A stretch of DNA of 64,000 nucleotides from a virus: the IMG/VR virus record IMGVR_UViG_3300010885_040738, positions 1 through 64,000 of that record; one strand, written 5' to 3'. The notes below the pieces were generated by a model, which saw nothing but the letters and a program-made list of their open reading frames with translations, was not told the DNA's origin and did not search any database. This document shows positions 1 through 64,000 of the stretch, piece by piece (the stretch's first letter is position 1; each line of letters opens with the position of its first letter). Position numbers and translations under genes: made by a program.

Positions 1-506
1 CAGCGAAGGGTGAAATCACGATCAACACAATGGGGACGATAACAACGTGGCAGGCCGCAGACTGCTTGTGTCCGATCCTGCGAGGGCCGTCTGTATCGTC
101 CCCTGGCACCGGCAACATGCCAGAGGGGAACAAGTGCGTAGATCCAGTAGTTGATAACAAAACGGGCGTTTGGAGCGCGTACTCAATCAGAAAGAACATC
201 CCGCAGGCTCCTGACTGGAAACACAGAACGCCCGCTCAGCCGTATGTGTGCGACACGCTGCCTGAAGGCATGGCGCAGTGTTATTCGCTCGCCTGTAGTC
301 CCGCTGGCGAGGCAATCGGACCAGATGGCAAGCCGACGGGCGTGATGCTGGCGTCTTGCCGCTGCCCGATAAATGAATCGCCAAACGGGCAGGCAATCGA
401 CGTGGCGACAACACCGATAATCACTCAAGCCGCAACCTGCAACCTGCCGGTTGGCGGGCCGGCGCCGGAAGTGAAGAGTAAAGCGGCTTCGTTCATGGCG
501 CCTTAA
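1..506 (+). CDS. Cysteine-pair protein of unknown function, 5' end outside the window
   Basis: The frame is open from the left edge of the window and stops with TAA at 504-506, so the gene very probably starts upstream. An ATG at 30 is only an internal possibility and has no Shine-Dalgarno (SD) sequence. About 168 residues are visible. They hold several close cysteine pairs (D-C-L-C-P near the left end, S-C-R-C-P near residue 120) and no membrane segment. I recognise no family. A strong terminator follows 35 bp downstream, so this is the last gene of a plus-strand unit. Confidence 0.6.
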   Translation, partial: AKGEITINTMGTITTWQAADCLCPILRGPSVSSPGTGNMPEGNKCVDPVVDNKTGVWSAYSIRKNIPQAPDWKHRTPAQPYVCDTLPEGMAQCYSLACSPAGEAIGPDGKPTGVMLASCRCPINESPNGQAIDVATTPIITQAATCNLPVGGPAPEVKSKAASFMAP

Positions 507-540
507 ATGAATTAGCTTCATCCCCTGTTGTACGCTCCCT

Positions 541-567
541 GCCCCCGGCTCGTCACCGGGGGCTTTT
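541..567 (+). terminator. Rho-independent terminator
   Basis: A perfect 8-bp GC stem (541-548 with 556-563), a 7-nt loop and then TTTT. It closes the plus-strand unit ending at 506. The next genes run towards it on the minus strand. Confidence 0.85.
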
Positions 568-626
568 CACGTTTGCCTGTTTGACATTCAGCACAACCTC
601 ATGGCAGCCATGGCTCAGGCAGTGAC

Positions 627-878
627 TCATATGGCATCAATCAGCGTGCTACTTGGCGATTGCATTGACGACTCCCGCACGGCCTTATTGCGTCGACCCA
701 TTGTCTCGTTGTCCACCATCCGAATGTCTTTGTTTTGATAGGTCCAGCAGAGGCCGTCAGCGACCGAGAAGCAGACCCAGAGAAGATCATGGTCTGGCCC
801 GTAGTCCAGCATGACGTGGGCGTGGGCGAAGCCTTTTGGGGTCCAGAAGGGGAGTGGTGGATTGAGTTGGATGCTCAT
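627..878 (-). CDS. Small protein of unknown function (83 aa)
   Basis: Last gene of the minus-strand unit that starts at 3254. The N-terminal half is aromatic and compact (F-W-T-P-K-G-F near residue 11, then a D-Y-G-P-D-H stretch), and the C-terminal third is polar. It looks like a folded small phage protein but I know no family. Its start overlaps the upstream gene's stop by 4 bp (ATGA), which supports both calls and suggests translational coupling. Confidence 0.6.
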   Translation of the reverse strand: MSIQLNPPLPFWTPKGFAHAHVMLDYGPDHDLLWVCFSVADGLCWTYQNKDIRMVDNETMGRRNKAVRESSMQSPSSTLIDAI

Positions 879-1057
879 CGCCAGCCTTCCAGTTCAATCC
901 GATGCTTTCCTGTAGTCGTGACGCCGCAGATATAAGCCACTTCCCCGTTACGCAACATCCGCGCCAGCTTCAGCGGTATCTCGACCTGGCGTGCGCAGCA
1001 GCGACACTCCCATAGCGTCAGTCGCAGCTTGTCGGCTGGATCTTCTTTGGTCTGCAT
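875..1057 (-). CDS. Small cysteine-containing protein (60 aa), possible zinc binder
   Basis: Contains a W-E-C-R-C-C cluster near residue 18 and one further Cys near residue 44, compatible with a small metal-binding fold, although a full C4 set is not clear. The rest is basic and may contact nucleic acid (inference). It sits 8 bp after the upstream gene and overlaps the next gene by ATGA. Confidence 0.55.
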   Translation of the reverse strand: MQTKEDPADKLRLTLWECRCCARQVEIPLKLARMLRNGEVAYICGVTTTGKHRIELEGWR

Positions 1058-1065
1058 GGCGGCCC

Positions 1066-1308
1066 TCAGCTTTTGATGCTCACGGTGATCGCCAGTTCAT
1101 CCCGCATCTGAACGATGGAGAAGTTCTTGGCCAGCCTGAGCGTGATCCCGGCAATAAGCTCAGGGACGGCTCGGTCAAGTTCCTCGGCAATGGCGCTTCT
1201 GGCGGCGTCCATGTGCTTTTTCGTCACCCGGGCGACTTCGTCGTTTACCGCCCTGCGGATCGCATTTTCCAGGCTCGCGAGTGTCAGTTCGTTTAATCCT
1301 TGGCTCAT
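1066..1308 (-). CDS. Helical protein of unknown function (80 aa)
   Basis: Alanine-, arginine- and glutamate-rich, predicted largely alpha-helical through residue 60. No cysteine, no signal peptide and no recognised motif. Its start overlaps the stop of a possible 26-codon gene (ATGA), consistent with the coupled style of this phage. Confidence 0.6.
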   Translation of the reverse strand: MSQGLNELTLASLENAIRRAVNDEVARVTKKHMDAARSAIAEELDRAVPELIAGITLRLAKNFSIVQMRDELAITVSIKS

Positions 1309-1385
1309 CCGTTTCCGTCCAGTCCGTACATGTCGCGGTGCATGGCCTCCGCGGCTTCTTTCAACGTTATCCGTCTATCGCACAT
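1305..1385 (-). CDS. Possible 26-aa micro-protein overlapping the PP-loop gene end
   Basis: ATG at 1385 follows a GAAGGGAG ribosome-binding-like sequence. The frame runs 26 codons and its TGA overlaps the ATG of the next gene at 1308. It overlaps the last 19 bp of the PP-loop enzyme gene. The predicted peptide starts M-C-D-R-R-I-T-L-K and is helical. The ATGA junction is the main support; the size makes the call uncertain. Confidence 0.4.
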   Translation of the reverse strand: MCDRRITLKEAAEAMHRDMYGLDGNG

Positions 1386-2155
1386 CCGCAGCCGCTCCCT
1401 TCGTCGGCAAAATTCAAACAGTCAAATTGCCTCGCTTCAACGCGCTCGCGAAGGACACGCAACGTAAGCGGCTTTGTCTTCCCGCCAGTTCGATCACGCA
1501 GGATCGCCACATCCTTGCCTACCATGGCGCGGAACTTTTGTTCGTTTGTTTCCCAGTAGTCAAACACGGCAGGACGCTTCACCAGGAGATTGATAAAGCC
1601 TTTCTGCCCCTGTTTGATACACCCCCCCCCGCAGTTGTCGTGGGCAAAGCCGTCATCATAACTATCGGACGGCTCAATCCCCTTGGCTCGCATGAATGCC
1701 AGCATGTCGGCCTTGGTCTCTTTTTGAGGACCCATTGCAGGAGCCTGCACTTTCCAACCCTTAGCTCGCATCCGCGCTCGAAATCTGACGTACCTGTCAC
1801 GCTCGCCGTATGAAAGCCCCGCACACAGCACCGTGTTCCGACGATTGCAGTTCTCATTGCACCACCGGTCAAGCAATTCCCGCTTCAGGATTCGGCTGCA
1901 AAGGTCTACGCGAGTATTCCCCATCATGCGGTTTTCAAAGAATACATCCCAAGGCGTACGCCCATCAGCAATACGAGTGACCACTACTCCAAGGTCTTCG
2001 CTGGCATCGCCGAGAAAGCGATAAAGGTCGTGGTGCTCAATCAGCGTATCAGCAAACAACAGCGTCACGCTTTTGGTCCCGTGACGGTCAATCAAACGCC
2101 TCGCAGCCACGTAGCTGCACATGCCGCCGCTGAAAGACATGACGAAGCGCGTCAT
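1367..2155 (-). CDS. PP-loop ATPase of the PAPS reductase/adenine nucleotide alpha-hydrolase family
   Basis: 262 residues. Start chosen at ATG 2155 because GGGGGAG lies just upstream; a longer frame would run back into the exonuclease gene. The PP-loop motif S-G-G-M-C-S is at residues 9-14. The second half has cysteine clusters (D-N-C-G-G-G-C and a C-terminal G-C-G-C) that may bind metal or an Fe-S cluster. Family members adenylate a substrate with ATP in sulfur or thiol chemistry (PAPS reductase, DndC, thiolation enzymes). In phages this group is often annotated 'PAPS reductase', with unproven substrate. A second, distinct PP-loop protein lies at 27837-28769. Confidence 0.8.
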   Translation of the reverse strand: MTRFVMSFSGGMCSYVAARRLIDRHGTKSVTLLFADTLIEHHDLYRFLGDASEDLGVVVTRIADGRTPWDVFFENRMMGNTRVDLCSRILKRELLDRWCNENCNRRNTVLCAGLSYGERDRYVRFRARMRAKGWKVQAPAMGPQKETKADMLAFMRAKGIEPSDSYDDGFAHDNCGGGCIKQGQKGFINLLVKRPAVFDYWETNEQKFRAMVGKDVAILRDRTGGKTKPLTLRVLRERVEARQFDCLNFADEGSGCGCAIDG

Positions 2156-2177
2156 TTTCTTGGCTCCCCCATGCGCG

Positions 2178-3254
2178 TCACGGGTACACCCGCAGCACGC
2201 GGAACGGAAGGCCCTGGCGCTTGAAGAACTCGCCCGGCGGATAGGCTTCGTTGAAAGCGTCGAGCGCCGCTGGGTCAGTTGGCCGGAGCGCATCCCGCAT
2301 CTTCTCATACCGAAGCAGCATGTCCGCAGTCTCCCAGCTGGTGCGGCCATCCTGAGCGCGGAAGTAAATCTTGTGGTCTTTCTTCCCTCCGCTGCGGATC
2401 GCCACGCCGGCGCGCACCCCGACGGCTTCCTTGATGCGCTCCTTCACGTCCTCGTACAGAGCGTCCTCCTGCTCAAACCGCTCTTTCACCTGCACGTACT
2501 CAGTGAGCAGCGGCCGGAGATCGTCCGCGTAGGGAAGCTTGTCCTTGTCGCCGGTCTCGCCTTCGCTGCGGAAGATCCCGCCTTGGCAACCTTGCCGCCA
2601 CTGGCAAGTGCCACAACGCTTGTCGTCCGGCTCCAGCCGCTTTGGGGCTTTCTCTTCGTCGCCCAAGGTAGCCCAGAACCGCGCCCCGACGGCCGTGATC
2701 GCCTCGTGAATGTCCAGATTGCGATCTACGCACCAGGCCAGCGGCGGGTTCTTGATGTCGTGGCCATAGGCGCGGTTCCCGACGATGAACTTCCCCCACG
2801 ACAGCCCGCGGCAAAGCATGCCGTGCTGGACCTGGAGCTCGTAGTCCACGATAATCCCGTCGCGTTTCGTCTTGTAGAACATCTCGGGCCCCAGAGCCTT
2901 GATCTCGCCGGCGCCGGTAGTGTCGTGATTCCGGTCCTGCACCTCGCGGTCAATATTGACCAGCAACTCCGGATTGTTCGGGTGGCGGATGGTGCCGATC
3001 TCGGAGAGGATGTCGCCGGTCGCCTCCATGTGCCACTCCGCAATCACCGGCTCCAGAATGCGACCCAAGCGCATCGGCCCGGAGTCGTCCTGCGGGTAGT
3101 CGGCTGGGATGCCGGACTTGTCCAGCCATAATTTTCGCTGACAGCCGTACTTTACCTCCTTCTGCAGGTATGGCTGCAAAAGGCTGGCAATGTCGCTGCC
3201 CCCTATACCGGTCTTCCGGTTATTGAGAAATTCTTGGCGTTCTTGTGCGTTCAT
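2178..3254 (-). CDS. YqaJ-family recombination exonuclease with apparent Fe-S cysteine set
   Basis: 358 residues, first gene of the minus-strand unit. SD AAGGTAAGG precedes ATG 3254. N-terminal G-I-G-G-S-D (16-21) is typical of YqaJ/lambda-exonuclease-like nucleases. Likely catalytic residues are Glu69 (L-E-P), Asp102 (N-I-D), Glu117-x-Lys119 (G-E-I-K-A) and Gln141/Gln144. Such enzymes resect dsDNA ends for single-strand annealing. Unusually, Cys38 plus Cys214-x2-Cys217-x5-Cys223 match the one-plus-three cysteine layout of the 4Fe-4S cage in Cas4, AddB and Dna2. The divergent neighbour is the recombination/replication module. Confidence 0.82.
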   Translation of the reverse strand: MNAQERQEFLNNRKTGIGGSDIASLLQPYLQKEVKYGCQRKLWLDKSGIPADYPQDDSGPMRLGRILEPVIAEWHMEATGDILSEIGTIRHPNNPELLVNIDREVQDRNHDTTGAGEIKALGPEMFYKTKRDGIIVDYELQVQHGMLCRGLSWGKFIVGNRAYGHDIKNPPLAWCVDRNLDIHEAITAVGARFWATLGDEEKAPKRLEPDDKRCGTCQWRQGCQGGIFRSEGETGDKDKLPYADDLRPLLTEYVQVKERFEQEDALYEDVKERIKEAVGVRAGVAIRSGGKKDHKIYFRAQDGRTSWETADMLLRYEKMRDALRPTDPAALDAFNEAYPPGEFFKRQGLPFRVLRVYP

Positions 3255-3308
3255 TTCCTTACCTTTCCGGGGATTTACTGTTTCCAGTCACCCTGTCTCA
3301 CATTCCCA

Positions 3309-3337
3309 ACTCTACACCCCAAAACTGCCCCGTGCAA
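3309..3337 (-). promoter_or_regulatory. Minus-strand promoter for the exonuclease unit
   Basis: Reading the minus strand: TTGCAC (3337-3332), 17-bp spacer, TAGAGT (3314-3309). Expected start is near 3302, giving a leader of about 48 nt to ATG 3254. The -35 box is one arm of the palindrome at 3333-3350. Confidence 0.6.
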
Positions 3338-3350
3338 GATTTTTCTTGCA
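3333..3350. promoter_or_regulatory. Palindromic operator shared by divergent promoters
   Basis: TGCAAGA-TTTT-TCTTGCA, 7-bp perfect arms. Each arm lies over the -35 hexamer of one of two divergent promoters, so a dimer bound here would occlude both. A half-site, GTGCAAGATT, recurs near 47745 upstream of the scaffold gene. The ribbon-helix-helix protein at 3382 is the obvious candidate ligand (inference). Confidence 0.55.
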
Positions 3351-3374
3351 ATACTCAAAGCCGTCGGATAGACT
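3346..3374 (+). promoter_or_regulatory. Plus-strand early promoter
   Basis: TTGCAA (3346-3351), 17-bp spacer, TAGACT (3369-3374). The GTG start of the next gene is only 7 nt after the -10 box, so the mRNA should begin at or next to the start codon (leaderless). Confidence 0.65.
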
Positions 3375-3381
3375 TCAAATT

Positions 3382-3546
3382 GTGAAACCTGCAACGAAAG
3401 AGCCGCTGGTTCCGATCGCGACTCGGTTGCCAAAATCCATGGTGGCGGAGATCCGGCGGATAGCCGAAACTACCGACGTCAAGATTCAGGCCCTCGTGCG
3501 AGGATGGATTGCGGTCGGCCTCACGGCTGCGAAAGGTAAAAAGTAA
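3382..3546 (+). CDS. Ribbon-helix-helix DNA-binding protein (54 aa), likely leaderless
   Basis: GTG start at 3382. A beta-strand-like V-P-I-A-T-R-L-P is followed by two helices (K-S-M-V-A-E-I-R-R-I-A, then V-K-I-Q-A-L-V-R-G-W), the Arc/CopG pattern. Such dimers bind short palindromes. It is the first gene of the rightward early unit and lies beside a palindrome over both divergent -35 boxes, so it is a good candidate autoregulator. No SD precedes the GTG, and the -10 box ends 7 nt upstream. The next gene starts right after its TAA. Confidence 0.75.
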   Translation: MKPATKEPLVPIATRLPKSMVAEIRRIAETTDVKIQALVRGWIAVGLTAAKGKK

Positions 3547-5043
3547 ATGACACCCACAATACTGCCCAAGCCCGAATACGGCCGGCTCTACGGCATCACC
3601 CATGACCCTGAAAGCAGATTGCCACTGGCGCGTGTAAAGCGCGTGCTGAAGGTCGGCATCGGCATCCCGAAGGGCCGCGCCATTCAGGTCTTTCTGCATG
3701 ACGACAAATGGCATATTCGACATGGCGCGTGGGAGGCGCAGCAGGGCAGCAATAAGCAGCGTCTGGTGATGAAGACCGTGTTTGTCGGCGGCAAGGACGG
3801 AACCCCGAACACGAAAGAAGCAGCCAAGGCGTTCCACGAGAAGTGGAAAAGCAAGGCAGCCGTCTCCAATCGGCCGCAAAAACAGCCGTGGTTCGGGTTC
3901 ACCGAGCGCAGTGTCACCGAGGACCCCGACACAGGCAAACCGGTTGAGACGTTTGAGCCTGATTTTGACGCGATTGAGGCCCACGGAAATCGCCCTCGCC
4001 GGATTCGCGTTGTCATTACCTCGGACAACCCATTGCGCCAGGCCGACGAGTGGTGGACCGCATCCGAACTGAAGTGCCGCGGCGACGGCCTGATCGCCGA
4101 GCGTGTCCTGTCTGCCGGGTCGGAAAAAGACGAATACTGGAAGATGGCGAAGGCTGCGGGGATGAAAGTCTTTCCGTACACCAAATGCCGTCTGGGCGGG
4201 TGCGAACACGCAGGCGTTGACTGCAAGCAGCACTCGACGCTGGAAATCCAGCTGGCGTACTCGCTCCGCCTCGGTGCCACCGCGTATTTCACGTCGACCG
4301 GCGGCGTCACAGCCAGCCAGTTGCATTCTTCTTTGATTGCGATCCGGGAACCCTTGGAGCGCATGGGCTACGGGATTGTCGGCGCCGAAATGGACCTCGT
4401 TCTCGGCAACTTCAAGGCCAACCACGAGGGCAAGCCGTCCATCCAGCCGTGCGTCAGCCTGGAGCTCACCGCCAATAGCGCCAAAGCTTTAATGGCGACG
4501 ATGAAAGACAGTTCGTGGACTCCGGCCAAACTTGGCTCTGGCGTCCGCATGATCGCCGCCGCCGAAGAGGAAACCATGGAAGACGCCAGCGTTCGCGCCA
4601 GCAGTGTCATGGCGGAGTTTTCCGACGTGCAGGAAGCTGACTTTGATGACGAAGAGCCTGTTGTGGCGGCTGACAATGACGCCTCCGAGACTGCGGCGAA
4701 GGCCGGGCAGGCGACAGTCTCCGGACTCGGGAGCACACTCAAAGCGGCTTTGGCGGCTGAAAGTGCGGGCCCGGTGGCGTCCGGTACCGCTGGCCCGGTA
4801 GCCTCTGCGCCCGCCTTGGTCGCCGACGCTCTCTGGGGCAGCAAAGAATCCATGGCCGCCTCGATGCTGGAGCAGAAGAACCGCGTCGGCTCCGAAGTCT
4901 TTAACGGGTGCCTAGCCACGCTCGGCATCAAACAGATTGACGATCTGGACCACCAGTCCGATACAGTGGTCGCGATGTACGCAGCCGTCAAAAAGCTGGC
5001 CGATGCACCGAAAGCTGGCAAGGCGAAGACAAACCTGTTCTAG
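3547..5043 (+). CDS. Gp3/recombination-directionality-factor-like protein
   Basis: 498 residues; ATG abuts the previous stop with GAAAGG upstream. The N-terminal 270 residues resemble the phage family often annotated 'hydrolase or metal-binding protein' or Gp3-like (PF18897): a basic beta-rich start, an R-G-D-G-like turn, then a cysteine/histidine cluster (K-C-R-L-G-G-C-E-H and V-D-C-K-Q-H near 217-233), followed by a conserved T-S-T-G-G-V stretch. The C-terminal 180 residues are acidic, alanine-rich and probably disordered. Known relatives modulate serine integrases or sit beside YqaJ/RecT-type recombination genes. Position between the exonuclease and an SbcC-like ATPase favours a recombination role; a single-strand annealing role is an alternative. 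Confidence 0.5.
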   Translation: MTPTILPKPEYGRLYGITHDPESRLPLARVKRVLKVGIGIPKGRAIQVFLHDDKWHIRHGAWEAQQGSNKQRLVMKTVFVGGKDGTPNTKEAAKAFHEKWKSKAAVSNRPQKQPWFGFTERSVTEDPDTGKPVETFEPDFDAIEAHGNRPRRIRVVITSDNPLRQADEWWTASELKCRGDGLIAERVLSAGSEKDEYWKMAKAAGMKVFPYTKCRLGGCEHAGVDCKQHSTLEIQLAYSLRLGATAYFTSTGGVTASQLHSSLIAIREPLERMGYGIVGAEMDLVLGNFKANHEGKPSIQPCVSLELTANSAKALMATMKDSSWTPAKLGSGVRMIAAAEEETMEDASVRASSVMAEFSDVQEADFDDEEPVVAADNDASETAAKAGQATVSGLGSTLKAALAAESAGPVASGTAGPVASAPALVADALWGSKESMAASMLEQKNRVGSEVFNGCLATLGIKQIDDLDHQSDTVVAMYAAVKKLADAPKAGKAKTNLF

Positions 5044-5200
5044 GGGCGCACAAAAAACAACATCTGCACCTCTCTAAAGGGGCAGGAGGCTGGAGCATGG
5101 ACCGCATCCGTCTGGCGGACATGCTCGGGGCGCGTGTTCTTCCGAGCGTGCATGCCGATTCGGAAGGAAAAACCAAAACACAGGAAAGCGTAAGCCATAA

Positions 5201-6676
5201 ATGCGAATCAAATCAATCACCATCACGAACCTCGGGCCGTTTGAAAACTTTACGGCCAACTTCCCAGCGGTCGCCATTATCACGGGAGCCCACGGCGTCG
5301 GCAAGTCCAGCCTGGAGAACATTATCAAATACGCGATGGGTCGCCGGCCGCTTGCGACGAACTCTCGCGGGATCGAGCACGACCTGAAAATCCTGAAGAC
5401 CGGGACCGACAAAGGGGAGGCGGTCATCACGTTTGACGAGGGCGACATTGAAAGCCTCCGCGTGACCGTGACGAAGACATCCACAGATCGCAAGATCAAG
5501 ACTCGTGGCGGGAAGTCATGGCAGGCAGCTGGCTCTGGGATTGACGAAATTACGTCGGCGCTGGCGTATGACCCCATGCAGTTTGGGAAACTGGCGCCAA
5601 AAGAACGGCTCGAAGCCTTCCTTCGCGTGGTCCCGGTGAACGTCACAAAGCAGGAGATCGAGGCGGCCGTCGCCGGTGTCATGCCGGTGGGGGGAGATCC
5701 CGGGCTCGACACGATCAACTCCATGTACGAGGACATCTACGCAGCCAGAAGCCGATGCAACGCTTCTGCCGACACGCAGGAGAAGTACGCGCTCGGGCTG
5801 GAGTCTACGCTTCCGCCTCCGACGGCGTCGGGCCAAGACTGGACAAACGAAGCACGCAAGTTTCGTCAGGACCATATCGTCCTCGAAGAGTCCGAGCAGG
5901 AAGAACTCGGCCGCATCGCCGCAGAACTGCAGACAAAGCGCGTCAAAAATGCGGACAAGCAGGCGACGGAGAATGAGGGTATTGACGCCGAAGCCGCCGG
6001 GCTTATTGACGAGGTCGAGAAGCGGATTGCGGAGATGCGCGAGCAGCAGGCTCGGATTCGGACTGGCGTAGCGACGGCCAAGGGGCTGACAGCGAAAGAG
6101 AGATCCGACGCGGACGCCACGGCTCAGGCCGACGCGGACCGTGAGTCTCGCGAGATCCAGTCCAGCAACGCCCCGCGTAAAGCTGAACTTATGGCGCAGA
6201 TCACTACCGCAGAAGAGCGTGCGTCCGCCATGCAGCGTGCAGCCGGGGCCCGAGATGCCGCAGCCAGGGCACGGGCCGAGGCCGGTTTAGCTAAGGCTGA
6301 GTCTGCGGAGATGACGCAGGCTCTTGTGAGTCTGCAGGCGTTGAAGAGCACCGTTGCCGGCCGCATGTCCATCAAAGGCGTCACCATCGCCAGCGCTCGC
6401 GAGGGCTTGCCGGTCGACATCTGCCGGGAAGAAGATGGCGGCCTGGTGCCGTTTGAAAGCTGGAACGATGCAGACAAAGACACGTTCTGCCTTCGCATGG
6501 CGATTCTCCACAGTGGGCTGTGCGGTCTGGTCTGCATGGACAACATGGGAAACTGGTCTCCTGCCCGGCAGGACGCTATCATCGCCCAGTGCAAAGAATA
6601 CGCGGTGGAAAAAGGCATGCAGTTTCTTCTTGGGCGCGCTTCTGACGAAGGCTTGCTTCAGATTGTGGAGGTGTAG
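5201..6676 (+). CDS. SbcC/Rad50-like AAA ATPase
   Basis: 491 residues. The N-terminus (M-R-I-K-S-I-T-I-T-N-L-G-P-F) and Walker A G-A-H-G-V-G-K-S-S (29-37) are typical of SMC/Rad50-like ATPases. A long Glu/Lys/Ala-rich coiled coil spans about 225-400, and the C-terminal lobe follows (about 405-491). Family members bind DNA ends and pair with a nuclease; no SbcD-like phosphoesterase is seen nearby, so the partner may be the YqaJ exonuclease or a later nuclease (inference). The start is preceded by AGGAAAG about 13 nt upstream. Confidence 0.85.
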   Translation: MRIKSITITNLGPFENFTANFPAVAIITGAHGVGKSSLENIIKYAMGRRPLATNSRGIEHDLKILKTGTDKGEAVITFDEGDIESLRVTVTKTSTDRKIKTRGGKSWQAAGSGIDEITSALAYDPMQFGKLAPKERLEAFLRVVPVNVTKQEIEAAVAGVMPVGGDPGLDTINSMYEDIYAARSRCNASADTQEKYALGLESTLPPPTASGQDWTNEARKFRQDHIVLEESEQEELGRIAAELQTKRVKNADKQATENEGIDAEAAGLIDEVEKRIAEMREQQARIRTGVATAKGLTAKERSDADATAQADADRESREIQSSNAPRKAELMAQITTAEERASAMQRAAGARDAAARARAEAGLAKAESAEMTQALVSLQALKSTVAGRMSIKGVTIASAREGLPVDICREEDGGLVPFESWNDADKDTFCLRMAILHSGLCGLVCMDNMGNWSPARQDAIIAQCKEYAVEKGMQFLLGRASDEGLLQIVEV

Positions 6677-6678
6677 TA

Positions 6679-6930
6679 GTGGCTACCAATAAACGACGGA
6701 TGGTGCTGGCTTGCTTGCTGGCTCCCTTGGCGAACAGGAGGGAAGCTGATGCGCAGGATCTTCACCTTCAAACAACAATCGGCGTAAAGACTTTGGAGAT
6801 CCAGCCTTTTGGTCTGTCCATTGTGTTGCAAAACAACGGCCCCAATACGCCGATGCTGAGTGTGGAAGCCATCGGCCGCAAGGTCACCTTCACCACCAAA
6901 GAGGTCATGGATATTTTGGAGGGCGCGTAG
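6679..6930 (+). CDS. Small protein (83 aa) with a tail motif shared with the 38228 gene
   Basis: GTG start 2 nt after the ATPase stop, with GGAGGTG upstream. The last 18 residues (V-T-F-T-T-K-E-V-M-D-I-L-E-G-A) nearly match the end of the gene at 38228-38509 (V-T-L-T-T-Q-E-V-M-D-A-L-E-G-K). This suggests a shared C-terminal helix or docking tail. Function unknown. Confidence 0.6.
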   Translation: MATNKRRMVLACLLAPLANRREADAQDLHLQTTIGVKTLEIQPFGLSIVLQNNGPNTPMLSVEAIGRKVTFTTKEVMDILEGA

Positions 6931-6933
6931 GCT

Positions 6934-7332
6934 GTGCCGCACTTTCGCCCCGGTGACGTAGTAGACCACATTGACGGCTGGGAGGGCGTGGGCCGGCACG
7001 AACTCCCAGTGATTGAGCGAGTCAACTCAACAGAATTTCCGGATGATCCGGTGGCGTTTTTCGTCGGTGGTGGTTTCTGGCGTACGAGTCGGCTGGTGGT
7101 TGTGGAAAGGGCGGCAGCTTATTCAAACGTAGTGACGCACACGCCCGGCGACAGCAAACTGTCTATCGTCGGGCCAATCGGCCAAAGTCTGGACCGGGAG
7201 CAGCGTGTCATTCAACTTACCAACGCGGACGGGTCCGTCGAGATAGGGCTTGGCGATTTCAGTGGGCTGATAAAGTTCGGAGCAGTGGCGGGGAATCCGC
7301 CGGAAAGAGTGGAAAGTGATTCAAGCAAATAA
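6934..7332 (+). CDS. Beta-rich protein of unknown function (132 aa)
   Basis: GTG start 3 nt after the previous stop. The start P-H-F-R-P-G-D-V-V-D-H-I-D-G-W resembles SH3/KOW-like small beta-barrels that open with 'F-x-x-G-D-x-V', but this is only a fold hint. No cysteine or membrane segment. Its end overlaps the next gene by 17 bp. Confidence 0.6.
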   Translation: MPHFRPGDVVDHIDGWEGVGRHELPVIERVNSTEFPDDPVAFFVGGGFWRTSRLVVVERAAAYSNVVTHTPGDSKLSIVGPIGQSLDREQRVIQLTNADGSVEIGLGDFSGLIKFGAVAGNPPERVESDSSK

Positions 7333-7639
7333 CGTACGACCGGTAACCAAACTCCGGGACGTGAAAAAGTGTACCGGCTCCATCATGTGCGAATTGCACG
7401 AGCGACACGTTGCCAACATGAAAGAGGATGCGGAGGCGGCCGTTGCCACTGTAACTCTGGCGTGGGAGGGTGCATTAAAAGACTACGCGGACGCAGTCGG
7501 TCGTGTTGCCCTGCGCGACAAAGAGATTGCAGCCCTTTATAACCTTGTTGATCGCCACAAGCACCGCTTTCAAATGGCCATGGGTGTCACCGGGCTGGTG
7601 ATTGCTTGGGCTTGGTATCAGGTTGGGGGTGGCAGGTGA
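7316..7639 (+). CDS. Membrane-anchored coiled-coil protein (107 aa)
   Basis: GTG start inside the previous gene. A charged helical body of about 80 residues ends in one hydrophobic segment near the C-terminus (F-Q-M-A-M-G-V-T-G-L-V-I-A-W-A-W-Y), so it is probably a tail-anchored inner-membrane protein. It overlaps the next gene (GTGA), which encodes an N-anchored membrane protein. The pair may act together. Confidence 0.6.
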   Translation: MIQANNVRPVTKLRDVKKCTGSIMCELHERHVANMKEDAEAAVATVTLAWEGALKDYADAVGRVALRDKEIAALYNLVDRHKHRFQMAMGVTGLVIAWAWYQVGGGR

Positions 7640-7920
7640 GCGGGTCAATTCTAAATATCTTACTGGCGCTGCTCAACGTTGCCATACTCATCGCAACCAA
7701 CAGGATCGTCGCTGCCATCGACCGCCAGACTAAAGCAGTTTATCTGGACGACGACGTCACCAACGCGCTGAAGGAATGCGCCGCCGACCTCGAAGCGGAG
7801 ATTAAGGCGCGCAACAGCAACGATATGCTGGGCTACCCGACAGTGCGCCAGAAGTATGACCGGGACATGATCCCCGTCGTCAAGGCCCGGGCTGCACTGC
7901 GGAATGCGGGGGCACTGTGA
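7636..7920 (+). CDS. Single-pass membrane protein (94 aa)
   Basis: GTG 7636 is chosen because it overlaps the upstream TGA (GTGA) and GGGGGTGG lies just upstream. Residues 3-25 form a hydrophobic helix (I-L-N-I-L-L-A-L-L-N-V-A-I-L-I-A). The remainder is charged, with a possible coiled coil, and presumably cytoplasmic. No family recognised. Confidence 0.6.
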   Translation: MSGSILNILLALLNVAILIATNRIVAAIDRQTKAVYLDDDVTNALKECAADLEAEIKARNSNDMLGYPTVRQKYDRDMIPVVKARAALRNAGAL

Positions 7921-8081
7921 AGCACTGCCTGCGCGTTCTTGCTATTGACATGACTACAAACACGATGACACTGGAGGGTGTGCCAGACATCAAGAGTGGC
8001 GACATCATATCGTTTAACGAAGAAACGATGACGGTTTTGGTAATGCCAGGGACTGATGCCGTCACGAAGACCGACGGTTAA
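7917..8081 (+). CDS. Small beta-rich protein of unknown function (54 aa)
   Basis: GTG 7917 overlaps the previous TGA. The 54-codon frame reads as a compact beta protein (L-R-V-L-A-I-D-M-T near the start, K-S-G-D-I-I-S-F-N in the middle) with plausible turns. It ends 5 bp before the helicase gene. No family recognised. Confidence 0.55.
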   Translation: MKHCLRVLAIDMTTNTMTLEGVPDIKSGDIISFNEETMTVLVMPGTDAVTKTDG

Positions 8082-8086
8082 TAGCC

Positions 8087-9628
8087 ATGGCCTTCATTCT
8101 CCGCCCTCACCAGGCCCATGACTTTGAACTGCTGCGCGAAAAGGTGGCAGAACACCGCGCCGTGCTACTGGTGGCTCCTTGCGGCTACGGCAAGGGCGTT
8201 GTAACGACCAAGATCATTGACGGCACGATGAAGAAGGGGAAGCACGTACTTTTTTTGGTACACGGCCGAGACAGAGTCGCGGACATGGAAGACCGCGTAA
8301 CGAAGCTCGGAATTCCCCATGGCATTCTGATGGGATCTCGCCGGCGGGAGCGTCACCACCTTGTCCAGATCGCCAGCAGCGACACCGTGTACCGAATGCC
8401 GCATAAGCCAAAGGCGGATTTGATCATCATTGACGAAACCCACCTTGCGATGAGCCCGACGTTCCGGGCCGTCCTGGACTTCTACCCTGACGCCAAGATA
8501 ATTGGGCTGACCGCTACGCCGGTCCTTGGCAACGGCAAAGGGCTGGGCAAGGCTTCCGGCGGGATCTATGACTCCATGATCGTCGGGCCGTCAGTGAAAG
8601 ACCTCGTAAGCGAAGGGTATCTGGTGGGCTCTCGGGTGATGGCTCCGCCGCCGCCTGCAGAGCTGAAGAATTTGAAGAAGAAAAAGACCGGCGACTTTGA
8701 CGGCGAACAAGGTGCTGCGATTTGCGACAACCGCAAGGTCATCGGCGACATAATCGAGCACTGGAAACTGTACTCCAGGGACCGAAAGACTGCTGTGTTT
8801 GCGTTCAATCAAAAGTACGCTTATCACATTGCCGAGCAGTTTCGCGAACAGGGCATCAACTGGGCCTACGTGGACGCGGACACGCCCGACGGCGACATTC
8901 ATACGCCCGGGACGCGCAAGTTTATCTGGCACCAGTACGACCATGGTGACTTAGTCGGGGTGAGCTCTGTAGGCTGTATTTCTATCGGCTGGGACCATAG
9001 CATCTGCAAAAGCCTGATTTTCGCTGCCAAGACTACCAGTTTCCCGCTGTACCACCAGCGCCTTGGGCGCGGCTCCAGACCGCACAAGGGGTACTCTGAC
9101 TTTCTTGTTTTGGATCATACCGGCAACCTGTACGAGCACGAGGAACAGGGTCCTTACTTTGAGTCCGACATCAAGTGGCAACTGAACGGTGATGGCGTCA
9201 AAAAGCACGACGAAGACGACCCGGCCCCGCGTGTCTCCACATGCAAGCGCCCGCAGCCCATACCTGACGGCGGGGTGCCTTCGTGGTTTAAGGGCCAGAC
9301 GACAAACGGCTACATGCTCTGCTGCTACCTGACTTTCAAGGCCGGACCCCGGGAGTGTCCACGTTGCGGCTTGCCGATTGCTGTTGATCAGCCAGACATC
9401 AAGGTTGAAGACGGTCACCTTGAAGAAATTACGGAGGGCATGAAGCAGGAGGCGGAGGAGAAGCGGGCGCGGATCGCCGAGCACAAGCAAAAATATCTGG
9501 AAATGTATCTGGAGGGCGTACAAAAAAAGTACAAAAGTGGCTGGGCTTCGATAAGATATAAAGCAGAGTTCGGCCAGTGGCCGGCGAGACAGTGGAAGGC
9601 GGAAGCCTTAGAAATGGTGACCGAGTGA
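8087..9628 (+). CDS. SF2 DEAD/DEAH-like helicase with C-terminal zinc motif
   Basis: 513 residues. R-P-H-Q near the start is the Q-like motif. Motif I is A-P-C-G-Y-G-K-G (30-37), motif II is D-E-T-H (about 117-120), motif III region is L-T-A-T-P (about 142-146), and motif VI is Q-R-L-G-R-G-S-R (about 324-331). A C-P-R-C-G pair with C-C upstream lies near 411-428, followed by a charged helical tail. Such helicases unwind or remodel DNA or RNA with ATP; in phage replication modules they usually act on replication or recombination intermediates. Confidence 0.88.
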   Translation: MAFILRPHQAHDFELLREKVAEHRAVLLVAPCGYGKGVVTTKIIDGTMKKGKHVLFLVHGRDRVADMEDRVTKLGIPHGILMGSRRRERHHLVQIASSDTVYRMPHKPKADLIIIDETHLAMSPTFRAVLDFYPDAKIIGLTATPVLGNGKGLGKASGGIYDSMIVGPSVKDLVSEGYLVGSRVMAPPPPAELKNLKKKKTGDFDGEQGAAICDNRKVIGDIIEHWKLYSRDRKTAVFAFNQKYAYHIAEQFREQGINWAYVDADTPDGDIHTPGTRKFIWHQYDHGDLVGVSSVGCISIGWDHSICKSLIFAAKTTSFPLYHQRLGRGSRPHKGYSDFLVLDHTGNLYEHEEQGPYFESDIKWQLNGDGVKKHDEDDPAPRVSTCKRPQPIPDGGVPSWFKGQTTNGYMLCCYLTFKAGPRECPRCGLPIAVDQPDIKVEDGHLEEITEGMKQEAEEKRARIAEHKQKYLEMYLEGVQKKYKSGWASIRYKAEFGQWPARQWKAEALEMVTE

Positions 9629-9939
9629 CTGCAGAAGCAGAAGTAGTACCAGCAACGCCCAAAAGACTTCCCAGGTGCAACCAGTGCGCCCACATGAGGG
9701 GCAAGTTGTACGAGGCGGAGTCTTTGCTCAAGGCCAAGACGTTGCCACTCAACAATCGAGCGCGTAAGCATCTGGACGCGATCAACGGCCGGATTGAGTG
9801 GCTGGAACAGCGGAAGTCGGCTGGCGGCGTTGGGCACAAGCTGGAGCGTGAGGAAAGCGCTTTGCGGTATGCGGTGAATGTGATTATTGCGTTCGGCTCA
9901 GTGCCGGAGAAAGTGGCAGAGGTGTTCAGTGGCAAATAA
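9625..9939 (+). CDS. Small helical protein with a CxxC motif (104 aa)
   Basis: GTG 9625 overlaps the helicase stop. A single C-N-Q-C near residue 18 is followed by helical, charged sequence. No family recognised. It overlaps the clamp-tail-like gene by 11 bp. Confidence 0.6.
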   Translation: MTAEAEVVPATPKRLPRCNQCAHMRGKLYEAESLLKAKTLPLNNRARKHLDAINGRIEWLEQRKSAGGVGHKLEREESALRYAVNVIIAFGSVPEKVAEVFSGK

Positions 9940-10102
9940 AGAAACTACCGCGGTAGTCAGCAGAGAGGGCGTTGATTACGTGATGGACGTAGCCAAGGCC
10001 GCCGGGCAGGACGCGCTCACAATCGGCCTGAGCGACGAGAAGTCCGCCGTCAATTTCAACGCCCCTGGGTTTGTGGCGGCCGTCATGCCGCTGAGGCTGT
10101 GA
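9929..10102 (+). CDS. 57-aa protein resembling the C-terminal end of the DnaN sliding clamp
   Basis: GTG start with GAGGTG upstream. Residues 14-57 align by eye with the last 45 or so residues of bacterial DnaN: V-D-Y-V-M-D-V (15-21) matches E. coli V-S-Y-V-L-D-V, then an L-x-D-x-x-S-x-V strand, and the terminus V-M-P-L-R-L matches V-M-P-M-R-L. In DnaN this tail forms part of domain III and supplies residues of the peptide-binding pocket used by polymerases and other partners. Only this fragment is present; the upstream gene is unrelated. It may mimic or capture clamp partners or complement a subunit (inference). Confidence 0.6.
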   Translation: MANKETTAVVSREGVDYVMDVAKAAGQDALTIGLSDEKSAVNFNAPGFVAAVMPLRL

Positions 10103-10105
10103 TCC

Positions 10106-10270
10106 ATGGGCCTCGCATGGTTGTTGTTTCCGCCGATCCACGACGTTGTGGTTGTTGAAGCGCCGCCGGTAACGTGCGCAACGTGTGGGCGTGACCTGGC
10201 CGGGCTGCTGGGGTGCCCGGAGTGCTTGGCTAAAGTGGTGGTTTTCGATTCGGGGGTGGTGCGTGAGTAA
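10106..10270 (+). CDS. Zinc-ribbon-like protein (54 aa)
   Basis: ATG 10106, 3 nt after the previous stop. C-A-T-C near residue 24 and C-P-E-C near residue 37 form a C-x2-C...C-x2-C set with a beta-rich surround, a small zinc ribbon. No further family assignment is possible. Confidence 0.6.
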   Translation: MGLAWLLFPPIHDVVVVEAPPVTCATCGRDLAGLLGCPECLAKVVVFDSGVVRE

Positions 10271-10493
10271 AGGCAGCCCCGTAATCCACATCGCACCTGA
10301 CCTGTCGTATTTATTTCCCAACACGAGAGCAGCCGCCACGGTTTTGTGCGGGCGGCTGTCGCAGAACAGCGCGGCGTCGGAGAGGAGCCAGAAGGCGAGG
10401 TTCGCCGCAGCGGGATTGTCCCGCCAATACCTTATCCCCGGTGGTCAAGACCGGCGTAGCCCCCGCGTGGGGCCGTGCGGCGAAATCCCATGA
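10263..10493 (+). CDS. Hypothetical basic protein (76 aa)
   Basis: GTG 10263 overlaps the end of the previous gene, and its own TGA overlaps the next ATG (ATGA). The product is Arg/Ser/Ala-rich with no recognisable domain. The 3' third is GC-rich and partly self-complementary, so part of it could be serving as RNA structure; coding is inferred mainly from the junctions. Confidence 0.4.
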   Translation: MSKGSPVIHIAPDLSYLFPNTRAAATVLCGRLSQNSAASERSQKARFAAAGLSRQYLIPGGQDRRSPRVGPCGEIP

Positions 10494-10738
10494 TAACGCA
10501 AAGAGGATCGCCCCGATTCGTCGGGGCTGAACTGAAGGAATCGTATTACAACCAGGCGACCAGCCGCGATCATGGACGCGATCTCGAAGGTGGGGAAATG
10601 ATACCGGAGTACCTGCATTGCCTCGGGGTTACCAAAACCGGGGAGCCGATTCATCCGTTGTACGTTTCGTATGCGGTTCAGCCGCAGGTGTGGAAAAGTA
10701 ATGTGGGCGAGAGCCCGGAGGTGTGTAATGCAAAGTGA
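10490..10738 (+). CDS. 82-aa protein with a DUF1643-like C-terminal segment
   Basis: ATG 10490 overlaps the previous TGA. Residues 44-70 (C-L-G-V-T-K-T-G-E-P-I-H-P-L-Y-V) resemble the conserved last segment of DUF1643 proteins, which usually read L-T-K-x-G-x-P-R-H-P-L-Y. The rest of DUF1643 (about 120 residues) is absent, so this is a fragment-like protein or a short independent relative. Function unknown. Confidence 0.5.
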   Translation: MITQRGSPRFVGAELKESYYNQATSRDHGRDLEGGEMIPEYLHCLGVTKTGEPIHPLYVSYAVQPQVWKSNVGESPEVCNAK

Positions 10739-10862
10739 AGTATTTGTATCCTGGTGCCACGTGTGCGAGACAAAGTGCGAGTCTCCGTTCAAGGTGGTGA
10801 CGTGTAAGTGCGGCGCGGTTCATGAGCGGACCTGGCCGGCGCAGACTGCAGGTGCGAAATGA
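10728..10862 (+). CDS. Zinc-finger-like micro-protein (44 aa)
   Basis: ATG 10728 lies inside the previous gene, with GGAGGTG just upstream. Residues C-H-V-C, C near 16 and C-K-C near 26 make a compact cysteine set suited to one zinc ion. It overlaps the next gene by ATGA. Confidence 0.55.
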   Translation: MQSEVFVSWCHVCETKCESPFKVVTCKCGAVHERTWPAQTAGAK

Positions 10863-11173
10863 AATTGCCATCGGCGGCAGAACTGACTGGGTCAAATCCT
10901 GATCACCCGGAGACGCAAAATGCGCTACTTGCACGGCTGGAGCGGGAAATCCGCGAGGACAAGGCCGACGCAGAGGCGCTCCGGGCGCTGGGGGCGTGGG
11001 TAAACGCGGACAAAGGCTGGCGGCGCGTGTCCGGCATTTGCAGTGGCGAACGTTTTGAATTTGAGGTGACGATTCGATTTTGGCGCGGCACTGACGGGCA
11101 GCAAGAGGTCAGTGGCGAGGCCGACACTCTTGCGGGTGCCATTATGGACGCGCTCTCGAAGGCGGCACGATGA
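10859..11173 (+). CDS. Hypothetical protein (104 aa)
   Basis: ATGA overlap at both ends. The N-terminal half is a charged amphipathic helix region (about 20-50) and the second half is beta-rich (F-E-F-E-V-T-I-R-F-W). No family recognised. Placed directly before a nuclease and a DNA methylase, so a DNA metabolism role is possible. Confidence 0.6.
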   Translation: MKLPSAAELTGSNPDHPETQNALLARLEREIREDKADAEALRALGAWVNADKGWRRVSGICSGERFEFEVTIRFWRGTDGQQEVSGEADTLAGAIMDALSKAAR

Positions 11174-11568
11174 CCGCAAACCAGATCACCGCAGAGCTGC
11201 TGATTGAGATCCCGAAGCGATTCCCGAACTCTATTTGCTGGCGGAACAATACCGGCAGCGGCATTGGCATGGCCAGCGTTCGCGCCGCCATCGCCTGCCT
11301 AAAGCGACAGGACTGCAAGGGCGCGCTGGGTCACCTGAAACGTCCGGTTGGGTTTGGGCTGGTGGGAAGCTCGGACATCATCGTTATTATGGCGCCCGGC
11401 GGCCGCTTTGTCGCCGTTGAGGTCAAGGCCGAAGGCGATAAGCAGTCGAACGTACAGTGCTCGTTTGAGGCGAGCGTGACGGCCCTCGGTGGCGCGTATA
11501 TCGTAGCCCGTGACGTTGCGGAATGCCTGGCAGAAATGGAGGCGAAATGTGGATACACGTCCCGTTAG
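11170..11568 (+). CDS. VRR-NUC domain nuclease
   Basis: 132 residues. W-R-N-N-T-G near 24, then G-S-S-D-I-I-V-I (about 66-73) and V-A-V-E-V-K-A-E (about 80-87) give the D...E-x-K core of VRR-NUC PD-(D/E)XK enzymes. C-terminal Q/A/G strand-helix (about 94-118) completes the fold. Standalone phage VRR-NUC proteins are structure-selective endonucleases, often considered Holliday-junction or flap processing. Its last 22 bp overlap both following reading frames, so all three forward frames are open and apparently coding at 11547-11568. Confidence 0.82.
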   Translation: MTANQITAELLIEIPKRFPNSICWRNNTGSGIGMASVRAAIACLKRQDCKGALGHLKRPVGFGLVGSSDIIVIMAPGGRFVAVEVKAEGDKQSNVQCSFEASVTALGGAYIVARDVAECLAEMEAKCGYTSR

Positions 11569-13115
11569 AGTGCTCTCCCTCTTCAGTGGCGTCTCCGGAC
11601 TCGGCCTTGGCGTCCGAATCGCTTTACCAGAATCTCGCCACATTTGTTTCGTCGAGAGGGAATTTGCTGCCTGCGAAGTACTGGCAGCGCGCATGGCCGA
11701 TGGATCGCTTGACCCGGCACCCATCTTTACGGATATTACCCAGTTCGACGGCAAGCCGTGGCGTGGACGAGTGGATCTTATCGAAGGGGGCTTCCCATGC
11801 CAAGACCTGTCCGTTGCCGGAAAACGAGCCGGGATCACTGGAAGCCGGTCAGGGCTTTGGGGTGAGTACGTCCGCCTCATTGAAGAAAGCCAGCCCGAAG
11901 CAGCATTCATTGAAAACGTCGGCGGACTACTCTCAAGTCGCACTCTTCTCCACAGATCCGACATACTGGGACACTTCGACGCAATTCGCAGCGCCGCGCA
12001 AACTCCGCAAGAGCGCTGGCACGCTGAAGCTCACATCGAACGCCTTCACCGGCGACTTCTCAAAACACAAGGAATCTCGGCATTGCTCTATGTCCAGTGC
12101 TGCCTGGGAGCGCTGGGTTACGAAAGCGAGGCGGGATTTTTCACGGCGTCAGAAGTCGGGGCCAGTCACAAGCGAGAACGTGTTTTTGTCTTGGCGCATC
12201 GCACCGGCGGAAGGTTCCGGGATATCTGGCGAGACGCAGAGCGGGGTTTGGCGGAGTCCGAACACGAGGGACCATCATGCGGGAGGTCCGCGCCTGCACC
12301 ATCCTCAGCGGCAGGTGGCGCTGGTGGACCAGTCAACCGAGTGGCCGACACCCAGTGTCCCAAATGGCGGCCGGACGACCAACACGACAACAACCAGGGC
12401 GGACGGCAGCAAGCGCCAAGTGGATCTGGGGGCGATAGCTCCGTTGTGGCCAACTATCACGACAAGCGACGGCGGGGCGGAGACAACAACGCAGAAGCAG
12501 GGCCGGGGATCTGGCGGGGGCAATATCCAAGCGGCAGCGAGCCTTTGGCAGACGCCGGCGACGGACTCATTTCGGAGCCGTGGCGGGGACCGTCAGGACG
12601 AGATGGGGCTGGACCAAGAAGCGCGGCACTGGGGGACGCCGACGACGCGGGACTGGAAGGACGGCAGCAGCGCGGACGCGGACTGCGAGACGAACGGGCT
12701 GCTGGGACGTCAGGTGATCCGGAACTGGCCGACACCGACTCCATGGCAACAGGAGGAGTCGCCGGAATCATTCGAGGCGCGGCGGATTCAGCAAAAGGCG
12801 AGGGGGATCAACGGGAACGGGATGGGCGTGCCGCTGGACATGATGGCGACCTGCCTCTTTTCGCCCCAGGCCCCGGAGCAAGCGACTTCTGGCAAGACCT
12901 GCTGGTGCGGCACCCAGAACTGCGACCTGCCATCTCACAGGCGGAGATTGAACGCCTTGTTTGTAACCTGGATGATGAATTGGCCGCTGTTTTGGCTGGC
13001 TCCCGTACCGACCAACTCAGGGCGGCAGGGAATGGCGTTGTATCTCTTCAGGCAGCGTTCGCTTTTGTCACGCTTGCTCGGCAAATCTGCAAGCAATAAA
13101 GGAGCCGCACAATGA
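11547..13115 (+). CDS. 'WPTP' phage protein of unknown function, overlapping the methyltransferase in another frame
   Basis: 522 residues from ATG 11547, 2 nt upstream of the methyltransferase GTG and using the same SD (GGAGG). It starts M-W-I-H-V-P, has a Ser/Pro-rich first third, a W-E-R-W-V-T-K-A-R-R segment near 195-205, repeated W-P-T-P / W-Q-T-P / W-G-T-P motifs (about 260-420), K-A-R-G-I-N-G-N-G-M-G-V-P-L near 430, and L-N-A-L-F-V-T-W-M-M-N-W-P near 480. I recall separate phage hypotheticals with the same layout (MWLHVPST start, WPTP repeats, KAKGINGNGMG, LNPxFVEWLMGWP end). If so, this frame is a real second gene over about 1.55 kb. Function unknown. It ends with TGA overlapping the next ATG (ATGA). 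Confidence 0.55.
   Translation: MWIHVPLECSPSSVASPDSALASESLYQNLATFVSSRGNLLPAKYWQRAWPMDRLTRHPSLRILPSSTASRGVDEWILSKGASHAKTCPLPENEPGSLEAGQGFGVSTSASLKKASPKQHSLKTSADYSQVALFSTDPTYWDTSTQFAAPRKLRKSAGTLKLTSNAFTGDFSKHKESRHCSMSSAAWERWVTKARRDFSRRQKSGPVTSENVFLSWRIAPAEGSGISGETQSGVWRSPNTRDHHAGGPRLHHPQRQVALVDQSTEWPTPSVPNGGRTTNTTTTRADGSKRQVDLGAIAPLWPTITTSDGGAETTTQKQGRGSGGGNIQAAASLWQTPATDSFRSRGGDRQDEMGLDQEARHWGTPTTRDWKDGSSADADCETNGLLGRQVIRNWPTPTPWQQEESPESFEARRIQQKARGINGNGMGVPLDMMATCLFSPQAPEQATSGKTCWCGTQNCDLPSHRRRLNALFVTWMMNWPLFWLAPVPTNSGRQGMALYLFRQRSLLSRLLGKSASNKGAAQ
11549..13099 (+). CDS. DNA (cytosine-5) methyltransferase
   Basis: 516 residues from GTG 11549. Motif I is L-S-L-F-S-G-V-S-G-L-G (9-19). Motif IV is G-G-F-P-C-Q-D-L-S with catalytic Cys84. 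Motif VI is E-N-V (122-124). Motif VIII is A-S-H-K-R-E-R-V-F near 211-219. C-terminal R-A-A-G-N-G-V-V-S-L-Q-A-A matches motifs IX/X. Between VIII and IX, about 250 Gly/Arg/Asp-rich residues replace a normal target-recognition domain. It methylates C5 of cytosine, probably to protect phage DNA. The whole gene is overlapped by another long frame starting 2 nt earlier. Confidence 0.85.
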   Translation: MDTRPVRVLSLFSGVSGLGLGVRIALPESRHICFVEREFAACEVLAARMADGSLDPAPIFTDITQFDGKPWRGRVDLIEGGFPCQDLSVAGKRAGITGSRSGLWGEYVRLIEESQPEAAFIENVGGLLSSRTLLHRSDILGHFDAIRSAAQTPQERWHAEAHIERLHRRLLKTQGISALLYVQCCLGALGYESEAGFFTASEVGASHKRERVFVLAHRTGGRFRDIWRDAERGLAESEHEGPSCGRSAPAPSSAAGGAGGPVNRVADTQCPKWRPDDQHDNNQGGRQQAPSGSGGDSSVVANYHDKRRRGGDNNAEAGPGIWRGQYPSGSEPLADAGDGLISEPWRGPSGRDGAGPRSAALGDADDAGLEGRQQRGRGLRDERAAGTSGDPELADTDSMATGGVAGIIRGAADSAKGEGDQRERDGRAAGHDGDLPLFAPGPGASDFWQDLLVRHPELRPAISQAEIERLVCNLDDELAAVLAGSRTDQLRAAGNGVVSLQAAFAFVTLARQICKQ

Positions 13116-13690
13116 ACGCCGTATTCCTACGTCTGCCCAATGGCAGCGAAACGAACATCTCCATCTGCACGTCATGCGGGGCCCCGGCGCGAGGCCGAAC
13201 GCAGTTTGACATCTCCGAGAAATGCTGCACATGCTGGGAGTGCGGCGGGCCGCTGACGGCGGAAGAGAAGAAGCACCCAGGGCATTATCATGCGGCGTGT
13301 GATCGGCTACGCAGAGGCACGATGGATCTGGCGCGCTTGGAGAAGGCCACGCTGGTCGAGAATTACGACGGGCCGGTTTACTGTGAGGGCGTCCCAGGCG
13401 GAAGCTACGGCGACGGGTATTTCTCAGACGTTGACGAACTTGAGGATTGTCTCGAAAAGGGCTGTGGCGTAGAGTTCGCCTACTGCTGCACGTCGTCCCG
13501 CGTTGTAGCACTTGACCTTGACGGCATCCTTGAAAACGCTACGCAGGAGTCTTTCGAGGACGCCATTGACCATATTAAAGGCCGCGACTATCTTCAGGCT
13601 GCTGTGGATGCGTTCAACGCAGCAAACGCGAAGTTGTTGAGCTGGGATGTGGACTACTCCCGGAAAGTGAAGGTGGAGCGTGGGAGCTAA
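13112..13690 (+). CDS. Cysteine-rich protein of unknown function (192 aa)
   Basis: ATG 13112 with AAAGGAG upstream. The N-terminal 70 residues contain C-T-S-C, C-C-T-C-W-E-C and a later H/C set that could bind two zinc ions. The central part is acidic (S-D-V-D-E-L-E-D-C), and the C-terminal 60 residues are helical. No family recognised. Confidence 0.65.
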   Translation: MNAVFLRLPNGSETNISICTSCGAPARGRTQFDISEKCCTCWECGGPLTAEEKKHPGHYHAACDRLRRGTMDLARLEKATLVENYDGPVYCEGVPGGSYGDGYFSDVDELEDCLEKGCGVEFAYCCTSSRVVALDLDGILENATQESFEDAIDHIKGRDYLQAAVDAFNAANAKLLSWDVDYSRKVKVERGS

Positions 13691-14345
13691 AATCGACCGC
13701 CCAATCCTGTATTCCGCGCCGATGGTGCGTGCGTGCCGGGCATATCTAAAGACCGAGACGCGGCGGGCCCGGGGGCTGAAGCGGATCAACGAAGCGCCTG
13801 GCGAATGGGAATGCCTTGGGGAACTATACGGAATTCCACGCGGTCAGTTCGACTTTCAGCATAAGGAAACTGGCGAGGTCATTACGGTTAGGTCGCCATA
13901 CGGAGTCTCCGGCGACGGGCTGTGGCATCGGGAGGCGTACCGGGCCAGTGCCTGCTACAACGATCTGCCGCCAAGTGAAGTGCCGGAAGGTTCGCCGATC
14001 TGGTACGAAGCTGACAGCACCCCGGCAATCGTCGGCGCGAGGTTTGGCAAACTCCGCCCGGGCATGTTCATGTGCCGGTGGATGAGCCGCGATTCTTCGG
14101 TGGTGGTGCGCTCTTACCCTGAGCGCCTGCACGAGATCACGGAGGAGGGGGCGAAGGCTGAGGGCGCACTGTTTCACGACGGCATGGGCGTCGGGCATAG
14201 CGGCTGGCGGCACGACAGGGACCACGGAACGGTCTATGTCAACGCCCGGACATCGTACTTCCATCTCTGGGACTCCGTCAACGGCCTCGGGGCTGCGGCG
14301 AAGAACGAATGGGTTTGGGTGACGAAGTTTAGTATGGTGGCGTGA
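13680..14345 (+). CDS. ASCH-like phage protein (221 aa)
   Basis: GTG start overlapping the previous gene by 11 bp. R-P-I-L-Y-S-A-P-M-V-R-A near the start followed by a T-E-T-R-R, then Y-G-V-S-G-D-G-L-W-H-R-E-A-Y, R-W-M-S-R and E-R-L-H-E-I-T-E-E-G-A-K-A-E-G, ending W-V-W-V-T-K-F. This is a common phage hypothetical with an ASCH/PUA-like fold (RNA or modified-base binding in relatives). Biological role not established. Confidence 0.65.
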   Translation: MGAKIDRPILYSAPMVRACRAYLKTETRRARGLKRINEAPGEWECLGELYGIPRGQFDFQHKETGEVITVRSPYGVSGDGLWHREAYRASACYNDLPPSEVPEGSPIWYEADSTPAIVGARFGKLRPGMFMCRWMSRDSSVVVRSYPERLHEITEEGAKAEGALFHDGMGVGHSGWRHDRDHGTVYVNARTSYFHLWDSVNGLGAAAKNEWVWVTKFSMVA

Positions 14346-14399
14346 AGGGGAGGGAATGGAAGAAGATGATCTATCAACAAAAGGATTTGGGGGTGACCT

Positions 14400-14570
14400 G
14401 TGAAATACGAAACACTTGAAGTCATAGCCGTGCTTGCGGCTGCGTATGTTGGGTTCAGGCTAATGTACCGGGCGATCACCGGTGGCTGGGATAAGTCGGA
14501 ACCGAAACTGGAAGATGCGGAAGCGCAGCATGGGACGTCGGAGCCCAATAACGCGGAGCCGTGGTCATGA
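14400..14570 (+). CDS. Small single-pass membrane protein (56 aa)
   Basis: GTG 14400 with GGGGGTGA upstream. Hydrophobic helix at about 6-22 (L-E-V-I-A-V-L-A-A-A-Y-V-G-F), then a polar acidic tail. It overlaps the next gene by ATGA. Function unknown; one of several tiny membrane proteins in the genome. Confidence 0.55.
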   Translation: MKYETLEVIAVLAAAYVGFRLMYRAITGGWDKSEPKLEDAEAQHGTSEPNNAEPWS

Positions 14571-14830
14571 ACGAAAGCCAGCGCTCACAGTTGCGCGAAC
14601 TCATCGCCTACTGCCGGGCGCACGTTGAGACGCCGCTCGGAATCATCTCGAACTCCATGCTCAATGACCTGGCTGCTTTGTCAGGTCGCCAGCGCACGTG
14701 GAAGAAACTGCATCCAGCCGGGATGACCGCATGTGGTCACGCGACCAATAATCGTCACCTCGTCTTGGAACTTTGCGACCAAGCGGAGAAGGTTCTGGAT
14801 CTCCGACCTCTGCTGGTACTGGTCCCATGA
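14567..14830 (+). CDS. Hypothetical protein (87 aa)
   Basis: ATG 14567 overlaps the previous TGA. Helical, with a central L-N-D-L-A-A-L-S-G-R-Q and scattered Cys/His. No recognised motif. Its TGA overlaps the primase zinc-domain gene's start. Confidence 0.55.
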   Translation: MNESQRSQLRELIAYCRAHVETPLGIISNSMLNDLAALSGRQRTWKKLHPAGMTACGHATNNRHLVLELCDQAEKVLDLRPLLVLVP

Positions 14831-15555
14831 TCTCAGCAGCCACAATCGAAGCCATCAAGGCGGCCGTGCCGACATACCAACTCGTGTCGGAGTACGTCCG
14901 CCTGCGTAAATCTGGCAACGATTACCTTGGCTGCTGCCCGTTCCACAACGAAAAGACGCCCAGCTTCCGCGTCCACGTGACCGGCGAACGGGCCGGGCTG
15001 TGCAAATGCTTCGGATGCGGGTTTGCCGGCAACCAGATTGATTTCCTGCGCGAGATCGAGCAACTCACGTTTTTGCAGGCGATCCGCCAACTTTCCGAAC
15101 GGTCCGGCATCCCGCTGGATGAGGAGAAGCCAGCGCAGGCGGTGCCGCCAAAGAGTCGAATGCGCCGGATTGCGGATCAGGAAGACGAGGAATGCTGTGA
15201 GTGGTGGTGGAAAACACGTACACAACATATAGTGGCCGAATTAAATCGTGCCGCAAGTGAGGCTGAATGGTTCCCGGTTTCAATATCATGGAGTGATGCT
15301 GGCGAACAGGAATTTGAGGCCCTCGCGCCGATGCCTGACTCGTATGCGTGGGCAGCATGTGTTGGCAGGATCTTTCAGTGGTGCGAGGGTCGGCTGGAAA
15401 GTGGTGACGGCGTGAAGCTGGACAAAGTGGAAAGGATGAGAATGTTCAAAGCGATGGTAACGGCAGGGGATCGGCGGGAGTTCCGAAAAGAGCGTTCAGA
15501 ATTGCGGATGATAGATGGGCTGATTATGGAAGCCTTGGCGGTGGTGCAGTCATGA
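14827..15555 (+). CDS. CHC2 zinc-finger primase-like protein
   Basis: 242 residues from ATG 14827. Residues 1-105 match the DnaG CHC2 zinc domain: G-C-C-P-F-H-N-E-K-T-P-S-F (36-47), with Cys37, His40, Cys61 and Cys64 as ligands, then F-A-G-N-Q-I-D-F. The TOPRIM catalytic core of DnaG is absent; the C-terminal 135 residues are of unknown fold. It would recognise template DNA for priming, with catalysis supplied elsewhere. The downstream VapE-like protein is the likely partner. Confidence 0.82.
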   Translation: MISAATIEAIKAAVPTYQLVSEYVRLRKSGNDYLGCCPFHNEKTPSFRVHVTGERAGLCKCFGCGFAGNQIDFLREIEQLTFLQAIRQLSERSGIPLDEEKPAQAVPPKSRMRRIADQEDEECCEWWWKTRTQHIVAELNRAASEAEWFPVSISWSDAGEQEFEALAPMPDSYAWAACVGRIFQWCEGRLESGDGVKLDKVERMRMFKAMVTAGDRREFRKERSELRMIDGLIMEALAVVQS

Positions 15556-15758
15556 GAACAAAAGACGACGTCCTCGCGGACCCGATAGTTGGCGATCAGG
15601 CTGGGCACCGAGATAAACCAGACAAGCGCGTGACGTTGCGGTTTACTGATGCGACAGGCCAAGAATGTCTGTGGGTGACAACCACAAAAGTAATGACTGT
15701 TCAGAACTGGCGACGGATGATGCGCGGCGCTACCGTCTTGAAGGTGGCGCAGCCATGA
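15552..15758 (+). CDS. Small basic protein (68 aa)
   Basis: ATGA overlap at both ends. Beta-like centre (R-V-T-L-R-F-T-D-A-T) followed by a basic helix (N-W-R-R-M-M-R-G). No family recognised. Confidence 0.55.
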   Translation: MRTKDDVLADPIVGDQAGHRDKPDKRVTLRFTDATGQECLWVTTTKVMTVQNWRRMMRGATVLKVAQP

Positions 15759-15970
15759 TGACCTACCCATCTCACGGGCTCAGCATGAAACGCAATTGGG
15801 GCACTGTCAAAAAGTGCCCGCACTGCGTAAAGACGAACATTACTATGACCTGCAAGGATCAGATCACCTGCGGCGGGATCACGTGCAGGGACCTGCAGAA
15901 CAAAAAAGCCGCACGTGACCGAACGGCGGCCAGAAAAGCGCTGCGTGTCGCAGTTCAGGAAGCAGCGTAG
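15755..15970 (+). CDS. Zinc-binding-like small protein (71 aa)
   Basis: ATG 15755 overlaps the upstream TGA. C-P-H-C near residue 21, C near 32, and C near 38 and 43 give a possible C4/C5 cluster, followed by a strongly basic Lys/Arg/Ala helix. It is probably nucleic-acid binding. The downstream VapE gene begins within or just after its 3' end. Confidence 0.6.
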   Translation: MMTYPSHGLSMKRNWGTVKKCPHCVKTNITMTCKDQITCGGITCRDLQNKKAARDRTAARKALRVAVQEAA

Positions 15971-17552
15971 ACCCTTGACTGCCCTTCTCGAATCTCGCAT
16001 CCAATCTGCCATTGATGGCGGTCCGGAGGACTGCTACGACGGGGAACTGATCCGCGAACTGGCCATTATGGAAGCAGCGGACGAGGAAGACGTTCGACGC
16101 GATGGCCGGGCTGAGATGCAGCGCTGCGTCATGCGGTTCAGCGCGAAGTTTAAGCGGGATTTTTCTGCCAGCCGGTTCAAGAATCTTATAGGCGCGGAAG
16201 CGGCGAGGCTGAAATCAGAAGCACATCGCGCTAGGCAGGAAGAAAAACAGAACCGCGGCGAGGACTGGAAAGACTATCTGGTGATGAAGCCGTCGAAGGA
16301 CGGTGACGGTACCGTAGCACCCTGCGAAGAGTCGGCCATCATCTACTTTACGAATCACGATGACTGGAAGGGCGCTCTTGCGTGGGACGAGTTCACCGCA
16401 GAGCATTCGGTGGTGAGGCCATTGCCGATTGGCGTAAAGCCCGGGCAGCCGCTCGAAGACCATCACGACACACTCATTCAGGCGTGGTTGCAACGTGAGA
16501 CGCGGGAGCCGAAGTGGGCGCTCGACACGGTGCGCCGCGCAGTGGACGTTGTCGCAAAGGCCAGATCATTCCATCCAATCAAGAGATACCTCGAAGGGCT
16601 GCAGCCGTGGGACGGGCGCCAGCGACTGTCAACGTGGCTGGAAAAGTACTGCGGCGCCGGGCCGGCTGAAAGTGACGATTCCCGGGACGCACGAAATTTG
16701 TCAAACTTCATCGCCGCCATCGGCGAACGCTGGTGGATCTCTGCAATCGCCCGCATTTATGAACCAGGGTGCAAAGTTGATCACGTGCTCGTGCTCGAAG
16801 GGCTTAAGGGCATCGGCAAGACGACGCTGGTAGATGTCATCTTCGGCGGTAAATTCGCCATGATCACCGGCGACGTAGCCAGCAAGGACAACCAAATGCT
16901 GCTGTCCACTGGCGTCTGGGGTATTCTCATGGACGAGCTCGATGTTCTCGGCAAATCCGAGATGCGCGCCGTTAAGAGCTGGGTAACGGCGCAGGTCGAG
17001 CGCTTCCGCCCTACATGGGGGCACCGGCACGTCAGTCGCCCTCGGAAGTGCGTTTTCATCGCGACCGTCAATGGCGACGACTGGGCGATGGAAGAAGACC
17101 GGCGCTGGTGGCCGGTCGCATGTAAGGGCAGGTTCGACCTGGATGGGCTCCGCGAGAATCGGGATCAGCTGATGGCGGAGGCATTCCACCGCTACAGCGA
17201 GGGTCAGCGCTGGTACTTGGACCCGAACGAAGACGACCGCCTCATTGAGACGGCGAAAAAAGAGCAGGCGGCTCGTGTTCCGGAGAGCGCCAACGAAGCC
17301 AGCTACATGCGCATGGCCATTGTCGCCGCCTCCGAGAGTTCCACATATCCGAATACGTGTGGGATTGACGAGATCCTGACGAAGCTAAACGTCCCTGTCG
17401 GCGATCAGCGCGACCGTTTAAGCGCCAAGGTCGGCAAGTGCCTCCGCAAACATGGTTGGATACGCACGCGGCCTCGTGACACCGGCACGGGGCAGCAGGT
17501 CACTCGGTATGTTCGACCAGTAGAGGGTTTGGGATTCAGGGAGGTGGAGTAG
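15945..17552 (+). CDS. VapE-like / SF3-type replication helicase
   Basis: About 535 residues. The start is not fixed: GTG 15945 is used, GTG 15915 and TTG 15975 are alternatives, and none has a strong SD. Walker A is G-L-K-G-I-G-K-T-T (about 286-294), Walker B is I-L-M-D-E-L (about 329-334), and a sensor-like F-I-A-T-V-N and D-R-R-W-W-P-V follow, all typical of the virulence-associated protein E family. A C-terminal winged-helix-like region ends the protein. Such proteins often accompany separated primase domains in phage replication modules; here the CHC2 protein lies two genes upstream. Confidence 0.85.
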   Translation: MSQFRKQRRPLTALLESRIQSAIDGGPEDCYDGELIRELAIMEAADEEDVRRDGRAEMQRCVMRFSAKFKRDFSASRFKNLIGAEAARLKSEAHRARQEEKQNRGEDWKDYLVMKPSKDGDGTVAPCEESAIIYFTNHDDWKGALAWDEFTAEHSVVRPLPIGVKPGQPLEDHHDTLIQAWLQRETREPKWALDTVRRAVDVVAKARSFHPIKRYLEGLQPWDGRQRLSTWLEKYCGAGPAESDDSRDARNLSNFIAAIGERWWISAIARIYEPGCKVDHVLVLEGLKGIGKTTLVDVIFGGKFAMITGDVASKDNQMLLSTGVWGILMDELDVLGKSEMRAVKSWVTAQVERFRPTWGHRHVSRPRKCVFIATVNGDDWAMEEDRRWWPVACKGRFDLDGLRENRDQLMAEAFHRYSEGQRWYLDPNEDDRLIETAKKEQAARVPESANEASYMRMAIVAASESSTYPNTCGIDEILTKLNVPVGDQRDRLSAKVGKCLRKHGWIRTRPRDTGTGQQVTRYVRPVEGLGFREVE

Positions 17553-17554
17553 TA

Positions 17555-17653
17555 ATGCAGGTTGCGGAGTGGCTGAGGGCAAAAGCGAGTGCGGACGTGA
17601 TTGTGATGGACGAGGGGTCGTACAATCTGAAACCTGAATCGGCGGTGCAGTGA
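17555..17653 (+). CDS. Micro-protein (32 aa)
   Basis: ATG 17555, 2 nt after the helicase stop, with GGAGGTGGAG ideally placed upstream. The 32-codon frame ends in TGA overlapping the next ATG (TGATG). The peptide starts M-Q-V-A-E-W-L-R-A-K and is helical. The strong SD and coupled junction are the evidence. Confidence 0.5.
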   Translation: MQVAEWLRAKASADVIVMDEGSYNLKPESAVQ

Positions 17654-17775
17654 TGCCCAGACTGGCAGAGCGCAGATTCGATTATTGGGAGTGGGTCGGT
17701 GGTCGGCACAACGACTACATCGACTGGTACAACCTTAACGATGCGTGGGGATTGTGGCGCGAGGGGGCTGATTAA
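17653..17775 (+). CDS. Aromatic micro-protein (40 aa)
   Basis: TGATG junction with the previous gene. Very rich in Trp, Tyr and Asp (Y-W-E-W-V, D-W-Y-N-L, W-G-L-W), which suggests a small interaction peptide. No family recognised. Confidence 0.5.
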   Translation: MPRLAERRFDYWEWVGGRHNDYIDWYNLNDAWGLWREGAD

Positions 17776-17776
17776 G

Positions 17777-18097
17777 ATGCTGACAAGAACGGAATTAGAG
17801 AAGCTGCGGGCGTTTGTTGTTTTGGCGGTCAGGCTTACGGCGGGAACAACTGTGCAGGGTGGCGATGCCCTTGCCATTCTCGACGCGGCGCTGGCGGTGC
17901 CCGAGGCGCGGGAGTGGCGGCTTACGTGGCGTGGCGGAAAGTCATCACCGACGATTAACAAACAGAAGATTTACGACTTGAGCCGGTACCCGCCCGCCTT
18001 CATGGTGTCAATGCTGGCCGAGTTTGAATCACTGCCTGCCGGAAAAGTGCCGTCTATTGAGTCGCGCACTCCAGCCGGTCCGTGGGTAAAAAGATGA
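17777..18097 (+). CDS. Hypothetical protein (106 aa), last gene of the rightward module
   Basis: ATG 17777 with GAGGGGG upstream. Helical N-terminus (L-T-R-T-E-L-E-K-L-R-A-F-V-V) and a basic C-terminal half. No family recognised. A bidirectional terminator follows at 18150. Confidence 0.6.
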   Translation: MLTRTELEKLRAFVVLAVRLTAGTTVQGGDALAILDAALAVPEAREWRLTWRGGKSSPTINKQKIYDLSRYPPAFMVSMLAEFESLPAGKVPSIESRTPAGPWVKR

Positions 18098-18149
18098 GGA
18101 GTGGCTGACAAAAATGGCTACAACATGCTTTGCTGAAGCGCTGGAGTGT

Positions 18150-18184
18150 AAAAAAGGGGCTCCCGTGATAGGAGCCCCTTTTTT
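18150..18184. terminator. Bidirectional rho-independent terminator
   Basis: AAAAAAGGGGCTCC, 7-nt loop, GGAGCCCCTTTTTT: a perfect stem with A-tract and T-tract on opposite sides, serving both convergent units that end here (plus strand at 18097, minus strand at 18183). Confidence 0.9.
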
Positions 18185-18254
18185 ACCTTACGATCATCTT
18201 CCAGACTGCGACCAACACCACCAGCCAGAACGCTACCAGAAATAGGCGCTTCAT
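18183..18254 (-). CDS. 23-aa single-helix membrane peptide
   Basis: ATG 18254 overlaps the stop of the upstream gene (ATGA) and the TAA lies in the terminator. Almost the whole peptide is one hydrophobic helix (L-F-L-V-A-F-W-L-V-V-L-V-A-V-W) flanked by Lys/Arg. It is the last gene of the leftward operon. Role unknown. Confidence 0.55.
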   Translation of the reverse strand: MKRLFLVAFWLVVLVAVWKMIVR

Positions 18255-18652
18255 GATCCGCCGCCAGTGGCACCAGTCGGCTGGCATGGCATTCTCGCTT
18301 TTTGGATGGCCTCGCGAACGGCCTGTGTGGTGGGCATTTTGACCGGCGGGAAGATCCGAATCCAGACGGTTTCCGCCGTCTCCGTCTCGTCAGCGTAAAT
18401 CTGATTCACCGTTGCTGTCCAGCCAGGGCCAAAAACATCAGGCAGGATCTCAATCGGCGTATCCCCCGCCGTGTCGTAGTTTGCTTCGCCAAAAAGCACG
18501 GTGAGGTCAATATCCGCCGGGTCCAGTTGTACCTCGCAGTAGTCGGCCTCAACTGCCAGCCCATCAGGCCCCACAAAAACGCCGATCTTCGCCAGACAGG
18601 CGCGGACGTTGACCGCCAGCGCGAATGCCTCGTGGCTTGCGAGTGTCCCCAT
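18251..18652 (-). CDS. Acidic protein of unknown function (133 aa)
   Basis: ATG 18652 forms a TGATG junction with the upstream gene. Acidic, with a central D-P-A-D-I-D-L-T-V segment and a basic C-terminal helix. No recognised motif. Confidence 0.6.
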   Translation of the reverse strand: MGTLASHEAFALAVNVRACLAKIGVFVGPDGLAVEADYCEVQLDPADIDLTVLFGEANYDTAGDTPIEILPDVFGPGWTATVNQIYADETETAETVWIRIFPPVKMPTTQAVREAIQKARMPCQPTGATGGGS

Positions 18653-19110
18653 CACGCCACCGCCTTGTCCATCGCCAGGCACCGCGCCAAGTGGTCACCT
18701 TCACGAGCCCCGGCACCAATCGCAAGCAGCCACGTAACGCCAGCCGCGTCGGCTTTGTCCTCGAAGTCGGTCTGGTAACGCGGGTCGCAGGACGTGTACC
18801 GGGAAACCTTGCACGTCATGCCAGCGACACCGCTATCCCCGGGAACCATCGCCGGGTCCGGCGTGATCGCGTCCTTGGTGGCGCACACACGCAGCCAGCG
18901 CTGAGGGCCGCTCAGCGTAAAGCCCCGAAGCGTCCGCTTTCCTTTCTCCATGTAAATCACCTTCACGGCGTCATTGTACTGGGCGTACTTGACGTTGAAG
19001 GTAACCTCCAGCGTCTTGCACGTCATCGCGTGAACCCCGCCAAGCATCTCGCCAGCGCGGTACATCGTCACGTTCTCAAACTTCTCACTGTTTACGTCGT
19101 TAGACATCAT
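18652..19110 (-). CDS. Hypothetical protein (152 aa)
   Basis: ATG 19110 overlaps the upstream TGA (ATGA). Mixed alpha/beta with E-V-T-F-N-V-K-Y near residue 35. Four Cys are spread along the chain without a clear metal pattern. No family recognised. Confidence 0.6.
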   Translation of the reverse strand: MMSNDVNSEKFENVTMYRAGEMLGGVHAMTCKTLEVTFNVKYAQYNDAVKVIYMEKGKRTLRGFTLSGPQRWLRVCATKDAITPDPAMVPGDSGVAGMTCKVSRYTSCDPRYQTDFEDKADAAGVTWLLAIGAGAREGDHLARCLAMDKAVA

Positions 19111-19457
19111 TGCACTTCCTTCTTTCCCGCCTTTAGAAACAACCAGCCCGACACCCACACGCCCTCATCACATACAGAGAAATCCGGCATATCGTCAATC
19201 TCAATATCATCGTCGCTGTCGGCGGCGTACATGGCCCGCGCCTGATCCCGCAGTGACTCGCGCTGTTCAGCAGTCAGGCCGTCCGGATCTTCTCCCGCAT
19301 TCAATCGTTCGCAGAGCTCGTCAATCTGGCCAACGGTCAGCGGCTCGTCTTCATCAAATTGCGGCATGGATGAAAAGGCACCGGGAATCCCTCCATTGGT
19401 GCCCTGCACCGTCCGCAGCGCCGCCAGCACCGTAGCCAACTCTCTCGAAGTAAACAT
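19107..19457 (-). CDS. Acidic protein of unknown function (116 aa)
   Basis: ATG 19457 with GAGGGGGC upstream. A helical N-terminus (F-T-S-R-E-L-A-T-V-L) is followed by a strongly acidic centre (D-E-D-E and D-S-D-D-D-I-E-I-D-D). Such acidic phage proteins sometimes mimic DNA; that is only a possibility here. Confidence 0.6.
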   Translation of the reverse strand: MFTSRELATVLAALRTVQGTNGGIPGAFSSMPQFDEDEPLTVGQIDELCERLNAGEDPDGLTAEQRESLRDQARAMYAADSDDDIEIDDMPDFSVCDEGVWVSGWLFLKAGKKEVQ

Positions 19458-19459
19458 CT

Positions 19460-19669
19460 TTATAGCCCCCTCAGTTTCAGCGCCGCCGGAATCGACACGC
19501 TGCCGGTCGTCATCTCGTCGGGGTCGTCGTCATCCGTCGAATGGATCACCACGTAGGCGTCCTGCCCATCGTCGCGGACCCTGGTCCATGCCCGGTACCG
19601 ACCAAACTTCAACTTCTCCAGCATGTCCGGCGTCACCGGCATCTCTTGCCACTTCGTTGGTGCTCTCAT
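19460..19669 (-). CDS. Small protein (69 aa)
   Basis: ATG 19669 overlaps the upstream TGA (ATGA). K-F-G-R-Y-R-A-W-T-R-V-R-D-D-G followed by D-A-Y-V-V-I-H-S-T-D-D-D-D suggests a beta hairpin with an acidic turn. No family recognised. Confidence 0.55.
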   Translation of the reverse strand: MRAPTKWQEMPVTPDMLEKLKFGRYRAWTRVRDDGQDAYVVIHSTDDDDPDEMTTGSVSIPAALKLRGL

Positions 19670-19929
19670 AACGCAGCCGCCACTGTCGGGATGGTGATAG
19701 TAATAAACTCGCCACGCGCCGTCGCGGCGGCAACTTCTTCGGCCTCGGCCATCGGTGCGAGTCGGTGCCACATTTCAAGTGACTTTTCGTCAAACTCTTC
19801 CAGCAGGTCAGTGAGATCCTGAAGTGAGGCACCGGTAGCGGCCATTTGCTCCAAAGTAGCGTAAATGGTTCGATATGCCAAACCCGCCACGTTTCCGGGG
19901 GCTTCAAGCCCCAATTTGCTGACATCCAT
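19666..19929 (-). CDS. Helical protein (87 aa) behind a structured leader
   Basis: ATG 19929 preceded by GAGGAG. Helical, with an acidic L-T-D-L-L-E-E-F-D-E stretch. A 60-nt two-hairpin leader (19937-20000) separates it from the upstream gene, unlike most junctions here, suggesting control of its translation. Confidence 0.6.
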   Translation of the reverse strand: MDVSKLGLEAPGNVAGLAYRTIYATLEQMAATGASLQDLTDLLEEFDEKSLEMWHRLAPMAEAEEVAAATARGEFITITIPTVAAAL

Positions 19930-19936
19930 GACTTTT

Positions 19937-20000
19937 CTCCTCAAGTCCGCCAGATCGGCGGAAACCCTGCCAGCGTACCGGCAGAGCTTCCGGCTACCTA
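19937..20000 (-). promoter_or_regulatory. Two-hairpin RNA leader, third (diverged) copy
   Basis: Minus-strand order: TAGGTAGC, overlapping the upstream stop codon; stem CTCTGCC/GGCAGGG (19986-19980 with 19971-19965); hairpin CCGCC-GATCT-GGCGG (19961-19947); then the GAGGAG ribosome-binding site. The layout equals that of the two leaders at 33602 and 33987, with different but still paired stem bases and the same GATCT loop. Compensatory change is strong evidence for a functional RNA. Confidence 0.6.
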
Positions 20001-20468
20001 GTAGTATTTCGCGTCCACAATCGCTTGACGCCGCGCCTGTTCCGCAGCGCCCACACCCTTCTCGCACGCCCAATCGTTCGCCTGTTCGCGAGTGAATCGG
20101 TCGGTGTCCATGTCTGGGGTGAATATGCCATCATCAAGCACTTCAACCTCCTCCTCCATCTCAGCCGGGAAAACCAAATACCCTTGGCTATCGGCGTCAT
20201 CCTGGATGCCGTCAAGAAAGTTGACAATGCCGTCCAAGTGCTCTTTTGCCGCGCCCTCGGCTAAAGTGTCAATCACATTGAGTAGCGACACCTTCTGCGT
20301 GGCCAGCAACGCCCAGTCTGTCTTGCTGTAGGCATCGCCAGCAGCCAAGATATCACGAGCCGCCAGAATCAGCCGGTTCATGATCTCCTCGGCGTCGTCG
20401 GGGTCGCTCGGCGTGAACTCAATCCCGTATAGCTGGCACTTTGCCAGCGTCTCAATCAGTGCTTTCAT
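19998..20468 (-). CDS. Helical acidic protein (156 aa)
   Basis: ATG 20468 with TGGAGGG upstream and an ATGA overlap with the previous gene. Long helices with acidic patches (E-M-E-E-E-V-E-V-L-D-D-G). It ends ...A-K-Y-Y with the TAG that begins the conserved leader. No family recognised. Confidence 0.6.
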   Translation of the reverse strand: MKALIETLAKCQLYGIEFTPSDPDDAEEIMNRLILAARDILAAGDAYSKTDWALLATQKVSLLNVIDTLAEGAAKEHLDGIVNFLDGIQDDADSQGYLVFPAEMEEEVEVLDDGIFTPDMDTDRFTREQANDWACEKGVGAAEQARRQAIVDAKYY

Positions 20469-20815
20469 CGGCTCCCTCCATGTAGCAACTCAACCATCGG
20501 CTCCTCTGTGACGCAGACATCGCAATCATGCAGGTCAGGATCTCCCACGGACCCGCAATGAACACACATCGTCGTTTCCACCTCAACGTTCGCCAGCGCC
20601 GAACGTGTCAGATTCTCAGGAGTGAACCCTTGCTGAACGGCGTAATGCAGTAACGCCGCAATAGCGTCAGCAATAACGTAGCCCTCGGCCTTATCATCCG
20701 TTCCGACTCTCGCCGCCCGGATGTACGCACGCAGGGTCTTGGCCCCTTCCTCGCGTACCTGCTCAAGTACCGTCTGGGAAAGTGTCGGGCAGCCGCCAAC
20801 CATAATAACCGTCAC
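20465..20815 (-). CDS. Zinc-binding-like protein (116 aa)
   Basis: GTG 20815 overlaps the upstream TGA. A helical first part is followed by C-V-H-C near 84 and H-D-C-D-V-C near 96, a likely C-x2-C...C-x2-C zinc site. No family recognised. Confidence 0.6.
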   Translation of the reverse strand: MTVIMVGGCPTLSQTVLEQVREEGAKTLRAYIRAARVGTDDKAEGYVIADAIAALLHYAVQQGFTPENLTRSALANVEVETTMCVHCGSVGDPDLHDCDVCVTEEPMVELLHGGSR

Positions 20816-21297
20816 AGTGTCTCCTCCCCGGCCAAATCAACCGCGTAAGCCGTCGCGCCAGACTCACAAGGAGGCATCACCGGCACCCTACCACGGATCG
20901 CGCACACAACCAGTGTGCCGTGCTCGTCCCGGTCGTCACTGTCGCGGACAGACCGCGAGACCGCAGCCATCGCAGCGTCGTGGTCTTTCTCCTGCACCAT
21001 GACCGCAACCATATTGCCGGTGGCATCGTCCATCGTGATTACGGTCCACCAGTCCAGCAGCGACGAAAACACGCCAGCCACATCTACCAGCGTCCGGCCA
21101 ACCTTGTCGGCATCGTCCAGTGACAAATACAGCATCACCGGCGCATCACTTTCCCTCGCTGCCGGGGCGCGCTTACTCCACGCCTCTAGGCAAACAGTAT
21201 CCTTGGCTCCGCAGCGGACGGCGGCACGCGCCGCCTGAAACACTCCGTTACGGCCCTTGCTCTTTACTCCCGTTTCTTTCAGTTCGATAAATGGCAT
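20812..21297 (-). CDS. Paralogue-like protein with an S-K-G-R-N-G motif (161 aa)
   Basis: ATG 21297 follows a GGCCGAGAGGCC hairpin leader and GGAAGGG. Its N-terminus (V-K-S-K-G-R-N-G-V-F-Q-A-A) closely matches that of the gene at 22043-22345 (Q-S-K-G-R-N-G-W-F-R-A-A), and both then carry a Y-x-(S/T)-x-(D/E)-D-A motif, so the two are probably paralogues. Function unknown. Confidence 0.6.
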   Translation of the reverse strand: MPFIELKETGVKSKGRNGVFQAARAAVRCGAKDTVCLEAWSKRAPAARESDAPVMLYLSLDDADKVGRTLVDVAGVFSSLLDWWTVITMDDATGNMVAVMVQEKDHDAAMAAVSRSVRDSDDRDEHGTLVVCAIRGRVPVMPPCESGATAYAVDLAGEETL

Positions 21298-21309
21298 AAA
21301 AACCCTTCC

Positions 21310-21321
21310 GGCCTCTCGGCC
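21310..21321 (-). promoter_or_regulatory. GNRA-type hairpin leader, copy 1
   Basis: GGCC-GAGA-GGCC on the minus strand, followed by the GGAAGGG ribosome-binding site of the gene starting at 21297. The same 12-mer precedes genes starting at 22345, 26878 and 31616. Confidence 0.5.
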
Positions 21322-21330
21322 AACCTGCTG

Positions 21331-21633
21331 TTAAAAACCCGCTAACTCCAGCACCCGCCGCACGGTCCCCGGCATCAGATTGGCAACGTAGCCGGTCTCA
21401 AAGTTGCCTTCCCGCTCGGCAATGATCTCCGGTATATCCGCTTCGCTGTAATTGTCTTCCGCCAGCTCCACAATTTCGCAGATCATGTCCGCGCTCAGCC
21501 ACCGGGCAAGATCGCTCGGCACCGAAGCCCAAAATGCGTCAGTGAATGCCAGCGGTGCCTTGTGGCAGCAGTTGTTGTGATTGGTATCGTGAGACGGTGA
21601 CGGCAGAATCTTGACAGAGGCGCTTCTAACCAC
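21331..21633 (-). CDS. Hypothetical protein (100 aa)
   Basis: GTG 21633 overlaps the upstream gene by 8 bp. Cys/His pair near 22-24 (N-C-C-H-K), then mostly helical and acidic. Ends with a helix V-R-R-V-L-E-L-A-G-F. No family recognised. Confidence 0.55.
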   Translation of the reverse strand: MVRSASVKILPSPSHDTNHNNCCHKAPLAFTDAFWASVPSDLARWLSADMICEIVELAEDNYSEADIPEIIAEREGNFETGYVANLMPGTVRRVLELAGF

Positions 21634-22042
21634 GTCTCACCGCCTTGTTTGCCTTCAGATTCGCTACCAGCAGGAAAGGCCCAAACTCGGCCAGCAACCC
21701 AGTATCCCGATTCTCGGCCATGAAGGCGTTCGCCGCGTCCATGTCGGTGAAGATCGCCCGCAGCGTGTAGCGCTCTTTCGGTGCCAGGTCCGACCAGACC
21801 AGCACCGGGTTGATATTGTCGCTTTCAGTGGCCACGTGGGCAAGTCGCTTCGGAAACAGCGGGCCTTCGCACTGGTCGCAGGTCGTGCCGTCAATCCACT
21901 CGGCGTTCATACCTGCCTTGACTGGAATATTGTCCGCCCCATAGTTCTCGGCGATGATGTTACGGCATTGGTCAGAACAAAAAAACAGCGTGTCGGTTGC
22001 CTCGCCAGCTTCGTTGAGTTGATAAAGTGCTCTCGCCTCCAT
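21626..22042 (-). CDS. Zinc-binding-like protein (138 aa)
   Basis: Starts at ATG 22042, directly after the upstream stop. F-F-C-S-D-Q-C near 20-26 and T-T-C-D-Q-C near 54-59 form a C-x3-C/C-x2-C type site. The second half is alpha/beta. No family recognised. Confidence 0.6.
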   Translation of the reverse strand: MEARALYQLNEAGEATDTLFFCSDQCRNIIAENYGADNIPVKAGMNAEWIDGTTCDQCEGPLFPKRLAHVATESDNINPVLVWSDLAPKERYTLRAIFTDMDAANAFMAENRDTGLLAEFGPFLLVANLKANKAVRRG

Positions 22043-22345
22043 TTACGCAACCTCACTTTCGACCGGCTTCGCGAAATCCGCCAGCTCTTCAATCAGTGAC
22101 GTATCCCCCGCCGCGTGCGCCATCAGGACCGCCGCGAACGCTTGGGCGTCTTCCGGCGTGAAATACAACTGAACCGGAGCCGCGCCGCCAGCCTTCGCGC
22201 TGGAAATGTCTACGGCTATAAGAGACTTGTCGCCCGACACCAGATCGTCGTGGGAGATCGTGAATATCCCCACGTGCGCTGCCCGGAACCAGCCGTTGCG
22301 GCCCTTGCTCTGTTTTTTTGTGGTGAGTGTTAACTCGGTGTACAT
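22043..22345 (-). CDS. First gene of the leftward operon; S-K-G-R-N-G paralogue (100 aa)
   Basis: ATG 22345 with GGTGGAAG upstream. Related to the 20812-21297 protein over its first 75 residues. It lies 46 nt from the predicted transcription start of the promoter at 22398, so it leads the unit that runs to 18183. Function unknown. Confidence 0.6.
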   Translation of the reverse strand: MYTELTLTTKKQSKGRNGWFRAAHVGIFTISHDDLVSGDKSLIAVDISSAKAGGAAPVQLYFTPEDAQAFAAVLMAHAAGDTSLIEELADFAKPVESEVA

Positions 22346-22361
22346 CTACTTCCACCCTTCC

Positions 22362-22373
22362 GGCCTCTCGGCC
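22362..22373 (-). promoter_or_regulatory. GNRA-type hairpin leader, copy 2
   Basis: GGCC-GAGA-GGCC on the minus strand, in the 46-nt leader of the gene starting at 22345. A second small hairpin (GGCGC-TATTT-GCGCC) lies just upstream in the same leader. Confidence 0.5.
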
Positions 22374-22397
22374 ACCGGCGCAAATAGCGCCTACCTC

Positions 22398-22426
22398 ACT
22401 CTACATCACGTGATAGCCAATTGCAA
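22398..22426 (-). promoter_or_regulatory. Minus-strand promoter for the 22345-18183 operon
   Basis: Minus strand: TTGCAA (22426-22421), 17-bp spacer, TAGAGT (22403-22398). It is nearly identical to the pair of promoters at 3309 and 3346. Confidence 0.6.
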
Positions 22427-22443
22427 CGATTATCACGTGATAA
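22405..22443. promoter_or_regulatory. Tandem ATCACGTGAT palindromes (operator)
   Basis: ATCACGTGAT at 22405-22414 (inside the promoter spacer) and at 22432-22441 (upstream of -35, extended to a 14-bp perfect palindrome at 22430-22443). Spacing is 27 bp, so two dimers would not lie on exactly the same helix face. Likely repressor or activator sites; the binding protein is unknown. Confidence 0.5.
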
Positions 22444-22470
22444 TTTACGACGGCCATAGTCCGGCAGGAG

Positions 22471-22557
22471 TCATGAACACAACAGGCGAACAGTCGCCAC
22501 ATTACGCATCCTCGTGCCCCTTTGTCTTGATCCACCACGTATCTCGTCCATGAACAT
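22471..22557 (-). CDS. Possible 28-aa basic micro-protein
   Basis: ATG 22557 makes a TAATG junction with the upstream gene. The frame gives an arginine-rich peptide (G-G-S-R-Q-R-G-T-R-M-R-N). Only the junction supports it. Confidence 0.3.
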   Translation of the reverse strand: MFMDEIRGGSRQRGTRMRNVATVRLLCS

Positions 22558-23255
22558 TATGACCGCACCCCGCGCATTCGCTCTTCTTCGATCTGCATCT
22601 GACGACGCACCCACGCCCGCCGCTCGGCCTCGGCTCGAAGCTCCATTTCGGTCGCGGTCGTCGGCGGCACCGGATCTATCACCAGCTTTGCCCCAGCGCC
22701 TTGAATTGCCGCCACGGCAGCAGCCTCAGCCTCGGCAGTGAACGCACCGGAGCCAGCGGACGGCTCCAGAACCTTGGCAGCGTGCTCAAAGTCCGCTTGG
22801 CTAAACGGCTCAATCTGCTCAATGCCACCGCCCAGACCGCTCCCCCCCGTATCCAGATACCCACTTCGCCCAGGGCCCACCAGCGGGATATACCTCGAAT
22901 GGGAACACTCGCACTGCTCAGGCCCCCGCTTGCCCACCACCCGGCCACGAGTACACGTTGCACAACTCGCGCCGGCGCACGCGCCACATATCGCCAGCAG
23001 CGGCACCGGCCCTATCTGGGTCACCACGTACTGACCGTCCGCCAGCTTCACCGCCTCGCCCCGCTTGCGTTGCATCACCGGCGGCAGCACCATCTTGCGG
23101 CCATACTTTACTTTCAGCCCCGCCAGCGCCGCACGCAGAGCCCGAGACTCCTCGGCACCCTTCACTACCACCCGGTCGCCCTTGACCATCCCGGCGGCGA
23201 TTATTGGCCACACGTCCGGCAACGGCGGACGGCCTTTACTTTTCACGGCTCTCAC
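22557..23255 (-). CDS. Cysteine-rich protein of unknown function (232 aa)
   Basis: GTG 23255 overlaps the upstream TGA. The first 85 residues are basic and alpha/beta. A C-G-A-C-A-G-A-S-C-A-T-C cluster near 90-101 and a later C-E-C form a DnaJ-like zinc-binding segment. A flexible Gly-rich linker and a long charged C-terminal helix follow. No family recognised. Confidence 0.6.
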   Translation of the reverse strand: MRAVKSKGRPPLPDVWPIIAAGMVKGDRVVVKGAEESRALRAALAGLKVKYGRKMVLPPVMQRKRGEAVKLADGQYVVTQIGPVPLLAICGACAGASCATCTRGRVVGKRGPEQCECSHSRYIPLVGPGRSGYLDTGGSGLGGGIEQIEPFSQADFEHAAKVLEPSAGSGAFTAEAEAAAVAAIQGAGAKLVIDPVPPTTATEMELRAEAERRAWVRRQMQIEEERMRGVRS

Positions 23256-23644
23256 TTACTGCCACCTTCCCACCGCAGATCTGCGGACGCAACCGCAGGG
23301 TACTCACCGTCGCGGAACGCCCTCGGCATCCGGCCAGGCCCCGGCGCAGCCGCTTCTTCAATCGTGCGGCAGTCACCGTCCGGCCCCGGCAATGGATACA
23401 CCTTGCCTACCCTCACATAGCCACCCAAAGCGGCAACCTCCAACTCCGAGATAGCCTTACGCGCCGCAGCCGTCGCCAGCGCCCGCGCCAGCTCGCACGC
23501 AGCCCGAAACACCGACACTGAGCAACGGATCGGCTCGGGGCGTGTCGCACCAGTCGCCGTGAACTCCAACAGGCCCCCGTAGGCGTCGTGAGATACCACG
23601 CCCTCCCAATGGTTGCCATACCTTGCTGTGATTTTGATGTTCAC
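23252..23644 (-). CDS. Hypothetical protein (130 aa)
   Basis: GTG 23644 chosen: GGAGGG lies 8 nt upstream and the GTG overlaps the TGA of the upstream micro-gene. Begins with beta strands (V-N-I-K-I-T-A-R-Y-G-N-H-W), then an alanine-rich helix with two Cys. No family recognised. Confidence 0.55.
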   Translation of the reverse strand: MNIKITARYGNHWEGVVSHDAYGGLLEFTATGATRPEPIRCSVSVFRAACELARALATAAARKAISELEVAALGGYVRVGKVYPLPGPDGDCRTIEEAAAPGPGRMPRAFRDGEYPAVASADLRWEGGSK

Positions 23645-23730
23645 TTCCAATCCCTCCAAATCGCTACGCCGAAAATAAACAGTATGGCTCCGATTGCCAC
23701 CATTTCACACACCCGCCTCAATGTCGTCAC
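23641..23730 (-). CDS. 29-aa single-helix membrane peptide
   Basis: GTG 23730 starts 3 nt after the upstream stop with AGGG just before it; ATG 23703 would give 20 residues. The peptide is mostly one hydrophobic helix (V-A-I-G-A-I-L-F-I-F-G-V-A-I-W) ending R-D-W-K. GTGA overlap with the next gene. Role unknown. Confidence 0.5.
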   Translation of the reverse strand: MTTLRRVCEMVAIGAILFIFGVAIWRDWK

Positions 23731-23733
23731 CTT

Positions 23734-23922
23734 TTACCCTGCTTCCAACACATCCACCGCAACATGAACCGCCCATTGCACCCGCTCCAAATCGCCCACG
23801 TCGCCCCACATACGGGTTTCCCGCGTCCGGCGCTCATGCTCTTCCACCAGCGCGGCCAGTTTCTGAATCAGCAGCCCCGCCTTTAGGCTTCCCTCCTGAT
23901 ACGCACTCTCTACGACTCTCAC
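23734..23922 (-). CDS. Small helical protein (62 aa)
   Basis: GTG 23922 overlaps the TGA of the upstream membrane-peptide gene; a longer in-frame extension is Arg/Trp-rich and looks non-coding. Amphipathic helices throughout (L-L-I-Q-K-L-A-A-L-V-E-E-H-E-R-R). No family recognised. Confidence 0.55.
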   Translation of the reverse strand: MRVVESAYQEGSLKAGLLIQKLAALVEEHERRTRETRMWGDVGDLERVQWAVHVAVDVLEAG

Positions 23923-24014
23923 TCCCAGCCCCCGAGAACCAGCGGCAGCAGCGGCACCGCCGCCACCGCCAAGCCAACCAGCACGGCCAGGATAACCAGC
24001 AGCCAGTCTCTCAC
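23919..24014 (-). CDS. 31-aa single-helix membrane peptide
   Basis: GTG 24014 overlaps the TGA of the ComM-like gene; its own TGA overlaps the next GTG. After M-R-D-W it is one long hydrophobic helix (L-L-V-I-L-A-V-L-V-G-L-A-V-A-A-V). GTGA junctions at both ends are the main support. Confidence 0.55.
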   Translation of the reverse strand: MRDWLLVILAVLVGLAVAAVPLLPLVLGGWE

Positions 24015-24658
24015 CGCGAAGCCCCCGCCGCAATGCCAGCCACCAGCGGCAGCACATCCCGCGAATACATGGCCAGTAAGCTCTGATACTGGCAAGCCTC
24101 GGCCACGTGCTTCGCCTCCAGGTACGGAGCCCCGCCCAAATTCGCCACCGCACGCGCCACCTTCAGCACGCGCCCATACTGCCCCGCAGAGAATGCCATC
24201 CGGCGACAGGCCATCTCCATCGTTCTGTGCGCCGAATCATCCCGCAACTCCACCGACGTATGCGTCAGCCCAAACACGGCAGCCGAAGCAATCCGTTCCT
24301 CACGGTAATCGTCATCACACTCGGAATACTGTAATGGTGCCATCAGCTCCTTAGTCGGCGTCCCCGGCATCTCCAACACGATATCGTACTCGCGTGCCGT
24401 CCGTTCCAGCCGACGCCACCACCGGGCAATCTGGACCGGCGTACAGATGCACTCCTGCCTCACATCCATACGATGTCCGCACAAGCACGCCTCACGCTCG
24501 GCACTTTGCACAGTCGGGAATGCCTCGCGCAGCGTCGTCTTGCTGCAACTTAGCGGACCCACCAGCAAAACTGACAGGCCCCCGACGCTGGCAACCTCAA
24601 ACGCACGTTTCGCGGTCTGGTTGCCTTTGATCTGGTACGGCTGCAATGAGCTACGCAT
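24011..24658 (-). CDS. Shortened ComM/YifB-like Mg-chelatase-family ATPase
   Basis: 215 residues from ATG 24658. K-G-N-Q-T-A-K-R-A-F-E-V-A (11-23) then L-L-V-G-P-L-S-C-S-K-T-T (31-42) match the start of the ComM AAA+ domain. C-L-C-G-H (58-62), C-I-C-T-P-V-Q-I (70-77) and a later L-K-V-A-R-A-V-A-N-L...H-V-A-E-A-C-Q-Y match the ComM zinc-like segment and C-terminal helix bundle. ComM is a hexameric branch-migration helicase. Here the roughly 150 residues that normally hold Walker B and sensor 1 between these parts are missing, the Walker A lacks the usual G before K, and the N-terminal S5-like domain is absent. ATP hydrolysis is doubtful. Confidence 0.65.
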   Translation of the reverse strand: MRSSLQPYQIKGNQTAKRAFEVASVGGLSVLLVGPLSCSKTTLREAFPTVQSAEREACLCGHRMDVRQECICTPVQIARWWRRLERTAREYDIVLEMPGTPTKELMAPLQYSECDDDYREERIASAAVFGLTHTSVELRDDSAHRTMEMACRRMAFSAGQYGRVLKVARAVANLGGAPYLEAKHVAEACQYQSLLAMYSRDVLPLVAGIAAGASR

Positions 24659-24887
24659 TTGGCACCACCGTCTTAACGTACTCCGTCCCGTTCCACTGGA
24701 ACCGCACGCCACTCTTGTAGCTCGCCTCGCCCTGCTCAATATACGGCGCTACCGGCGTGTGGCCCAGCAACCAGTGAATCGCGTCCAACTCCCCGGTCAC
24801 CCTGTCAACGCTATCCTGGCTTGGCTGGTCATAAGCCAACCAGCAGAGCTCCTCAATCTTGTCGGCAATCTCAACAGGGCTACGCAT
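24651..24887 (-). CDS. Small protein (78 aa)
   Basis: ATG 24887 with AAGGTGGTGAAGG upstream; overlaps both neighbours. Helical N-terminus (V-E-I-A-D-K-I-E-E-L-C-W), then W-N-G-T-E-Y-V-K-T-V-V. Its first codons repeat the ATGCGTAGC start sequence also seen at 24658 and 25926. Confidence 0.55.
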   Translation of the reverse strand: MRSPVEIADKIEELCWLAYDQPSQDSVDRVTGELDAIHWLLGHTPVAPYIEQGEASYKSGVRFQWNGTEYVKTVVPNA

Positions 24888-25149
24888 GTCCTTCACCACC
24901 TTCCGTAAGCTGACCATCCTCGGCATACGTCGCCGGGACGTGCTCAAACTGAATCCCGCGATTGCGAATCATCGCCAGATAGTCCGCCTCATCCTGCAAA
25001 GGCGAGATAACCTCACTCCCGCCGCCGAATCCCGGCCTCGCCCGTCGCTGAAACTGCGTCAACTGGACACCCAGCCACTTATCCCCCGGCAATTGCCGCG
25101 CCTCTACGAACAGGCCCATCTGGTTTATTGACGTTCGGATCTGCATCAT
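24880..25149 (-). CDS. Hypothetical protein (89 aa)
   Basis: ATG 25149 (TGATG junction); GTG 25152 and ATG 25146 are alternatives. Mixed alpha/beta, with a G-F-G-G-G-S turn near 43. No family recognised. Confidence 0.55.
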   Translation of the reverse strand: MMQIRTSINQMGLFVEARQLPGDKWLGVQLTQFQRRARPGFGGGSEVISPLQDEADYLAMIRNRGIQFEHVPATYAEDGQLTEGGEGHA

Positions 25150-25376
25150 CACGCCCCACCTTTCCCGGCGACCAACTTTTCTATTGCCTCCTGCATAAAA
25201 GTCAGCCAGTCGTTCTCCGAAATATCAGGCTGGAGTTGGTATCCGGCCTGGCCGTCAAATTCGATCAAACCAGCATCTTTCAGCCCGTCGAACATCTCCG
25301 CCGCTAATTCTGTCGTGCCTTCGGCGCCCAATAGGGTTTCGATCTCGCTAATCATGTTGCGTTTGTCGTTCATCAT
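25149..25376 (-). CDS. Winged-helix-like small protein A (75 aa)
   Basis: ATG 25376 overlaps the upstream TGA. M-F-D-G-L-K-D-A-G-L-I-E-F-D-G resembles the recognition helix and wing of a winged HTH, and it matches the gene just upstream (G-L-Q-A-A-G-L-T-E-F-G-G). Both proteins end G-K-G-G-A and share the same junction sequence, so they look like tandem duplicates. Confidence 0.55.
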   Translation of the reverse strand: MMNDKRNMISEIETLLGAEGTTELAAEMFDGLKDAGLIEFDGQAGYQLQPDISENDWLTFMQEAIEKLVAGKGGA

Positions 25377-25642
25377 GCCCCACCTTTCCCGGCAGTTTGG
25401 CACGCAACGCCAGTTGCCAACTCGGCCATTTTCGCCTCACCCGCAACCGTCAGCCGGTCGTGGTTGTACTTGCACGTTGCGGACGGTCCGCCAAACTCTG
25501 TCAGCCCCGCAGCCTGTAGCCCCTCAATCGTGCGCTTGGCAACTATCGAGTGCCGTTTGACAGCGCGTAGCCGCGAAAGCAACGCCCGGTCCTGTTTCGC
25601 CTGTTGAGCCGCAATGTACTCGCGCTCCAGTGTGGCCGTCAT
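25373..25642 (-). CDS. Winged-helix-like small protein B (89 aa)
   Basis: ATG 25642 overlaps the upstream TGA. Basic N-terminal helix with K-R-T-I-E-G-L-Q-A-A-G-L-T-E-F, then a wing-like segment. Probable paralogue of the following gene. DNA binding is plausible but not shown. Confidence 0.55.
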   Translation of the reverse strand: MTATLEREYIAAQQAKQDRALLSRLRAVKRHSIVAKRTIEGLQAAGLTEFGGPSATCKYNHDRLTVAGEAKMAELATGVACQTAGKGGA

Positions 25643-25926
25643 GCCGTTTGCCCCCAGCTGCCGTCAACCTGCAACGCCTGGCCACGTTTCAGCATGGACA
25701 CAGCCCGGTCGAACTGCCGACGCATCGGCGTCAGGCGTCGATCACCGTGCCAGAACAACCGGCGCATGTTGGTGTGGTCGAACGCCTTCGCCTGATACGC
25801 GCCGTGCTCCATTTCCAGAACCACGCTAACGCCCCCGGCCTCGAACTGCTCAACGTAGCCGCACCCGAATGAATACGGTGTCAGCCTCCCCGCAGCCGTG
25901 CGGAACACCGGCGTAACGCTACGCAT
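25639..25926 (-). CDS. Hypothetical protein (95 aa)
   Basis: ATG 25926 overlaps the upstream gene's end. Beta-rich first half (Y-V-E-Q-F-E-A-G-G-V-S-V-V-L-E-M), basic helical second half. No family recognised. Confidence 0.55.
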   Translation of the reverse strand: MRSVTPVFRTAAGRLTPYSFGCGYVEQFEAGGVSVVLEMEHGAYQAKAFDHTNMRRLFWHGDRRLTPMRRQFDRAVSMLKRGQALQVDGSWGQTA

Positions 25927-26878
25927 TCGCCACCGCCAGCGCAGCAGCCCCTGCCAGCGCAGCAGCCCTGCTCGGATACTCGCGAACCACAATCTCCGAA
26001 TCCCTGACCGAAACCACCACGCCGAAAAACTCCGACTCGTGGCGGCGCTTGCCGTTGTATTTCTTCTCGTAGCCACCGCCCTGAATGCGGTCCCCGACTT
26101 TCAGCCCAGCAACACCGAAAGCAAACTCACCCCTCGGCGAATCCAAAAAACGGTCGATGCCTCGCGCCTCAGTGAAAGTGCCAACCCAGCGCACGGTCTG
26201 GCCACCCTGCCACAGATTCCGCCCCCTGAACTCGCACATCCCCGCAGAAACCGGAAACACAAACCCGCCATGCTCCGCAATCTCAGCCGCGATCTTGTCG
26301 GCAGCCTCACGCGCCACCTGAGCCTTGCGCTCAGCGGATGCCTTACTCCTGCCAGCGATGATATCGTCCAGTACCGCGACATCCTCTCGCGACACATACA
26401 GCAGGTCCGGCAGCACGCCAAACACCGCCACCGGCAGCAAACGGACGGCGTGAGGGTCGTTGCGGTAGATAGAGATCCCGGCACCGGCATCGCAGTCCAG
26501 AGCCCGCAGGATGTCCAGCGCAGCATCAAACACCTGCTTATGCTCCCCGACCAGAGCCAGTTTCGCATCCTGCTCGGCCTTGGCCTTTGCGCCAGCGGCA
26601 TCATGCGCGGCCTGACGCTGTGCTCTGATGGCGTCCACCACCACAACCACGTCGGCCAAGCACGTCGGCGGCGCGTCCAACTTCGGGCGATTACTCTGTA
26701 TCTGATGCTCGGCCCCGTCAAACTCCAGCGTGCCAGATGCGGATACTCGGCACCGGGCAATCAAATTCCCGACCTCCAGTGCCTCGGTCACGTACTGTGT
26801 CGCCGTCCGTCCGGCCTGTATTGCTGCTAACTGCCCAGCCTGGCTCAATTCGTATTTCACGTTCGCGTTCATGTTCAT
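25919..26878 (-). CDS. Large helical protein of unknown function (319 aa)
   Basis: ATG 26878 chosen because a GGGAG ribosome-binding site and the recurrent hairpin leader lie upstream. The frame is open further back to 27013, with GTG 26959 as an alternative. Residues 70-130 are helical (A-I-R-A-Q-R-Q-A-A-H-D-A-A), a second coiled-coil-like part lies at 180-220, and the C-terminal 100 residues are beta-rich (F-F-G-V-V-V-S-V-R-D-S-E-I). No family recognised; it is the largest unknown of the accessory operon. Confidence 0.6.
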   Translation of the reverse strand: MNMNANVKYELSQAGQLAAIQAGRTATQYVTEALEVGNLIARCRVSASGTLEFDGAEHQIQSNRPKLDAPPTCLADVVVVVDAIRAQRQAAHDAAGAKAKAEQDAKLALVGEHKQVFDAALDILRALDCDAGAGISIYRNDPHAVRLLPVAVFGVLPDLLYVSREDVAVLDDIIAGRSKASAERKAQVAREAADKIAAEIAEHGGFVFPVSAGMCEFRGRNLWQGGQTVRWVGTFTEARGIDRFLDSPRGEFAFGVAGLKVGDRIQGGGYEKKYNGKRRHESEFFGVVVSVRDSEIVVREYPSRAAALAGAAALAVANA

Positions 26879-26885
26879 TTCTCCC

Positions 26886-26897
26886 GGCCTCTCGGCC
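26886..26897 (-). promoter_or_regulatory. GNRA-type hairpin leader, copy 3
   Basis: TTGGCC-GAGA-GGCC on the minus strand, 8 nt before ATG 26878; the ribosome-binding site GGGAG immediately follows the stem. Confidence 0.5.
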
Positions 26898-27013
26898 AAC
26901 AAACCACATTCTCTCGCCCCGTTTTCTTCCTCCCGCACTTCGGCAGCGGGCATCGGCACGTTAAGAGAGGCGGTAATATCAGTCCCGCCCTCTGTCAGAA
27001 CATAGACCGGAGT

Positions 27014-27244
27014 TTATCCCGGCACCATAGACGCCTCCGTATAAGCCACCGGCACCGTCAGCCAACGCTGAGCCACCGGAGCGAACCCATAGATGCAGTT
27101 ATGGACCAGCACGCTAACCGGCCCGTCCAAATTGGCCCGCGCCGCCCAGCGTTCCGCCTCTTGGTGATAACTGAACCGCACCAGCCCCGCTTGTGGCGCG
27201 TGGTCCTCGAAGTAGTCAGGGTACTGGTATGGGGCAGGGCTCAC
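27014..27244 (-). CDS. Small protein (76 aa)
   Basis: GTG 27244 overlaps the upstream TGA. Aromatic start (P-Y-Q-Y-P-D-Y-F-E-D), then helix and beta segments. After its TAA the same frame stays open for another 45 codons into the next gene. Confidence 0.55.
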   Translation of the reverse strand: MSPAPYQYPDYFEDHAPQAGLVRFSYHQEAERWAARANLDGPVSVLVHNCIYGFAPVAQRWLTVPVAYTEASMVPG

Positions 27245-27840
27245 GCCATCCTCCGCCAGGTCAACCAAGTCACCGCCTGTAACTGGTGAGGCACCAGCCC
27301 CAGCTCCGAAGCCACAGCCGCAATAGCCGCAGCCACCACATCATACAGCCCATCCGGCGTCTCGCGCCCGATAGCCATCCGCGAAGCGTGCCGATCCACA
27401 ACCACCAGATCACACCCAGGGTCCAGAATGCACGCCCGAAACGCCCGAACCTTCACGCTGGTTTCAGGCACCACGTCCAGCCACGCATCACCGGCCAGCA
27501 GTCGCTCCGCCTTCTCCATATTCCGGCGGCCATACGTCCCGACCAGCGGCAGCGCCCGTCCGGCGTAGTGTGCCGTCAGCACCCGATGAGTATCCAGCAG
27601 ATTCGCCTCCCACACCCGCCCCGGCGACAACACCGCCAGCACACCCGCGACGATCTCAGTCTTAACCCGGTACCGCCGCGCCATCTCGCGCACCAGCCTA
27701 CCAGCCTCCCGGTACCATTCCCGACCGTGGGTTTCTTCCTGCTCTGTGCGTGCGTCCCAGACTTTCAGGATGCGGCGCCGCATCGCCTTGTGCTGACGAT
27801 TGCCAGCTACCGTAAAGCCGTCTATGCGTGCTTTGATCAC
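27241..27840 (-). CDS. DUF7178-like phage protein, possible helix-hairpin-helix fold
   Basis: 199 residues from GTG 27840 (GTGA). E-I-V-A-G-V-L-A-V-L-S-P near 70, D-L-V-V-V-D-R-H-A (about 148-156), then L-G-L-V-P-H-Q-L-Q-A-V-T-W near the end. This V-x-D-R-H-A...P-x-x-L-Q-A-x-x-W pattern is common in phage hypotheticals and resembles DNA-glycosylase-like helical folds. Activity unknown. Confidence 0.6.
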   Translation of the reverse strand: MIKARIDGFTVAGNRQHKAMRRRILKVWDARTEQEETHGREWYREAGRLVREMARRYRVKTEIVAGVLAVLSPGRVWEANLLDTHRVLTAHYAGRALPLVGTYGRRNMEKAERLLAGDAWLDVVPETSVKVRAFRACILDPGCDLVVVDRHASRMAIGRETPDGLYDVVAAAIAAVASELGLVPHQLQAVTWLTWRRMA

Positions 27841-28769
27841 TTCGCGCCTCCTGTGCCAGCGCCGTCCTTGCCAGCCACTGAGCCAATCCCTGTGCAATCC
27901 ACAATGATCCCCGCAGCCATCGCCCGCGCATCGCACGAGTTACACAGCGGTCCGGTCTGAGCTACCACAACGCCCTTGCGGCGGTCCGGTCTGGTCCCCC
28001 AAACGGCATGCTTCCCACACTGCTTCGCGATCACTGCCAGCCGGTCGATTTCTTCAGCCACGTCTGGCGCGTACTGCCGAATCATGGCAATCTCATTCGG
28101 TCGCGCAAACGCCCCACAGAAGCACTCGCCGCTCATGCCTATCGGCGTCATCTTGATCGGATTGCGCGGAATATCGAACGCATCCATAAACGCCTTCTGG
28201 TCCTCGGTGCTGAAATCGTGGCACGGCGCAACCCAGAACCTGTGTTTGTTCGTCGCCTTGCCATTCGCCCCCGGCTCACCAATCTTGAGGGGCTCAACGG
28301 TACCCATGCGCCGCGCAGACTCCTGCTTTCGGCACCCGGTAATCAGGGCCACGTTTTTTTTCGCCTCAAACACGTTGCCATTCTTCCGCAGGGTCCGGCG
28401 AGTGTGCATGTCGCACATCATGCGAACGCAGCGTTCTTTCAGCCGAATGTATGCCCATTGGTGCATCCCAGGGCCAGGGAAGCCGCGCTCACGAATGAAC
28501 TGCTCATACGTGCTGGCGCTCTGGAACGTCTGGAGATCCCACCCGTACTCCCGGCAAACGTCCTGCACGAATGCGTAGGTCGCCTTGCTGCCAATGCCGG
28601 TACGGATATGGTACACACGCCCATCAAACTTCGCGTGCGCACTCGCAGCGTACACCGCAGTCAGGCTGTCATGGCCACCCGAGAGCATCGGCACCATAAC
28701 CTCGGCCCCGGCGGCGAACGCTTCATCTATCACCCGGCAAGCTCTTGAGATAAGCTCAGCTCCGATCAT
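27837..28769 (-). CDS. PP-loop ATPase, PAPS reductase/DndC-like
   Basis: 310 residues from ATG 28769 (ATGA with the upstream gene). PP-loop M-L-S-G-G-H-D-S (28-35). Later parts include G-C-R-K-Q-E-S (adenylation region), C-F-C-G-A-F (about 218) and C-N-S-C-D (about 280), cysteine pairs that could hold a 4Fe-4S cluster as in some APS reductases and DndC. DndC acts in DNA phosphorothioation, but no other dnd genes are visible. Substrate unknown. The first PP-loop gene (1367-2155) is only distantly similar. Confidence 0.78.
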   Translation of the reverse strand: MIGAELISRACRVIDEAFAAGAEVMVPMLSGGHDSLTAVYAASAHAKFDGRVYHIRTGIGSKATYAFVQDVCREYGWDLQTFQSASTYEQFIRERGFPGPGMHQWAYIRLKERCVRMMCDMHTRRTLRKNGNVFEAKKNVALITGCRKQESARRMGTVEPLKIGEPGANGKATNKHRFWVAPCHDFSTEDQKAFMDAFDIPRNPIKMTPIGMSGECFCGAFARPNEIAMIRQYAPDVAEEIDRLAVIAKQCGKHAVWGTRPDRRKGVVVAQTGPLCNSCDARAMAAGIIVDCTGIGSVAGKDGAGTGGAK

Positions 28770-28987
28770 CTGCACGCCACCCACTTCTGAAGGTCATCAA
28801 TCAGGCTCAGCACCTGCTCCTCATTGAGTGACACCTTGACCGACCGAGTAGCGCCCTCGTCATCAACAAACTGAATAGCCAGACGTTCTCCGATCCCGAC
28901 CGTGATAATACTCAGATCCTCGTCGCCCTCGCGCCCAGCTTCAGAAAGCCCGCCCAGCGTGCTCTTGTACCCGTCTCGTGTTATCAC
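28766..28987 (-). CDS. Small beta-rich protein (73 aa)
   Basis: GTG 28987 overlaps the upstream TGA. Beta strands (L-S-I-I-T-V-G-I-G-E-R-L-A-I-Q-F-V) then a helix (E-E-Q-V-L-S-L-I-D-D-L-Q-K-W). No family recognised. Coupled to the PP-loop gene. Confidence 0.55.
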   Translation of the reverse strand: MITRDGYKSTLGGLSEAGREGDEDLSIITVGIGERLAIQFVDDEGATRSVKVSLNEEQVLSLIDDLQKWVACR

Positions 28988-29310
28988 AAGCTGCCACCCT
29001 TGCCAGCGCCGTCCGCAGCGCACACACCGCAATCGCAGACATCCACCGTGTTATCACCCGTCCGCTTCTTACCTTCAGGCCCTGACACGGTAATGCACTC
29101 CGCATGTCGATCTACTTTGCAGTAGTAGCAGACCCCGGTACGCCCCACCGGAGCAACAGGCACCACCGGCGCAGCCGCAACCGTCAACGGACGCACCCTG
29201 CAATACGCCTCAATAGCCTCACGAATGAAGCCCGACCGCGTTTCGCAGTCCTTCAAACGCTCGTCAATCTTAGCTATGTGACCATCCGACACAATCAATG
29301 CGATTCTCAT
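28984..29310 (-). CDS. Ribbon-helix-helix protein with a C-terminal zinc-like tail (108 aa), likely leaderless
   Basis: First gene of the leftward operon. Residues 1-40 (M-R-I-A-L-I-V-S-D, then I-A-K-I-D-E-R-L, then R-S-G-F-I-R-E-A-I) fit the CopG/Arc fold. A Pro/Val linker leads to C-Y-Y-C and C-D-C-G-V-C, a likely zinc site. No SD is present and the -10 box ends 7 nt before ATG 29310. Probable regulator of its own operon (inference). Confidence 0.7.
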   Translation of the reverse strand: MRIALIVSDGHIAKIDERLKDCETRSGFIREAIEAYCRVRPLTVAAAPVVPVAPVGRTGVCYYCKVDRHAECITVSGPEGKKRTGDNTVDVCDCGVCAADGAGKGGSL

Positions 29311-29317
29311 ATGCCTG

Positions 29318-29347
29318 ATCGTACCATAGCTAAAAACCGAATGCCAA
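29318..29347 (-). promoter_or_regulatory. Minus-strand promoter giving a leaderless regulator mRNA
   Basis: Minus strand: TTGGCA (29347-29342), 18-bp spacer, TACGAT (29323-29318), 7 nt, then ATG 29310. The predicted transcription start coincides with the start codon. Confidence 0.55.
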
Positions 29348-30110
29348 CGAATTGTGCGCCCCTGTCACATGACGCCAGCGCAGCGTATGCCGACACTTAA
29401 AATGAGACACCCACGAATAGCGCAAGCCATCAGCGTAGCGTATGCCTTCTCAAAGCCCCACGCACCACCATCTCACCCCTCGGCCAGCGAAAGCCAGCGG
29501 CGCCGCACCCTGCTCAGCCCGTTTAGCTTTCACTCATTCTAAAGCACTTACCTTGCACTTACCTCGAACCCTGCTCACCCTGCTCACACCCTTCTCAGCT
29601 GTAACCTGTTGATTCTAATACTCAAACTGGGTGAGTGTAGGTATAATTCATATAATGATCTTTATGAAATAAAACACTGTAAATCACCGACTACACTTGT
29701 AGGCACAAAACGCATATTTTCTCTGTTGTGAAGTACAGCCGACAGGTTTTTTCGTGCTCACCCTGCTCAGTGAAATAAAGCCAATGGAATGAACGGATTA
29801 CAGGTGAGAATGGGTGGCTGAGTGAGGTTGAGTAGGGGTAGACACCCCTGCTCAGAGGCTCCGAAAAAGGAAATGGGGTCCGAAGCGGCCTAAGCCAAGC
29901 CTCGAACCCCACCACCCCCACAGGAACGCCCAAACGGAAAGGAGGGATAAAGTATCCGACACACCAGCAGCATGGGCTAACGGACCCAGACCACCAACAC
30001 ACCAGACAGAGCCAAAATAGCAGAGCCAGCGCCCGGTCGTCAAGTGGCACCACCACACACCCCGTAGCACCCCCACCACATCCTCCCCGAACCAGGCGAT
30101 AATAGGACCA
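29348..30110. other. Non-coding region with CCCTGCTCA iterons, candidate origin or control region
   Basis: About 760 bp without a convincing gene. It holds five exact CCCTGCTCA boxes (29508, 29569, 29578, 29761, 29846) plus a variant at 29589. Two are in direct tandem. Between them lies the most AT-rich part of the window (about 29600-29740) with two TATAAT boxes (29642, 29651). Iterons beside an AT-rich tract resemble an origin of replication or a multi-site operator. A 153-codon minus-strand frame (29691-30152) has unlikely composition and is not called. Confidence 0.45.
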
Positions 30111-30977
30111 ATGCCAGTAGTCGCCGTCGAAATTACCGGCCTCAAGGGTCACCCGATGGAACAGCGAGCCCTTGAAGCAATCATGAATGGTGAATCATCC
30201 AGATCTGTTGCACGCTGGTTAGACCCCCCTGTTTCAGCCGCAACCGTCTGGAGATACGTCGATAAACACGTCAAACCGACGCTAAAGAACGCAGCCGTCC
30301 TGTCTCACGTTTTGGAAAGCCAACAAAACAAACGATCTCCAATCAAGCGAAACACTGTTTCACCTGTTTCACCCTCTGTTTCACCTGTTTCACTCGAAAG
30401 TGATGCAAACGGACCACAACAGGTCACAACCAGACCCGGATGGCGCAATATGAACCCCGTTCAGCATTGTGGCGCTGAATCAGAAGCCGGGAAAATTACC
30501 CGACAGGCCCTGGCAGCGGCTCCAATTCTCCGAATCCGAGAGAATCGTATCGCGTTTCAGCAGGAGCTGGCGGACCGTCTCGCATCGGTAATTCAGGAGC
30601 GCGGGGAGGAAATGGCGGTCTGTGAGGCGTGCGGCAGGGAGAAATCCGAGCACCCGGCAGTAGGCGCGGCGGACGGCCTGAAAGACTGCTCGAAGTTCCG
30701 GCGCATCCCCGGCGGGTCGTCCGGCCTCATGACTCGTCGGCTCAAAAAGGACGGGGTAGAGTACCACTACGACAACGCCATCGTTGCGTCGGCGCAGGAG
30801 CTCATGAAGCAAACTGCCATCGAGCAAGGCCAATGGCAGGAGAACATGGGTACAGGCGCCCCCACAATCCAAATCATTTGCCCCCAGGTCCCCGGCGAAC
30901 TGCCAAGGGTCAGTTTTCACTCAGATGACGCGCTTGAGGCCGATTTCGCGGATATTGGCCTCGATCAGGGCCGCTAG
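30111..30977 (+). CDS. HTH protein, possible small terminase subunit
   Basis: 288 residues; ATG 30111 is used, ATG 30156 is possible. Residues 16-60 (R-A-L-E-A-I-M-N-G-E-S-S-R-S-V-A-R-W) form a helix-turn-helix. A disordered V-S-P-rich linker (about 80-95) follows, then a helical middle with a C-E-A-C-G pair near 177, and an acidic C-terminus. Small terminases have an N-terminal HTH and bind pac/cos DNA. This gene contains four DNA repeats suited to such a site, but lies 10 kb from the large subunit, partly because of the inserted island. A transcription factor is the alternative. The stop codon lies inside a 48-bp repeat. Confidence 0.45.
   Translation: MPVVAVEITGLKGHPMEQRALEAIMNGESSRSVARWLDPPVSAATVWRYVDKHVKPTLKNAAVLSHVLESQQNKRSPIKRNTVSPVSPSVSPVSLESDANGPQQVTTRPGWRNMNPVQHCGAESEAGKITRQALAAAPILRIRENRIAFQQELADRLASVIQERGEEMAVCEACGREKSEHPAVGAADGLKDCSKFRRIPGGSSGLMTRRLKKDGVEYHYDNAIVASAQELMKQTAIEQGQWQENMGTGAPTIQIICPQVPGELPRVSFHSDDALEADFADIGLDQGR
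30356..30394 (+). repeat. Four TGTTTCACC repeats inside the HTH gene
   Basis: TGTTTCAC(C/T) starts at 30356, 30365, 30377 and 30386 (steps 9, 12, 9). They encode the V-S-P repeats of the linker. Repeats inside a small-terminase gene are where several phages place their packaging site (P22 gene 3, SPP1), so this could be a pac-like element. Confidence 0.45.
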
Positions 30978-31017
30978 GACGCGCTGACGGAGCTCGTCTG
31001 ATACCTGAGTGCCCGGC
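30970..31017 (+). repeat. 48-bp direct repeat, left copy (att-like)
   Basis: Starts GCCGCTAGGACGCGCTGAC and ends CCCGGC; matches 35889-35936 at 44 of 48 positions. It contains the stop codon of the HTH gene. Bases after the repeat differ from those after the right copy, so the homology ends sharply. Confidence 0.7.
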
Positions 31018-31044
31018 TTTTTAGCCTGTCGGCAGCAAAAAAGA

Positions 31045-31079
31045 ACGGCCAGGCCCCTTTCGGGTTACCTGGCCGTTTG
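31045..31079. terminator. Bidirectional terminator at the island's left end
   Basis: ACGGCCAGG (31045-31053) pairs with CCTGGCCGT (31068-31076). An AAAAAAGAA tract on the left gives a U-rich run for the minus-strand operon; the plus-strand U-run is short. It mainly ends the leftward island operon. Confidence 0.8.
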
Positions 31080-31095
31080 CCGTGCTCGGTGCCTG

Positions 31096-31173
31096 TTACC
31101 GCCACCACTTCCCCGCGCCGGATCGTCGGAGGTAGCGAATGTGTCCCCGGTACTTCGTTGTGATTGCCTTCAT
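31096..31173 (-). CDS. 25-aa basic micro-protein (MKAITTKY start)
   Basis: ATG 31173 lies in a 20-nt initiation region almost identical to that of the gene at 31616 (GAAGGTTAACGACCATGAA). The peptide begins M-K-A-I-T-T-K-Y-R-G, the same start as a widespread small phage/plasmid protein that is normally about 65 residues, and then runs Arg-rich to W-W-R. It may be a shortened member of that family. Confidence 0.55.
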   Translation of the reverse strand: MKAITTKYRGHIRYLRRSGAGKWWR

Positions 31174-31178
31174 GGTCG

Positions 31179-31616
31179 TTAACCTTCTTCCTCGTCTTCG
31201 GTCTTCATTTCAGTCTTGGCCATGTCGGCCAGAATCTCGGCGGCTTCGCTGCATTGCACCGTTACGGCCACGTAGCCATCAATTTCTTTGTCGTGCGCCA
31301 GCTCAATGGCACGAGCCATAGCGTCGTCATCGCACCTTTCGGCGCAGGTGTAGCGGCTCGGTCCGATACCGCCATCTGTCAGCGTCAGGCTGACCGGCTC
31401 GGCCTCGCGTGCCTCTTGGTCGCAGGTAAACAGGATCAGGCACCAGTTGTGCATCCCGCCCCGATCAAAAGCGTATGCCCTGTACTCACTCCCTGTACGC
31501 ACAGCCAGCGCGTTGACCGCCAGAATATAGGCTGTCCTGTAGTGCTCGGCACCTGACGGCACGGCTTCACCGTCGGCGAATCCCCACTTGGTTTGCATCT
31601 CGTCGAAATACTTCAT
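31179..31616 (-). CDS. Acidic protein of unknown function (145 aa)
   Basis: ATG 31616 with GAAGAAGG-like leader and the recurrent hairpin upstream. Alpha/beta, with Cys near 58, 65, 90 and 94, and a very acidic tail (T-E-D-E-E-E-G). No family recognised. Confidence 0.6.
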   Translation of the reverse strand: MKYFDEMQTKWGFADGEAVPSGAEHYRTAYILAVNALAVRTGSEYRAYAFDRGGMHNWCLILFTCDQEAREAEPVSLTLTDGGIGPSRYTCAERCDDDAMARAIELAHDKEIDGYVAVTVQCSEAAEILADMAKTEMKTEDEEEG

Positions 31617-31636
31617 GGTCGTTAACCTTCTTTCTC

Positions 31637-31648
31637 GGCCTCTCGGCC
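31637..31648 (-). promoter_or_regulatory. GNRA-type hairpin leader, copy 4
   Basis: GGCC-GAGA-GGCC on the minus strand between the genes starting at 31934 and 31616. This is the only copy inside the island; the others are in the 18-29 kb operon. Confidence 0.5.
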
Positions 31649-31655
31649 ATCCTTC

Positions 31656-31934
31656 TTATGCGTAGTCGTAGAAAAAGCTCTGTTCGGGTTCAGGTGCAAA
31701 ATCAAAACGCCCTGCCATGCTCGGAGGCTTAAGCGTTCGGTGGTACTCTGACGGCCCCTCGCGATGGCCACGGTAGCGGATGGCATCGAAGAAGTACCGG
31801 GCAGGGTGAATCAGGATCTCATCCAGTACGGGAGTGTCGGCCCTGATGGTAAGGGTGCGTCCGCAGTTCCAGCACTCGGACGGGATAGCGTCGTCGCCCT
31901 TGTAGTCGGTCTCGGCACACTGGCAGTCAGTCAC
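31656..31934 (-). CDS. Zinc-binding-like protein (92 aa)
   Basis: M-T-D-C-Q-C near the start and C-W-N-C near 21-24 form a C-x-C/C-x2-C set. The remainder is aromatic and basic, ending F-F-Y-D-Y-A. ATGA overlap with the upstream gene. No family recognised. Confidence 0.6.
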   Translation of the reverse strand: MTDCQCAETDYKGDDAIPSECWNCGRTLTIRADTPVLDEILIHPARYFFDAIRYRGHREGPSEYHRTLKPPSMAGRFDFAPEPEQSFFYDYA

Positions 31935-32284
31935 CGGCGCGGCTCCTGATCGGATACCCGCATCTGGATGTATTCCACTTCCGCCTTGATCTGGCGAATG
32001 CGCCTGATGCGGTCCCAGTGTTCGTCCTGGGCGCGTCCGGTCGCGCTCGGGTCCGGCTGTACGTAGTAGTCTCGGCCATTCGGCGCATTGGCGGCCATCG
32101 CCTTAATCGTGGCGTTGAGCGCATCCAGTACGGCGTCGTTGTATTCGTACAGATCTTTCCATCCGGTGCCATTCATGTGAACCGTTGGCGCAGCTGGCGG
32201 CACCTTGCAGTGTTGCAGGTCGCAACGCTCGGAGTGCTTCGCGAATGGCTCAAAGCAAAACGGACATTCTGTTGTGTCGGTCAT
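31931..32284 (-). CDS. Zinc-binding-like protein (117 aa)
   Basis: ATG 32284 forms a TAATG junction with the recombinase gene. C-P-F-C near 7-10 and C-D-L-Q-H-C near 21-26 form a likely zinc site; helical remainder with R-I-R-R-I-R-Q-I-K-A-E-V. No family recognised. Confidence 0.6.
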   Translation of the reverse strand: MTDTTECPFCFEPFAKHSERCDLQHCKVPPAAPTVHMNGTGWKDLYEYNDAVLDALNATIKAMAANAPNGRDYYVQPDPSATGRAQDEHWDRIRRIRQIKAEVEYIQMRVSDQEPRR

Positions 32285-32931
32285 TAGTTTCCCTCTCTCT
32301 TCAAAATCGGTGACAACGTGGCGGCAGTCCAAGGTTTCCCGGTCCGGCTCGGCATGGTGTCATTGGCGTTCAGGATCTCGGCGATCTCGGCCAGGGTCTT
32401 GCCATTTTGGCGCAGGAACTGGATAGAGTTCAGCGTCCGGTCCTCGCCGGGGCGGAACCCGAAAGGCTTGCGGCCCTCACAACGTCCGGTCTGTTCTTTC
32501 TTCCTTTGGCGTGCGCCTCGGAGTTTCAGGACAATGGATTGGCGCTCGTACTGGGCGAATCCGGCGAGAATGACGCGAAACAGCTGGCGCTCTGGCGATT
32601 GGTCGTCGGTGTCGTCGCCGTTCGTGCTGACGATCCGCACGTCCTTCTTCGCGAGATCCGCAAGAATGAGTTCCTGCACGAGCACCGCACGCGCTACCCT
32701 GTCGAATTTCTCGACAACGATGGTCCTCGTGCTGGACATCCCGGCGAGCATGGAAACCCACCCAGGGCGGTCTTGCCATTCGTCTTTCCCGGTCTGAGTG
32801 TCTTGGTACCAGTTCGTGATGGTCAGGTTGTGGGCGGCGGCGTGGGATTCGATGGCCTTGCGTTGTCGCGCAAAGCCATCTCCTTCTTCCTGCCCCTTGC
32901 CGCTGACGCGCATGTAGGCTACTGCGTTCAT
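32284..32931 (-). CDS. Serine recombinase (resolvase/invertase-like)
   Basis: 215 residues. Y-M-R-V-S-G-K-G (6-13) supplies the catalytic Ser10; F-A-R-Q-R follows. V-V-E-K-F-D-R-V-A-R near 72-81 and a G-F-A-Q-Y-E-R-Q helix near 124-131 are typical of the resolvase domain. The C-terminal part (R-K-P-F-G-F, then L-A-E-I-A-E-I-L-N, then W-T-A-A-T-L) resembles the start of a recombinase DNA-binding domain. It should cut and rejoin two DNA sites via a phosphoserine link. Its location between two 48-bp direct repeats suggests these are its substrates. Confidence 0.85.
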   Translation of the reverse strand: MNAVAYMRVSGKGQEEGDGFARQRKAIESHAAAHNLTITNWYQDTQTGKDEWQDRPGWVSMLAGMSSTRTIVVEKFDRVARAVLVQELILADLAKKDVRIVSTNGDDTDDQSPERQLFRVILAGFAQYERQSIVLKLRGARQRKKEQTGRCEGRKPFGFRPGEDRTLNSIQFLRQNGKTLAEIAEILNANDTMPSRTGKPWTAATLSPILKREGN

Positions 32932-33104
32932 TGGCCACGCTCCGTAACTTCCCAGAGCGAGACAAAAGCCACGAGCCAGGCACGCTGATATCCCGTCAGA
33001 TCGTCGCGGTATAGCATCTCGTCTGCTGATTGGAGTGTGAGCGATTGAGACTCACACCACTTGACGTATGGACCTTGGAGCAGATCCCAGGCGTTTGGTT
33101 TCAT
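32928..33104 (-). CDS. Small protein (58 aa)
   Basis: ATG 33104 overlaps the upstream stop (ATGA) and the end overlaps the recombinase start. Helical, Trp-rich (Y-V-K-W-C-E, Q-R-A-W-L-V-A-F-V-S-L-W). It might be a recombinase accessory protein by position only. Confidence 0.55.
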   Translation of the reverse strand: MKPNAWDLLQGPYVKWCESQSLTLQSADEMLYRDDLTGYQRAWLVAFVSLWEVTERGQ

Positions 33105-33190
33105 GCGGCACCCCATCCGGCGAGTGCGTTGGCCTTGTCCTGTGTCTCTTTGGTGACGTTCACTCGAAACTCAACATCTGGTCTTACCAT
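33101..33190 (-). CDS. Micro-protein (29 aa)
   Basis: ATG 33190 just before the upstream stop. The peptide V-R-P-D-V-E-F-R-V-N-V-T-K-E-T looks like a short beta strand and helix. Overlaps on both sides support it; size makes it uncertain. Confidence 0.45.
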   Translation of the reverse strand: MVRPDVEFRVNVTKETQDKANALAGWGAA

Positions 33191-33594
33191 CTCGCACCGC
33201 AATCCACGCAAACCGGAGTTCCGGCAGACGTTGTGGTGGTATTCGCGTGACCACGGAGGCAAACCGGCGGCAGGTCCGGCGTCTGGCAGCATGTGCAGTC
33301 ATGGTTCCATGTCCACCGCAGCAAAGCTTGCTCCATTGTGTGCTCGGTCGCACCGCAGAACGCGCAGGACGGACGCCAAGCGTTAGCCATCGACCGCCGG
33401 AAGCTTTCCCAGGTGTGCGGGTTTCCCGGCGTCCATATCGCCCAACCACGGATACCTGGAACGTCGTTGAGCATTTCGGCGAAGCCGCGCATGTTGGGCG
33501 AGCGTTCCAACCGCTTGAAAGCTTCCTCAATGGTGTAGCAGTCATGTTGGCTCTGCTCTCGCCTTGTGTCGAAGTATTGTGTGACTCGAATCAT
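33184..33594 (-). CDS. Zinc-ribbon-containing protein (136 aa)
   Basis: ATG 33594 preceded by GAAGAAGAAGG. Three cysteine pairs (C-A-F-C, C-T-C-C, and C-V-D-C near the end, with C-L-R-G-H between) indicate two zinc ribbons in the C-terminal 60 residues. The N-terminal half is helical. Preceded by the structured leader at 33602-33681. Confidence 0.6.
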   Translation of the reverse strand: MIRVTQYFDTRREQSQHDCYTIEEAFKRLERSPNMRGFAEMLNDVPGIRGWAIWTPGNPHTWESFRRSMANAWRPSCAFCGATEHTMEQALLRWTWNHDCTCCQTPDLPPVCLRGHANTTTTSAGTPVCVDCGARW

Positions 33595-33601
33595 CGTCTT
33601 T

Positions 33602-33681
33602 CCTTCTTCTTCCAACCAGATCGGTGGAACCCGTCTCTCCTTAGAGAGACAGGCACCAGCTACCTATTCGGGTATGTTCGC
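33602..33681 (-). promoter_or_regulatory. Two-hairpin RNA leader, island copy A
   Basis: Minus-strand order: AATAGGTAGCTGG, stem CCTGTCTCTC/GAGAGACGGG closing a 4-nt loop, then hairpin TTCCACC-GATCT-GGTTGGAA (one bulge), then the GAAGAAGG ribosome-binding site of the gene at 33594. Copy B (33987-34078) has the same stem but a longer loop. A short SD-preceded frame (M-R-T-Y-P-N-R) ends at the UAG in the GGUAGC. Confidence 0.65.
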
Positions 33682-33703
33682 ATCTTTCCTCTCTCCTCGC
33701 GGG

Positions 33704-33979
33704 TCACAGAGTAACCGCCCATGCGCCGTTGCGGTCAGCGACGACGCAGAATAGGCCGTCAATTTCCGCTAGGTACATTCGGTCAGTGTTCCCGCCGCTG
33801 CTGCCCTCGTAGACCGTGCGGAGGATAGTGCCGTCCGCACTTTCGATGGCAGCTGCAATGCCGCGCTCGTCGCCCTCGCCGGGTGCCCATCCGTCGCCGG
33901 AATCATTGCCTTTGTTCCACGCGGCGTTGAGTTCCGTGTCGGTCAGGCTCATCGCTTCAGTTTCGGTAATCATCGTCAT
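33704..33979 (-). CDS. Acidic protein of unknown function (91 aa)
   Basis: ATG 33979 (ATG 33973 possible) with GAAGAAGG upstream. Acidic helix (L-T-D-T-E-L-N-A-A-W) and a beta-rich second half ending W-A-V-T-L. Preceded by RNA leader copy B. No family recognised. Confidence 0.55.
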   Translation of the reverse strand: MTMITETEAMSLTDTELNAAWNKGNDSGDGWAPGEGDERGIAAAIESADGTILRTVYEGSSGGNTDRMYLAEIDGLFCVVADRNGAWAVTL

Positions 33980-33986
33980 TTCTTTT

Positions 33987-34078
33987 CCTTCTTCCAACCA
34001 GATCGGTGGAACCCGTCTCTCTACCTCTGTCAGCAGGTCAGAGAGACAGGCACCAGCTACCTATTCGGGTATGTTCGC
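33987..34078 (-). promoter_or_regulatory. Two-hairpin RNA leader, island copy B
   Basis: Same flanks and stem as copy A (CCTGTCTCTC/GAGAGACGGG) but the 4-nt loop is replaced by a 19-nt extension that can itself pair (ACCT with AGGT). Sequence change confined to the loop, with stem and GATCT hairpin kept, argues for selection on RNA structure. The upstream micro-gene's TAG is the TAG of TAGGTAGC. Confidence 0.65.
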
Positions 34079-34138
34079 CCACGCGATCAGCACCGCCAGC
34101 ACCGTGAGCCACGCGAGAATGTTGGCGATCAGGCGCAT
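34061..34138 (-). CDS. 25-aa single-helix membrane peptide
   Basis: ATG 34138 lies 10 bp inside the end of the upstream gene. The peptide is nearly all hydrophobic (L-I-A-N-I-L-A-W-L-T-V-L-A-V-L-I-A-W) and ends N-I-P-E. Its TAG begins the conserved RNA leader. Confidence 0.55.
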   Translation of the reverse strand: MRLIANILAWLTVLAVLIAWANIPE

Positions 34139-34860
34139 GGAGTAGCAACCTCTTCCAAGTACCCAACCTCATGGCGATCACCAGCAAGGCCACCGCAGAC
34201 GCCACAATCGCGATGCGTGAACCCGGTTTCCTCCCCGACGATCAACCACTGGCCGATTTTTTTGATACCGGCCCTGACGCGCTGCTCGGTCTCGTCGTCC
34301 ATACCGGAGTAGTCATCGTATGCGATGGCACTCACGCAGTCCTCGCACGCGCCACCGAGGATGGACACATAGTTGTCCGGCTTCTGGTCGTCCTCGTCCT
34401 CGTCCTCGTCGTCCTCGTCCATCTCGCAAGGCCCGGTGTGGTCAGCACGGAGCGTGCATCGGACGTCATAGCACTCCCGAGTGTCGGCCTCAATCTCGCA
34501 GCATTCCGCACCCTCTTCCACGCCACAACCGCATTCCCGGCACTTGAGGAAGAGAACCCAACCCTGATCGGCAACCCAGGTCTTCTTCATGTTCGGGCAA
34601 CCAGTTTCGTGGCAGTTCACGCCGTTGATGGCGATGTAGTTGCATTGGTCGCACTTGGGAACGTCCTGCCATACCGCGACCGCCTCATATAGAGGTTCTG
34701 CGCCACCACCCCAAGCGAAGCGTTCGCCGGGTGCCAGCTTGGAGACCTCGGCAATCAGGTCGATACCGTCCTGCCCTGCGTCGTTGTCGGCCTCCATCTC
34801 GGCAAGGCTCAGTGTCATTGCCAGTTTGCTGTTCTCGTAGAAGTTGAATACAAGGCTCAT
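34129..34860 (-). CDS. Acidic multi-zinc-ribbon protein (243 aa)
   Basis: ATG 34860 overlaps the upstream TGA. Cysteine pairs occur at about 70-85 (C-D-Q-C and later C), 107-120 (C-R-E-C-G-C), a C-G-V-C-G near 220, and others, giving up to three zinc ribbons. In the middle is a very acidic run (D-E-D-D-E-D-E-D-E-D-D). No family recognised; possible nucleic-acid mimic or scaffold. Confidence 0.6.
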   Translation of the reverse strand: MSLVFNFYENSKLAMTLSLAEMEADNDAGQDGIDLIAEVSKLAPGERFAWGGGAEPLYEAVAVWQDVPKCDQCNYIAINGVNCHETGCPNMKKTWVADQGWVLFLKCRECGCGVEEGAECCEIEADTRECYDVRCTLRADHTGPCEMDEDDEDEDEDDQKPDNYVSILGGACEDCVSAIAYDDYSGMDDETEQRVRAGIKKIGQWLIVGEETGFTHRDCGVCGGLAGDRHEVGYLEEVATPCA

Positions 34861-35150
34861 TTGGACACCGCCAGGCTGCAATCGCGAACGTAATCGGCGT
34901 GCTCGGCGGCAGGGTTAGCCTTGGCGTAGCCCTCAATGCACGCGATGAAGTGCAGGACATCCTGTGCTGGTGCGGAGAATCGACCGCCACCGCAGCGGAC
35001 TAGTATCTGGGTCAGTCTGGTATTTGGGTCAGCGGCGATGGCCTCAATCTGGTGGAGGCGGAGAAACCAGCCCATCGTCTTGGCGTCTGCAATAGCGTCA
35101 GCGCCAGTGTATTCGGTCTCGTTGATCTCTGCTTGGGTAATCTGTGACAT
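34857..35150 (-). CDS. Hypothetical protein (97 aa)
   Basis: ATG 35150 with GAGGAGAAAGAAG upstream. Helical (M-G-W-F-L-R-L-H-Q-I-E-A-I-A-A), one R-C-G-G-G-R turn. Preceded by a two-hairpin leader of different sequence (35174-35210). No family recognised. Confidence 0.55.
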   Translation of the reverse strand: MSQITQAEINETEYTGADAIADAKTMGWFLRLHQIEAIAADPNTRLTQILVRCGGGRFSAPAQDVLHFIACIEGYAKANPAAEHADYVRDCSLAVSK

Positions 35151-35173
35151 ACTCTTCTTTCTCCTCATCAGTG

Positions 35174-35210
35174 CCGGATTAACCGGACATACGGACCCGG
35201 TAAGGTCCGT
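35174..35210 (-). promoter_or_regulatory. Two-hairpin leader, distinct sequence
   Basis: Minus strand: ACGGACC/GGTCCGT stem (35210-35191) and CCGG-TTAAT-CCGG hairpin (35186-35174), then the ribosome-binding site. Same order and spacing as the conserved leaders but unrelated sequence. Confidence 0.45.
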
Positions 35211-35220
35211 TTCGGAGTGT

Positions 35221-35766
35221 TTACTTGTCGCGCAAAGGACCATCCGGTGCAGGCATCGCCCTGAGCGCCGCGTAGTCCTCAGCCGTCCAGGGATCACCCT
35301 CGTTGAAGTTGAAATCAACAATTCCCTCCCCGCGCTCATAGACCACCGTGGCGCGATGCCATAGCGGGATACCCGTCGCTGGATGCCCGAGTTCGAGTTC
35401 AACGATGTCGCCGTGATTCAGTAGTGCGGGGTCCCCGCCGGGAACCATCTTCAGTCGCCGTCGCCCCGGTCCAAAGTCTTCGACTGCTTCAATCACAAAC
35501 TTGACCATCGTGGCACCGCAGCTTTCGCAGGGGAACGGGTAAGATTTCTCGCCATCGTTGCCGCAGTTTTGGCTCGGGCAGATGTAGCTGTCATCAGTCA
35601 GCGGGTAGAGTACAACGTCCATGCAGCCTGATTCTTTGTCAATGGTGACCTTGCCACCACGGTCATGGAGGATGCCCGTCGAGGGGTCTCTCAGTTCCAG
35701 CGATACCAAGTCGCCGTCGTTCCACTCTGTTGTACTTCCACCTTCAATACGCTTGATGAGTTTCAT
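35221..35766 (-). CDS. Protein with an internal duplication around a zinc pair (181 aa)
   Basis: First gene of the island operon. Residues 16-60 (W-N-D-G-D-L-V-S-L-E-L) and 116-160 (L-N-H-G-D-I-V-E-L-E-L) are repeats of one beta-rich unit, both with D-P-S-T-G-I / H-P-A-T-G-I. Between them C-P-S-Q-N-C and C-E-S-C form a zinc site. No family recognised. The SD (GGAG) is rather far, 13 nt, from ATG. Confidence 0.6.
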   Translation of the reverse strand: MKLIKRIEGGSTTEWNDGDLVSLELRDPSTGILHDRGGKVTIDKESGCMDVVLYPLTDDSYICPSQNCGNDGEKSYPFPCESCGATMVKFVIEAVEDFGPGRRRLKMVPGGDPALLNHGDIVELELGHPATGIPLWHRATVVYERGEGIVDFNFNEGDPWTAEDYAALRAMPAPDGPLRDK

Positions 35767-35790
35767 GTTTGGGTAATGCTCCTTTCTTAT

Positions 35791-35819
35791 AGAGTATTAG
35801 ATTACCTAGCCACCTGCAA
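35791..35819 (-). promoter_or_regulatory. Candidate promoter of the island operon
   Basis: Minus strand: TTGCAG (35819-35814), 17-bp spacer, TACTCT (35796-35791), then ATG at 35766. The -35 matches the other phage promoters; the -10 is weak. Confidence 0.4.
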
Positions 35820-35888
35820 GCATATTCTGCGGAAAAGCCTACATTGGTCGATTTTTGGCAGTTTGGGGCAAAAAGTGACCTCGTAGAA

Positions 35889-35936
35889 GCCGCTAGGACG
35901 CGCTGACACAGGTCGTCTGATACCTGAGTACCCGGC
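35889..35936 (+). repeat. 48-bp direct repeat, right copy (att-like)
   Basis: Same 48 bp as 30970-31017 with four differences (three within a 5-bp centre). It lies just upstream of the island promoter region. Confidence 0.7.
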
Positions 35937-36329
35937 AAATCGGACCCGAAAACCAGATTTTTGACGATCCCGGCGACACTATAGAAGGACGGCGGCACCG
36001 CCGGACACCGCACTACTGGCCGGATTTTTTGACGGCGGCACCGCCGGACCCTGCCCTGGTCCTGCCCAAAACCTGCCCGGCGGAAGCTGGAAAACCCGAA
36101 CCCTCGTCGGTGGAACCCTCACCTGGGCGAGTAACTTGGTGGAGGATGGACCACCTCAGCCATCCAAGAGGAGGACGGCGGCACCGACGAGGGCGCGGTC
36201 GCGCCACTACCACCGCGGACCTCGGTGCCTTTTTTCAACGAGGCCACCCCTCCCCCTATGCCCTAAACGTTAGGTACTTTCGGGTAATCGGAGTAAAGTG
36301 ATGCCCACGTACGAGAGCGCAATCACGTT
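35937..36329. other. Intergenic region with CGGCGGCACCGCCG palindromes
   Basis: About 390 bp without a convincing gene. Two perfect 14-bp palindromes (35990-36003 and 36033-36046) and a third partial copy (36176-36186) are present, with short T-runs nearby. They could be hairpins, terminators or protein sites. The small frames here are Pro/Arg-rich and look like chance. Confidence 0.4.
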
Positions 36330-36359
36330 TTGACGTTTTCGCCCTTTACCCTGTATACT
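36330..36359 (+). promoter_or_regulatory. Promoter for the PD-(D/E)XK gene, likely leaderless
   Basis: TTGACG (36330-36335), 18-bp spacer, TATACT (36354-36359), 7 nt, then ATG 36367. Near-consensus and with no ribosome-binding site after it. Confidence 0.65.
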
Positions 36360-36366
36360 GCTGTAT

Positions 36367-37047
36367 ATGGTGAACAGGTCTTTGGTGGTTAAGGGTATAG
36401 TTGGCGATTATTGCGAGATGGTGGCTGCGGCTGCGTTTATTGCTGGGGGGGCACAGCTTGCGAAGGCATGGGGCACGTCGCCGGACTGGGACTTTCTGGT
36501 GAAGGAGGACGGTGAGCAATGGCGAAGTGTTCAGGTGAAGACGGTTGGCCGGCTAAATGGGCATGGTGACTCGCCGTATGTTGATTTGACAAGGACCGCT
36601 GGCGCCGGCTGTTATCAGGTAGGTGATGTCGACATGGTTGTTGGGGTGTATCCCGAGACTGGGGCAATGTGGAAGGTGATGCCGGAGGCGTTTGCTGGAG
36701 CGCGGCTACTGAGGCTGGATGACGAGTGGCTATGGGTAGGGAACGTGGATAGGCGATCGCTTCCGATGAGCAACGTGCTGGCGCTAAAGATTGAGCGAAA
36801 GAGCCGTGCCGGGTGCATATCTGCAGTGCGTGAGAAGTTACAGGAGGAGAGGCGCGGCTTGTGGCTTGGGGATCTCAGCGAGCGGCCGGATAGTGTGTCT
36901 GCCGGTACGTGGGACGTGTTTGTGATGTGGATGGGTGGGCACGGGTACAAGTCGATAGCGGACAAGCACGGGCTGACTGCCCCGGGCGTGAGGGATCGGA
37001 TGGTTCGTTTGTGCCGGCGGCTTGGGATCAAAGGTGGGCCTATTTGA
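36367..37047 (+). CDS. PD-(D/E)XK endonuclease-like protein with C-terminal HTH (226 aa)
   Basis: N-terminus G-x-x-G-D-Y-C-E (10-17), then S-P-D-W-D-F (38-43) and S-V-Q-V-K-T (54-59) match the PDDEXK_5 group of archaeal/phage-like and group I intron endonucleases (E17, D42, Q-V-K core). Residues 180-220 form a helix-turn-helix (G-Y-K-S-I-A-D-K-H-G-L-T). Such enzymes include homing endonucleases. It stands alone behind a strong leaderless promoter, directly after the island, so a self-spreading nuclease is possible; a host-directed nuclease is an alternative. Confidence 0.65.
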   Translation: MVNRSLVVKGIVGDYCEMVAAAAFIAGGAQLAKAWGTSPDWDFLVKEDGEQWRSVQVKTVGRLNGHGDSPYVDLTRTAGAGCYQVGDVDMVVGVYPETGAMWKVMPEAFAGARLLRLDDEWLWVGNVDRRSLPMSNVLALKIERKSRAGCISAVREKLQEERRGLWLGDLSERPDSVSAGTWDVFVMWMGGHGYKSIADKHGLTAPGVRDRMVRLCRRLGIKGGPI

Positions 37048-37219
37048 AAAACATGCCAAGAGCCTCCTACCCCCTTCAGCGGCTGAGACTCAGATTCGAG
37101 TTCAAAAATTTTATATACATGGTTTTGGAGAGTTGCCAAGGCCCACTTGTGTCGTATGCTGGAGGTGTTCTTTGGGACATGGGTGCGGGTTGAGAGCCGG
37201 CCGTGGAGTTGAGTTATGA
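37034..37219 (+). CDS. Small protein with a C-terminal cysteine set (61 aa)
   Basis: GTG 37034 overlaps the previous gene, and its TGA overlaps the next ATG (ATGA). K-F-Y-I-H-G-F-G-E-L-P-R-P is followed by C-V-V-C-W-R-C and a later C, a possible zinc site. The junction supports the call; the start is weak. Confidence 0.45.
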   Translation: MGLFEKHAKSLLPPSAAETQIRVQKFYIHGFGELPRPTCVVCWRCSLGHGCGLRAGRGVEL

Positions 37220-37740
37220 GTAAAGCGACAGGTAGAGTGACAGAGAAGATGAGGCAGGAAGGTATGAAGGATGGGCACGAGGCGCTTGCGGCAATTTACA
37301 GTGATGAAGCGCTTAACGAGATGTCAGGAGATGACTTTCGGGCCACGCTTGCCGCGGAGGCGCAGGAGTATTTGGCGGGGCAGGAGACTGTAGATCAGCA
37401 GGAGGTTGCAGCTGGGCAGGTTGGAAAGTATGATCATGATCAGCTTGTATTTGGTGAACTGTTGAAGGTGGTGGAGTGCGGATTGAATCGGTTGCGGGCA
37501 AGGTTATTGAATCTGGCGGAGACGAGCACGCGGGACAAGCAGCAGGCTGAGGCGATGAAAGGTCTGATAAAAGATTTTTGTAATCTGGCGCTGGATGAGA
37601 TTGATCCGCAGGTCTGGGTTGCGCTGGTGCGGTTTGGGGTTCCGCCGCAAATGATGAAGGGTGATTATCCAAGGTCATGCCAGTTGACAGCGCAGTCGGT
37701 GGACGGCGTGACGGTGTTTGACAATAGGCCGGTGAAGTAG
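37216..37740 (+). CDS. Helical protein of unknown function (174 aa)
   Basis: ATG 37216 (ATGA). Long helices (F-G-E-L-L-K-V-V-E-C-G-L-N-R-L) and a later D-E-I-D-P-Q-V-W. Codon use in 36367-38500 has more T and G than neighbouring regions. No family recognised. A terminator follows. Confidence 0.6.
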   Translation: MSKATGRVTEKMRQEGMKDGHEALAAIYSDEALNEMSGDDFRATLAAEAQEYLAGQETVDQQEVAAGQVGKYDHDQLVFGELLKVVECGLNRLRARLLNLAETSTRDKQQAEAMKGLIKDFCNLALDEIDPQVWVALVRFGVPPQMMKGDYPRSCQLTAQSVDGVTVFDNRPVK

Positions 37741-37756
37741 GCTGGCGCAGGCAGGT
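37738..37756 (+). repeat. 19-bp direct repeat, copy 1
   Basis: TAGGCTGGCGCAGGCAGGT, identical to 37994-38012. The pair brackets a terminator and one small gene. Confidence 0.6.
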
Positions 37757-37761
37757 AAGGA

Positions 37762-37793
37762 GCCCCCGCGGGAGACCGTTGGGGGCCTTTTTT
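37762..37793 (+). terminator. Rho-independent terminator
   Basis: GCCCCC (37762-37767) pairs with GGGGGC (37781-37786), followed by CTTTTTT. Confidence 0.8.
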
Positions 37794-37814
37794 GTGGCCG
37801 GAGAGGGCAGTGAG

Positions 37815-38033
37815 ATGGAGACATTAAGACAGGTGGTGGGCTACGAGGTGGTAGTGCGGGGGACGAAGAGCCAGAGGGCGTTTTTGGTGAAGAGGGCTGC
37901 GCTGGCGTATTCGGGTGGGGCGCTGTTGTGCGCGTGGAAGTTGCCTTGTAATAGGAGGACTATGGTGGTAGTGGCGCAGCTTACCGGCGCTGATAGGCTG
38001 GCGCAGGCAGGTTTGCTGTTGGCCTGCAGATAA
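37815..38033 (+). CDS. Small protein (72 aa)
   Basis: ATG 37815 with GGAGAGGG upstream. Beta-rich basic first half (Y-E-V-V-V-R-G-T-K-S-Q-R-A-F), hydrophobic later part. No family recognised. Confidence 0.5.
   Translation: METLRQVVGYEVVVRGTKSQRAFLVKRAALAYSGGALLCAWKLPCNRRTMVVVAQLTGADRLAQAGLLLACR
37994..38012 (+). repeat. 19-bp direct repeat, copy 2
   Basis: Second identical copy of the repeat at 37738-37756, here within the 3' end of the preceding small gene. Confidence 0.6.
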
Positions 38034-38072
38034 TACTGGACACAATCGGACACAAATGGATATAGTGAGGAC

Positions 38073-38231
38073 ATGCCGATGAAATACGTTTTGGTGGAAA
38101 GATCTACTCCCGAGCTTTTGTCCGCCGAAATTTTGGGGATGCTTGCTGAGGGTTTTGCTCTGTACGGGAGCCCATTTTACAGTGGGAATCACGAGGAGGC
38201 ATTTTACTGTCAGGCGGTCACAAAGGCATGA
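38073..38231 (+). CDS. DUF1737-like small protein (52 aa)
   Basis: ATG 38073 with GTGAGG upstream (ATG 38079 possible). M-K-Y-V-L-V-E-R-S, L-A-E-G-F-A-L-Y-G-S-P and F-Y-C-Q-A-V match DUF1737 (start Y-K-V-V, G-W-x-P-x-G-G, Y-Q-A-M). Function of the family is unknown. ATGA overlap with the next gene. Confidence 0.6.
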   Translation: MPMKYVLVERSTPELLSAEILGMLAEGFALYGSPFYSGNHEEAFYCQAVTKA

Positions 38232-38509
38232 ATATTAAGCCCGCGTGTGGCCTGCAGGATTCTGAGGTCAGGTTGATGGTGAGGGCTGGAGTTGGGCCTG
38301 TGTCGCCGCCGAGCTTCATGGCTGCAGATGTGGAGATGTGCCGGTGGGCAGTTGGAGAGATTGGGGCGCTGCGCGAGGCTGTTTATAGGCAGTATGCTTA
38401 TTTGGCTTTGAGCTTGCGCCCGGGTGACCCACGGACTGACGGTGAGGTGTTGTGGCGAACAGTGACGCTGACGACGCAGGAAGTGATGGACGCGCTGGAG
38501 GGCAAATGA
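38228..38509 (+). CDS. Hypothetical protein (93 aa) with shared tail motif
   Basis: ATGA junctions at both ends. Central helix (C-R-W-A-V-G-E-I-G-A-L-R-E-A-V). Its C-terminal V-T-L-T-T-Q-E-V-M-D-A-L-E-G-K matches the 6679-6930 protein, indicating common ancestry of the tails. Confidence 0.6.
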   Translation: MNIKPACGLQDSEVRLMVRAGVGPVSPPSFMAADVEMCRWAVGEIGALREAVYRQYAYLALSLRPGDPRTDGEVLWRTVTLTTQEVMDALEGK

Positions 38510-38694
38510 ACCGGTATTTTGAAACCCTTTTTTTGTCGGAGTACGGAGGGAACCCGTATGCGCTGGCTACAAACATGCTGTTGGGCGTGGTCTTGTCTGT
38601 GGTGGCATACCGTCGAACTGGCGGGAAAGTTTCGATCATGTTTGTTTGGGCTTTATACATGGCATTTTCCAACGTCACGAGGCTGCTGAAATGA
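38506..38694 (+). CDS. Small membrane protein (62 aa)
   Basis: ATG 38506 (ATGA). Two hydrophobic stretches (N-M-L-L-G-V-V-L-S-V-V-A-Y and I-M-F-V-W-A-L-Y-M-A-F) separated by R-R-T-G-G-K suggest a helical hairpin in the membrane. A holin-like role cannot be excluded but no lysis gene is near. Confidence 0.55.
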   Translation: MNRYFETLFLSEYGGNPYALATNMLLGVVLSVVAYRRTGGKVSIMFVWALYMAFSNVTRLLK

Positions 38695-39257
38695 CGCCCG
38701 AACTCCTCGCCCTGCTGACGCCCGAGCAGGTGGGGGAGATCCGCAACTTCTATGCGATATCTAGTGGGTTGCGGGGTGCGGCTGACGTAAACGCCCTGCT
38801 CTCAGACCGTGCCGAGATCGCGGCAGAGAACGCAGAACTGAAAAAGCTTGCCGCCGGACTGGAACTCAACCTCGCGGCGGTGATTCAGCGGGCCGAGGCG
38901 GCAGAGAAGGCGCTGGCGGAAGCAAAATTCAGGTTGCTGGATGCCCAAGCTGCCCGGACGATTTGGATGGAGCGCAGCAAGGCCAACGCCCGCGAGTTGG
39001 ACGAGGCCTACGACGCCATGTGCGAAATGGCGAAAACGCTGGACTGCGCAGAGGACTGGGCCGCGATTAAGGGCAAGCTGGCGGAAGCGGCGGAGGGCAC
39101 GGCGGATTTAAACTGGCTGCTGGAGAATGCCGCGACGGGATTCTTCGTCATGTCGAATTCCGGCAAGTTCGCAGGGTACGAACGCAACCGCAGGGTTACC
39201 GAATGGGTGGATACACAGCGGGCCGCAATTCGTGCGGCGAGGGAGAAGAAGCAGTGA
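38691..39257 (+). CDS. Coiled-coil protein (188 aa)
   Basis: ATG 38691 (ATGA). Residues 40-140 are an alanine/glutamate-rich coiled coil (A-E-N-A-E-L-K-K-L-A-A-G-L-E). The C-terminus is basic. This is a common type of phage hypothetical; role unknown. Confidence 0.6.
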   Translation: MTPELLALLTPEQVGEIRNFYAISSGLRGAADVNALLSDRAEIAAENAELKKLAAGLELNLAAVIQRAEAAEKALAEAKFRLLDAQAARTIWMERSKANARELDEAYDAMCEMAKTLDCAEDWAAIKGKLAEAAEGTADLNWLLENAATGFFVMSNSGKFAGYERNRRVTEWVDTQRAAIRAAREKKQ

Positions 39258-39778
39258 AAAGCACTTGCATGAGATGCGGCGACGGGACATTGCTGGAGCA
39301 GTTCAGCATTCAGCTTGCCGAGGTCACCGAGGAGCGGGATCGGCTGCGGGAGGCGCTGAAGGCTGCCTCACACGCGAAGATGACCGCAAACTCTACCCTT
39401 TCCGCCCACCCCGAGCAGGGGCCTCTCGCTCCAGCCGACCGCGTGCTGCTTGCCTTTCCTGGCCGAGACAAGGCCGATGCAATGAGCCACGAACCGCTGA
39501 CCGATGCCGAACTGGCCGAACTGGAGCGCAAGTACGGTGACGCTAAAGGAATTTACGCCATCGACATCATGACCAAGAAATGCCAGATGCGGATATCAAC
39601 GATGCACGAAGCTATCCCTCGGCTGCTGGCGACGATCAGGGATGCGCGGATTGCGGCACTGGAAGGTAAAAGTTCTGGGGAGAGCGAGACGAGCGAGTGC
39701 CAGGACCCTAACTGCCTCGGGGCGGAAGCAACGCCGTCCGCATCCCCGGAGGTAGCGGCGCGAGGGGGCCAGCGATGA
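39254..39778 (+). CDS. Hypothetical protein with an N-terminal Cys pair and coiled coil (174 aa)
   Basis: GTG 39254 (GTGA). C-M-R-C-G near residue 5, then a helix (T-E-E-R-D-R-L-R-E-A-L), a linker, and a second helical region with I-D-I-M-T-K-K-C-Q-M-R-I-S. The tail is flexible with C-Q-D-P-N-C. No family recognised. Confidence 0.6.
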   Translation: MKSTCMRCGDGTLLEQFSIQLAEVTEERDRLREALKAASHAKMTANSTLSAHPEQGPLAPADRVLLAFPGRDKADAMSHEPLTDAELAELERKYGDAKGIYAIDIMTKKCQMRISTMHEAIPRLLATIRDARIAALEGKSSGESETSECQDPNCLGAEATPSASPEVAARGGQR

Positions 39779-40032
39779 TGCGAAACGAAACGCGGTTCTA
39801 TCCGATGGGCGAGCGGAAGCCAGCGCTCAACTTTGGTGGGGCTTGGCCTAAGATGGCGCCGTGTGCTTGCGGGTGCGGCACGGAGTTCATGAAGAGAAGT
39901 TGGAGCGCCAAGCTGCCAGAGTGCGCTGCTCGCGGCAAGGCGGCGTCGGAATCAAAAGCGAAGAAGAAGAACAGGGCTGCGACGGCGGCACTGGCCGCAG
40001 GGAGGCAGTCAGGTATAAATGAAACCAGTTAA
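39775..40032 (+). CDS. Basic zinc-like protein (85 aa)
   Basis: ATG at 39775 overlaps the previous TGA. C-A-C-G-C near 31-35 is the C-x-C-G-C pattern of FCS-type or similar small zinc motifs, followed by a Lys/Arg/Ala-rich tail. Probably nucleic-acid binding. Confidence 0.55.
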   Translation: MMRNETRFYPMGERKPALNFGGAWPKMAPCACGCGTEFMKRSWSAKLPECAARGKAASESKAKKKNRAATAALAAGRQSGINETS

Positions 40033-40183
40033 CTCAGCAGTGATTCACGTCAGGCTGGACAAAGACGTCAAGAAGAAGATCAGCAAGATGGCGGAGGCGG
40101 ACGGCCGCACGGTCAGCGCGTTTGTGGCATTGGCGTTACGCCGGCTGGCTGGGATGGATATTGGAGCAGGGGCAGCACCGTGA
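40019..40183 (+). CDS. Ribbon-helix-helix protein (54 aa)
   Basis: ATG 40019 inside the previous g­ene. A-V-I-H-V-R-L-D strand, then K-K-K-I-S-K-M-A-E-A-D-G-R-T-V and S-A-F-V-A-L-A-L-R-R-L helices, a clear Arc/CopG fold. Possible regulator; GTGA overlap with the next gene. Confidence 0.7.
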   Translation: MKPVNSAVIHVRLDKDVKKKISKMAEADGRTVSAFVALALRRLAGMDIGAGAAP

Positions 40184-40374
40184 CATGGGCGAGCATCAAG
40201 CGGCTGGCGCGCCGCATTTCCCTGTTCTTCTGCCTGCATGCTCACCTAACGTTTATCCGGAACATCTACGGCGATGAAATCTTTTTCTGGGGCGGCGATC
40301 GGTCGGTATGGAAATGCAGGAGGTGTGGGCAGACCGTGACGCAGCCGCATCTTTCCCAGTACACTAAGGACTGA
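40180..40374 (+). CDS. Small phage protein with a C-terminal zinc knuckle (64 aa)
   Basis: GTG 40180 (GTGA). I-Y-G-D-E-I-F-F-W-G-G-D-R-S-V-W-K-C-R-R-C-G matches a common small phage protein (N-x-I-Y-G-D-E-I...G-x-R-S-x-W-x-C-x-x-C-G). Function unknown. Confidence 0.6.
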   Translation: MTWASIKRLARRISLFFCLHAHLTFIRNIYGDEIFFWGGDRSVWKCRRCGQTVTQPHLSQYTKD

Positions 40375-40383
40375 GGTATTTAA

Positions 40384-40965
40384 GTGCCTGTAGATACAAA
40401 GCCGTCTGTTGTGGCGCAATCAAGGTGGACGAGGACGCCAATATCTTTCGGAACAGGTCAGGCATATAGCGGAGTCACACTGGAGAAGCCAAAGGGGAAA
40501 GCCGTAATGATTGAGGCTAACCTTGGGCCAGACCAAGTGAAAAACAGCCGCATGCTGCGGCACGAATCAATTCATGCGCTGCTGGGTGATGCCGGCAGCG
40601 CTGCGTCAAAAGATCGTAGCGTAAGGCAGGCAGCGGCACCGATCGTAAACCAACTTTCCCAAAATGGCATGTCTGGCTATCTGGACGATGAGATGCCTGC
40701 GTATATGGGGTCTTTTTCTGATTCGCCTGATGAATGGACCGAAGGCGTCGGGCGGGATGCCCGGAGCAGATACATTACGGCGTACTCAGAAGCGCTTAGA
40801 AAACAGAACCCGGCGATAGCTGACAAGTATCAAAGGATGTCTCAGGATTCGTCTCCCGGGACGCTGGCGGGCGCTGTTGATATTTACCCAGGGGCGAAAT
40901 ACAGGGCAGTGCCGGGCGGAAACTCTGTTAAAGTCGTCCCGCACGGGCCGGGCAGGGGCAGGTAG
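40384..40965 (+). CDS. HExxH metallopeptidase-like protein upstream of the large terminase
   Basis: 193 residues. R-H-E-S-I-H-A-L-L (about 59-67) is an H-E-x-x-H zinc-protease signature; a downstream E/H third ligand may be in D-E-M-P-A-Y (about 100). Its place right before the large terminase is not the usual place for a head protease, so the substrate is unclear. The N-terminus has a G-Q-A-Y-S-G-V-T turn; the C-terminus is basic. Confidence 0.55.
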   Translation: MPVDTKPSVVAQSRWTRTPISFGTGQAYSGVTLEKPKGKAVMIEANLGPDQVKNSRMLRHESIHALLGDAGSAASKDRSVRQAAAPIVNQLSQNGMSGYLDDEMPAYMGSFSDSPDEWTEGVGRDARSRYITAYSEALRKQNPAIADKYQRMSQDSSPGTLAGAVDIYPGAKYRAVPGGNSVKVVPHGPGRGR

Positions 40966-40968
40966 CTA

Positions 40969-43002
40969 ATGGGCCTCGTTTCCCCAGAAGAACTTCTAAA
41001 GTATCCGCCGCCGAAGCCGCCGGCGTGGATCACCAGCTCGCGGATGATGCGGTACCCGCTGCCGTGCCCGGAGTATCAGGTTCAGATTCTTGAGGCGCCG
41101 ACGCGGTCAGGGAAGCCGGGGAATCCGTACTGGACATCCAACCCAGGGCCGCAAACATGGTCACTTTTAGCCCCTTTTGATGAGATTGTCTGCGGCGGCA
41201 GCCGTGGCGGAGGGAAATCGGCTGTGCTTATATCCTGGTTCGCGATGGGGGACCAGAGACTGGACCCCGACGACCCGGCGCACTACTCGTATTTGCTGGA
41301 GCCGAGCTACCGCGGGCTGATGCTTAGAAAAGAATACCAGTCCATGGCGGAGTTCGTTGATGAAGCCAGTGACTTCTTTGGACCGCTCGGGGGGAAAAAG
41401 AAAAACGAGCCGACGGAGTTTCACTTCAAAAGCGGCGCTATCATTTACACAAACCACCTCGGGGACGCGAAGGCATTCGAGAAGTATAGGGGGTGGGGCA
41501 TCTCGCGGATCGGCATTGAAGAGCTTACGCAGATTGAGGAAGAGCGCTGGTACCTGAAACTGCTCGGATCTCTTCGTGCCAAAAAGCAGATTCGCATTCA
41601 TGCCGGCAAAGAGTTTGCAGCGCTGCGGTCGCAGATCATGTCGACCACTAATCCTGACGGACCAGGCCGCTCTTGGGTGCGTAAGCGTTTCGTCAAAGTT
41701 CTTGATTCCAAAGGGAATATCATCCCGACAAACACGCCGATGAAGGACAAGATTACTGGCCTGTCGCGGATCTTCATTCCGATGTCGCGGATGGATAACC
41801 GGTACCTGCGGAACGACAAGCAGTACGAGGGCATGCTTTTATCGCAGGACGAGGTTACCAGAAAGCAGTGGATTGACGGCGACTGGGATGCCGGTAGCGG
41901 GGCCTTCTTCTCCGAGTTTCGACCGCAAGGGCCCCTCGGACCAATCGAGCAGGAGAAGTATCCGTGGGCAAGGCACGTGGTCCCGCCGGTGGACCTGCAG
42001 CCGTGGTGGTACCGGTTTGGAGGCGGCGACTGGGGGTATAGTCACCCGGCGGCATTTCACAAGTTCTGCCGAAGCGAGCGCGACGGTCGCATCAACGTCT
42101 ATGACGAATTGGTTCTCCGCGGGTGCGGTTCGTTTGAGATGGGCGTGCGTCTGGCTCACTGGTGGATGCCGGATCTTGAAGGGCTGCCGAACAAAAGTGT
42201 GACGATTGCATTTTCGCCTGATGCGTTTGCAACAACAGACTCAGGGAAAACAAAAGTTGAGCAGATGGCTGACGGCATTGCCAGTGTTCTCGGACCATAC
42301 GGCGCTTTCCTGTTGAAGTACACGGACGATGAGCGCAAGGCGATGGAAAGCAACCCGGCAAATGCGCAGAGAATGATCGAAGGGCGGATTGCTTCCGCCG
42401 CTCAAGGCAAAATGCAGATTGTCCTGAAGCGTGCCAGCACCGACACAGTTGCCAGGTGGAGCTACGTTCGCGAGTTGCTGCGGTTCCGCCCAATTGTTCA
42501 GGAGACCGAGCAGGAATTACGGGAAAGGGTGACAGAGCGTTTCCAGCGCTCCGGGTTGGAGGCGTACGAGCGTGAGCTGCTCAAGATTCGCCGGCCGCAG
42601 GATGAGCATTTGCCGAAGCTTCATATCTGGAAAGATCGGTGCCCGGGGCTCGTGCGGTGTCTTGAAGAAGCAATGGAGGATGAGACCAACTCTGAGAAGG
42701 TGGCAAAGAAGGATGCCGTGGACGGCGTCGGTGGCGACGATCCGCTTGACAGTGCTTGTCATGGCCTGCACCACTTCAAAGAGATCGAGAAGGTTATGCC
42801 GAAGTCGTACTTCGTGTCGGAGCGGATGGAACAGATTCAGGCTGGATTTGAGCGCGACTTCGGGGAGCGCCTGACAGATCCAAACCGGTTGATCATGATC
42901 CAGCAGACTCAGAGCGCTCGGTACGACAACGCGCACCCGTCACAGTCTGGCGGCTTTACTCCGGCGCGGATGTCCAGCAGTCGGCATCGAAAGCCTAATT
43001 AG
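40969..43002 (+). CDS. terL: Terminase large subunit
   Basis: 677 residues. Walker A is G-G-S-R-G-G-G-K-S (about 75-83), Walker B is I-G-I-E-E-L (about 179-184). The RNase H-like nuclease has acidic sites at G-G-D-W-G-Y (about 352), F-S-P-D-A-F (about 416) and D-P-L-D-S-A (about 592). It packages DNA into the procapsid using ATP and cuts the concatemer. The small subunit is not adjacent; the HTH gene at 30111 is the candidate. Confidence 0.92.
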   Translation: MGLVSPEELLKYPPPKPPAWITSSRMMRYPLPCPEYQVQILEAPTRSGKPGNPYWTSNPGPQTWSLLAPFDEIVCGGSRGGGKSAVLISWFAMGDQRLDPDDPAHYSYLLEPSYRGLMLRKEYQSMAEFVDEASDFFGPLGGKKKNEPTEFHFKSGAIIYTNHLGDAKAFEKYRGWGISRIGIEELTQIEEERWYLKLLGSLRAKKQIRIHAGKEFAALRSQIMSTTNPDGPGRSWVRKRFVKVLDSKGNIIPTNTPMKDKITGLSRIFIPMSRMDNRYLRNDKQYEGMLLSQDEVTRKQWIDGDWDAGSGAFFSEFRPQGPLGPIEQEKYPWARHVVPPVDLQPWWYRFGGGDWGYSHPAAFHKFCRSERDGRINVYDELVLRGCGSFEMGVRLAHWWMPDLEGLPNKSVTIAFSPDAFATTDSGKTKVEQMADGIASVLGPYGAFLLKYTDDERKAMESNPANAQRMIEGRIASAAQGKMQIVLKRASTDTVARWSYVRELLRFRPIVQETEQELRERVTERFQRSGLEAYERELLKIRRPQDEHLPKLHIWKDRCPGLVRCLEEAMEDETNSEKVAKKDAVDGVGGDDPLDSACHGLHHFKEIEKVMPKSYFVSERMEQIQAGFERDFGERLTDPNRLIMIQQTQSARYDNAHPSQSGGFTPARMSSSRHRKPN

Positions 43003-43038
43003 GGTACACTTGTTGTTGAAATCGCAGGAGCACAAAAT

Positions 43039-43452
43039 ATGGCCGCACCGATGTCGTACAGACCGCAGCAGCGCAAAACTCCGGGCATGGACCCCAGAAA
43101 GATGCGCGCCCCCCACATGATGGCCGATGGCGGCCTGATCCCGGGCCCCGGGCCGATTGGCGGGGGCGGTCCAGCGAAAGGTGCGATGCCACCGAAGAAG
43201 CCGGCCGCGCCGCCGATGCAGGACCCCGACATGGACGGCGACGTTGACACACCAGTCATTCGCCCGGAAGCGGTGAACTACCACGACGAACCGCACAGCT
43301 GCGGCGCGTGCAAGTACAACACGGACGGCCAGTGCGGAGTGCTGCAGATGCAGATTAGCTTGGAGGGCGGATGTAATGCCTTTGAGGCTGGCGAGCCGGA
43401 GAATCCGGATATGGCGGAAGACATGGGCATGGAGCCGGAAGAGGCATACTAA
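43039..43452 (+). CDS. Pro/Gly-rich protein with a C-terminal cysteine cluster (137 aa)
   Basis: The N-terminal 75 residues are Gly/Pro/Met-rich and probably disordered. V-N-Y-H-D-E-P-H-S-C-G-A-C-K-Y and then G-Q-C and G-G-C-N-A-F form a four-Cys motif that is common in head-module phage proteins and resembles small iron-sulfur or zinc sites. Possibly a minor head protein. Confidence 0.6.
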   Translation: MAAPMSYRPQQRKTPGMDPRKMRAPHMMADGGLIPGPGPIGGGGPAKGAMPPKKPAAPPMQDPDMDGDVDTPVIRPEAVNYHDEPHSCGACKYNTDGQCGVLQMQISLEGGCNAFEAGEPENPDMAEDMGMEPEEAY

Positions 43453-44000
43453 TGCAGGCATACAGGCAAAAGGCGACGAGCTTTGCCGTTCAATACACCG
43501 GTGAGCCGATTGAGGGCGTCACGTGCGGCGGCAGTTCGACGGACGAAACGGTCCGTCAGGCAGCGCGGCAACTGAACGGCTGCGATCCTTCGAGGGCTCA
43601 TTTGCCGCACGTTCATACGGCGCAGGTCGGCGGCCTTGGCATTGTGACGCCCGGTTGCTGGATTATGCCGGTTCGCGGCGGTCCGTTTTGCGTTGTGGAA
43701 GATGCTCAGTTTCGGGCGCACTTTGAGGTGCCGCTGCTCGTTGAGCCTGATGCCGCGCCTGCCGCGCTATCTGGACATCCGCCTGTCGTAGTTGATCCGA
43801 CTGAAGATCCGGCTCCGCCCGCGCCCGCTGACGAGCCGACCGACACTGTCACCGCTACTGATGAGCCTGTATTGCCGGAGCCCGCCTCTGAAGTGGAGCC
43901 CTCTACTGAAGTCGCTTCCGCTGCCAATGAACTAGCCGCGCCGGCTGAGGAAGCCGCACCGCCCAAGCGCGCACGAGCGACAAAGAAAGCTCGCCAGTAA
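43452..44000 (+). CDS. Head-module protein with a disordered Pro/Glu tail (182 aa)
   Basis: ATG 43452. The first 95 residues look folded (Y-R-Q-K-A-T-S-F-A-V-Q-Y, G-C-W-I-M-P-V-R-G-G-P-F), the rest is Pro/Glu/Ala-rich ending in a basic K-R-A-R-A-T-K-K. No family recognised. TAATG junction with the next gene. Confidence 0.6.
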   Translation: MQAYRQKATSFAVQYTGEPIEGVTCGGSSTDETVRQAARQLNGCDPSRAHLPHVHTAQVGGLGIVTPGCWIMPVRGGPFCVVEDAQFRAHFEVPLLVEPDAAPAALSGHPPVVVDPTEDPAPPAPADEPTDTVTATDEPVLPEPASEVEPSTEVASAANELAAPAEEAAPPKRARATKKARQ

Positions 44001-44521
44001 TGCTTTGGCTTCTGAGCCTTATTCCTGCGTTCCGGAACCTGCAGAATCTTTGCCAGATGCAGGCCCGGCAGATAGAAGAGCTTCGGCACGATGCCGCTAC
44101 GGCTGGCTCCATGCAGGACTCACTGGCTGACTGCAGGATTCGCGAAAGCGTATTGCAGGACGAAGCGATTACACTTCGCGAGCAAATTGGGCAACTCAGC
44201 ACCGAGAAGCTTATCCTGCAGGACCGCTTGGACAGTTCTCTTCAGGATCATGATCAAATGTGGTCAATGATAAGGGAGTCTCTCGACGGGGAGCGTATGG
44301 CTCTACGAACGCAGGTCAATCACGCAGTTGCCCGCGCCGGCGGTGGCGTTCCGTATCCGGATGCGCACCAGATGCCGGCGTCGGCCGTACCGCAAAAGCG
44401 CGAGGTCGGTCCTGTAGGTCGCCGAAGCCGATTGCTGTATTCAGAAGCATCAGCGGCGCATGACCGAAGGTTCATTCAGGACATGATGACGCCGCCGCAA
44501 GTTGAGGAAATGCCGACCTAG
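44000..44521 (+). CDS. Membrane-anchored coiled-coil protein (173 aa)
   Basis: ATG 44000. The N-terminus is hydrophobic (L-W-L-L-S-L-I-P-A-F), then a coiled coil (about 20-105, E-E-L-R-H-D-A, L-R-E-Q-I-G-Q-L), then a flexible basic tail. It lies between head genes, so it may be an internal virion protein or a scaffold accessory. Confidence 0.55.
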   Translation: MLWLLSLIPAFRNLQNLCQMQARQIEELRHDAATAGSMQDSLADCRIRESVLQDEAITLREQIGQLSTEKLILQDRLDSSLQDHDQMWSMIRESLDGERMALRTQVNHAVARAGGGVPYPDAHQMPASAVPQKREVGPVGRRSRLLYSEASAAHDRRFIQDMMTPPQVEEMPT

Positions 44522-44592
44522 CCTGCACGCAGGCATCAGGTTGGAATAGAATCAATTCATGGGCTTCGTGAAGCAATCCCCGAGAGACAATA

Positions 44593-46920
44593 ATGGCTGA
44601 AATCCTCGGTGAGGCTCCGGAAGCCCTTTCCAATTCCGAAATCATCAAACGGTACGGCAGTCATTTGGACGTGGTTACCAAGGCGGCGACCGACCCAACG
44701 TATGACTTTGAACGAAGCATTCTGATCTCGCAGGCGCGCCAGCAGTGGCTGATGGTCAAGGGAAACCCGAACCCTGTCCTTGGCTGGGGGCCCAGCGACT
44801 ACGGCGGGCAGCAGGCGTCCTGGATTCCGTTTGACTACACGTCTTCGCAGGAAGAGACCGGCGCGGACGTCAAACTCTGTCCTCCGATCAACTTCATTGG
44901 CGGCGACTGCTTTAAGTTTATGGCCGTGATGGGGTCATCCTCTCCCAGGGTCAAAGGTGTGGCTGACGATCTCCGCGATCAGGGCGATATTGCAACAGCT
45001 TACTGTGCCGACACCAACATCCGGGACCTGTGGATCAAGAACAAGATTGACCGGCTCTGGAAGATTGCCGCATTCCATATGTACACCACGGGGCCGTGCT
45101 TCATGCGCGGCTACTGGAATACCGACAAGGTGAAGTACGGCGAGACGCAGGAACCGAAGATCGAGATTGTCTTTGGCGAGGACGGCGTTCCGATACCAAA
45201 GGTCGTCGGGACGCAGTCTTATGCGAACGGCGATGCCGAAGTAAGCTTTCACAGCGTCCTGGAAGTCACGATTCCGTGGGAAGCGAAAGAGCTTCGTGGG
45301 AACTTCCTCTGCTGCGAGCGCATGCTGTCCAAATGGGCGCTTCTTGCAAAGTACCCGGGAAAAAATGATGAGCCAGGGCCTTTGGATCAGTATCGCGGTG
45401 GCGACGTTCCTGACGACAAGATGAGCGGGGCGACGGTTGCGGCGCAAGAAGCGAAGACGGCGACGTCAAACCCATCAATGACGGCGCAGAGCAAGCGGCC
45501 GGACACGTGGCGGTTTACGGAGTGGTGGGTTCCTCCGTATCTCTACGAGGCGGTAACGTCAGGGGAGGCGCGGGAGGTTCTGAAGCGCCAGTTTTCCCGC
45601 GGGCTGTATATTGCACGAGTAGGATCTGTTGTTGTCGAGATTGAAGAGCGCGAAGTCACCGACGAATGGACGGTTTGTGGCGTCAACCGCGGTGAGAAGA
45701 TCATGGAGCGGCCGGTGTGCGCCGACAACGTCCCAATCCAGCGCGCCATCAACGACCTCATGGGGATGGCGATCGAAACCATTCTTCGGGCGATCACCCA
45801 GACCATTATTGATAACCAGCTCATTGACCGCCAGGCGATGAGCACCCGGGAGGCAATCCCGGCGGAAATGATTCTGACGGCGATGCCGCCGGAAGGTGAT
45901 CTTCGAGCCAAGATCTTCCAGATCCCGCCGGCCCACCTGAGCGATCAGGCATTGCCGCTGCTGAATCTGATGCGGTCCATGGGGCAGGATATTTCTGGCG
46001 TGCGTCCGGAACTGTCTGGCGGTGGCCAGCCGACCAGCACGTACCGCGAGGCGAAGCAGCGGAAGGATCAGGCGTTGGCCCAGCTGGCGCCACAAGCGCA
46101 GGCAATGCGGGATGCGGCTGAGGATCTGGGGAAGATTCTTGTGAATCTCCGGGCAAAGTACGGCTCCGGAATTGTCAAGTCTCAGCGACGTGGCGCGTAT
46201 GGCGTCGAGACTGACGTCGCGAACATGGAAGACCTGAAGGAAACTGGTTGGCATCCGGAATCGGATGACCAGTTTCCGTTGACGCTTTCCGACAAGCGCG
46301 ATTCGGTTTACAGTCTAATCAAAGAGATGCCGCCGGAAGTTCAGGCGTTCCTCGGCGTTCTCGATGTTCTCAACGTTGAGGAGCTTTGCGAACTGCTGCA
46401 GGTCCCCGGTTTCCAAAGCGCGATCGCGGACCAAAAGAAGAAGACGCTGGCCGAGATTGACGAGCTTATGGCACAGGAGCCGGTTATGCAGGAACCTGGC
46501 CCCGACGGTCAGGTTCCGCCGGCAAAGTCATCTATTCCGATTGACCCGTACGATAACCATCAGGTTGCGGCGGCCGTTAAGTCGCGCTGGCTGATTGCGA
46601 ACCAGCAGGTGAAGGGTACGCCTGGCTTTGCCAACGTGGAAGCGTCGTGGACCGAGCAAAATGAAATGGCGCAACCGCCGCAGCCGCCTCCGCCTCCGCC
46701 GGTAAAGGGCAGCTTGTCAATGAGCGCCAAGCTTGAGGACTTCCCGAACCTAATGCCGCAGGTGATGGAGGCGGCCGGCATGCAGCCACCGCCTCCGCCA
46801 GCACCAACGCCGCAACAGCCGCTGGCTGGTGGGCCACAAAACCTGACTGGAGCAATGACACCGGATGCAAACCTACAGCCGCTCCCCGCGGGCCCCCAAC
46901 CTCCCCAGGGGGCGATGTAA
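44593..46920 (+). CDS. Portal protein, P22-like size
   Basis: 775 residues. The D-x-x-x-D/W-rich centre (S-D-Y-G-G-Q-Q-A-S-W, E-W-W-V-P-P-Y-L), a helical stem region around 430-480, and a long helical C-terminus with a Pro-rich tail (about 690-775, P-P-P-P) fit a large podovirus portal. It follows the large terminase by four genes and precedes the scaffold and capsid genes. It forms the dodecameric ring for DNA entry. Confidence 0.75.
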   Translation: MAEILGEAPEALSNSEIIKRYGSHLDVVTKAATDPTYDFERSILISQARQQWLMVKGNPNPVLGWGPSDYGGQQASWIPFDYTSSQEETGADVKLCPPINFIGGDCFKFMAVMGSSSPRVKGVADDLRDQGDIATAYCADTNIRDLWIKNKIDRLWKIAAFHMYTTGPCFMRGYWNTDKVKYGETQEPKIEIVFGEDGVPIPKVVGTQSYANGDAEVSFHSVLEVTIPWEAKELRGNFLCCERMLSKWALLAKYPGKNDEPGPLDQYRGGDVPDDKMSGATVAAQEAKTATSNPSMTAQSKRPDTWRFTEWWVPPYLYEAVTSGEAREVLKRQFSRGLYIARVGSVVVEIEEREVTDEWTVCGVNRGEKIMERPVCADNVPIQRAINDLMGMAIETILRAITQTIIDNQLIDRQAMSTREAIPAEMILTAMPPEGDLRAKIFQIPPAHLSDQALPLLNLMRSMGQDISGVRPELSGGGQPTSTYREAKQRKDQALAQLAPQAQAMRDAAEDLGKILVNLRAKYGSGIVKSQRRGAYGVETDVANMEDLKETGWHPESDDQFPLTLSDKRDSVYSLIKEMPPEVQAFLGVLDVLNVEELCELLQVPGFQSAIADQKKKTLAEIDELMAQEPVMQEPGPDGQVPPAKSSIPIDPYDNHQVAAAVKSRWLIANQQVKGTPGFANVEASWTEQNEMAQPPQPPPPPPVKGSLSMSAKLEDFPNLMPQVMEAAGMQPPPPPAPTPQQPLAGGPQNLTGAMTPDANLQPLPAGPQPPQGAM

Positions 46921-46921
46921 G

Positions 46922-47473
46922 GTGGTCGGGAAGTACGGGCAGAAGAAGCCGAAGACCGAGCACAGCTTTTCTTCGACGCAGGTAAACCTGACAGGCCCGG
47001 CGAAGGATGCTGTGATTGCGATGGCCAAGGCTATCCCGAGCAGGGAGCTGGCGGAAGATGGCCGCGAGGACACTCCCCACACAACAGTAAAGTACGGGTT
47101 GCATTTTCGCAGCCCCAGCGCAAGACTGCGGCGAGTGATTCAGGAGTTCGGCGTCATTACGGCGACTCTCGGGAAGACGAGCTTGTTCCAGAACGATGAT
47201 GCGGACGTGCTGAAAGTAGACGTTGACTCTACAGATCTTCACCGGCTGAATGCGCTGGTGTCGAAGGTGATTCCGACACACACGACTCACCCGACCTACA
47301 TCCCGCACGTGACGATTGCGTACCTCAAGCCCGGGCTGGGCAAGAAATATGCTGGGCGTGACGATCTCGCCGGGCGCAAGTTGCAGTTCGACAGTGTCCT
47401 GTTCTCAGGTAAAGACGGGCACGTGGAAGAAATTAAGCTGGGCAGTAAACGTGCTTATCGAGCGGTCGCGTAA
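46922..47473 (+). CDS. 2H phosphoesterase (LigT-like)
   Basis: 183 residues from GTG 46922, just after the portal stop. Two H-x-T motifs, H53-T-T and H129-V-T, with hydrophobic neighbours (T-V-K-Y-G-L, I-A-Y-L) define the 2H fold. Relatives cleave 2',3'-cyclic phosphates or, in phage Acb1, cyclic oligonucleotide signals of CBASS. A head-module gene next to the portal could carry such an anti-defence role, or a virion function (inference). Confidence 0.75.
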   Translation: MVGKYGQKKPKTEHSFSSTQVNLTGPAKDAVIAMAKAIPSRELAEDGREDTPHTTVKYGLHFRSPSARLRRVIQEFGVITATLGKTSLFQNDDADVLKVDVDSTDLHRLNALVSKVIPTHTTHPTYIPHVTIAYLKPGLGKKYAGRDDLAGRKLQFDSVLFSGKDGHVEEIKLGSKRAYRAVA

Positions 47474-47721
47474 TGCCAGAGATCAAGAACACGAAAAAGC
47501 AAGCCTGCGGCAACTTTCACTGCGATGCCCGTGCATGGGATGCCTACATTCAGTGCTGGCCCTTCGACGCGAAGATGTGTTCTCATTGCGGCGACGTCTG
47601 GGTTGGTTGGGGCTGGCTAAAGCAGGCGGTATTTAACGTGTTTTTCAGCTGGTGGTGGTCCGGTGCCGTGCTGGTTAATTGCGGTGAAAATGAGATTGAT
47701 GTTGACGCCGGGCAGGATTAG
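47473..47721 (+). CDS. Small Trp/Cys-rich protein (82 aa)
   Basis: ATG 47473 (TAATG). C-G-N-F-H-C near 12-17 and C-S-H-C near 36-39 form a zinc site. A Trp/Phe-rich stretch (W-L-K-Q-A-V-F-N-V-F-F-S-W-W-W) is hydrophobic and could touch a membrane. No family recognised. Confidence 0.55.
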   Translation: MPEIKNTKKQACGNFHCDARAWDAYIQCWPFDAKMCSHCGDVWVGWGWLKQAVFNVFFSWWWSGAVLVNCGENEIDVDAGQD

Positions 47722-47778
47722 GACACTACCCCCTTTCTTTTGTGCAAGATTGTAGTAGACTCTCAGTAACGACCATTT

Positions 47779-49299
47779 ATGGAATTCAATAGCACATCAG
47801 ACATGCTTTCGGCGATCCCGGCAGACATCATGGGGGACCTCGCGGCCCCGCCTGTTGCAGATGCCGGCGGTTCCGGCCAGGATGAAGGGTATCTTGGCAA
47901 TGAGCCTGATGATGCCGCTGACCCCGTAGATGACGGCGTAATTGACGACTCGCCGGTTGACGATGAGACTGAAGACGAAGCCGACGAGCCGACTGACGAT
48001 GAGCCTGCCGAGGAGCCTGCTAATGAAGAGCCGGTTGCGGATGCGAAAGTTGCGAAAGATGACGCGAAGCCGGCGGAAGATCTCCCGGAAGGTGTAAGCC
48101 GCGGGAAGGACCGCTCGGGCAAACCCGGCCTGTTCGTTAAAGAAGCCCGATGGGAAGTGATCCACGGGAATCATAAGCTGGCGCAGGATGCTGCGGCCCT
48201 GATCGGTGAGCCATTGACGCTGGACGCGCTCAAGACGCGGGAAGCCGCGCTGGTGGCAAACGATCGGCTATGGAATGACTTGGCGTCCGGAGATGCCACG
48301 GTTCAGGGCAATGTCGTAGACGCTTTCCTTGAGCAGATGAAGTCGGCCGTTGAGTCTGGCGAAGTTGCGGGAGACCCATCGGTTTCATTTGCAACCGTGA
48401 TGTACGAGAAGCTTCGCGATAGTGCGCCGGATGCGTATGCGTCCCTGCGTCTGCAGGCCGCTAAGGATTTGATGTCGGAGATGTACGCTGAGGCTGCTTC
48501 TCTGGGCAATGTTGACCTGTCACGGTCGATGAACTATCTCGCCATGCAAATGGCCGGCGTAAAACCAAAAGACGCCAGCATGACTCCTGAACAGTACGTT
48601 GACTACGCAAGGTCGACGGTGAAGGATGCTGGCCTGCCGTTTTACGGTGACGACGAATTACCCGCTCTGGCCGCAAAGCCAGGGCCCGCTGCTGACCCGC
48701 GGGACCGGCGCATTGCCGAGTTGGAAGCCAAGGTTAATCAGGGTACACAGGGCGATCCTGCTGCACAGCATAAAGCCTGGCGTGATACCCACGTGAAAGA
48801 AGTAAATACTGCGCTTTTTGACGACGCCATAACACCGGCCTTGGCGACCGTCCAGAAGTCGTGGGAGAAATTCCCGCAAGATTATGATCGCCTCGTGGTC
48901 AAGCCGCTGCACAGCGAAGTCCGCGACGTGATTCGTAAAGATGCGGCATTCAACCAAAGGGTTGGCGAGTTACAGGCCCGAGCTCAGCGTGCGGCATCTG
49001 CAGAGGTGCGCACCAGAATCGGCGACCAAATCCGTCAGGCTTTTGTAAATCGTGGCAAGCTGGCAGTGGAACAGGTCAAAGGACCAATTCTGCAGTTTGC
49101 CGTGGACTCGCTGAAGGGCCGAAGCGAAACAACTCACCAGCGCCGTGAAGGCGCTCAACAACGCACCGCCCCGAAGGGCAGTAGCGCACCGGTTCGCACC
49201 TCGGCCGTCCCTGATATTCCGCAGTTCGCGAATAACACGTTCGACCCAAAGGTAGCAGCAAGTCAGGCAGCAAAGTACTTGGCTTCACTGCGAAACTAA
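47779..49299 (+). CDS. Scaffold-like protein
   Basis: 506 residues directly before the capsid gene. The N-terminal 110 residues are extremely acidic (repeats of D-E-P, E-E-P). The middle and C-terminal parts are helical, with coiled-coil stretches near 300-420. Acidic N-terminus, helical body and position are typical of scaffolds, which guide procapsid assembly and leave before maturation. A TAGACT box and a GTGCAAGATT half-site lie upstream (47743-47770). Confidence 0.6.
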   Translation: MEFNSTSDMLSAIPADIMGDLAAPPVADAGGSGQDEGYLGNEPDDAADPVDDGVIDDSPVDDETEDEADEPTDDEPAEEPANEEPVADAKVAKDDAKPAEDLPEGVSRGKDRSGKPGLFVKEARWEVIHGNHKLAQDAAALIGEPLTLDALKTREAALVANDRLWNDLASGDATVQGNVVDAFLEQMKSAVESGEVAGDPSVSFATVMYEKLRDSAPDAYASLRLQAAKDLMSEMYAEAASLGNVDLSRSMNYLAMQMAGVKPKDASMTPEQYVDYARSTVKDAGLPFYGDDELPALAAKPGPAADPRDRRIAELEAKVNQGTQGDPAAQHKAWRDTHVKEVNTALFDDAITPALATVQKSWEKFPQDYDRLVVKPLHSEVRDVIRKDAAFNQRVGELQARAQRAASAEVRTRIGDQIRQAFVNRGKLAVEQVKGPILQFAVDSLKGRSETTHQRREGAQQRTAPKGSSAPVRTSAVPDIPQFANNTFDPKVAASQAAKYLASLRN

Positions 49300-49321
49300 C
49301 CGGCCTACGTCTCACGAGCAG

Positions 49322-50617
49322 GTGCGTGAGGATACTAAATTGGCTTCAAATACGCTTTGGCAGCAGTCCGAGATCGTTCGGACAAAGCTTTTTCCTTTCT
49401 GGGCAACTGCGGACTTCAAGGTCCTCACCGATTTCATCGCAAAAGGCGAAGTGGAAATCGTCGGAGAACGCGATTACCGCATCCCGTTTAAGACCACGTT
49501 TGGTGGCCGAGTAGGTCACTACGACAATCAGCTTGGCGACATGGGGCGCGGTTCGTCTCCCCAGGGCAACGTCATGCTGCAGTCGTTCTACAGCCTGCGC
49601 ATCAACTTCGAGTTTGACATGATGCAGATCAAGGCAACGACCAGCAAGAAGCAGGCTGTTCAGAATCCTTTCGTTCAGTGCATCTCGGAAGGCTTCCGCG
49701 AATTCGAGCTGATCTGGGACAAGATCATTCACGGCAACGGCACCGCCGTCCTCGGGACTTCCAATGCCTACTCAACCGGCACCGGCGTTTCGGTCTACAC
49801 CCTGACCAACACGTTTGGCGTCCAGTTGCTCCGTCGCGGCCAGTTCTACACGATCTACGATTCGACCCTCACCACGGTCAAGTCCAACGGCGTGCTTTAC
49901 GCGGCTCAGATCAACACTCAGGCGCGCACGCTGACCATGAGCGGCATCGTTCCCGGCGGCGCGTCCGGCGATCTGATCTGCTTTGAAGGTGTCACCGGTG
50001 CGACTCCGGCCGGCCCCCGCGGCTTGGCTTACTGGGTCTCTGCGGCCGCTTCCGGAACCACGGCCGGCATCAACCGGGCGACGGAAAACCAGATCATCTC
50101 GAAGTCGGTCTCCGGCACCAACGGGCTGACGGTCGACGTGGTCATGGCGCTTCACGATCGCATCCAGATGGATCGCGGCGAAGTTCCCAACTTGATGGGT
50201 GTCGTCGGCAACGCGCAGCGCGCCTACGCCTACACCCAGATGGAAGCCATCCAGATGTCGCTGATCGAAAACGGCGACAAGCAGGCCGGTCTGTTCGACC
50301 GCTTGCCCAAGCTGAAGGGCAAGAAGTTCTTCATGTGGGGTGACGTTCCGCACTACGTTGACATCCATGCGGATGCGACCACTGCGTACTACGTCTGCCC
50401 CGAAGACTTTGGCCGCGCCCAGCTCGCTCCCACCGGGTTCTTCGAGACTCCCGGCAAGAGCGGTCAGGATGCTCGCTTCATCCAGCTTTACGGCTCGTCC
50501 GGTGGCCCGGCAGCGGGTGTCTGGTTCGGCATGACCAAGGACCAGGACATTTACTGCACAAATTCCGGCCAGCAGGGTTTAGTCACATCCCTTCCGCTCG
50601 GGTCGCTTTACGCCTAA
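49322..50617 (+). CDS. Major capsid protein
   Basis: 431 residues (GTG 49322) or 425 (TTG 49340, better spaced from GAGG). E-I-V-G-E-R-D-Y-R-I-P-F near 41-56, an N-arm and G-G-R-V-G turn, and a C-terminal G-V-W-F-G-M-T-K-D-Q-D fit an HK97-fold capsid. Residues about 160-250 (Y-T-L-T-N-T-F-G, A-R-T-L-T-M-S-G) look like an inserted beta domain. A strong terminator follows, as for highly expressed capsid genes. Confidence 0.8.
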   Translation: MREDTKLASNTLWQQSEIVRTKLFPFWATADFKVLTDFIAKGEVEIVGERDYRIPFKTTFGGRVGHYDNQLGDMGRGSSPQGNVMLQSFYSLRINFEFDMMQIKATTSKKQAVQNPFVQCISEGFREFELIWDKIIHGNGTAVLGTSNAYSTGTGVSVYTLTNTFGVQLLRRGQFYTIYDSTLTTVKSNGVLYAAQINTQARTLTMSGIVPGGASGDLICFEGVTGATPAGPRGLAYWVSAAASGTTAGINRATENQIISKSVSGTNGLTVDVVMALHDRIQMDRGEVPNLMGVVGNAQRAYAYTQMEAIQMSLIENGDKQAGLFDRLPKLKGKKFFMWGDVPHYVDIHADATTAYYVCPEDFGRAQLAPTGFFETPGKSGQDARFIQLYGSSGGPAAGVWFGMTKDQDIYCTNSGQQGLVTSLPLGSLYA

Positions 50618-50631
50618 GCGGTTTCTCTCGG

Positions 50632-50663
50632 GAGGGGGTCGCAAGGCCCCCTCTCTTTCTTTT
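50632..50663 (+). terminator. Rho-independent terminator after the capsid gene
   Basis: GAGGGGG/CCCCCTC stem (50632-50638 with 50647-50653), 8-nt loop, then a T-rich run. Confidence 0.85.
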
Positions 50664-50679
50664 GATTTGGAAAGGCACC

Positions 50680-50814
50680 ATGCAGTCAGAAACGCCACTC
50701 TCGGAACAAGTAACGGAAGCGATGCAGGTCGCTGATGCGGCCATGGCGGCCGACATGCAGAGCGTAATCACTCGCGCAAACGCTGAGGACGGGGAGCAAC
50801 CGGATAATGCGTAA
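50680..50814 (+). CDS. Micro-protein (44 aa)
   Basis: ATG 50680 with GGAAAGG upstream. Helical acidic peptide (L-S-E-Q-V-T-E-A-M-Q-V-A-D-A). The next gene starts inside its last codons. No family recognised. Confidence 0.55.
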   Translation: MQSETPLSEQVTEAMQVADAAMAADMQSVITRANAEDGEQPDNA

Positions 50815-51418
50815 CGCAATAGTAGACCACCTGAACCGTCGCCTTGGCGAATCGCTGGGGTACGTCAACTGCGGCACGCTTCCGCGCTTTGCCTGGAAGT
50901 GGGCCCCTGACGAATCTCATTTTGTTTACGACAGCGACAATCGTACTGTAGTCAGGAAGACGTGGGCGGACCGACTGGCGGCCGACGGGAAGCCGATTGG
51001 ACGGGCGTGGGTCTTGGCGCAGTGGAAGCCGACAAAGATTGCGGACCATTGCGGATTCGGTGAAGGCATTCGCCTGGCTGTCACGGCGAGCGCAAAGTAT
51101 CAGCCTCAGTTTGAAACGGTTCTGCCCATAGGCGTGACGCCGACGGAAGAACTGAACCAGAATTATATCTGGGCTCTGGACTTTCAACTACAGAACTCGG
51201 CTGAGCACAACCCTTACGCCATGGCGAATGCACTGGCGGAGGAGAAGTACGAGGACGATGTGAACGAAGCTCAGAACGCGAAAGAGTTCCGCGAATCGTC
51301 GCTTGCGCAGTACGACAACTACGTCGGCGCGTTTGGAAACTGTTCACCTGGTACCGCCGGCGGCTTCATGTCATTTGGCGGATTCGACAACAAAAACCCG
51401 GCTGCTGCGGCGGCCTAG
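50807..51418 (+). CDS. Head-module protein of unknown function (203 aa)
   Basis: ATG 50807. F-A-W-K-W-A-P-D-E-S near 30 and W-V-L-A-Q-W-K-P near 68; helical later part (Y-E-D-D-V-N-E-A-Q-N-A-K-E-F) and a Gly/Phe-rich tail. Position suggests a head-completion protein, not proven. Confidence 0.6.
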   Translation: MRNAIVDHLNRRLGESLGYVNCGTLPRFAWKWAPDESHFVYDSDNRTVVRKTWADRLAADGKPIGRAWVLAQWKPTKIADHCGFGEGIRLAVTASAKYQPQFETVLPIGVTPTEELNQNYIWALDFQLQNSAEHNPYAMANALAEEKYEDDVNEAQNAKEFRESSLAQYDNYVGAFGNCSPGTAGGFMSFGGFDNKNPAAAAA

Positions 51419-51438
51419 AGAAAGAGTAAACGTCTAAT

Positions 51439-52209
51439 ATGACCTGCAAAATCGCATCAGTACACTTCGTACCAGTTCTTGCTGTCCGGAACTACAGGGG
51501 AGACCCGTTCATGCTGGGTGCTATTGACAAGCCTGGCGCAAACCCGGTCATTCTGGAGCTTGATGACATGGCCCAGCGGGATTCTCAGCCGTACAATGGC
51601 CAGCCGTATCGCATGCCAATCACGTATCCGGTCATGGGTGAGGAGATTGCACGCGATCTGGTTCAGGAATGGACGGAGCGCGGCCTGATGATGAGCCAGG
51701 GTTGCCACCCGGGAATCTGGGTCGTGCGCCAGCATATCCCTATCATGAATGAGGACCCGCAAAGCGGCGCCGCGATTGCCGCATTGGATGTTTTTGGCAA
51801 GCAGAAGTTTCGTCCGGCGACGCTCGAAGAGATTCAGCAGATGTGGGACGAGGATCTGGCTGCGGCACGCGCTGCAGATCTTGCCTACGCGAACGAGTGC
51901 TTCATTGCCGGGCAGAAAATTGCATCTGACGTCCGCACGGCTCACCTTGTTCCGAAGACGTACAAAACAGCGGCGATTTTCTACGGCATGGAAGCTAACT
52001 GGTCTCGGCTTGGCGCGACGGCGCTGAACACCAGTTGCCCACATTGCGGCAAGCCGACGTCGAAACTGAACTTCATTTGCGCAAGCTGCAGCCAGCCGAC
52101 GGATCTGGAACGGTGGGCTGAGTTTACGGCAAGGAAGCAGGCAGCGCTGGACGCTGTGGCTTCCCGCTTTATGAGCGCTCCGGCAGCGCAGCCAGCGATG
52201 GCCCAGTAA
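51439..52209 (+). CDS. Head-module protein with a zinc ribbon (256 aa)
   Basis: The first 60 residues are beta-rich (Y-R-G-D-P-F-M-L-G). A helical centre (about 120-170) is followed by C-P-H-C-G-K...C-A-S-C-S (about 205-222), a zinc ribbon, and an Ala-rich tail. No family recognised. Confidence 0.6.
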   Translation: MTCKIASVHFVPVLAVRNYRGDPFMLGAIDKPGANPVILELDDMAQRDSQPYNGQPYRMPITYPVMGEEIARDLVQEWTERGLMMSQGCHPGIWVVRQHIPIMNEDPQSGAAIAALDVFGKQKFRPATLEEIQQMWDEDLAAARAADLAYANECFIAGQKIASDVRTAHLVPKTYKTAAIFYGMEANWSRLGATALNTSCPHCGKPTSKLNFICASCSQPTDLERWAEFTARKQAALDAVASRFMSAPAAQPAMAQ

Positions 52210-52210
52210 A

Positions 52211-53221
52211 ATGGCATTTCCAACCAGGCTACAGGTTAAGCAGAGATTTTGGTCTTTGCTGGACGACCCTGCCGGCGTTGTCTACACGGACGCGCCGGGG
52301 CCTGGTGGGAGCCCCAGCCTATTTCAGAATGCGTTCAGCGAGGCGTACGACGTTCTGTACAGCACTATGCTGGGGCAGCAGGTCACTCGGGTTGAACAGG
52401 TAGTTGACGGCATCATTGTCCCCGTTGGGACGACTTCTATGTCGCCAGCGGAAATGGGGATTACGGATTTCGCGGATTTTGACTGGATCTCAGAACGCTC
52501 GGCTGGCAGCACTGAGAAGTTTATTGACCTCGTGGGTGAGGACCGCCTGACGCAGCGTGCGCAGACAGATCGTCTGATCGAGACAGTGTTTCAGGATGGC
52601 GCGTTCAAGTTTGTTGGCGCCACGACCGTTCGCGAGCTCCAAATGAAGTACATTGCGTCAGGTTCGGCCCCGACCCTTGATGCGACCGAGATCCGGATTG
52701 ATTCGTCGCTCAACTTCTTGGCGAACTATGCAGCTGGCACTGTCGGCAGCAATAAAGGGTACGAGCAAATGGCGGCCAAGTGCATGCTCAATGCTGTCGG
52801 GCCACGGTTTGCAAATGGCGGGGGCCCGGGCGGGATGTTGTTCTATTTGATCCAGCCCTTGGTCCGGAGCCGTCAGAACGTACCCGTGGCTCACAAGCCC
52901 TACACGACAGCGCGCCGGATCGGTGTCGGGCGCAGGACTGTCCCCTACGTGGCCGCGCAAGCCGGCACCACCGGTGGAGGCGCGCAGAACGTGCCGGTGC
53001 AGTATTCCAGCGTTGGTGGCGGCATCAGTGGTGACATTGACGGCGTGAACGCGACGTTCTGGTTGCCGGTCCCCGTGCTGAGTTTCAATCTCTACCTGAA
53101 TGGTGATTTCCAGCCGCTGAACGTGGCGTACACAGCTCTCAACAACCAGTTCACTTTCGTCGGCTCCGTTCCGCAAGTCGGAGATACAATTACCGCCGAA
53201 GTTTGGGTTGCTTACCAGTAA
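52211..53221 (+). CDS. Connector-like protein with a C-terminal D-G-V-N domain (336 aa)
   Basis: The first 250 residues are mixed alpha/beta with a helical start (L-Q-V-K-Q-R-F-W-S-L-L). The last 75 residues (G-G-I-S-G-D-I-D-G-V-N-A-T-F-W) form one copy of a beta domain also found twice in the 55045 gene and several times in the 55761 gene. Likely a head-tail connector or neck protein carrying a decoration domain. Confidence 0.55.
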   Translation: MAFPTRLQVKQRFWSLLDDPAGVVYTDAPGPGGSPSLFQNAFSEAYDVLYSTMLGQQVTRVEQVVDGIIVPVGTTSMSPAEMGITDFADFDWISERSAGSTEKFIDLVGEDRLTQRAQTDRLIETVFQDGAFKFVGATTVRELQMKYIASGSAPTLDATEIRIDSSLNFLANYAAGTVGSNKGYEQMAAKCMLNAVGPRFANGGGPGGMLFYLIQPLVRSRQNVPVAHKPYTTARRIGVGRRTVPYVAAQAGTTGGGAQNVPVQYSSVGGGISGDIDGVNATFWLPVPVLSFNLYLNGDFQPLNVAYTALNNQFTFVGSVPQVGDTITAEVWVAYQ

Positions 53222-53268
53222 GGCGTAGTCCCGTGGCGTCTGCCTGTTTTCGCTGGTAGAATAGGCCC

Positions 53269-54753
53269 ATGATCAAACGCACGATTTTGGCGCTGACTGC
53301 CATGGCCGTCAGCCTGTTCGCACAGACATCAACCTTCCCGACGGCCGTCGCCACTGACGCTGACCTCAAGGTTCAGGTAAACGGCACTCAAACCACTCTG
53401 ACCGCGGCACTTAGCGCCGTAGCCACTAGCACGACAGTCTCCAGTTGCACTCGCATCGGGCCGAATATGCTGGCGACCATCAACACCGAGATCATCGCAA
53501 TTGCCAACTGTCTCGGGACCACGCTCACTTTCGCGACTACCTCGCCTGGCTGCACGAATGGCAGGGCCTGCGACAATTCGACGGCCGCCGCACATGCCTC
53601 TGGAGCCAACGTCAGCCTGTTTGCCGATGCGTGGCACCACAACGCCTTGCGCGTGCAGGTGGAGGCTATCCAAACCGCTTTGTACAGAGGTGCCAGCCCG
53701 ACGTGGGCCAATATCACGTCGAACGCGAATGTCAACGCAAAGGCTTTCAACTTTTACGACAACACAGGGGAGGTGATCGATTTTGGCCACTTCGGCATGG
53801 ACGCGAAGGTTAACGCTATTGACAAAGAACTATATATCAGAGACACTGCCGGAGCGGTAATGTTGACGTTGAGGTCTAGCGGCAGCGCTTACATTGGTTC
53901 AGTGCTAAACTTCGTTGTCGGCAGCAACCTCAGTGAGAAAAACCTGCAGGTTTACGGCACGGTCACGGCGACAGGTACGGTTTCTTCATCACGCAGTACG
54001 GCCGGTAGCGCTATATCCGGGACAACGACCTATGCGGACCCGGCGGCGTACGGCGTGTATGGGTCATCGACAAACGGCGCCGGTATTTACGGCGTTTCAC
54101 TTTATGGAACTGGCGTCAAGGGTTCTGGCTCGACTTATGGCGTGTATGGGTCGTCCACATCAGGCAATGGCGTTTTTGGTATAGACACTGCAGGCGGAGC
54201 AGGCGTAACTGGAAGCAGCGATGCTGGCTATGGCCTTCGCGGCCTGTCTGATTCCGGGGTAGCGATCATTGCCTCAAGCGTTTCAGGTGTGGCCCTTTCT
54301 GTCACCAGAAACAATAGCGGCCCAGCCGTAACGATTACGACAACTGCAAGCGGCAGCGGCATTTTAGTAAACGCTGCAAATAGCACGGTAATTACCGGCA
54401 CTACAGGTTCATCGACATCCGCAGTTCTGATTGATAGCGGCGGCACTTGCACGATCCGTGCGTCGGCAGGTATTGCCTGCGTTTCCGACGGGCGGAACAA
54501 AAAAGATGTGCGACCAGTCCCATCTTCCCTCGCCAAGGTTCTCCGCTTAAAACCGGTTGAGTACAACATGATAAGCGATGGCCAGCATGCCGTCGGGCTT
54601 ATTGCGCAGGAAGTGCAGAAACAGTTTCCCCAAGCTGTGCAGGAGACAGAAGACGGGAAACTGACTCTTTCCTACCAGCAATTGTTTCCGTACCTGTTGA
54701 AGGCAGTGCAGGAGCAGCAGGTTGAGATCAACAGGCTGAAGGCTCGCAAATGA
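53269..54753 (+). CDS. Tail fibre with signal peptide and C-terminal S74 chaperone
   Basis: 494 residues. Residues 1-20 form a Sec signal peptide (basic start, hydrophobic core, A-x-S-L-F-A-Q cleavage region). The middle has repeats of G-V-Y-G-S-S / G-V-x-G. The last 90 residues (from S-D-G-R-N-K-K-D-V near 406) are a peptidase S74 intramolecular chaperone, which trimerises the fibre and self-cleaves. A signal peptide on a phage fibre is unusual. A TAGAAT box lies 6 nt before the ATG. Confidence 0.8.
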   Translation: MIKRTILALTAMAVSLFAQTSTFPTAVATDADLKVQVNGTQTTLTAALSAVATSTTVSSCTRIGPNMLATINTEIIAIANCLGTTLTFATTSPGCTNGRACDNSTAAAHASGANVSLFADAWHHNALRVQVEAIQTALYRGASPTWANITSNANVNAKAFNFYDNTGEVIDFGHFGMDAKVNAIDKELYIRDTAGAVMLTLRSSGSAYIGSVLNFVVGSNLSEKNLQVYGTVTATGTVSSSRSTAGSAISGTTTYADPAAYGVYGSSTNGAGIYGVSLYGTGVKGSGSTYGVYGSSTSGNGVFGIDTAGGAGVTGSSDAGYGLRGLSDSGVAIIASSVSGVALSVTRNNSGPAVTITTTASGSGILVNAANSTVITGTTGSSTSAVLIDSGGTCTIRASAGIACVSDGRNKKDVRPVPSSLAKVLRLKPVEYNMISDGQHAVGLIAQEVQKQFPQAVQETEDGKLTLSYQQLFPYLLKAVQEQQVEINRLKARK

Positions 54754-55043
54754 AGGTAGTGGCCCTTGCTTTGCTGGCTATGGTCTTATATGCGCAGACA
54801 CCAGCGCCTGCCCCCAAAAACGTCCCGACGGATCTTTCAAACGATTACTTTGCCGCCTACGCTGAGACGTTGAGCATCCGCGAAATGCTGTCGAGGTCGG
54901 ATGCGGAAATGCGCGCCGCCTACGCAGCCATGCAGGCGTACTGCAAAGGCGACGTAATCATGAATCCGGAGAACAAGCGGCGGTTCGTGTGTAAGCCCGA
55001 GCCAGCAGCCGCACCCCCCCCGCCGGAGCCAGCCAGGAAATAA
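54750..55043 (+). CDS. Small exported protein (97 aa)
   Basis: ATGA overlap with the fibre gene. Residues 1-16 form a signal peptide ending V-L-Y-A-Q. The mature part is helical with two Cys (Y-C-K-G, V-C-K-P) and a Pro-rich tail. It may assist fibre export or assembly (inference). Confidence 0.65.
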   Translation: MKVVALALLAMVLYAQTPAPAPKNVPTDLSNDYFAAYAETLSIREMLSRSDAEMRAAYAAMQAYCKGDVIMNPENKRRFVCKPEPAAAPPPPEPARK

Positions 55044-55044
55044 A

Positions 55045-55761
55045 ATGCCAGCTTACTTGCCAGGGACAGGGCTACCGGGGCAGATCGTCCCCGGGTTTGA
55101 CCCGTACGACACGCCGGTTATCCCGGGCGAGTACGTGCCTGCAGCGCAGGTTGCGACGATATCAACGCCGCTGGCCTCGCCGCCGCAGCAGTTCACGAAC
55201 GTTGAAACGCTGATCAACGGTGGCTACCTCAGTCCACGGGTTCTGCTCTTCATCAACAACAGGCCCATCACGGCGACGGCCGTATTGCCTGGACAGTCGC
55301 TGCCCGGGACATCGCTCCCAGGGTACGCACCAGTGCCGTACGGACGCCTTCTGACCGAAGGTCTTGACTACACAATTACCGGTGGAGTTGTGACGATGGC
55401 ATTTCCGCCGACAGGGGCTGATATGCTGACAGCCGTTGTATTTTCGCCGGGCAAAGCGCTTGGCGGCCCACTGCCGACGCGGTTTATTGCTCCATGGCAG
55501 TTGCCACTACCGCTTTCCGGGCTCTATGACGGAGTCTCGACGCTTTACCGCGTAGTCTTTAGCCGCACTATCTTCGGCGTTCTGGATGGCGTGAACAAAG
55601 TGTTTACGTGGGGCGTGCAGGTCCGCAAGGCTTCAATCTTTGTGAATGGGAAAATGCAGACAATGACACGCAGCGTGTCCATGGGGCCGACGGCGATGGT
55701 CTTCGCAGCCACGAACATCCCGCAGCCAGGCGACATCATTTCCATGCTGGGGTACCTGTGA
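55045..55761 (+). CDS. Tail protein with two D-G-V-N-type beta domains (238 aa)
   Basis: Starts Pro/Gly-rich (L-P-G-T-G-L-P-G-Q). Domain 1 (about 50-130) contains R-V-L-L-F-I-N-N-R and L-L-T-E-G-L-D-Y-T-I-T-G. Domain 2 (about 165-238) contains L-D-G-V-N-K-V-F and A-S-I-F-V-N-G-K. TGATG junction with the next gene. Likely part of the tail or fibre network. Confidence 0.6.
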   Translation: MPAYLPGTGLPGQIVPGFDPYDTPVIPGEYVPAAQVATISTPLASPPQQFTNVETLINGGYLSPRVLLFINNRPITATAVLPGQSLPGTSLPGYAPVPYGRLLTEGLDYTITGGVVTMAFPPTGADMLTAVVFSPGKALGGPLPTRFIAPWQLPLPLSGLYDGVSTLYRVVFSRTIFGVLDGVNKVFTWGVQVRKASIFVNGKMQTMTRSVSMGPTAMVFAATNIPQPGDIISMLGYL

Positions 55762-57656
55762 TGACGCCGCTTCCGATCCAGTACACAACTTCTGACGCCT
55801 CCCTGATCGGCGACGTTGACGGTGCAAACCGTAGCTATTACTTTGTCCCTGTACCGAATCTTTTGCTTTGCAGCGCGACCGGCATTCGGTCATTTCTGAT
55901 GTTCTGGAACGGACTACTGGTTGACCAGCCCGGCGACTACGTGGCGCACAACGGGTACTTCGTCTTTAACTCCTCGGTCCAGTTCGACACTGCGACGGCG
56001 CTGGCGTACACCGACACCGCGCCGTCAATTCTTCGCCTCTCTGACACGTCGATCACTGCCTTTGGAAGCAACTCCCTCCGGATCTCATTCGGCAACGCCG
56101 CATTCGTTGCGCAGCGGCAGTTCGTCCTGTTCCGCAACGGGCTTCGCCTCACCGACGGGCTGGACTACACGTCGTCGGGTCCGTGGATCAACCTTGTTGC
56201 CGGGCAGGAGATTTTGGACGGCGACCAGTATTCGGTTCTCATCGGTCCAGTCGGAACGGCCTGCAGTACCGCCAACGGAACGATCACTGGCTTGATAGAT
56301 GGGCTCAATCTCAACTTTGAAGTTCCTAACACCGGGCCGCTCTGGCTGTTCAAGAATGGCATTTTTTTGACTGAAGGGCTGGACTTCAGCAGGTACGAGA
56401 CGACAGTGAGCCTGCGCGGGCAAGCACCATTGCCGGGGGATACACTGACCGGGCAACTTTTGCCTGCCGGTTATTCATTCACCGAGCTTTCAACCTTCAG
56501 TGATGCTTTCATTTCGAGTCCGGTTGCCACGCAAAGTAACACAGTCGATGGGTCGATAACAGGATCAATAGACGGCTACAACGCTGCCTTTACAATCCCG
56601 GAAGGGTCTCAGAATTTTTGGCTGTTCCGTGATGGGCAGCTTTTGACTAACGACCTCGATTATTCAAGACTTGGTCAGATTGTTACTCTGGCAGGAGATC
56701 AGGTCCCGATCCCGGGCGATCTCCTGACCGGCCAATCATTCGCCTCCGGGAACATGCTGCAGGCGTCAACGTATGCAGGTTCCATCACCGGAACCATTGA
56801 TGGCGTCAACCCTGACTTCGTCGTCCCTTCGGGGGCCTCAAGCTTATGGCTCTTCAGAAACGGGCAACTGCTTACCCGGGGGCTGGACTACACACTGGCT
56901 GTGGATACCGTTACTCTTTTAGGCACGGCGATCCCCTCTGGCGATGATGTTTTGACGGCCAAATACACCAGCGCCACCTTCTCTGCGCAAATTTCAACCT
57001 TCGACAACTCAATCACTGGGACCATCAATGGCGTCAATGATACATTCACCGTCCCGGATGGATCTGCCGGGATATGGATTTCCCGTAATGGGCAATTCCT
57101 TACCGAATTGGTGGACTACATAAGGGCGGGAGCGGTCATTATCATGTCCCCTTGGCAGATCCCGATAGTTGGCGATGTGCTCACAGGGCAGGCATATCAA
57201 TATGGCCCGTCTGCGGTGTTTTCGGTTTATGGCGGAGGGCTGACATTTTCCGTAGCTGCCGCGTCATGGGTATTCGCCGATGGGCTGATCCTGCCGCAGC
57301 TCGGATCAGCGCAGGCAGACGGGAATAGCATCACGCTAACGGATGCGGCAATCTCAGGCAGCACCATCACTGCAGAGTCATGGGTGCAAATTGCATCCGA
57401 GCCTGAACAGCCGGCGCTCAATTTTGGTACGCAGTACAGTTCAGACGATGGCGGGATCTCCGGCGACATGAATAGCTCAAATGCGGTGTTCACCATCAAC
57501 GACAGCGGACTGATCACGCAGGTCATGCTTTTCGTGAATCGCAGGTTTCTGGTTCAGAATCGCGACTACGCTTGGACAGGAAACACAATTACCATGCTGG
57601 CAGGCAGTATCCCTGACGCCGGCGACGTCTTTACCTCGATCGTATTCAGCGATTGA
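55761..57656 (+). CDS. Repeat-domain tail protein (about eight D-G-V-N-type units)
   Basis: 631 residues from ATG 55761. Units of 75-90 residues each carry the pattern I-D-G-x-N-x-x-F-x-V-P...L-W-L-F-R-N-G-Q-x-L-T-x-G-L-D-Y...G-D-x-L-T. The clearest units begin near residues 172, 264, 340 and 415, with weaker ones at both ends. The domain is similar to repeats found in other phage fibre and decoration proteins. Length suggests a long flexible fibre. Its last 11 bp overlap the antisense HTH gene. Confidence 0.65.
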   Translation: MTPLPIQYTTSDASLIGDVDGANRSYYFVPVPNLLLCSATGIRSFLMFWNGLLVDQPGDYVAHNGYFVFNSSVQFDTATALAYTDTAPSILRLSDTSITAFGSNSLRISFGNAAFVAQRQFVLFRNGLRLTDGLDYTSSGPWINLVAGQEILDGDQYSVLIGPVGTACSTANGTITGLIDGLNLNFEVPNTGPLWLFKNGIFLTEGLDFSRYETTVSLRGQAPLPGDTLTGQLLPAGYSFTELSTFSDAFISSPVATQSNTVDGSITGSIDGYNAAFTIPEGSQNFWLFRDGQLLTNDLDYSRLGQIVTLAGDQVPIPGDLLTGQSFASGNMLQASTYAGSITGTIDGVNPDFVVPSGASSLWLFRNGQLLTRGLDYTLAVDTVTLLGTAIPSGDDVLTAKYTSATFSAQISTFDNSITGTINGVNDTFTVPDGSAGIWISRNGQFLTELVDYIRAGAVIIMSPWQIPIVGDVLTGQAYQYGPSAVFSVYGGGLTFSVAAASWVFADGLILPQLGSAQADGNSITLTDAAISGSTITAESWVQIASEPEQPALNFGTQYSSDDGGISGDMNSSNAVFTINDSGLITQVMLFVNRRFLVQNRDYAWTGNTITMLAGSIPDAGDVFTSIVFSD

Positions 57657-57789
57657 CTTGACTAGGTATGACCCAGTTTCCCTTCGGCCCGCCGGGCTGA
57701 TACGCTCCGGGAATTCCGCCGCGTTTGAGCCATCGGTAAACCGTCTTTAATGCCACCCCGGCTCGCGCCGCATATTCTTTCGCAGTCAT
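57646..57789 (-). CDS. Excisionase/MerR-type HTH protein (47 aa), antisense in the tail region
   Basis: ATG 57789. M-T-A-K-E-Y-A-A-R-A-G-V then T-V-Y-R-W-L-K-R-G-G-I-P-G-A, then G-N-W-V-I-P, is the HTH_17/excisionase wing pattern. A TACAAT -10 box (57803-57798 on the minus strand) ends 8 nt before the ATG, so the mRNA would be nearly leaderless. It would be the only minus-strand gene in the tail block and may regulate late genes or act in excision. Confidence 0.65.
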   Translation of the reverse strand: MTAKEYAARAGVALKTVYRWLKRGGIPGAYQPGGPKGNWVIPSQVNR

Positions 57790-57915
57790 CAAACGTCATT
57801 GTATCCCAAATTGAGACATAAGCGGACAGCGGCATGCGCGGCTCGCCGAAATGGTTCTATGCTGAATTCGAGGGTACAACTTTCTGTGCCCAAGTTCAGA
57901 TAAGGAGTTTTCCTC

Positions 57916-58398
57916 ATGGCCGCAGCTACACTCACCACCAACGCGCCTGGTCGGCAATCCTCGCCAATCAATGTTGCCACCTTCATCCCTGTCACGGTCA
58001 CCCTGACTGCAACCGTTTACGCGGCGGCCAGCGGCGGCGCTCCGATCGACCTCACAACCGTCCTCCAGCAGGCAGCGCCTTCTGGCTGGGATGCGCCCAA
58101 CTATGTTCAGGCGATCAACCCGGCTGACGTCGTTGGCATTTTCGCCCCAAACCTTTCGACAAACGGATTCCTGCCGATGTCGCTCGTGATCGGGACCCCG
58201 ACGTACACGGCGGTTCCCGGGCAGTCCGCCAACGGCGTGTCTGCCACTCCCGGCATTCTTGCCACCTGCCCTGCAACGTTCCGCCTCTTCGGGACTGGCG
58301 CAGGTAACGCCCTCGCTCTCGCTCAGGTGGCTGACGGTGCCGTCACCGACGCCGTCACCTTCTGGCTTGTCGTCATGCGCAACGGCGCGAACAACTAA
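57916..58398 (+). CDS. Virion structural protein (160 aa)
   Basis: ATG with TAAGGAG upstream. Ala/Thr/Val-rich and beta-sheet-like (P-V-T-V-T-L-T-A-T-V-Y), no cysteines except one. It looks like a decoration or tail-surface protein. Function unknown. Confidence 0.6.
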   Translation: MAAATLTTNAPGRQSSPINVATFIPVTVTLTATVYAAASGGAPIDLTTVLQQAAPSGWDAPNYVQAINPADVVGIFAPNLSTNGFLPMSLVIGTPTYTAVPGQSANGVSATPGILATCPATFRLFGTGAGNALALAQVADGAVTDAVTFWLVVMRNGANN

Positions 58399-58427
58399 GC
58401 GGCAACTGAGGCTCAAGGACAACTACC

Positions 58428-59168
58428 ATGGCCATAATTGCAAGCACCGGCAAGCGCCGGAATTTCAGAGAATCGCTCTGGGCGATCGTCAATCAGTGCT
58501 GGTTCGGCGTTGATTCAACTGGCATTGACCTGCCTCCCCTCGCACTTAACGCTGCATTCATCACGGGCGTCAATGCGGCAGGTACGGGGGTCGTCAATCT
58601 GATCGGCCCGAACGCAGCCGACGGGGCAACTATCCCTGTCGCGCTCACCGTCACTGGTGCATTTACCCCTACCGGTGGGGCTGTTCAAACCTCCGCCACC
58701 ACATGGAAGCATCAGTATGCCGGTGGCATCACGCCAATTGCGACGACCAGCGGGACAGACACGGCCGGCATTAACGGCACGGTTTTTATCTCCGAAATAT
58801 TCGTCCCGGCGAATATGACACTGACCGGCCTCAGCTTCCTCATTGGCACAGTTGGCGGCACCGACAAGGCCATCGCCATGTTGTTCAGTTCAGCTGGCGC
58901 TCTTCTGGCGAACTCCGCGCTGGCCGGCGTAACTGTCAGCACTGCGGCGACCTTCCAGCGGCTTCCGTTCACCGCGACTTATGCTGCGATTGGGCCCGGC
59001 AAGTATTACGTCGGCGTTCAATACAACGGCGCAACGGCGAAGATCCGGACCCAGCCAGCCGGGGACCACGACGCGGTCTCCATCTCGCAGACATTCGGGA
59101 CGCCGGTGGCAATTACCGCGCCATCGACGTTCACTGCGTCTACCGGGCCGATTTCAATGCTGTACTAA
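58428..59168 (+). CDS. Virion structural protein (246 aa)
   Basis: Short basic start (G-K-R-R-N-F-R-E-S), then a Gly/Ala/Thr-rich body. The C-terminal 130 residues (F-I-S-E-I-F-V-P-A-N-M-T-L-T-G) resemble the beta-sandwich found at the ends of tail fibres. Probably a tail or fibre-associated protein. Confidence 0.6.
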   Translation: MAIIASTGKRRNFRESLWAIVNQCWFGVDSTGIDLPPLALNAAFITGVNAAGTGVVNLIGPNAADGATIPVALTVTGAFTPTGGAVQTSATTWKHQYAGGITPIATTSGTDTAGINGTVFISEIFVPANMTLTGLSFLIGTVGGTDKAIAMLFSSAGALLANSALAGVTVSTAATFQRLPFTATYAAIGPGKYYVGVQYNGATAKIRTQPAGDHDAVSISQTFGTPVAITAPSTFTASTGPISMLY

Positions 59169-59176
59169 GGGAGCCA

Positions 59177-59506
59177 ATGGAACTGACAGTCGCAGAGCGC
59201 CTGCTTCTGTTTCGCGTGATACCGCCCGCCGAAGGAGACTTTCTCTTTCTGCGGGCGGTGCGTGCGTTACGTGAAAGCCTTGCTCTTTCCCCGGAAGAGA
59301 TCGCCGAACTTTCCTTTGAGCAGCGTCAAGTTGGCGATGGCGTTCGTTACAGCTGGAACCCGGAAAAAGCCGTCGGCCATGTTCGCGAGATTGAGATCCC
59401 GGCCGTAGTGGCTCCGTACATCTCTCGCAGCATCCTTGCGGCAAAGGGGCTGCAGGAAGAGCACTTGGACTTTTATGGCCGATTCGTTTTAGAGGAGCAA
59501 AAGTGA
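59177..59506 (+). CDS. Small protein (109 aa)
   Basis: ATG 59177. Helical (L-T-V-A-E-R-L-L-L-F-R-V, L-S-P-E-E-I-A-E-L), a common type of phage tail-module hypothetical. The GTGA junction couples it to the tailspike gene. Function unknown. Confidence 0.6.
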   Translation: MELTVAERLLLFRVIPPAEGDFLFLRAVRALRESLALSPEEIAELSFEQRQVGDGVRYSWNPEKAVGHVREIEIPAVVAPYISRSILAAKGLQEEHLDFYGRFVLEEQK

Positions 59507-61767
59507 GAGTCCTGGTATTGTTAACATTGGCTATTTCGGCGTTCGGCCAAACCGTTACGCAGGTTGACTACAACACGCAGGTCAAGAACAGGCCGATTGT
59601 TTCCGATGCGGGCGCCGCAACTTTTGCAGTTGCTTGTGCTCGGGGCTCTGGTGGCGCAACTGTTTCAGTCACAGTAGCGTGGCTCAACGTACCAACACAG
59701 TCATGCTCGGCCAATCTGGCGTTTAACGGCGGGAGTATCCAGCCTGCCGCTGGCGCGACTGTGACGCTTACTGGGTCTATTACCGCGCCACCAAACAAGA
59801 TTCTGGACTACTCAGCAGGCGGAACTGTTAATTTGAGCGGCTCGAAGCTGTCACTTGGGGTACTGCCGCAGTGGCTGGGAGTGACCGGAAGCGGAGCCAA
59901 CGAGACCGTCAACCTGCAAAACGCGCTTGATATCTCTGTTGCATCTGGAAAACCTTTGTATGTTCCCACAGGGACCTATGCGATGTGCAACATTTCCACC
60001 ACTACAACGGGGGCTGTGACTATTACTGGTGCGGGAATGAATCAGTCGAAGTTTATTCGCCACAGTTCCTGTCTGCACAGCACCGATACCATGCTAACCG
60101 CAACCTTTACTGGTTCCAGCGGAACGGCTGAATTGCGAAACTTTAGCATAAGTAATGTATCGAGCAATGGTTCGCTAAATTCTGATGACATTGACATCTT
60201 TGGAGCTTCGCGGGTTCTGGTAGATGGCTTGTACATTGCCAAAGCGGAAACTGCCGGACTGGGTATTCAGTCTTCCTCAAACGTAACCATCACAAATTCC
60301 ACCATATTTGAGAACTACTGGTTCGGCATATCCGTCGCAAACGGTAATGACTGCTGTGGCGGAACAGCCACGCCAGCGTACCTCTACAACTACAACTTCA
60401 GCGGCAATACCTACGTCAATCAGCCTATCGGTTTGGGGCTGAACTTCTTCATGCAGATTATCAATATCTCTGGAGAGACGTTCGACCGTAGCAATCTTTC
60501 TCTGGTACAGATGCCGCACGCGAAGGCGACGATCTCCAACATCACCATCAAAGGAGTTCCGACACAGGGATGTACCGCCGCATGTGGTTTACCTGCTACG
60601 CAAAACGGCCTATTCCTCGAAGGTGTTGCGGATCTCGATTTATCCGCATTTCACATTAGCGATCTGAGCGGCATCGAGGGTGGTATTTTTTGCGTTGCTT
60701 CCACACTTACTATCCCAAATCCGGGAACAATGATTCAACTCCCCTGCTCAAATATCCACATAACGGGCGGAACCATAACCGATGTCACCGCAGGTTACTC
60801 AATTTCTATCGCTGGGCAAAGCCCTGGCCCAGGACCCGTAATTGGCCAGAACAACACCATTAAAGGCACCGTGTTGAAGGGCGTAAACCAGTGCCCTATA
60901 ATTTCAAGCACGGATGGTTTTGAAATCTCGGATGTTTCCTGCGAGAATGCTGCAAATGGCGGTTTTAGCTTAGGATCTGTGCTTAACGGCGTTTTCCAAA
61001 ACAATCGCTGCCGTAATTGCAATACAGCAGGTGGAGGTGGGAACTACCCAGGATTAACTCTCAGCGGGGCCACCTTGCGGCGGGTGAAAGTCTTCAATAA
61101 CACATTCGAGAACAACGGAAGTTCCCTCAACTACGGGATTAGGGACACAACCGGAGTAGCAAATAACGGGGCCGAGATTCAATACTCTGGTAACATCTGC
61201 GCCACTGGATGCCCCACATTGTACAATCCAGCACCAGCCGCTCCATTAGCGGGTACTTGGGCTGTCGGTAGTGTGGTTGAAAACAATTATTCCTCCGGTG
61301 GTATAACGGGTTGGCGCAATACAGTCGCGGGAACTCCCGGAACATGGCAGACAATGGGCTACCTTGACCCAGATTCCCGCTACACCACCATAGCCAGTAA
61401 TCCTGTTCTGCTAAAAGGGACAATAAGCAATGTTTCCCAAACCGCCGCTTTCGGCCCAGCCCCTATCAATAGCGGCACTCTGTCTACGGGACTGTACAGA
61501 GTTTCGTATCGGGCACGTAGCACAGCGGCATGTGCGACACCGGGGCCAGGTTCACTTCAGGTTAATCTGGCATGGATAGATGAATTATTCGGCGTTTCGA
61601 CTACTGTAATTACAATGGCTTTGGGGTCAGTAGTTACTAACCCAGTGCAAGGAGTGTACATTCTATACGTAGGCAACACCTACGTTAATTATCAGGCATA
61701 CTACACTGCCTGTACAACAGGAACCGGGACGTATAGCCTGCAACTTACTTTAGAGAAGTTGCAATGA
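59503..61767 (+). CDS. Beta-helix tailspike with signal peptide
   Basis: 754 residues from GTG 59503. Signal peptide 1-16 (L-V-L-L-T-L-A-I-S-A-F-G-Q). The central region (about 130-560) has right-handed beta-helix features: repeats of N-x-T-I/F, G-A-G-M-N-Q-S, and N-N-x-F steps, plus L-Y-V-P-T-G-T-Y typical of pectate-lyase-like spikes. The C-terminal 140 residues are a beta domain. It probably binds or cleaves host surface polysaccharide. Lower GC than its neighbours suggests separate ancestry. Confidence 0.72.
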   Translation: MRVLVLLTLAISAFGQTVTQVDYNTQVKNRPIVSDAGAATFAVACARGSGGATVSVTVAWLNVPTQSCSANLAFNGGSIQPAAGATVTLTGSITAPPNKILDYSAGGTVNLSGSKLSLGVLPQWLGVTGSGANETVNLQNALDISVASGKPLYVPTGTYAMCNISTTTTGAVTITGAGMNQSKFIRHSSCLHSTDTMLTATFTGSSGTAELRNFSISNVSSNGSLNSDDIDIFGASRVLVDGLYIAKAETAGLGIQSSSNVTITNSTIFENYWFGISVANGNDCCGGTATPAYLYNYNFSGNTYVNQPIGLGLNFFMQIINISGETFDRSNLSLVQMPHAKATISNITIKGVPTQGCTAACGLPATQNGLFLEGVADLDLSAFHISDLSGIEGGIFCVASTLTIPNPGTMIQLPCSNIHITGGTITDVTAGYSISIAGQSPGPGPVIGQNNTIKGTVLKGVNQCPIISSTDGFEISDVSCENAANGGFSLGSVLNGVFQNNRCRNCNTAGGGGNYPGLTLSGATLRRVKVFNNTFENNGSSLNYGIRDTTGVANNGAEIQYSGNICATGCPTLYNPAPAAPLAGTWAVGSVVENNYSSGGITGWRNTVAGTPGTWQTMGYLDPDSRYTTIASNPVLLKGTISNVSQTAAFGPAPINSGTLSTGLYRVSYRARSTAACATPGPGSLQVNLAWIDELFGVSTTVITMALGSVVTNPVQGVYILYVGNTYVNYQAYYTACTTGTGTYSLQLTLEKLQ

Positions 61768-63986
61768 GCATAAGCGGATTCGCCCCCGGGAAAGAGATTA
61801 CCGTACCGCGTGGGGCGTGGCCCGTCATCGCGCAGCGCCGCAAAGGTACGCCTTCTCGCGCCAGCGCCATGCAGAACGCCCGAATACAGTTCGGCACCGC
61901 CAGGAGCCGTGCGGGGACATCGGCGGTCTTCGCCGCGACCGGGAAGGTGAAGGCGATCAGCAATTGGATCACCCCGGGCGACGTGAACCTTGTGCTCTAT
62001 CAGGATGGCGACATCCTAAAGTCGTACCGGCAGGATACGGTGACGTCAGCCACCATCCTCACTGGCCTGACGACAACCCGGTCGCCGGTCTTTGCGCCGC
62101 TCAACGTCTGGAATTACATTTGTGGGTACGACACGTCTGGCAACGGCACTATTCAAACCCGCGTGTTCGACGGAACAAACGCGGACAAAGCATTTCGCGG
62201 GGCCCCGGTCGTGACTACTTGGGACGCGGTGGACTCCGGTGCCGGGCAATGCACCGCAGGGCAGCACTTCATTGGCTTCGTGTACCAGAACAGAACAGGG
62301 TACTCTGGCATTCCGGTCACCGGCTCATCGTTTACGATCTCGGCCGCCACCAACGCGGCACCGTGCGTCCTGACTGCTGTTGGCAATAATCTTATTGACG
62401 GCCAAACCGTGACGATCGCCAGCGGCACAGGCAACACCGCAATCAACGGCACCCGGATTGTCACCAACCGCGTTGGCTCGAACTTCGAGCTTACCGACAC
62501 CGACGGCAACGTCATCAATGGCAATGGAATCTATACCGGTGGCGGGACTGTCACAAACCCGATGCAGGTGACACTGACAGCCGGCCTTCGCAGCATTTCA
62601 GTGACGATCGACTTTCCGGCGCAAACTGACGGCGGTGCTGGTGCTGGCGGCGTTCAATCCACTTTGTTCCTGATCATGACCCGGGCCGACAACCCAAACA
62701 TTCAGTACTTCATCCCAACCGACACGCAGAGTGGCAGCGTCGGCACGCAGCCGGTGCCATACAATACGCCAGCCACACTGACCTTCGTCGCCAGTATTTC
62801 GGACGAGGACATGGCGAACTCGCTGGCTGGTGACACTGCGCAGGCAAACTTTAACCTTCTCGCGCAGGACGCCGCCGGTAACGGCCCCTTCAATCCAAAC
62901 TTTGTCGTCGCCTACGGGAACCGCATGTGTTACGGCGTCGGGACCACGATGTACGCCAGCGACATCAACAATCCTCAGCAGATCGCCGCCGACCTCAACG
63001 CGGTCCGGATGCAGAACCAGCGCAAGATGGGCGCTGCGTTCCAGTTGCCAGGGAACACGAACTTCTACATCACCGGTGACCAGTGGACCGGCTACGTCAC
63101 GGACACCGGCGATTACCCGTCGACGTGGGCTCCTCCCGTCGGCGTGTCAGACAGCCTTGGCGCGCCATTCCAGAACTGCGTTTGCGCTCAAACCGGCGGC
63201 AACTGGGTGTGGATCGTGACGTCTGCCGGACCTTACCTCTACGACGGCGCCTATGGTGAGCAGCCGATCACTTACCTTTACTCCGGCTACGCTCCCGACG
63301 AGTCTCCGATCGGATGGAAGCGTGTCAACTGGAACGCTGCCTACGCCATCCAGATCAAGGACAATGTCAAGGAAAGCAAGCTCTACATTGCAGTGCCCCT
63401 CGACGGCGCAACCGAGCCAAACTTCATGTTCTGCATTGACTACCTGCAGGGCAAGACTTTTGACACCTGCGACATCAGCTTGGACGTCTACAACCCAGCG
63501 CAGTTCTCCAGCATCGGCATCGTGAAAGAGATTGCAACCGGAACCGCGAATCTTTGGATCGGCCCGGCTGCAGCTGGCAACGTTCGCCGCGTGGACGTGG
63601 CGACTCACAACGATGAAGGCTTGGCGATTGATTCGTACTGGGAGTCCGGGCTGTGCCGCGGCGCTGAGTTCCGGACATCAATGATTCGCGTCGGCGCGGT
63701 TGACATCTGGGCCCGCGGGAATGCGCCTTTAGATGTCAACGGGAACCCGACGTTTACCGTGACACTGTATAGTCCAGATCATCAGGTGAGCGTCCCGTTC
63801 ACCTTGCTCAGCACCCAGGGCGTGCCGGCTGCTTTAGTGCCTCAACCGGGGATTGGATACCAGAGCAAATCTGACATCTCAAAAATCGAGAACTACTCTA
63901 TAAGAGTTGGAACGAACGTTATCAACGGATGGTGGGAGCTCAGCATGCTTCGGCCGTACGCTAAGGCTGACCTTTACAACAGGTAA
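61764..63986 (+). CDS. Large tail or stabilisation-like protein (740 aa)
   Basis: ATGA overlap with the tailspike. Many beta segments; T-R-S-P-V-F-A near 105, and in the C-terminal half W-I-V-T-S-A-G-P-Y-L-Y and R-P-Y-A-K-A-D near the end. The pattern is similar to podovirus tail-tube or stabilisation proteins (gp10-like beta-propeller), but I cannot assign a family with certainty. Confidence 0.5.
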   Translation: MSISGFAPGKEITVPRGAWPVIAQRRKGTPSRASAMQNARIQFGTARSRAGTSAVFAATGKVKAISNWITPGDVNLVLYQDGDILKSYRQDTVTSATILTGLTTTRSPVFAPLNVWNYICGYDTSGNGTIQTRVFDGTNADKAFRGAPVVTTWDAVDSGAGQCTAGQHFIGFVYQNRTGYSGIPVTGSSFTISAATNAAPCVLTAVGNNLIDGQTVTIASGTGNTAINGTRIVTNRVGSNFELTDTDGNVINGNGIYTGGGTVTNPMQVTLTAGLRSISVTIDFPAQTDGGAGAGGVQSTLFLIMTRADNPNIQYFIPTDTQSGSVGTQPVPYNTPATLTFVASISDEDMANSLAGDTAQANFNLLAQDAAGNGPFNPNFVVAYGNRMCYGVGTTMYASDINNPQQIAADLNAVRMQNQRKMGAAFQLPGNTNFYITGDQWTGYVTDTGDYPSTWAPPVGVSDSLGAPFQNCVCAQTGGNWVWIVTSAGPYLYDGAYGEQPITYLYSGYAPDESPIGWKRVNWNAAYAIQIKDNVKESKLYIAVPLDGATEPNFMFCIDYLQGKTFDTCDISLDVYNPAQFSSIGIVKEIATGTANLWIGPAAAGNVRRVDVATHNDEGLAIDSYWESGLCRGAEFRTSMIRVGAVDIWARGNAPLDVNGNPTFTVTLYSPDHQVSVPFTLLSTQGVPAALVPQPGIGYQSKSDISKIENYSIRVGTNVINGWWELSMLRPYAKADLYNR

Positions 63987-63990
63987 CATT

Positions 63991-64000
63991 ATGACAAAAT
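63991..64000 (+). CDS. Start of the next gene (cut by window edge)
   Basis: ATG 63991 follows ACAGGTAAC 4 nt after the previous stop; only M-T-K is visible. Confidence 0.35.

Follow-up and report, generated by a model that had tools for sequence, protein, structure and literature searches.

A proposed two-subunit C5-cytosine methyltransferase encoded in two overlapping frames of the same phage DNA

In the 64,000-nucleotide stretch of viral DNA analysed here (the window), two long reading frames cover the same DNA on the same strand, which raises the question of whether both are genes and, if so, what the second frame of a methyltransferase locus encodes. The two frames are here called A (the methyltransferase, alpha) and B (the WPTP frame, beta), B being the +1 frame of A. 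Their starts and lengths, and the single GGAGG in front of both, are as the first-pass annotation had read them (Table 1). By direct reading, A ends in TAA (13097–13099) and B in TGA (13113–13115). The source record of 93,184 bases carries terminase and tail genes and is therefore that of a tailed phage. A ResIII-type helicase (8087–9628) and a VRR-NUC nuclease gene are found near the methyltransferase; in phage fTaEco01 a helicase and a VRR-NUC gene likewise flank the methyltransferase.

Table 1. Features of the overlapping locus and the adjoining genes, with positions in the window.
Feature	Position	Strand	Basis or remark
VRR-NUC nuclease gene upstream, within which both starts fall	11170–11568	+	PF08774, 2.7e-7
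GGAGG, Shine-Dalgarno-like, common to both starts	11538–11542	+	Direct reading
Overlapping starts ATG (B)/GTG (A), motif NTGTGG	11547–11551	+	Same layout in relatives
Frame B, proposed beta subunit	11547–13115	+	ATG start; 522 aa; WPTP repeats, GINGNGMG module, motif IX
Frame A, proposed alpha subunit	11549–13099	+	GTG start; 516 aa; C5-cytosine methyltransferase, motifs I–VIII and X, without motif IX
Disordered linker of A, residues about 242–443	12272–12877	+	pLDDT < 50; opposite the WPTP part of B
WPTP...KARGINGNGMGVPL module, B residues about 394–442	12726–12872	+	53% identity over 49 aa to L288
Motif IX (LNALFVTWMMNWPLFWL) in B	12948–12998	+	B motif-IX profile against single-chain enzymes
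Motif X region in A (SRTDQLRAAGNGVVSLQAAFAFVTLARQICK; GNGVV)	13001–13093	+	Like the motif X end of single-chain relatives
Downstream gene, ATG overlapping the stop of B (ATGA)	13112–13690	+	Direct reading

The GGAGG lies 4 nt from the ATG of B (11547–11549) and 6 nt from the GTG of A (11549–11551), and is probably used by ribosomes for both starts. Longer upstream versions of both ORFs are possible (from GTG 11510 and ATG 11523), but the starts in Table 1 are favoured because relatives retain the dual start NTGTGG (L002, L003, L011, L013, L015, L177, L188, L189, L190, L196, L203, L221, and L245), which agrees with the earlier suggestion of one ribosome-binding site for starts 2 nt apart. In this group NTGTGG provides NTG for B and, 2 nt later, GTG for A; the second residue of B is always W, and B then usually reads W[LI]x[IV]P. 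In the MNEL group, A starts with ATG, GTG, or TTG (32, 19, and 8 loci) in the sequence [AGT]TGAATGAG, which places the ATG of B 4 nt later, and it is the ATG of B that is retained, in 59 of the 64 loci examined, while the start of A varies. In HSRWLMG-type loci the start of B lies within A, and stops ahead of it are tolerated. The ATGA-type coupling downstream of B is also present in L002 and L003.

Frame A matches PF00145 (2.3e-30) and phrog_363 (9e-51), and the Pfam match and alignment place motifs I, IV (PCQ), VI (ENV), and VIII of the catalytic core in it. Residues 1–240 and 497–515 of its AF2 model are mostly well predicted, the latter as a helix with pLDDT 86–92, residues 241–443 are disordered, and the best fold match by Foldseek is M.HhaI (E=2e-10). 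The C-terminal motif X region has 60% identity over 25 aa to that of L250 (E=8e-4). The first-pass annotation had given this frame a full set of methyltransferase motifs, which is borne out for I–VIII and for X; motif IX, however, is absent from A in a pattern search of both frames and is found in B instead. The disordered insert described for the methyltransferase does lie opposite the WPTP part of B, and in relatives this linker region evolves near neutrally; it is close to neutral filler. The linker of A is of an ADAD type and might be the recognition domain; some single-chain relatives, for example L294 and L312, also have such a linker in A.

As had been read from the sequence before, it is B that holds the WPTP repeats, KARGINGNGMG, and the LNALFVTWMMNWP end. 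B matches phrog_1008 (1.3e-11) and phrog_27243 (3e-8), and the match of the L008 B-frame protein to phrog_1008 spans the full profile length; no Pfam or NCBIfam family was found for B. By blastp, the B of the window matches the in-frame middle of single-chain methyltransferases (L288 at 2e-8, L242 at 1e-7), with no hit from any of 50 shuffled versions of B, and the matching 49-aa segment of L288 is in frame with its own methyltransferase. A profile of B ends finds the motif IX that immediately precedes motif X in single-chain enzymes (L312, E=1e-12), and the L312 segment so matched aligns with M.HhaI 270–318, which covers motifs IX and X. Thus A matches the motif I–VIII and motif X parts of the single-chain relatives and B their middle and motif IX parts and, because these are complementary parts of the same proteins, A and B together spell one enzyme. 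As judged from these alignments, B carries the part that is missing from the enzyme of A, motif IX with the WPTP and GINGNGMG modules, and is not an unrelated second protein but holds the motif IX and variable/WPTP part of the same methyltransferase.

Against PDB sequences, neither the B profile nor the motif IX profile alone has a significant methyltransferase match, the link passing via the single-chain relatives; the hemocyanin and WW-domain matches of these profiles are chance. AF2 predicts B alone poorly (mean pLDDT 44.8), its best part being motif IX and the C-terminal helices (470–477, 490–510), and Foldseek returns no match for the model, so that B is without independent fold support save in these parts.

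The reading preferred here, at a probability of roughly 0.83, is that the locus encodes a heterodimeric C5-cytosine methyltransferase with alpha (A) and beta (B) made from the same DNA in different frames. Translation of both proteins, their pairing, methylation, and the biological role would, we infer, proceed as follows. Ribosomes would load at one Shine-Dalgarno and choose between start codons 2 nt apart. Alpha would supply the catalytic domain (I–VIII) and motif X, and beta would supply motif IX and the WPTP/GINGNGMG modules, which sit between VIII and X in single-chain relatives, the WPTP modules being perhaps the target-recognition part; alpha and beta would then pair, rebuilding the normal enzyme. 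Restriction evasion is the usual role of phage methyltransferases and is assumed for this locus, where the rebuilt enzyme would probably shield the phage DNA from host restriction.

The same pieces could be joined differently if a ribosome starting in A shifted +1 into B (and back or not) by programmed frameshifting, making one chain with motifs I–VIII, WPTP, IX, and X. The parts of the enzyme are in the correct linear order for this, and in L030 and in the mycobacteriophages Priya and YungJamal, whose motif X belongs to the B frame, one +1 shift would be enough to complete the enzyme. In the window and in most loci, however, motif X is in A and two shifts would be needed, while B has its own conserved start adjoining that of A and remains open over the full length of the catalytic core, for which a shift further downstream gives no need. 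Frameshifting is therefore improbable as the explanation. It is slightly less probable still that B is a separate effector, for example restriction-blocking or regulatory, that borrows methyltransferase-like motifs and is not part of the enzyme. In its favour, no known domain is found in large stretches of B, most of all in the N-terminal half; but motif IX is missing from A at just the point where B carries it, these pieces are joined in single-chain relatives, and +1 ceases to be kept open over the core once motif IX is in A.

That both frames are selected, as the first-pass annotation had proposed, is seen in relatives, and in the window both frames are open beyond chance. Expected numbers of stops were obtained by synonymous shuffling, and the tests across loci and of substitutions were made on relatives, none of them close enough to the window to test it by itself. 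When the protein and codon usage of A are kept in the window, 6.0 stops are expected in the +1 frame and none is seen (P(0)=1.5e-4; 20,000 shuffles); when B is kept, 12.6 are expected in the frame of A and none is seen, an outcome not reached in any of 20,000 shuffles. For comparison, 16 further large window ORFs, treated as genes, have open stretches in +1 of no more than 152 codons. Between motifs VIII and IX, 1 stop is seen in the +1 frame against 195 expected (141 loci), and over the catalytic core of window-like loci 5 B stops are seen against 172 expected (106 loci), while the +2 frame of overlapping loci is not depleted of stops. Over the core of the control loci, +1 stops number 39 against 47 expected in single-chain enzymes and 179 against 195 in canonical ones. 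The open +1 frame is not, then, a by-product of the methyltransferase fold, since these control loci are not stop-depleted.

Substitutions are divided in a similar way. From VIII to IX they fall mainly at the third codon position of B, with omega_B at 0.18–0.45 and omega_A at 0.67–1.6. Over the core, changes silent in A that alter B occur at 0.41 of the rate of those silent in both (SN/SS; 95% interval 0.33–0.52), against 0.85 (0.66–1.14) in controls, which is the reduced synonymous change that had been proposed as a check; for changes silent in A that create a stop in B the value is 0.18 against 0.95 in controls. These two measures were used over the core in place of NN/NS, which was rejected as a measure of selection on B there since it hardly differed from that of controls (0.84 against 0.85); the amino-acid constraint on the N-terminal half of B is therefore moderate at most. 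A flank-gene control rests on few pairs and is supporting only. In relatives, selection is thus divided, A being dominant over motifs I–VIII and B from VIII to IX; both frames are under selection, and each is homologous to a complementary part of the single-chain enzymes.

It is very unlikely, given these results, that B is a translation artefact, the +1 frame being open through GC content and the constraints of A. The GC content is about 61%, and conserved motifs of A do force look-alike +1 peptides, such as partial tblastn matches over the core only, but the synonymous shuffling contradicts this explanation, as do the single-chain controls, which have the same catalytic core and do not keep +1 open, and the B-first conservation between VIII and IX. 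The N-terminal half of B stays open and is mildly constrained in dozens of loci. On this basis it is conceivable, though rather doubtful, that the N-terminal half of beta is a functional domain, which for example holds alpha inactive until assembly or fixes the alpha:beta ratio by start choice; the architecture would in that case represent a major overlooked family of phage enzymes with two proteins from one gene.

Stops or frameshifts in one frame among close relatives had been named as evidence against two genes. The scarcity of B stops over the core speaks for two genes in this respect, but the record is not free of exceptions. In L245, from an Acidovorax MAG and otherwise close to L002, there is one B-frame stop, 213 nt past PCQ. 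In L023 (2911–3888) the frames are swapped near motif IX, so that motif IX comes at the end of A and B is cut short; this is a recent frameshift or a sequencing error. In L096 (2862–4052) a stop in A falls exactly at the Gln codon of PCQ (PC*PFS) with B intact, and may be a recoded stop, an error, or a dead alpha.

The relatives themselves were not found by an A-only pattern scan of viral contigs, nor by tblastn with B at 1e-5. A lax tblastn with B gave the first homologues, in phages of Acidovorax, Komagataeibacter, Klebsiella, Synechococcus, and Salmonella and in EBPR podovirus 2, all with the methyltransferase frame and a +1 frame (WPTP repeats, LNPxxxxWLMGxPxxW end) on the same DNA; the proposed check, whether WPTP proteins overlap methyltransferases at the DNA level, thus found such overlap in phage relatives. 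The B query matches 222 phage records, and scans of IMG/VR and GTDB genomes gave at least 320 loci. At least 210 viral and genomic loci, counting scan loci, phage records, and the window, have motif IX in +1 relative to the methyltransferase. In phage N15 (L174, 1480–2205) an unannotated B frame overlaps gene 58 in +1, gp58 being frame A.

In the cases of Priya (gp83/gp82) and YungJamal (gp7/gp6), alpha and beta are two genes that overlap only partly. Here alpha ends just past motif VIII and the +1 beta overlaps it by about 180–210 nt, with the IX and X parts and most of the LPTP part lying beyond the stop of alpha. The B of L022 has matches to both beta genes (8e-6 and 3e-6). The existence of mycobacteriophages in which the B part is a gene apart, only partly overlapping, indicates that the B module is a real protein, and these gene pairs are the strongest natural witness for the split enzyme. 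Actinobacterial enzymes with motif IX in A, those of L250 and L010 (Babsiella gp55), nonetheless keep a +1 ORF with TWPxSGM and LPTP modules, so that beta may do more than supply motif IX.

Insertions are also seen in this gene family. L013 (1920–3752) has a LAGLIDADG-like homing endonuclease insertion at B residues 139–193 (PF00961, E=0.003, below the curated cut-off), through which A is open; L080 (3657–4052) has an HNH-like ORF in the third frame between motifs IX and X (PF01844, E=9e-4); and in L015 (3594–4322) an inserted Cys-rich ORF is fused after motif IX, motif X then being in another frame. Insertions such as those in L013 and L080 would favour the view that B is a homing endonuclease concealed in another frame of a methylase, like the ShiLan domain (PMC11855218), but the B of the window has no endonuclease, HNH, or other Pfam domain and spans the whole gene, which an insert does not, making this the least credible of the explanations.

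Long overlaps on the same strand are usually dismissed by annotation programs, and here one of 1.55 kb recurs in at least 210 sampled phage and prophage loci. Annotations often keep one frame, as had been suspected: of 14 phage records examined with motif IX in +1, 5 list A without B, 6 list B without A, and 3 list the two. Annotated phage 'methyltransferases' of the overlapping type are thus probably no more than half of an enzyme each, and an attempt to clone a single frame should be unsuccessful. The loci also provide a natural series, from single chain to partly overlapping to fully overlapping, of how a change of frame splits a protein.

The phage and actinobacterial single-chain enzymes (Babsiella gp54, L288, L242, L312) share the catalytic core and have motif IX, with LPTP repeats in Babsiella, L288, and L242 and the GINGNGMG module in L288 and L242; in these everything is in one frame and, as a group, +1 over the core is not kept open. 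The same +1 overlap with both frames annotated, as pairs of 'DNA methyltransferase' genes, is present in K1ind2 (ORF28/29), PhiXhv-18, fTaEco01, and Paenibacillus phage Bloom, where beta starts inside alpha and not at its start, and the records give no joint mechanism. Similarly, phrog_1008, 31772, and 27243, matched by B-frame proteins, are labelled 'DNA methyltransferase' or unknown, the overlap being unmentioned. 'Mte8-like' was rejected as an identity, being only an annotation label. The general pattern is undescribed in the literature searched, which covered only a minority of subscription journals. The hidden HNH of ShiLan, likewise a gene lying out of frame within a phage methylase, is of a different kind (PMC11855218).

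Two-polypeptide C5-methyltransferases are already known; the window has a full-length, co-initiated beta. One of them, M.EcoHK31I, recognises YGGCCR. Its beta, in work by Lee from 1995, is reportedly nested in alpha in another frame, with both needed for activity, and the second polypeptide of the loci described here is likewise in another frame of the first, +1 in at least 210 of them. M.AquI is split between motifs VIII and IX, its small subunit carrying IX and X (PMC3404938); the window differs in having motif X in frame A, while L030, Priya, and YungJamal are AquI-like in its placement. In M.EcoHK31I the large subunit has I–VIII and X and only motif IX is on the small one (PMC3404938), which is also the distribution in the window. 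The target-recognition domain of M.EcoHK31I is in the large subunit (PMC3404938), whereas in window-type loci the VIII–IX region is conserved in B and the part of A there drifts, which would hint at the opposite arrangement. Unlike M.EcoHK31I, the window has a beta as long as alpha, starting 2 nt upstream of it with a common Shine-Dalgarno and carrying WPTP repeats, and the pair is a phage gene with no partner restriction enzyme noted. The locus is best read as a split alpha/beta C5-methyltransferase similar in kind to M.EcoHK31I but extreme in its layout, the likeness being judged by motif distribution.
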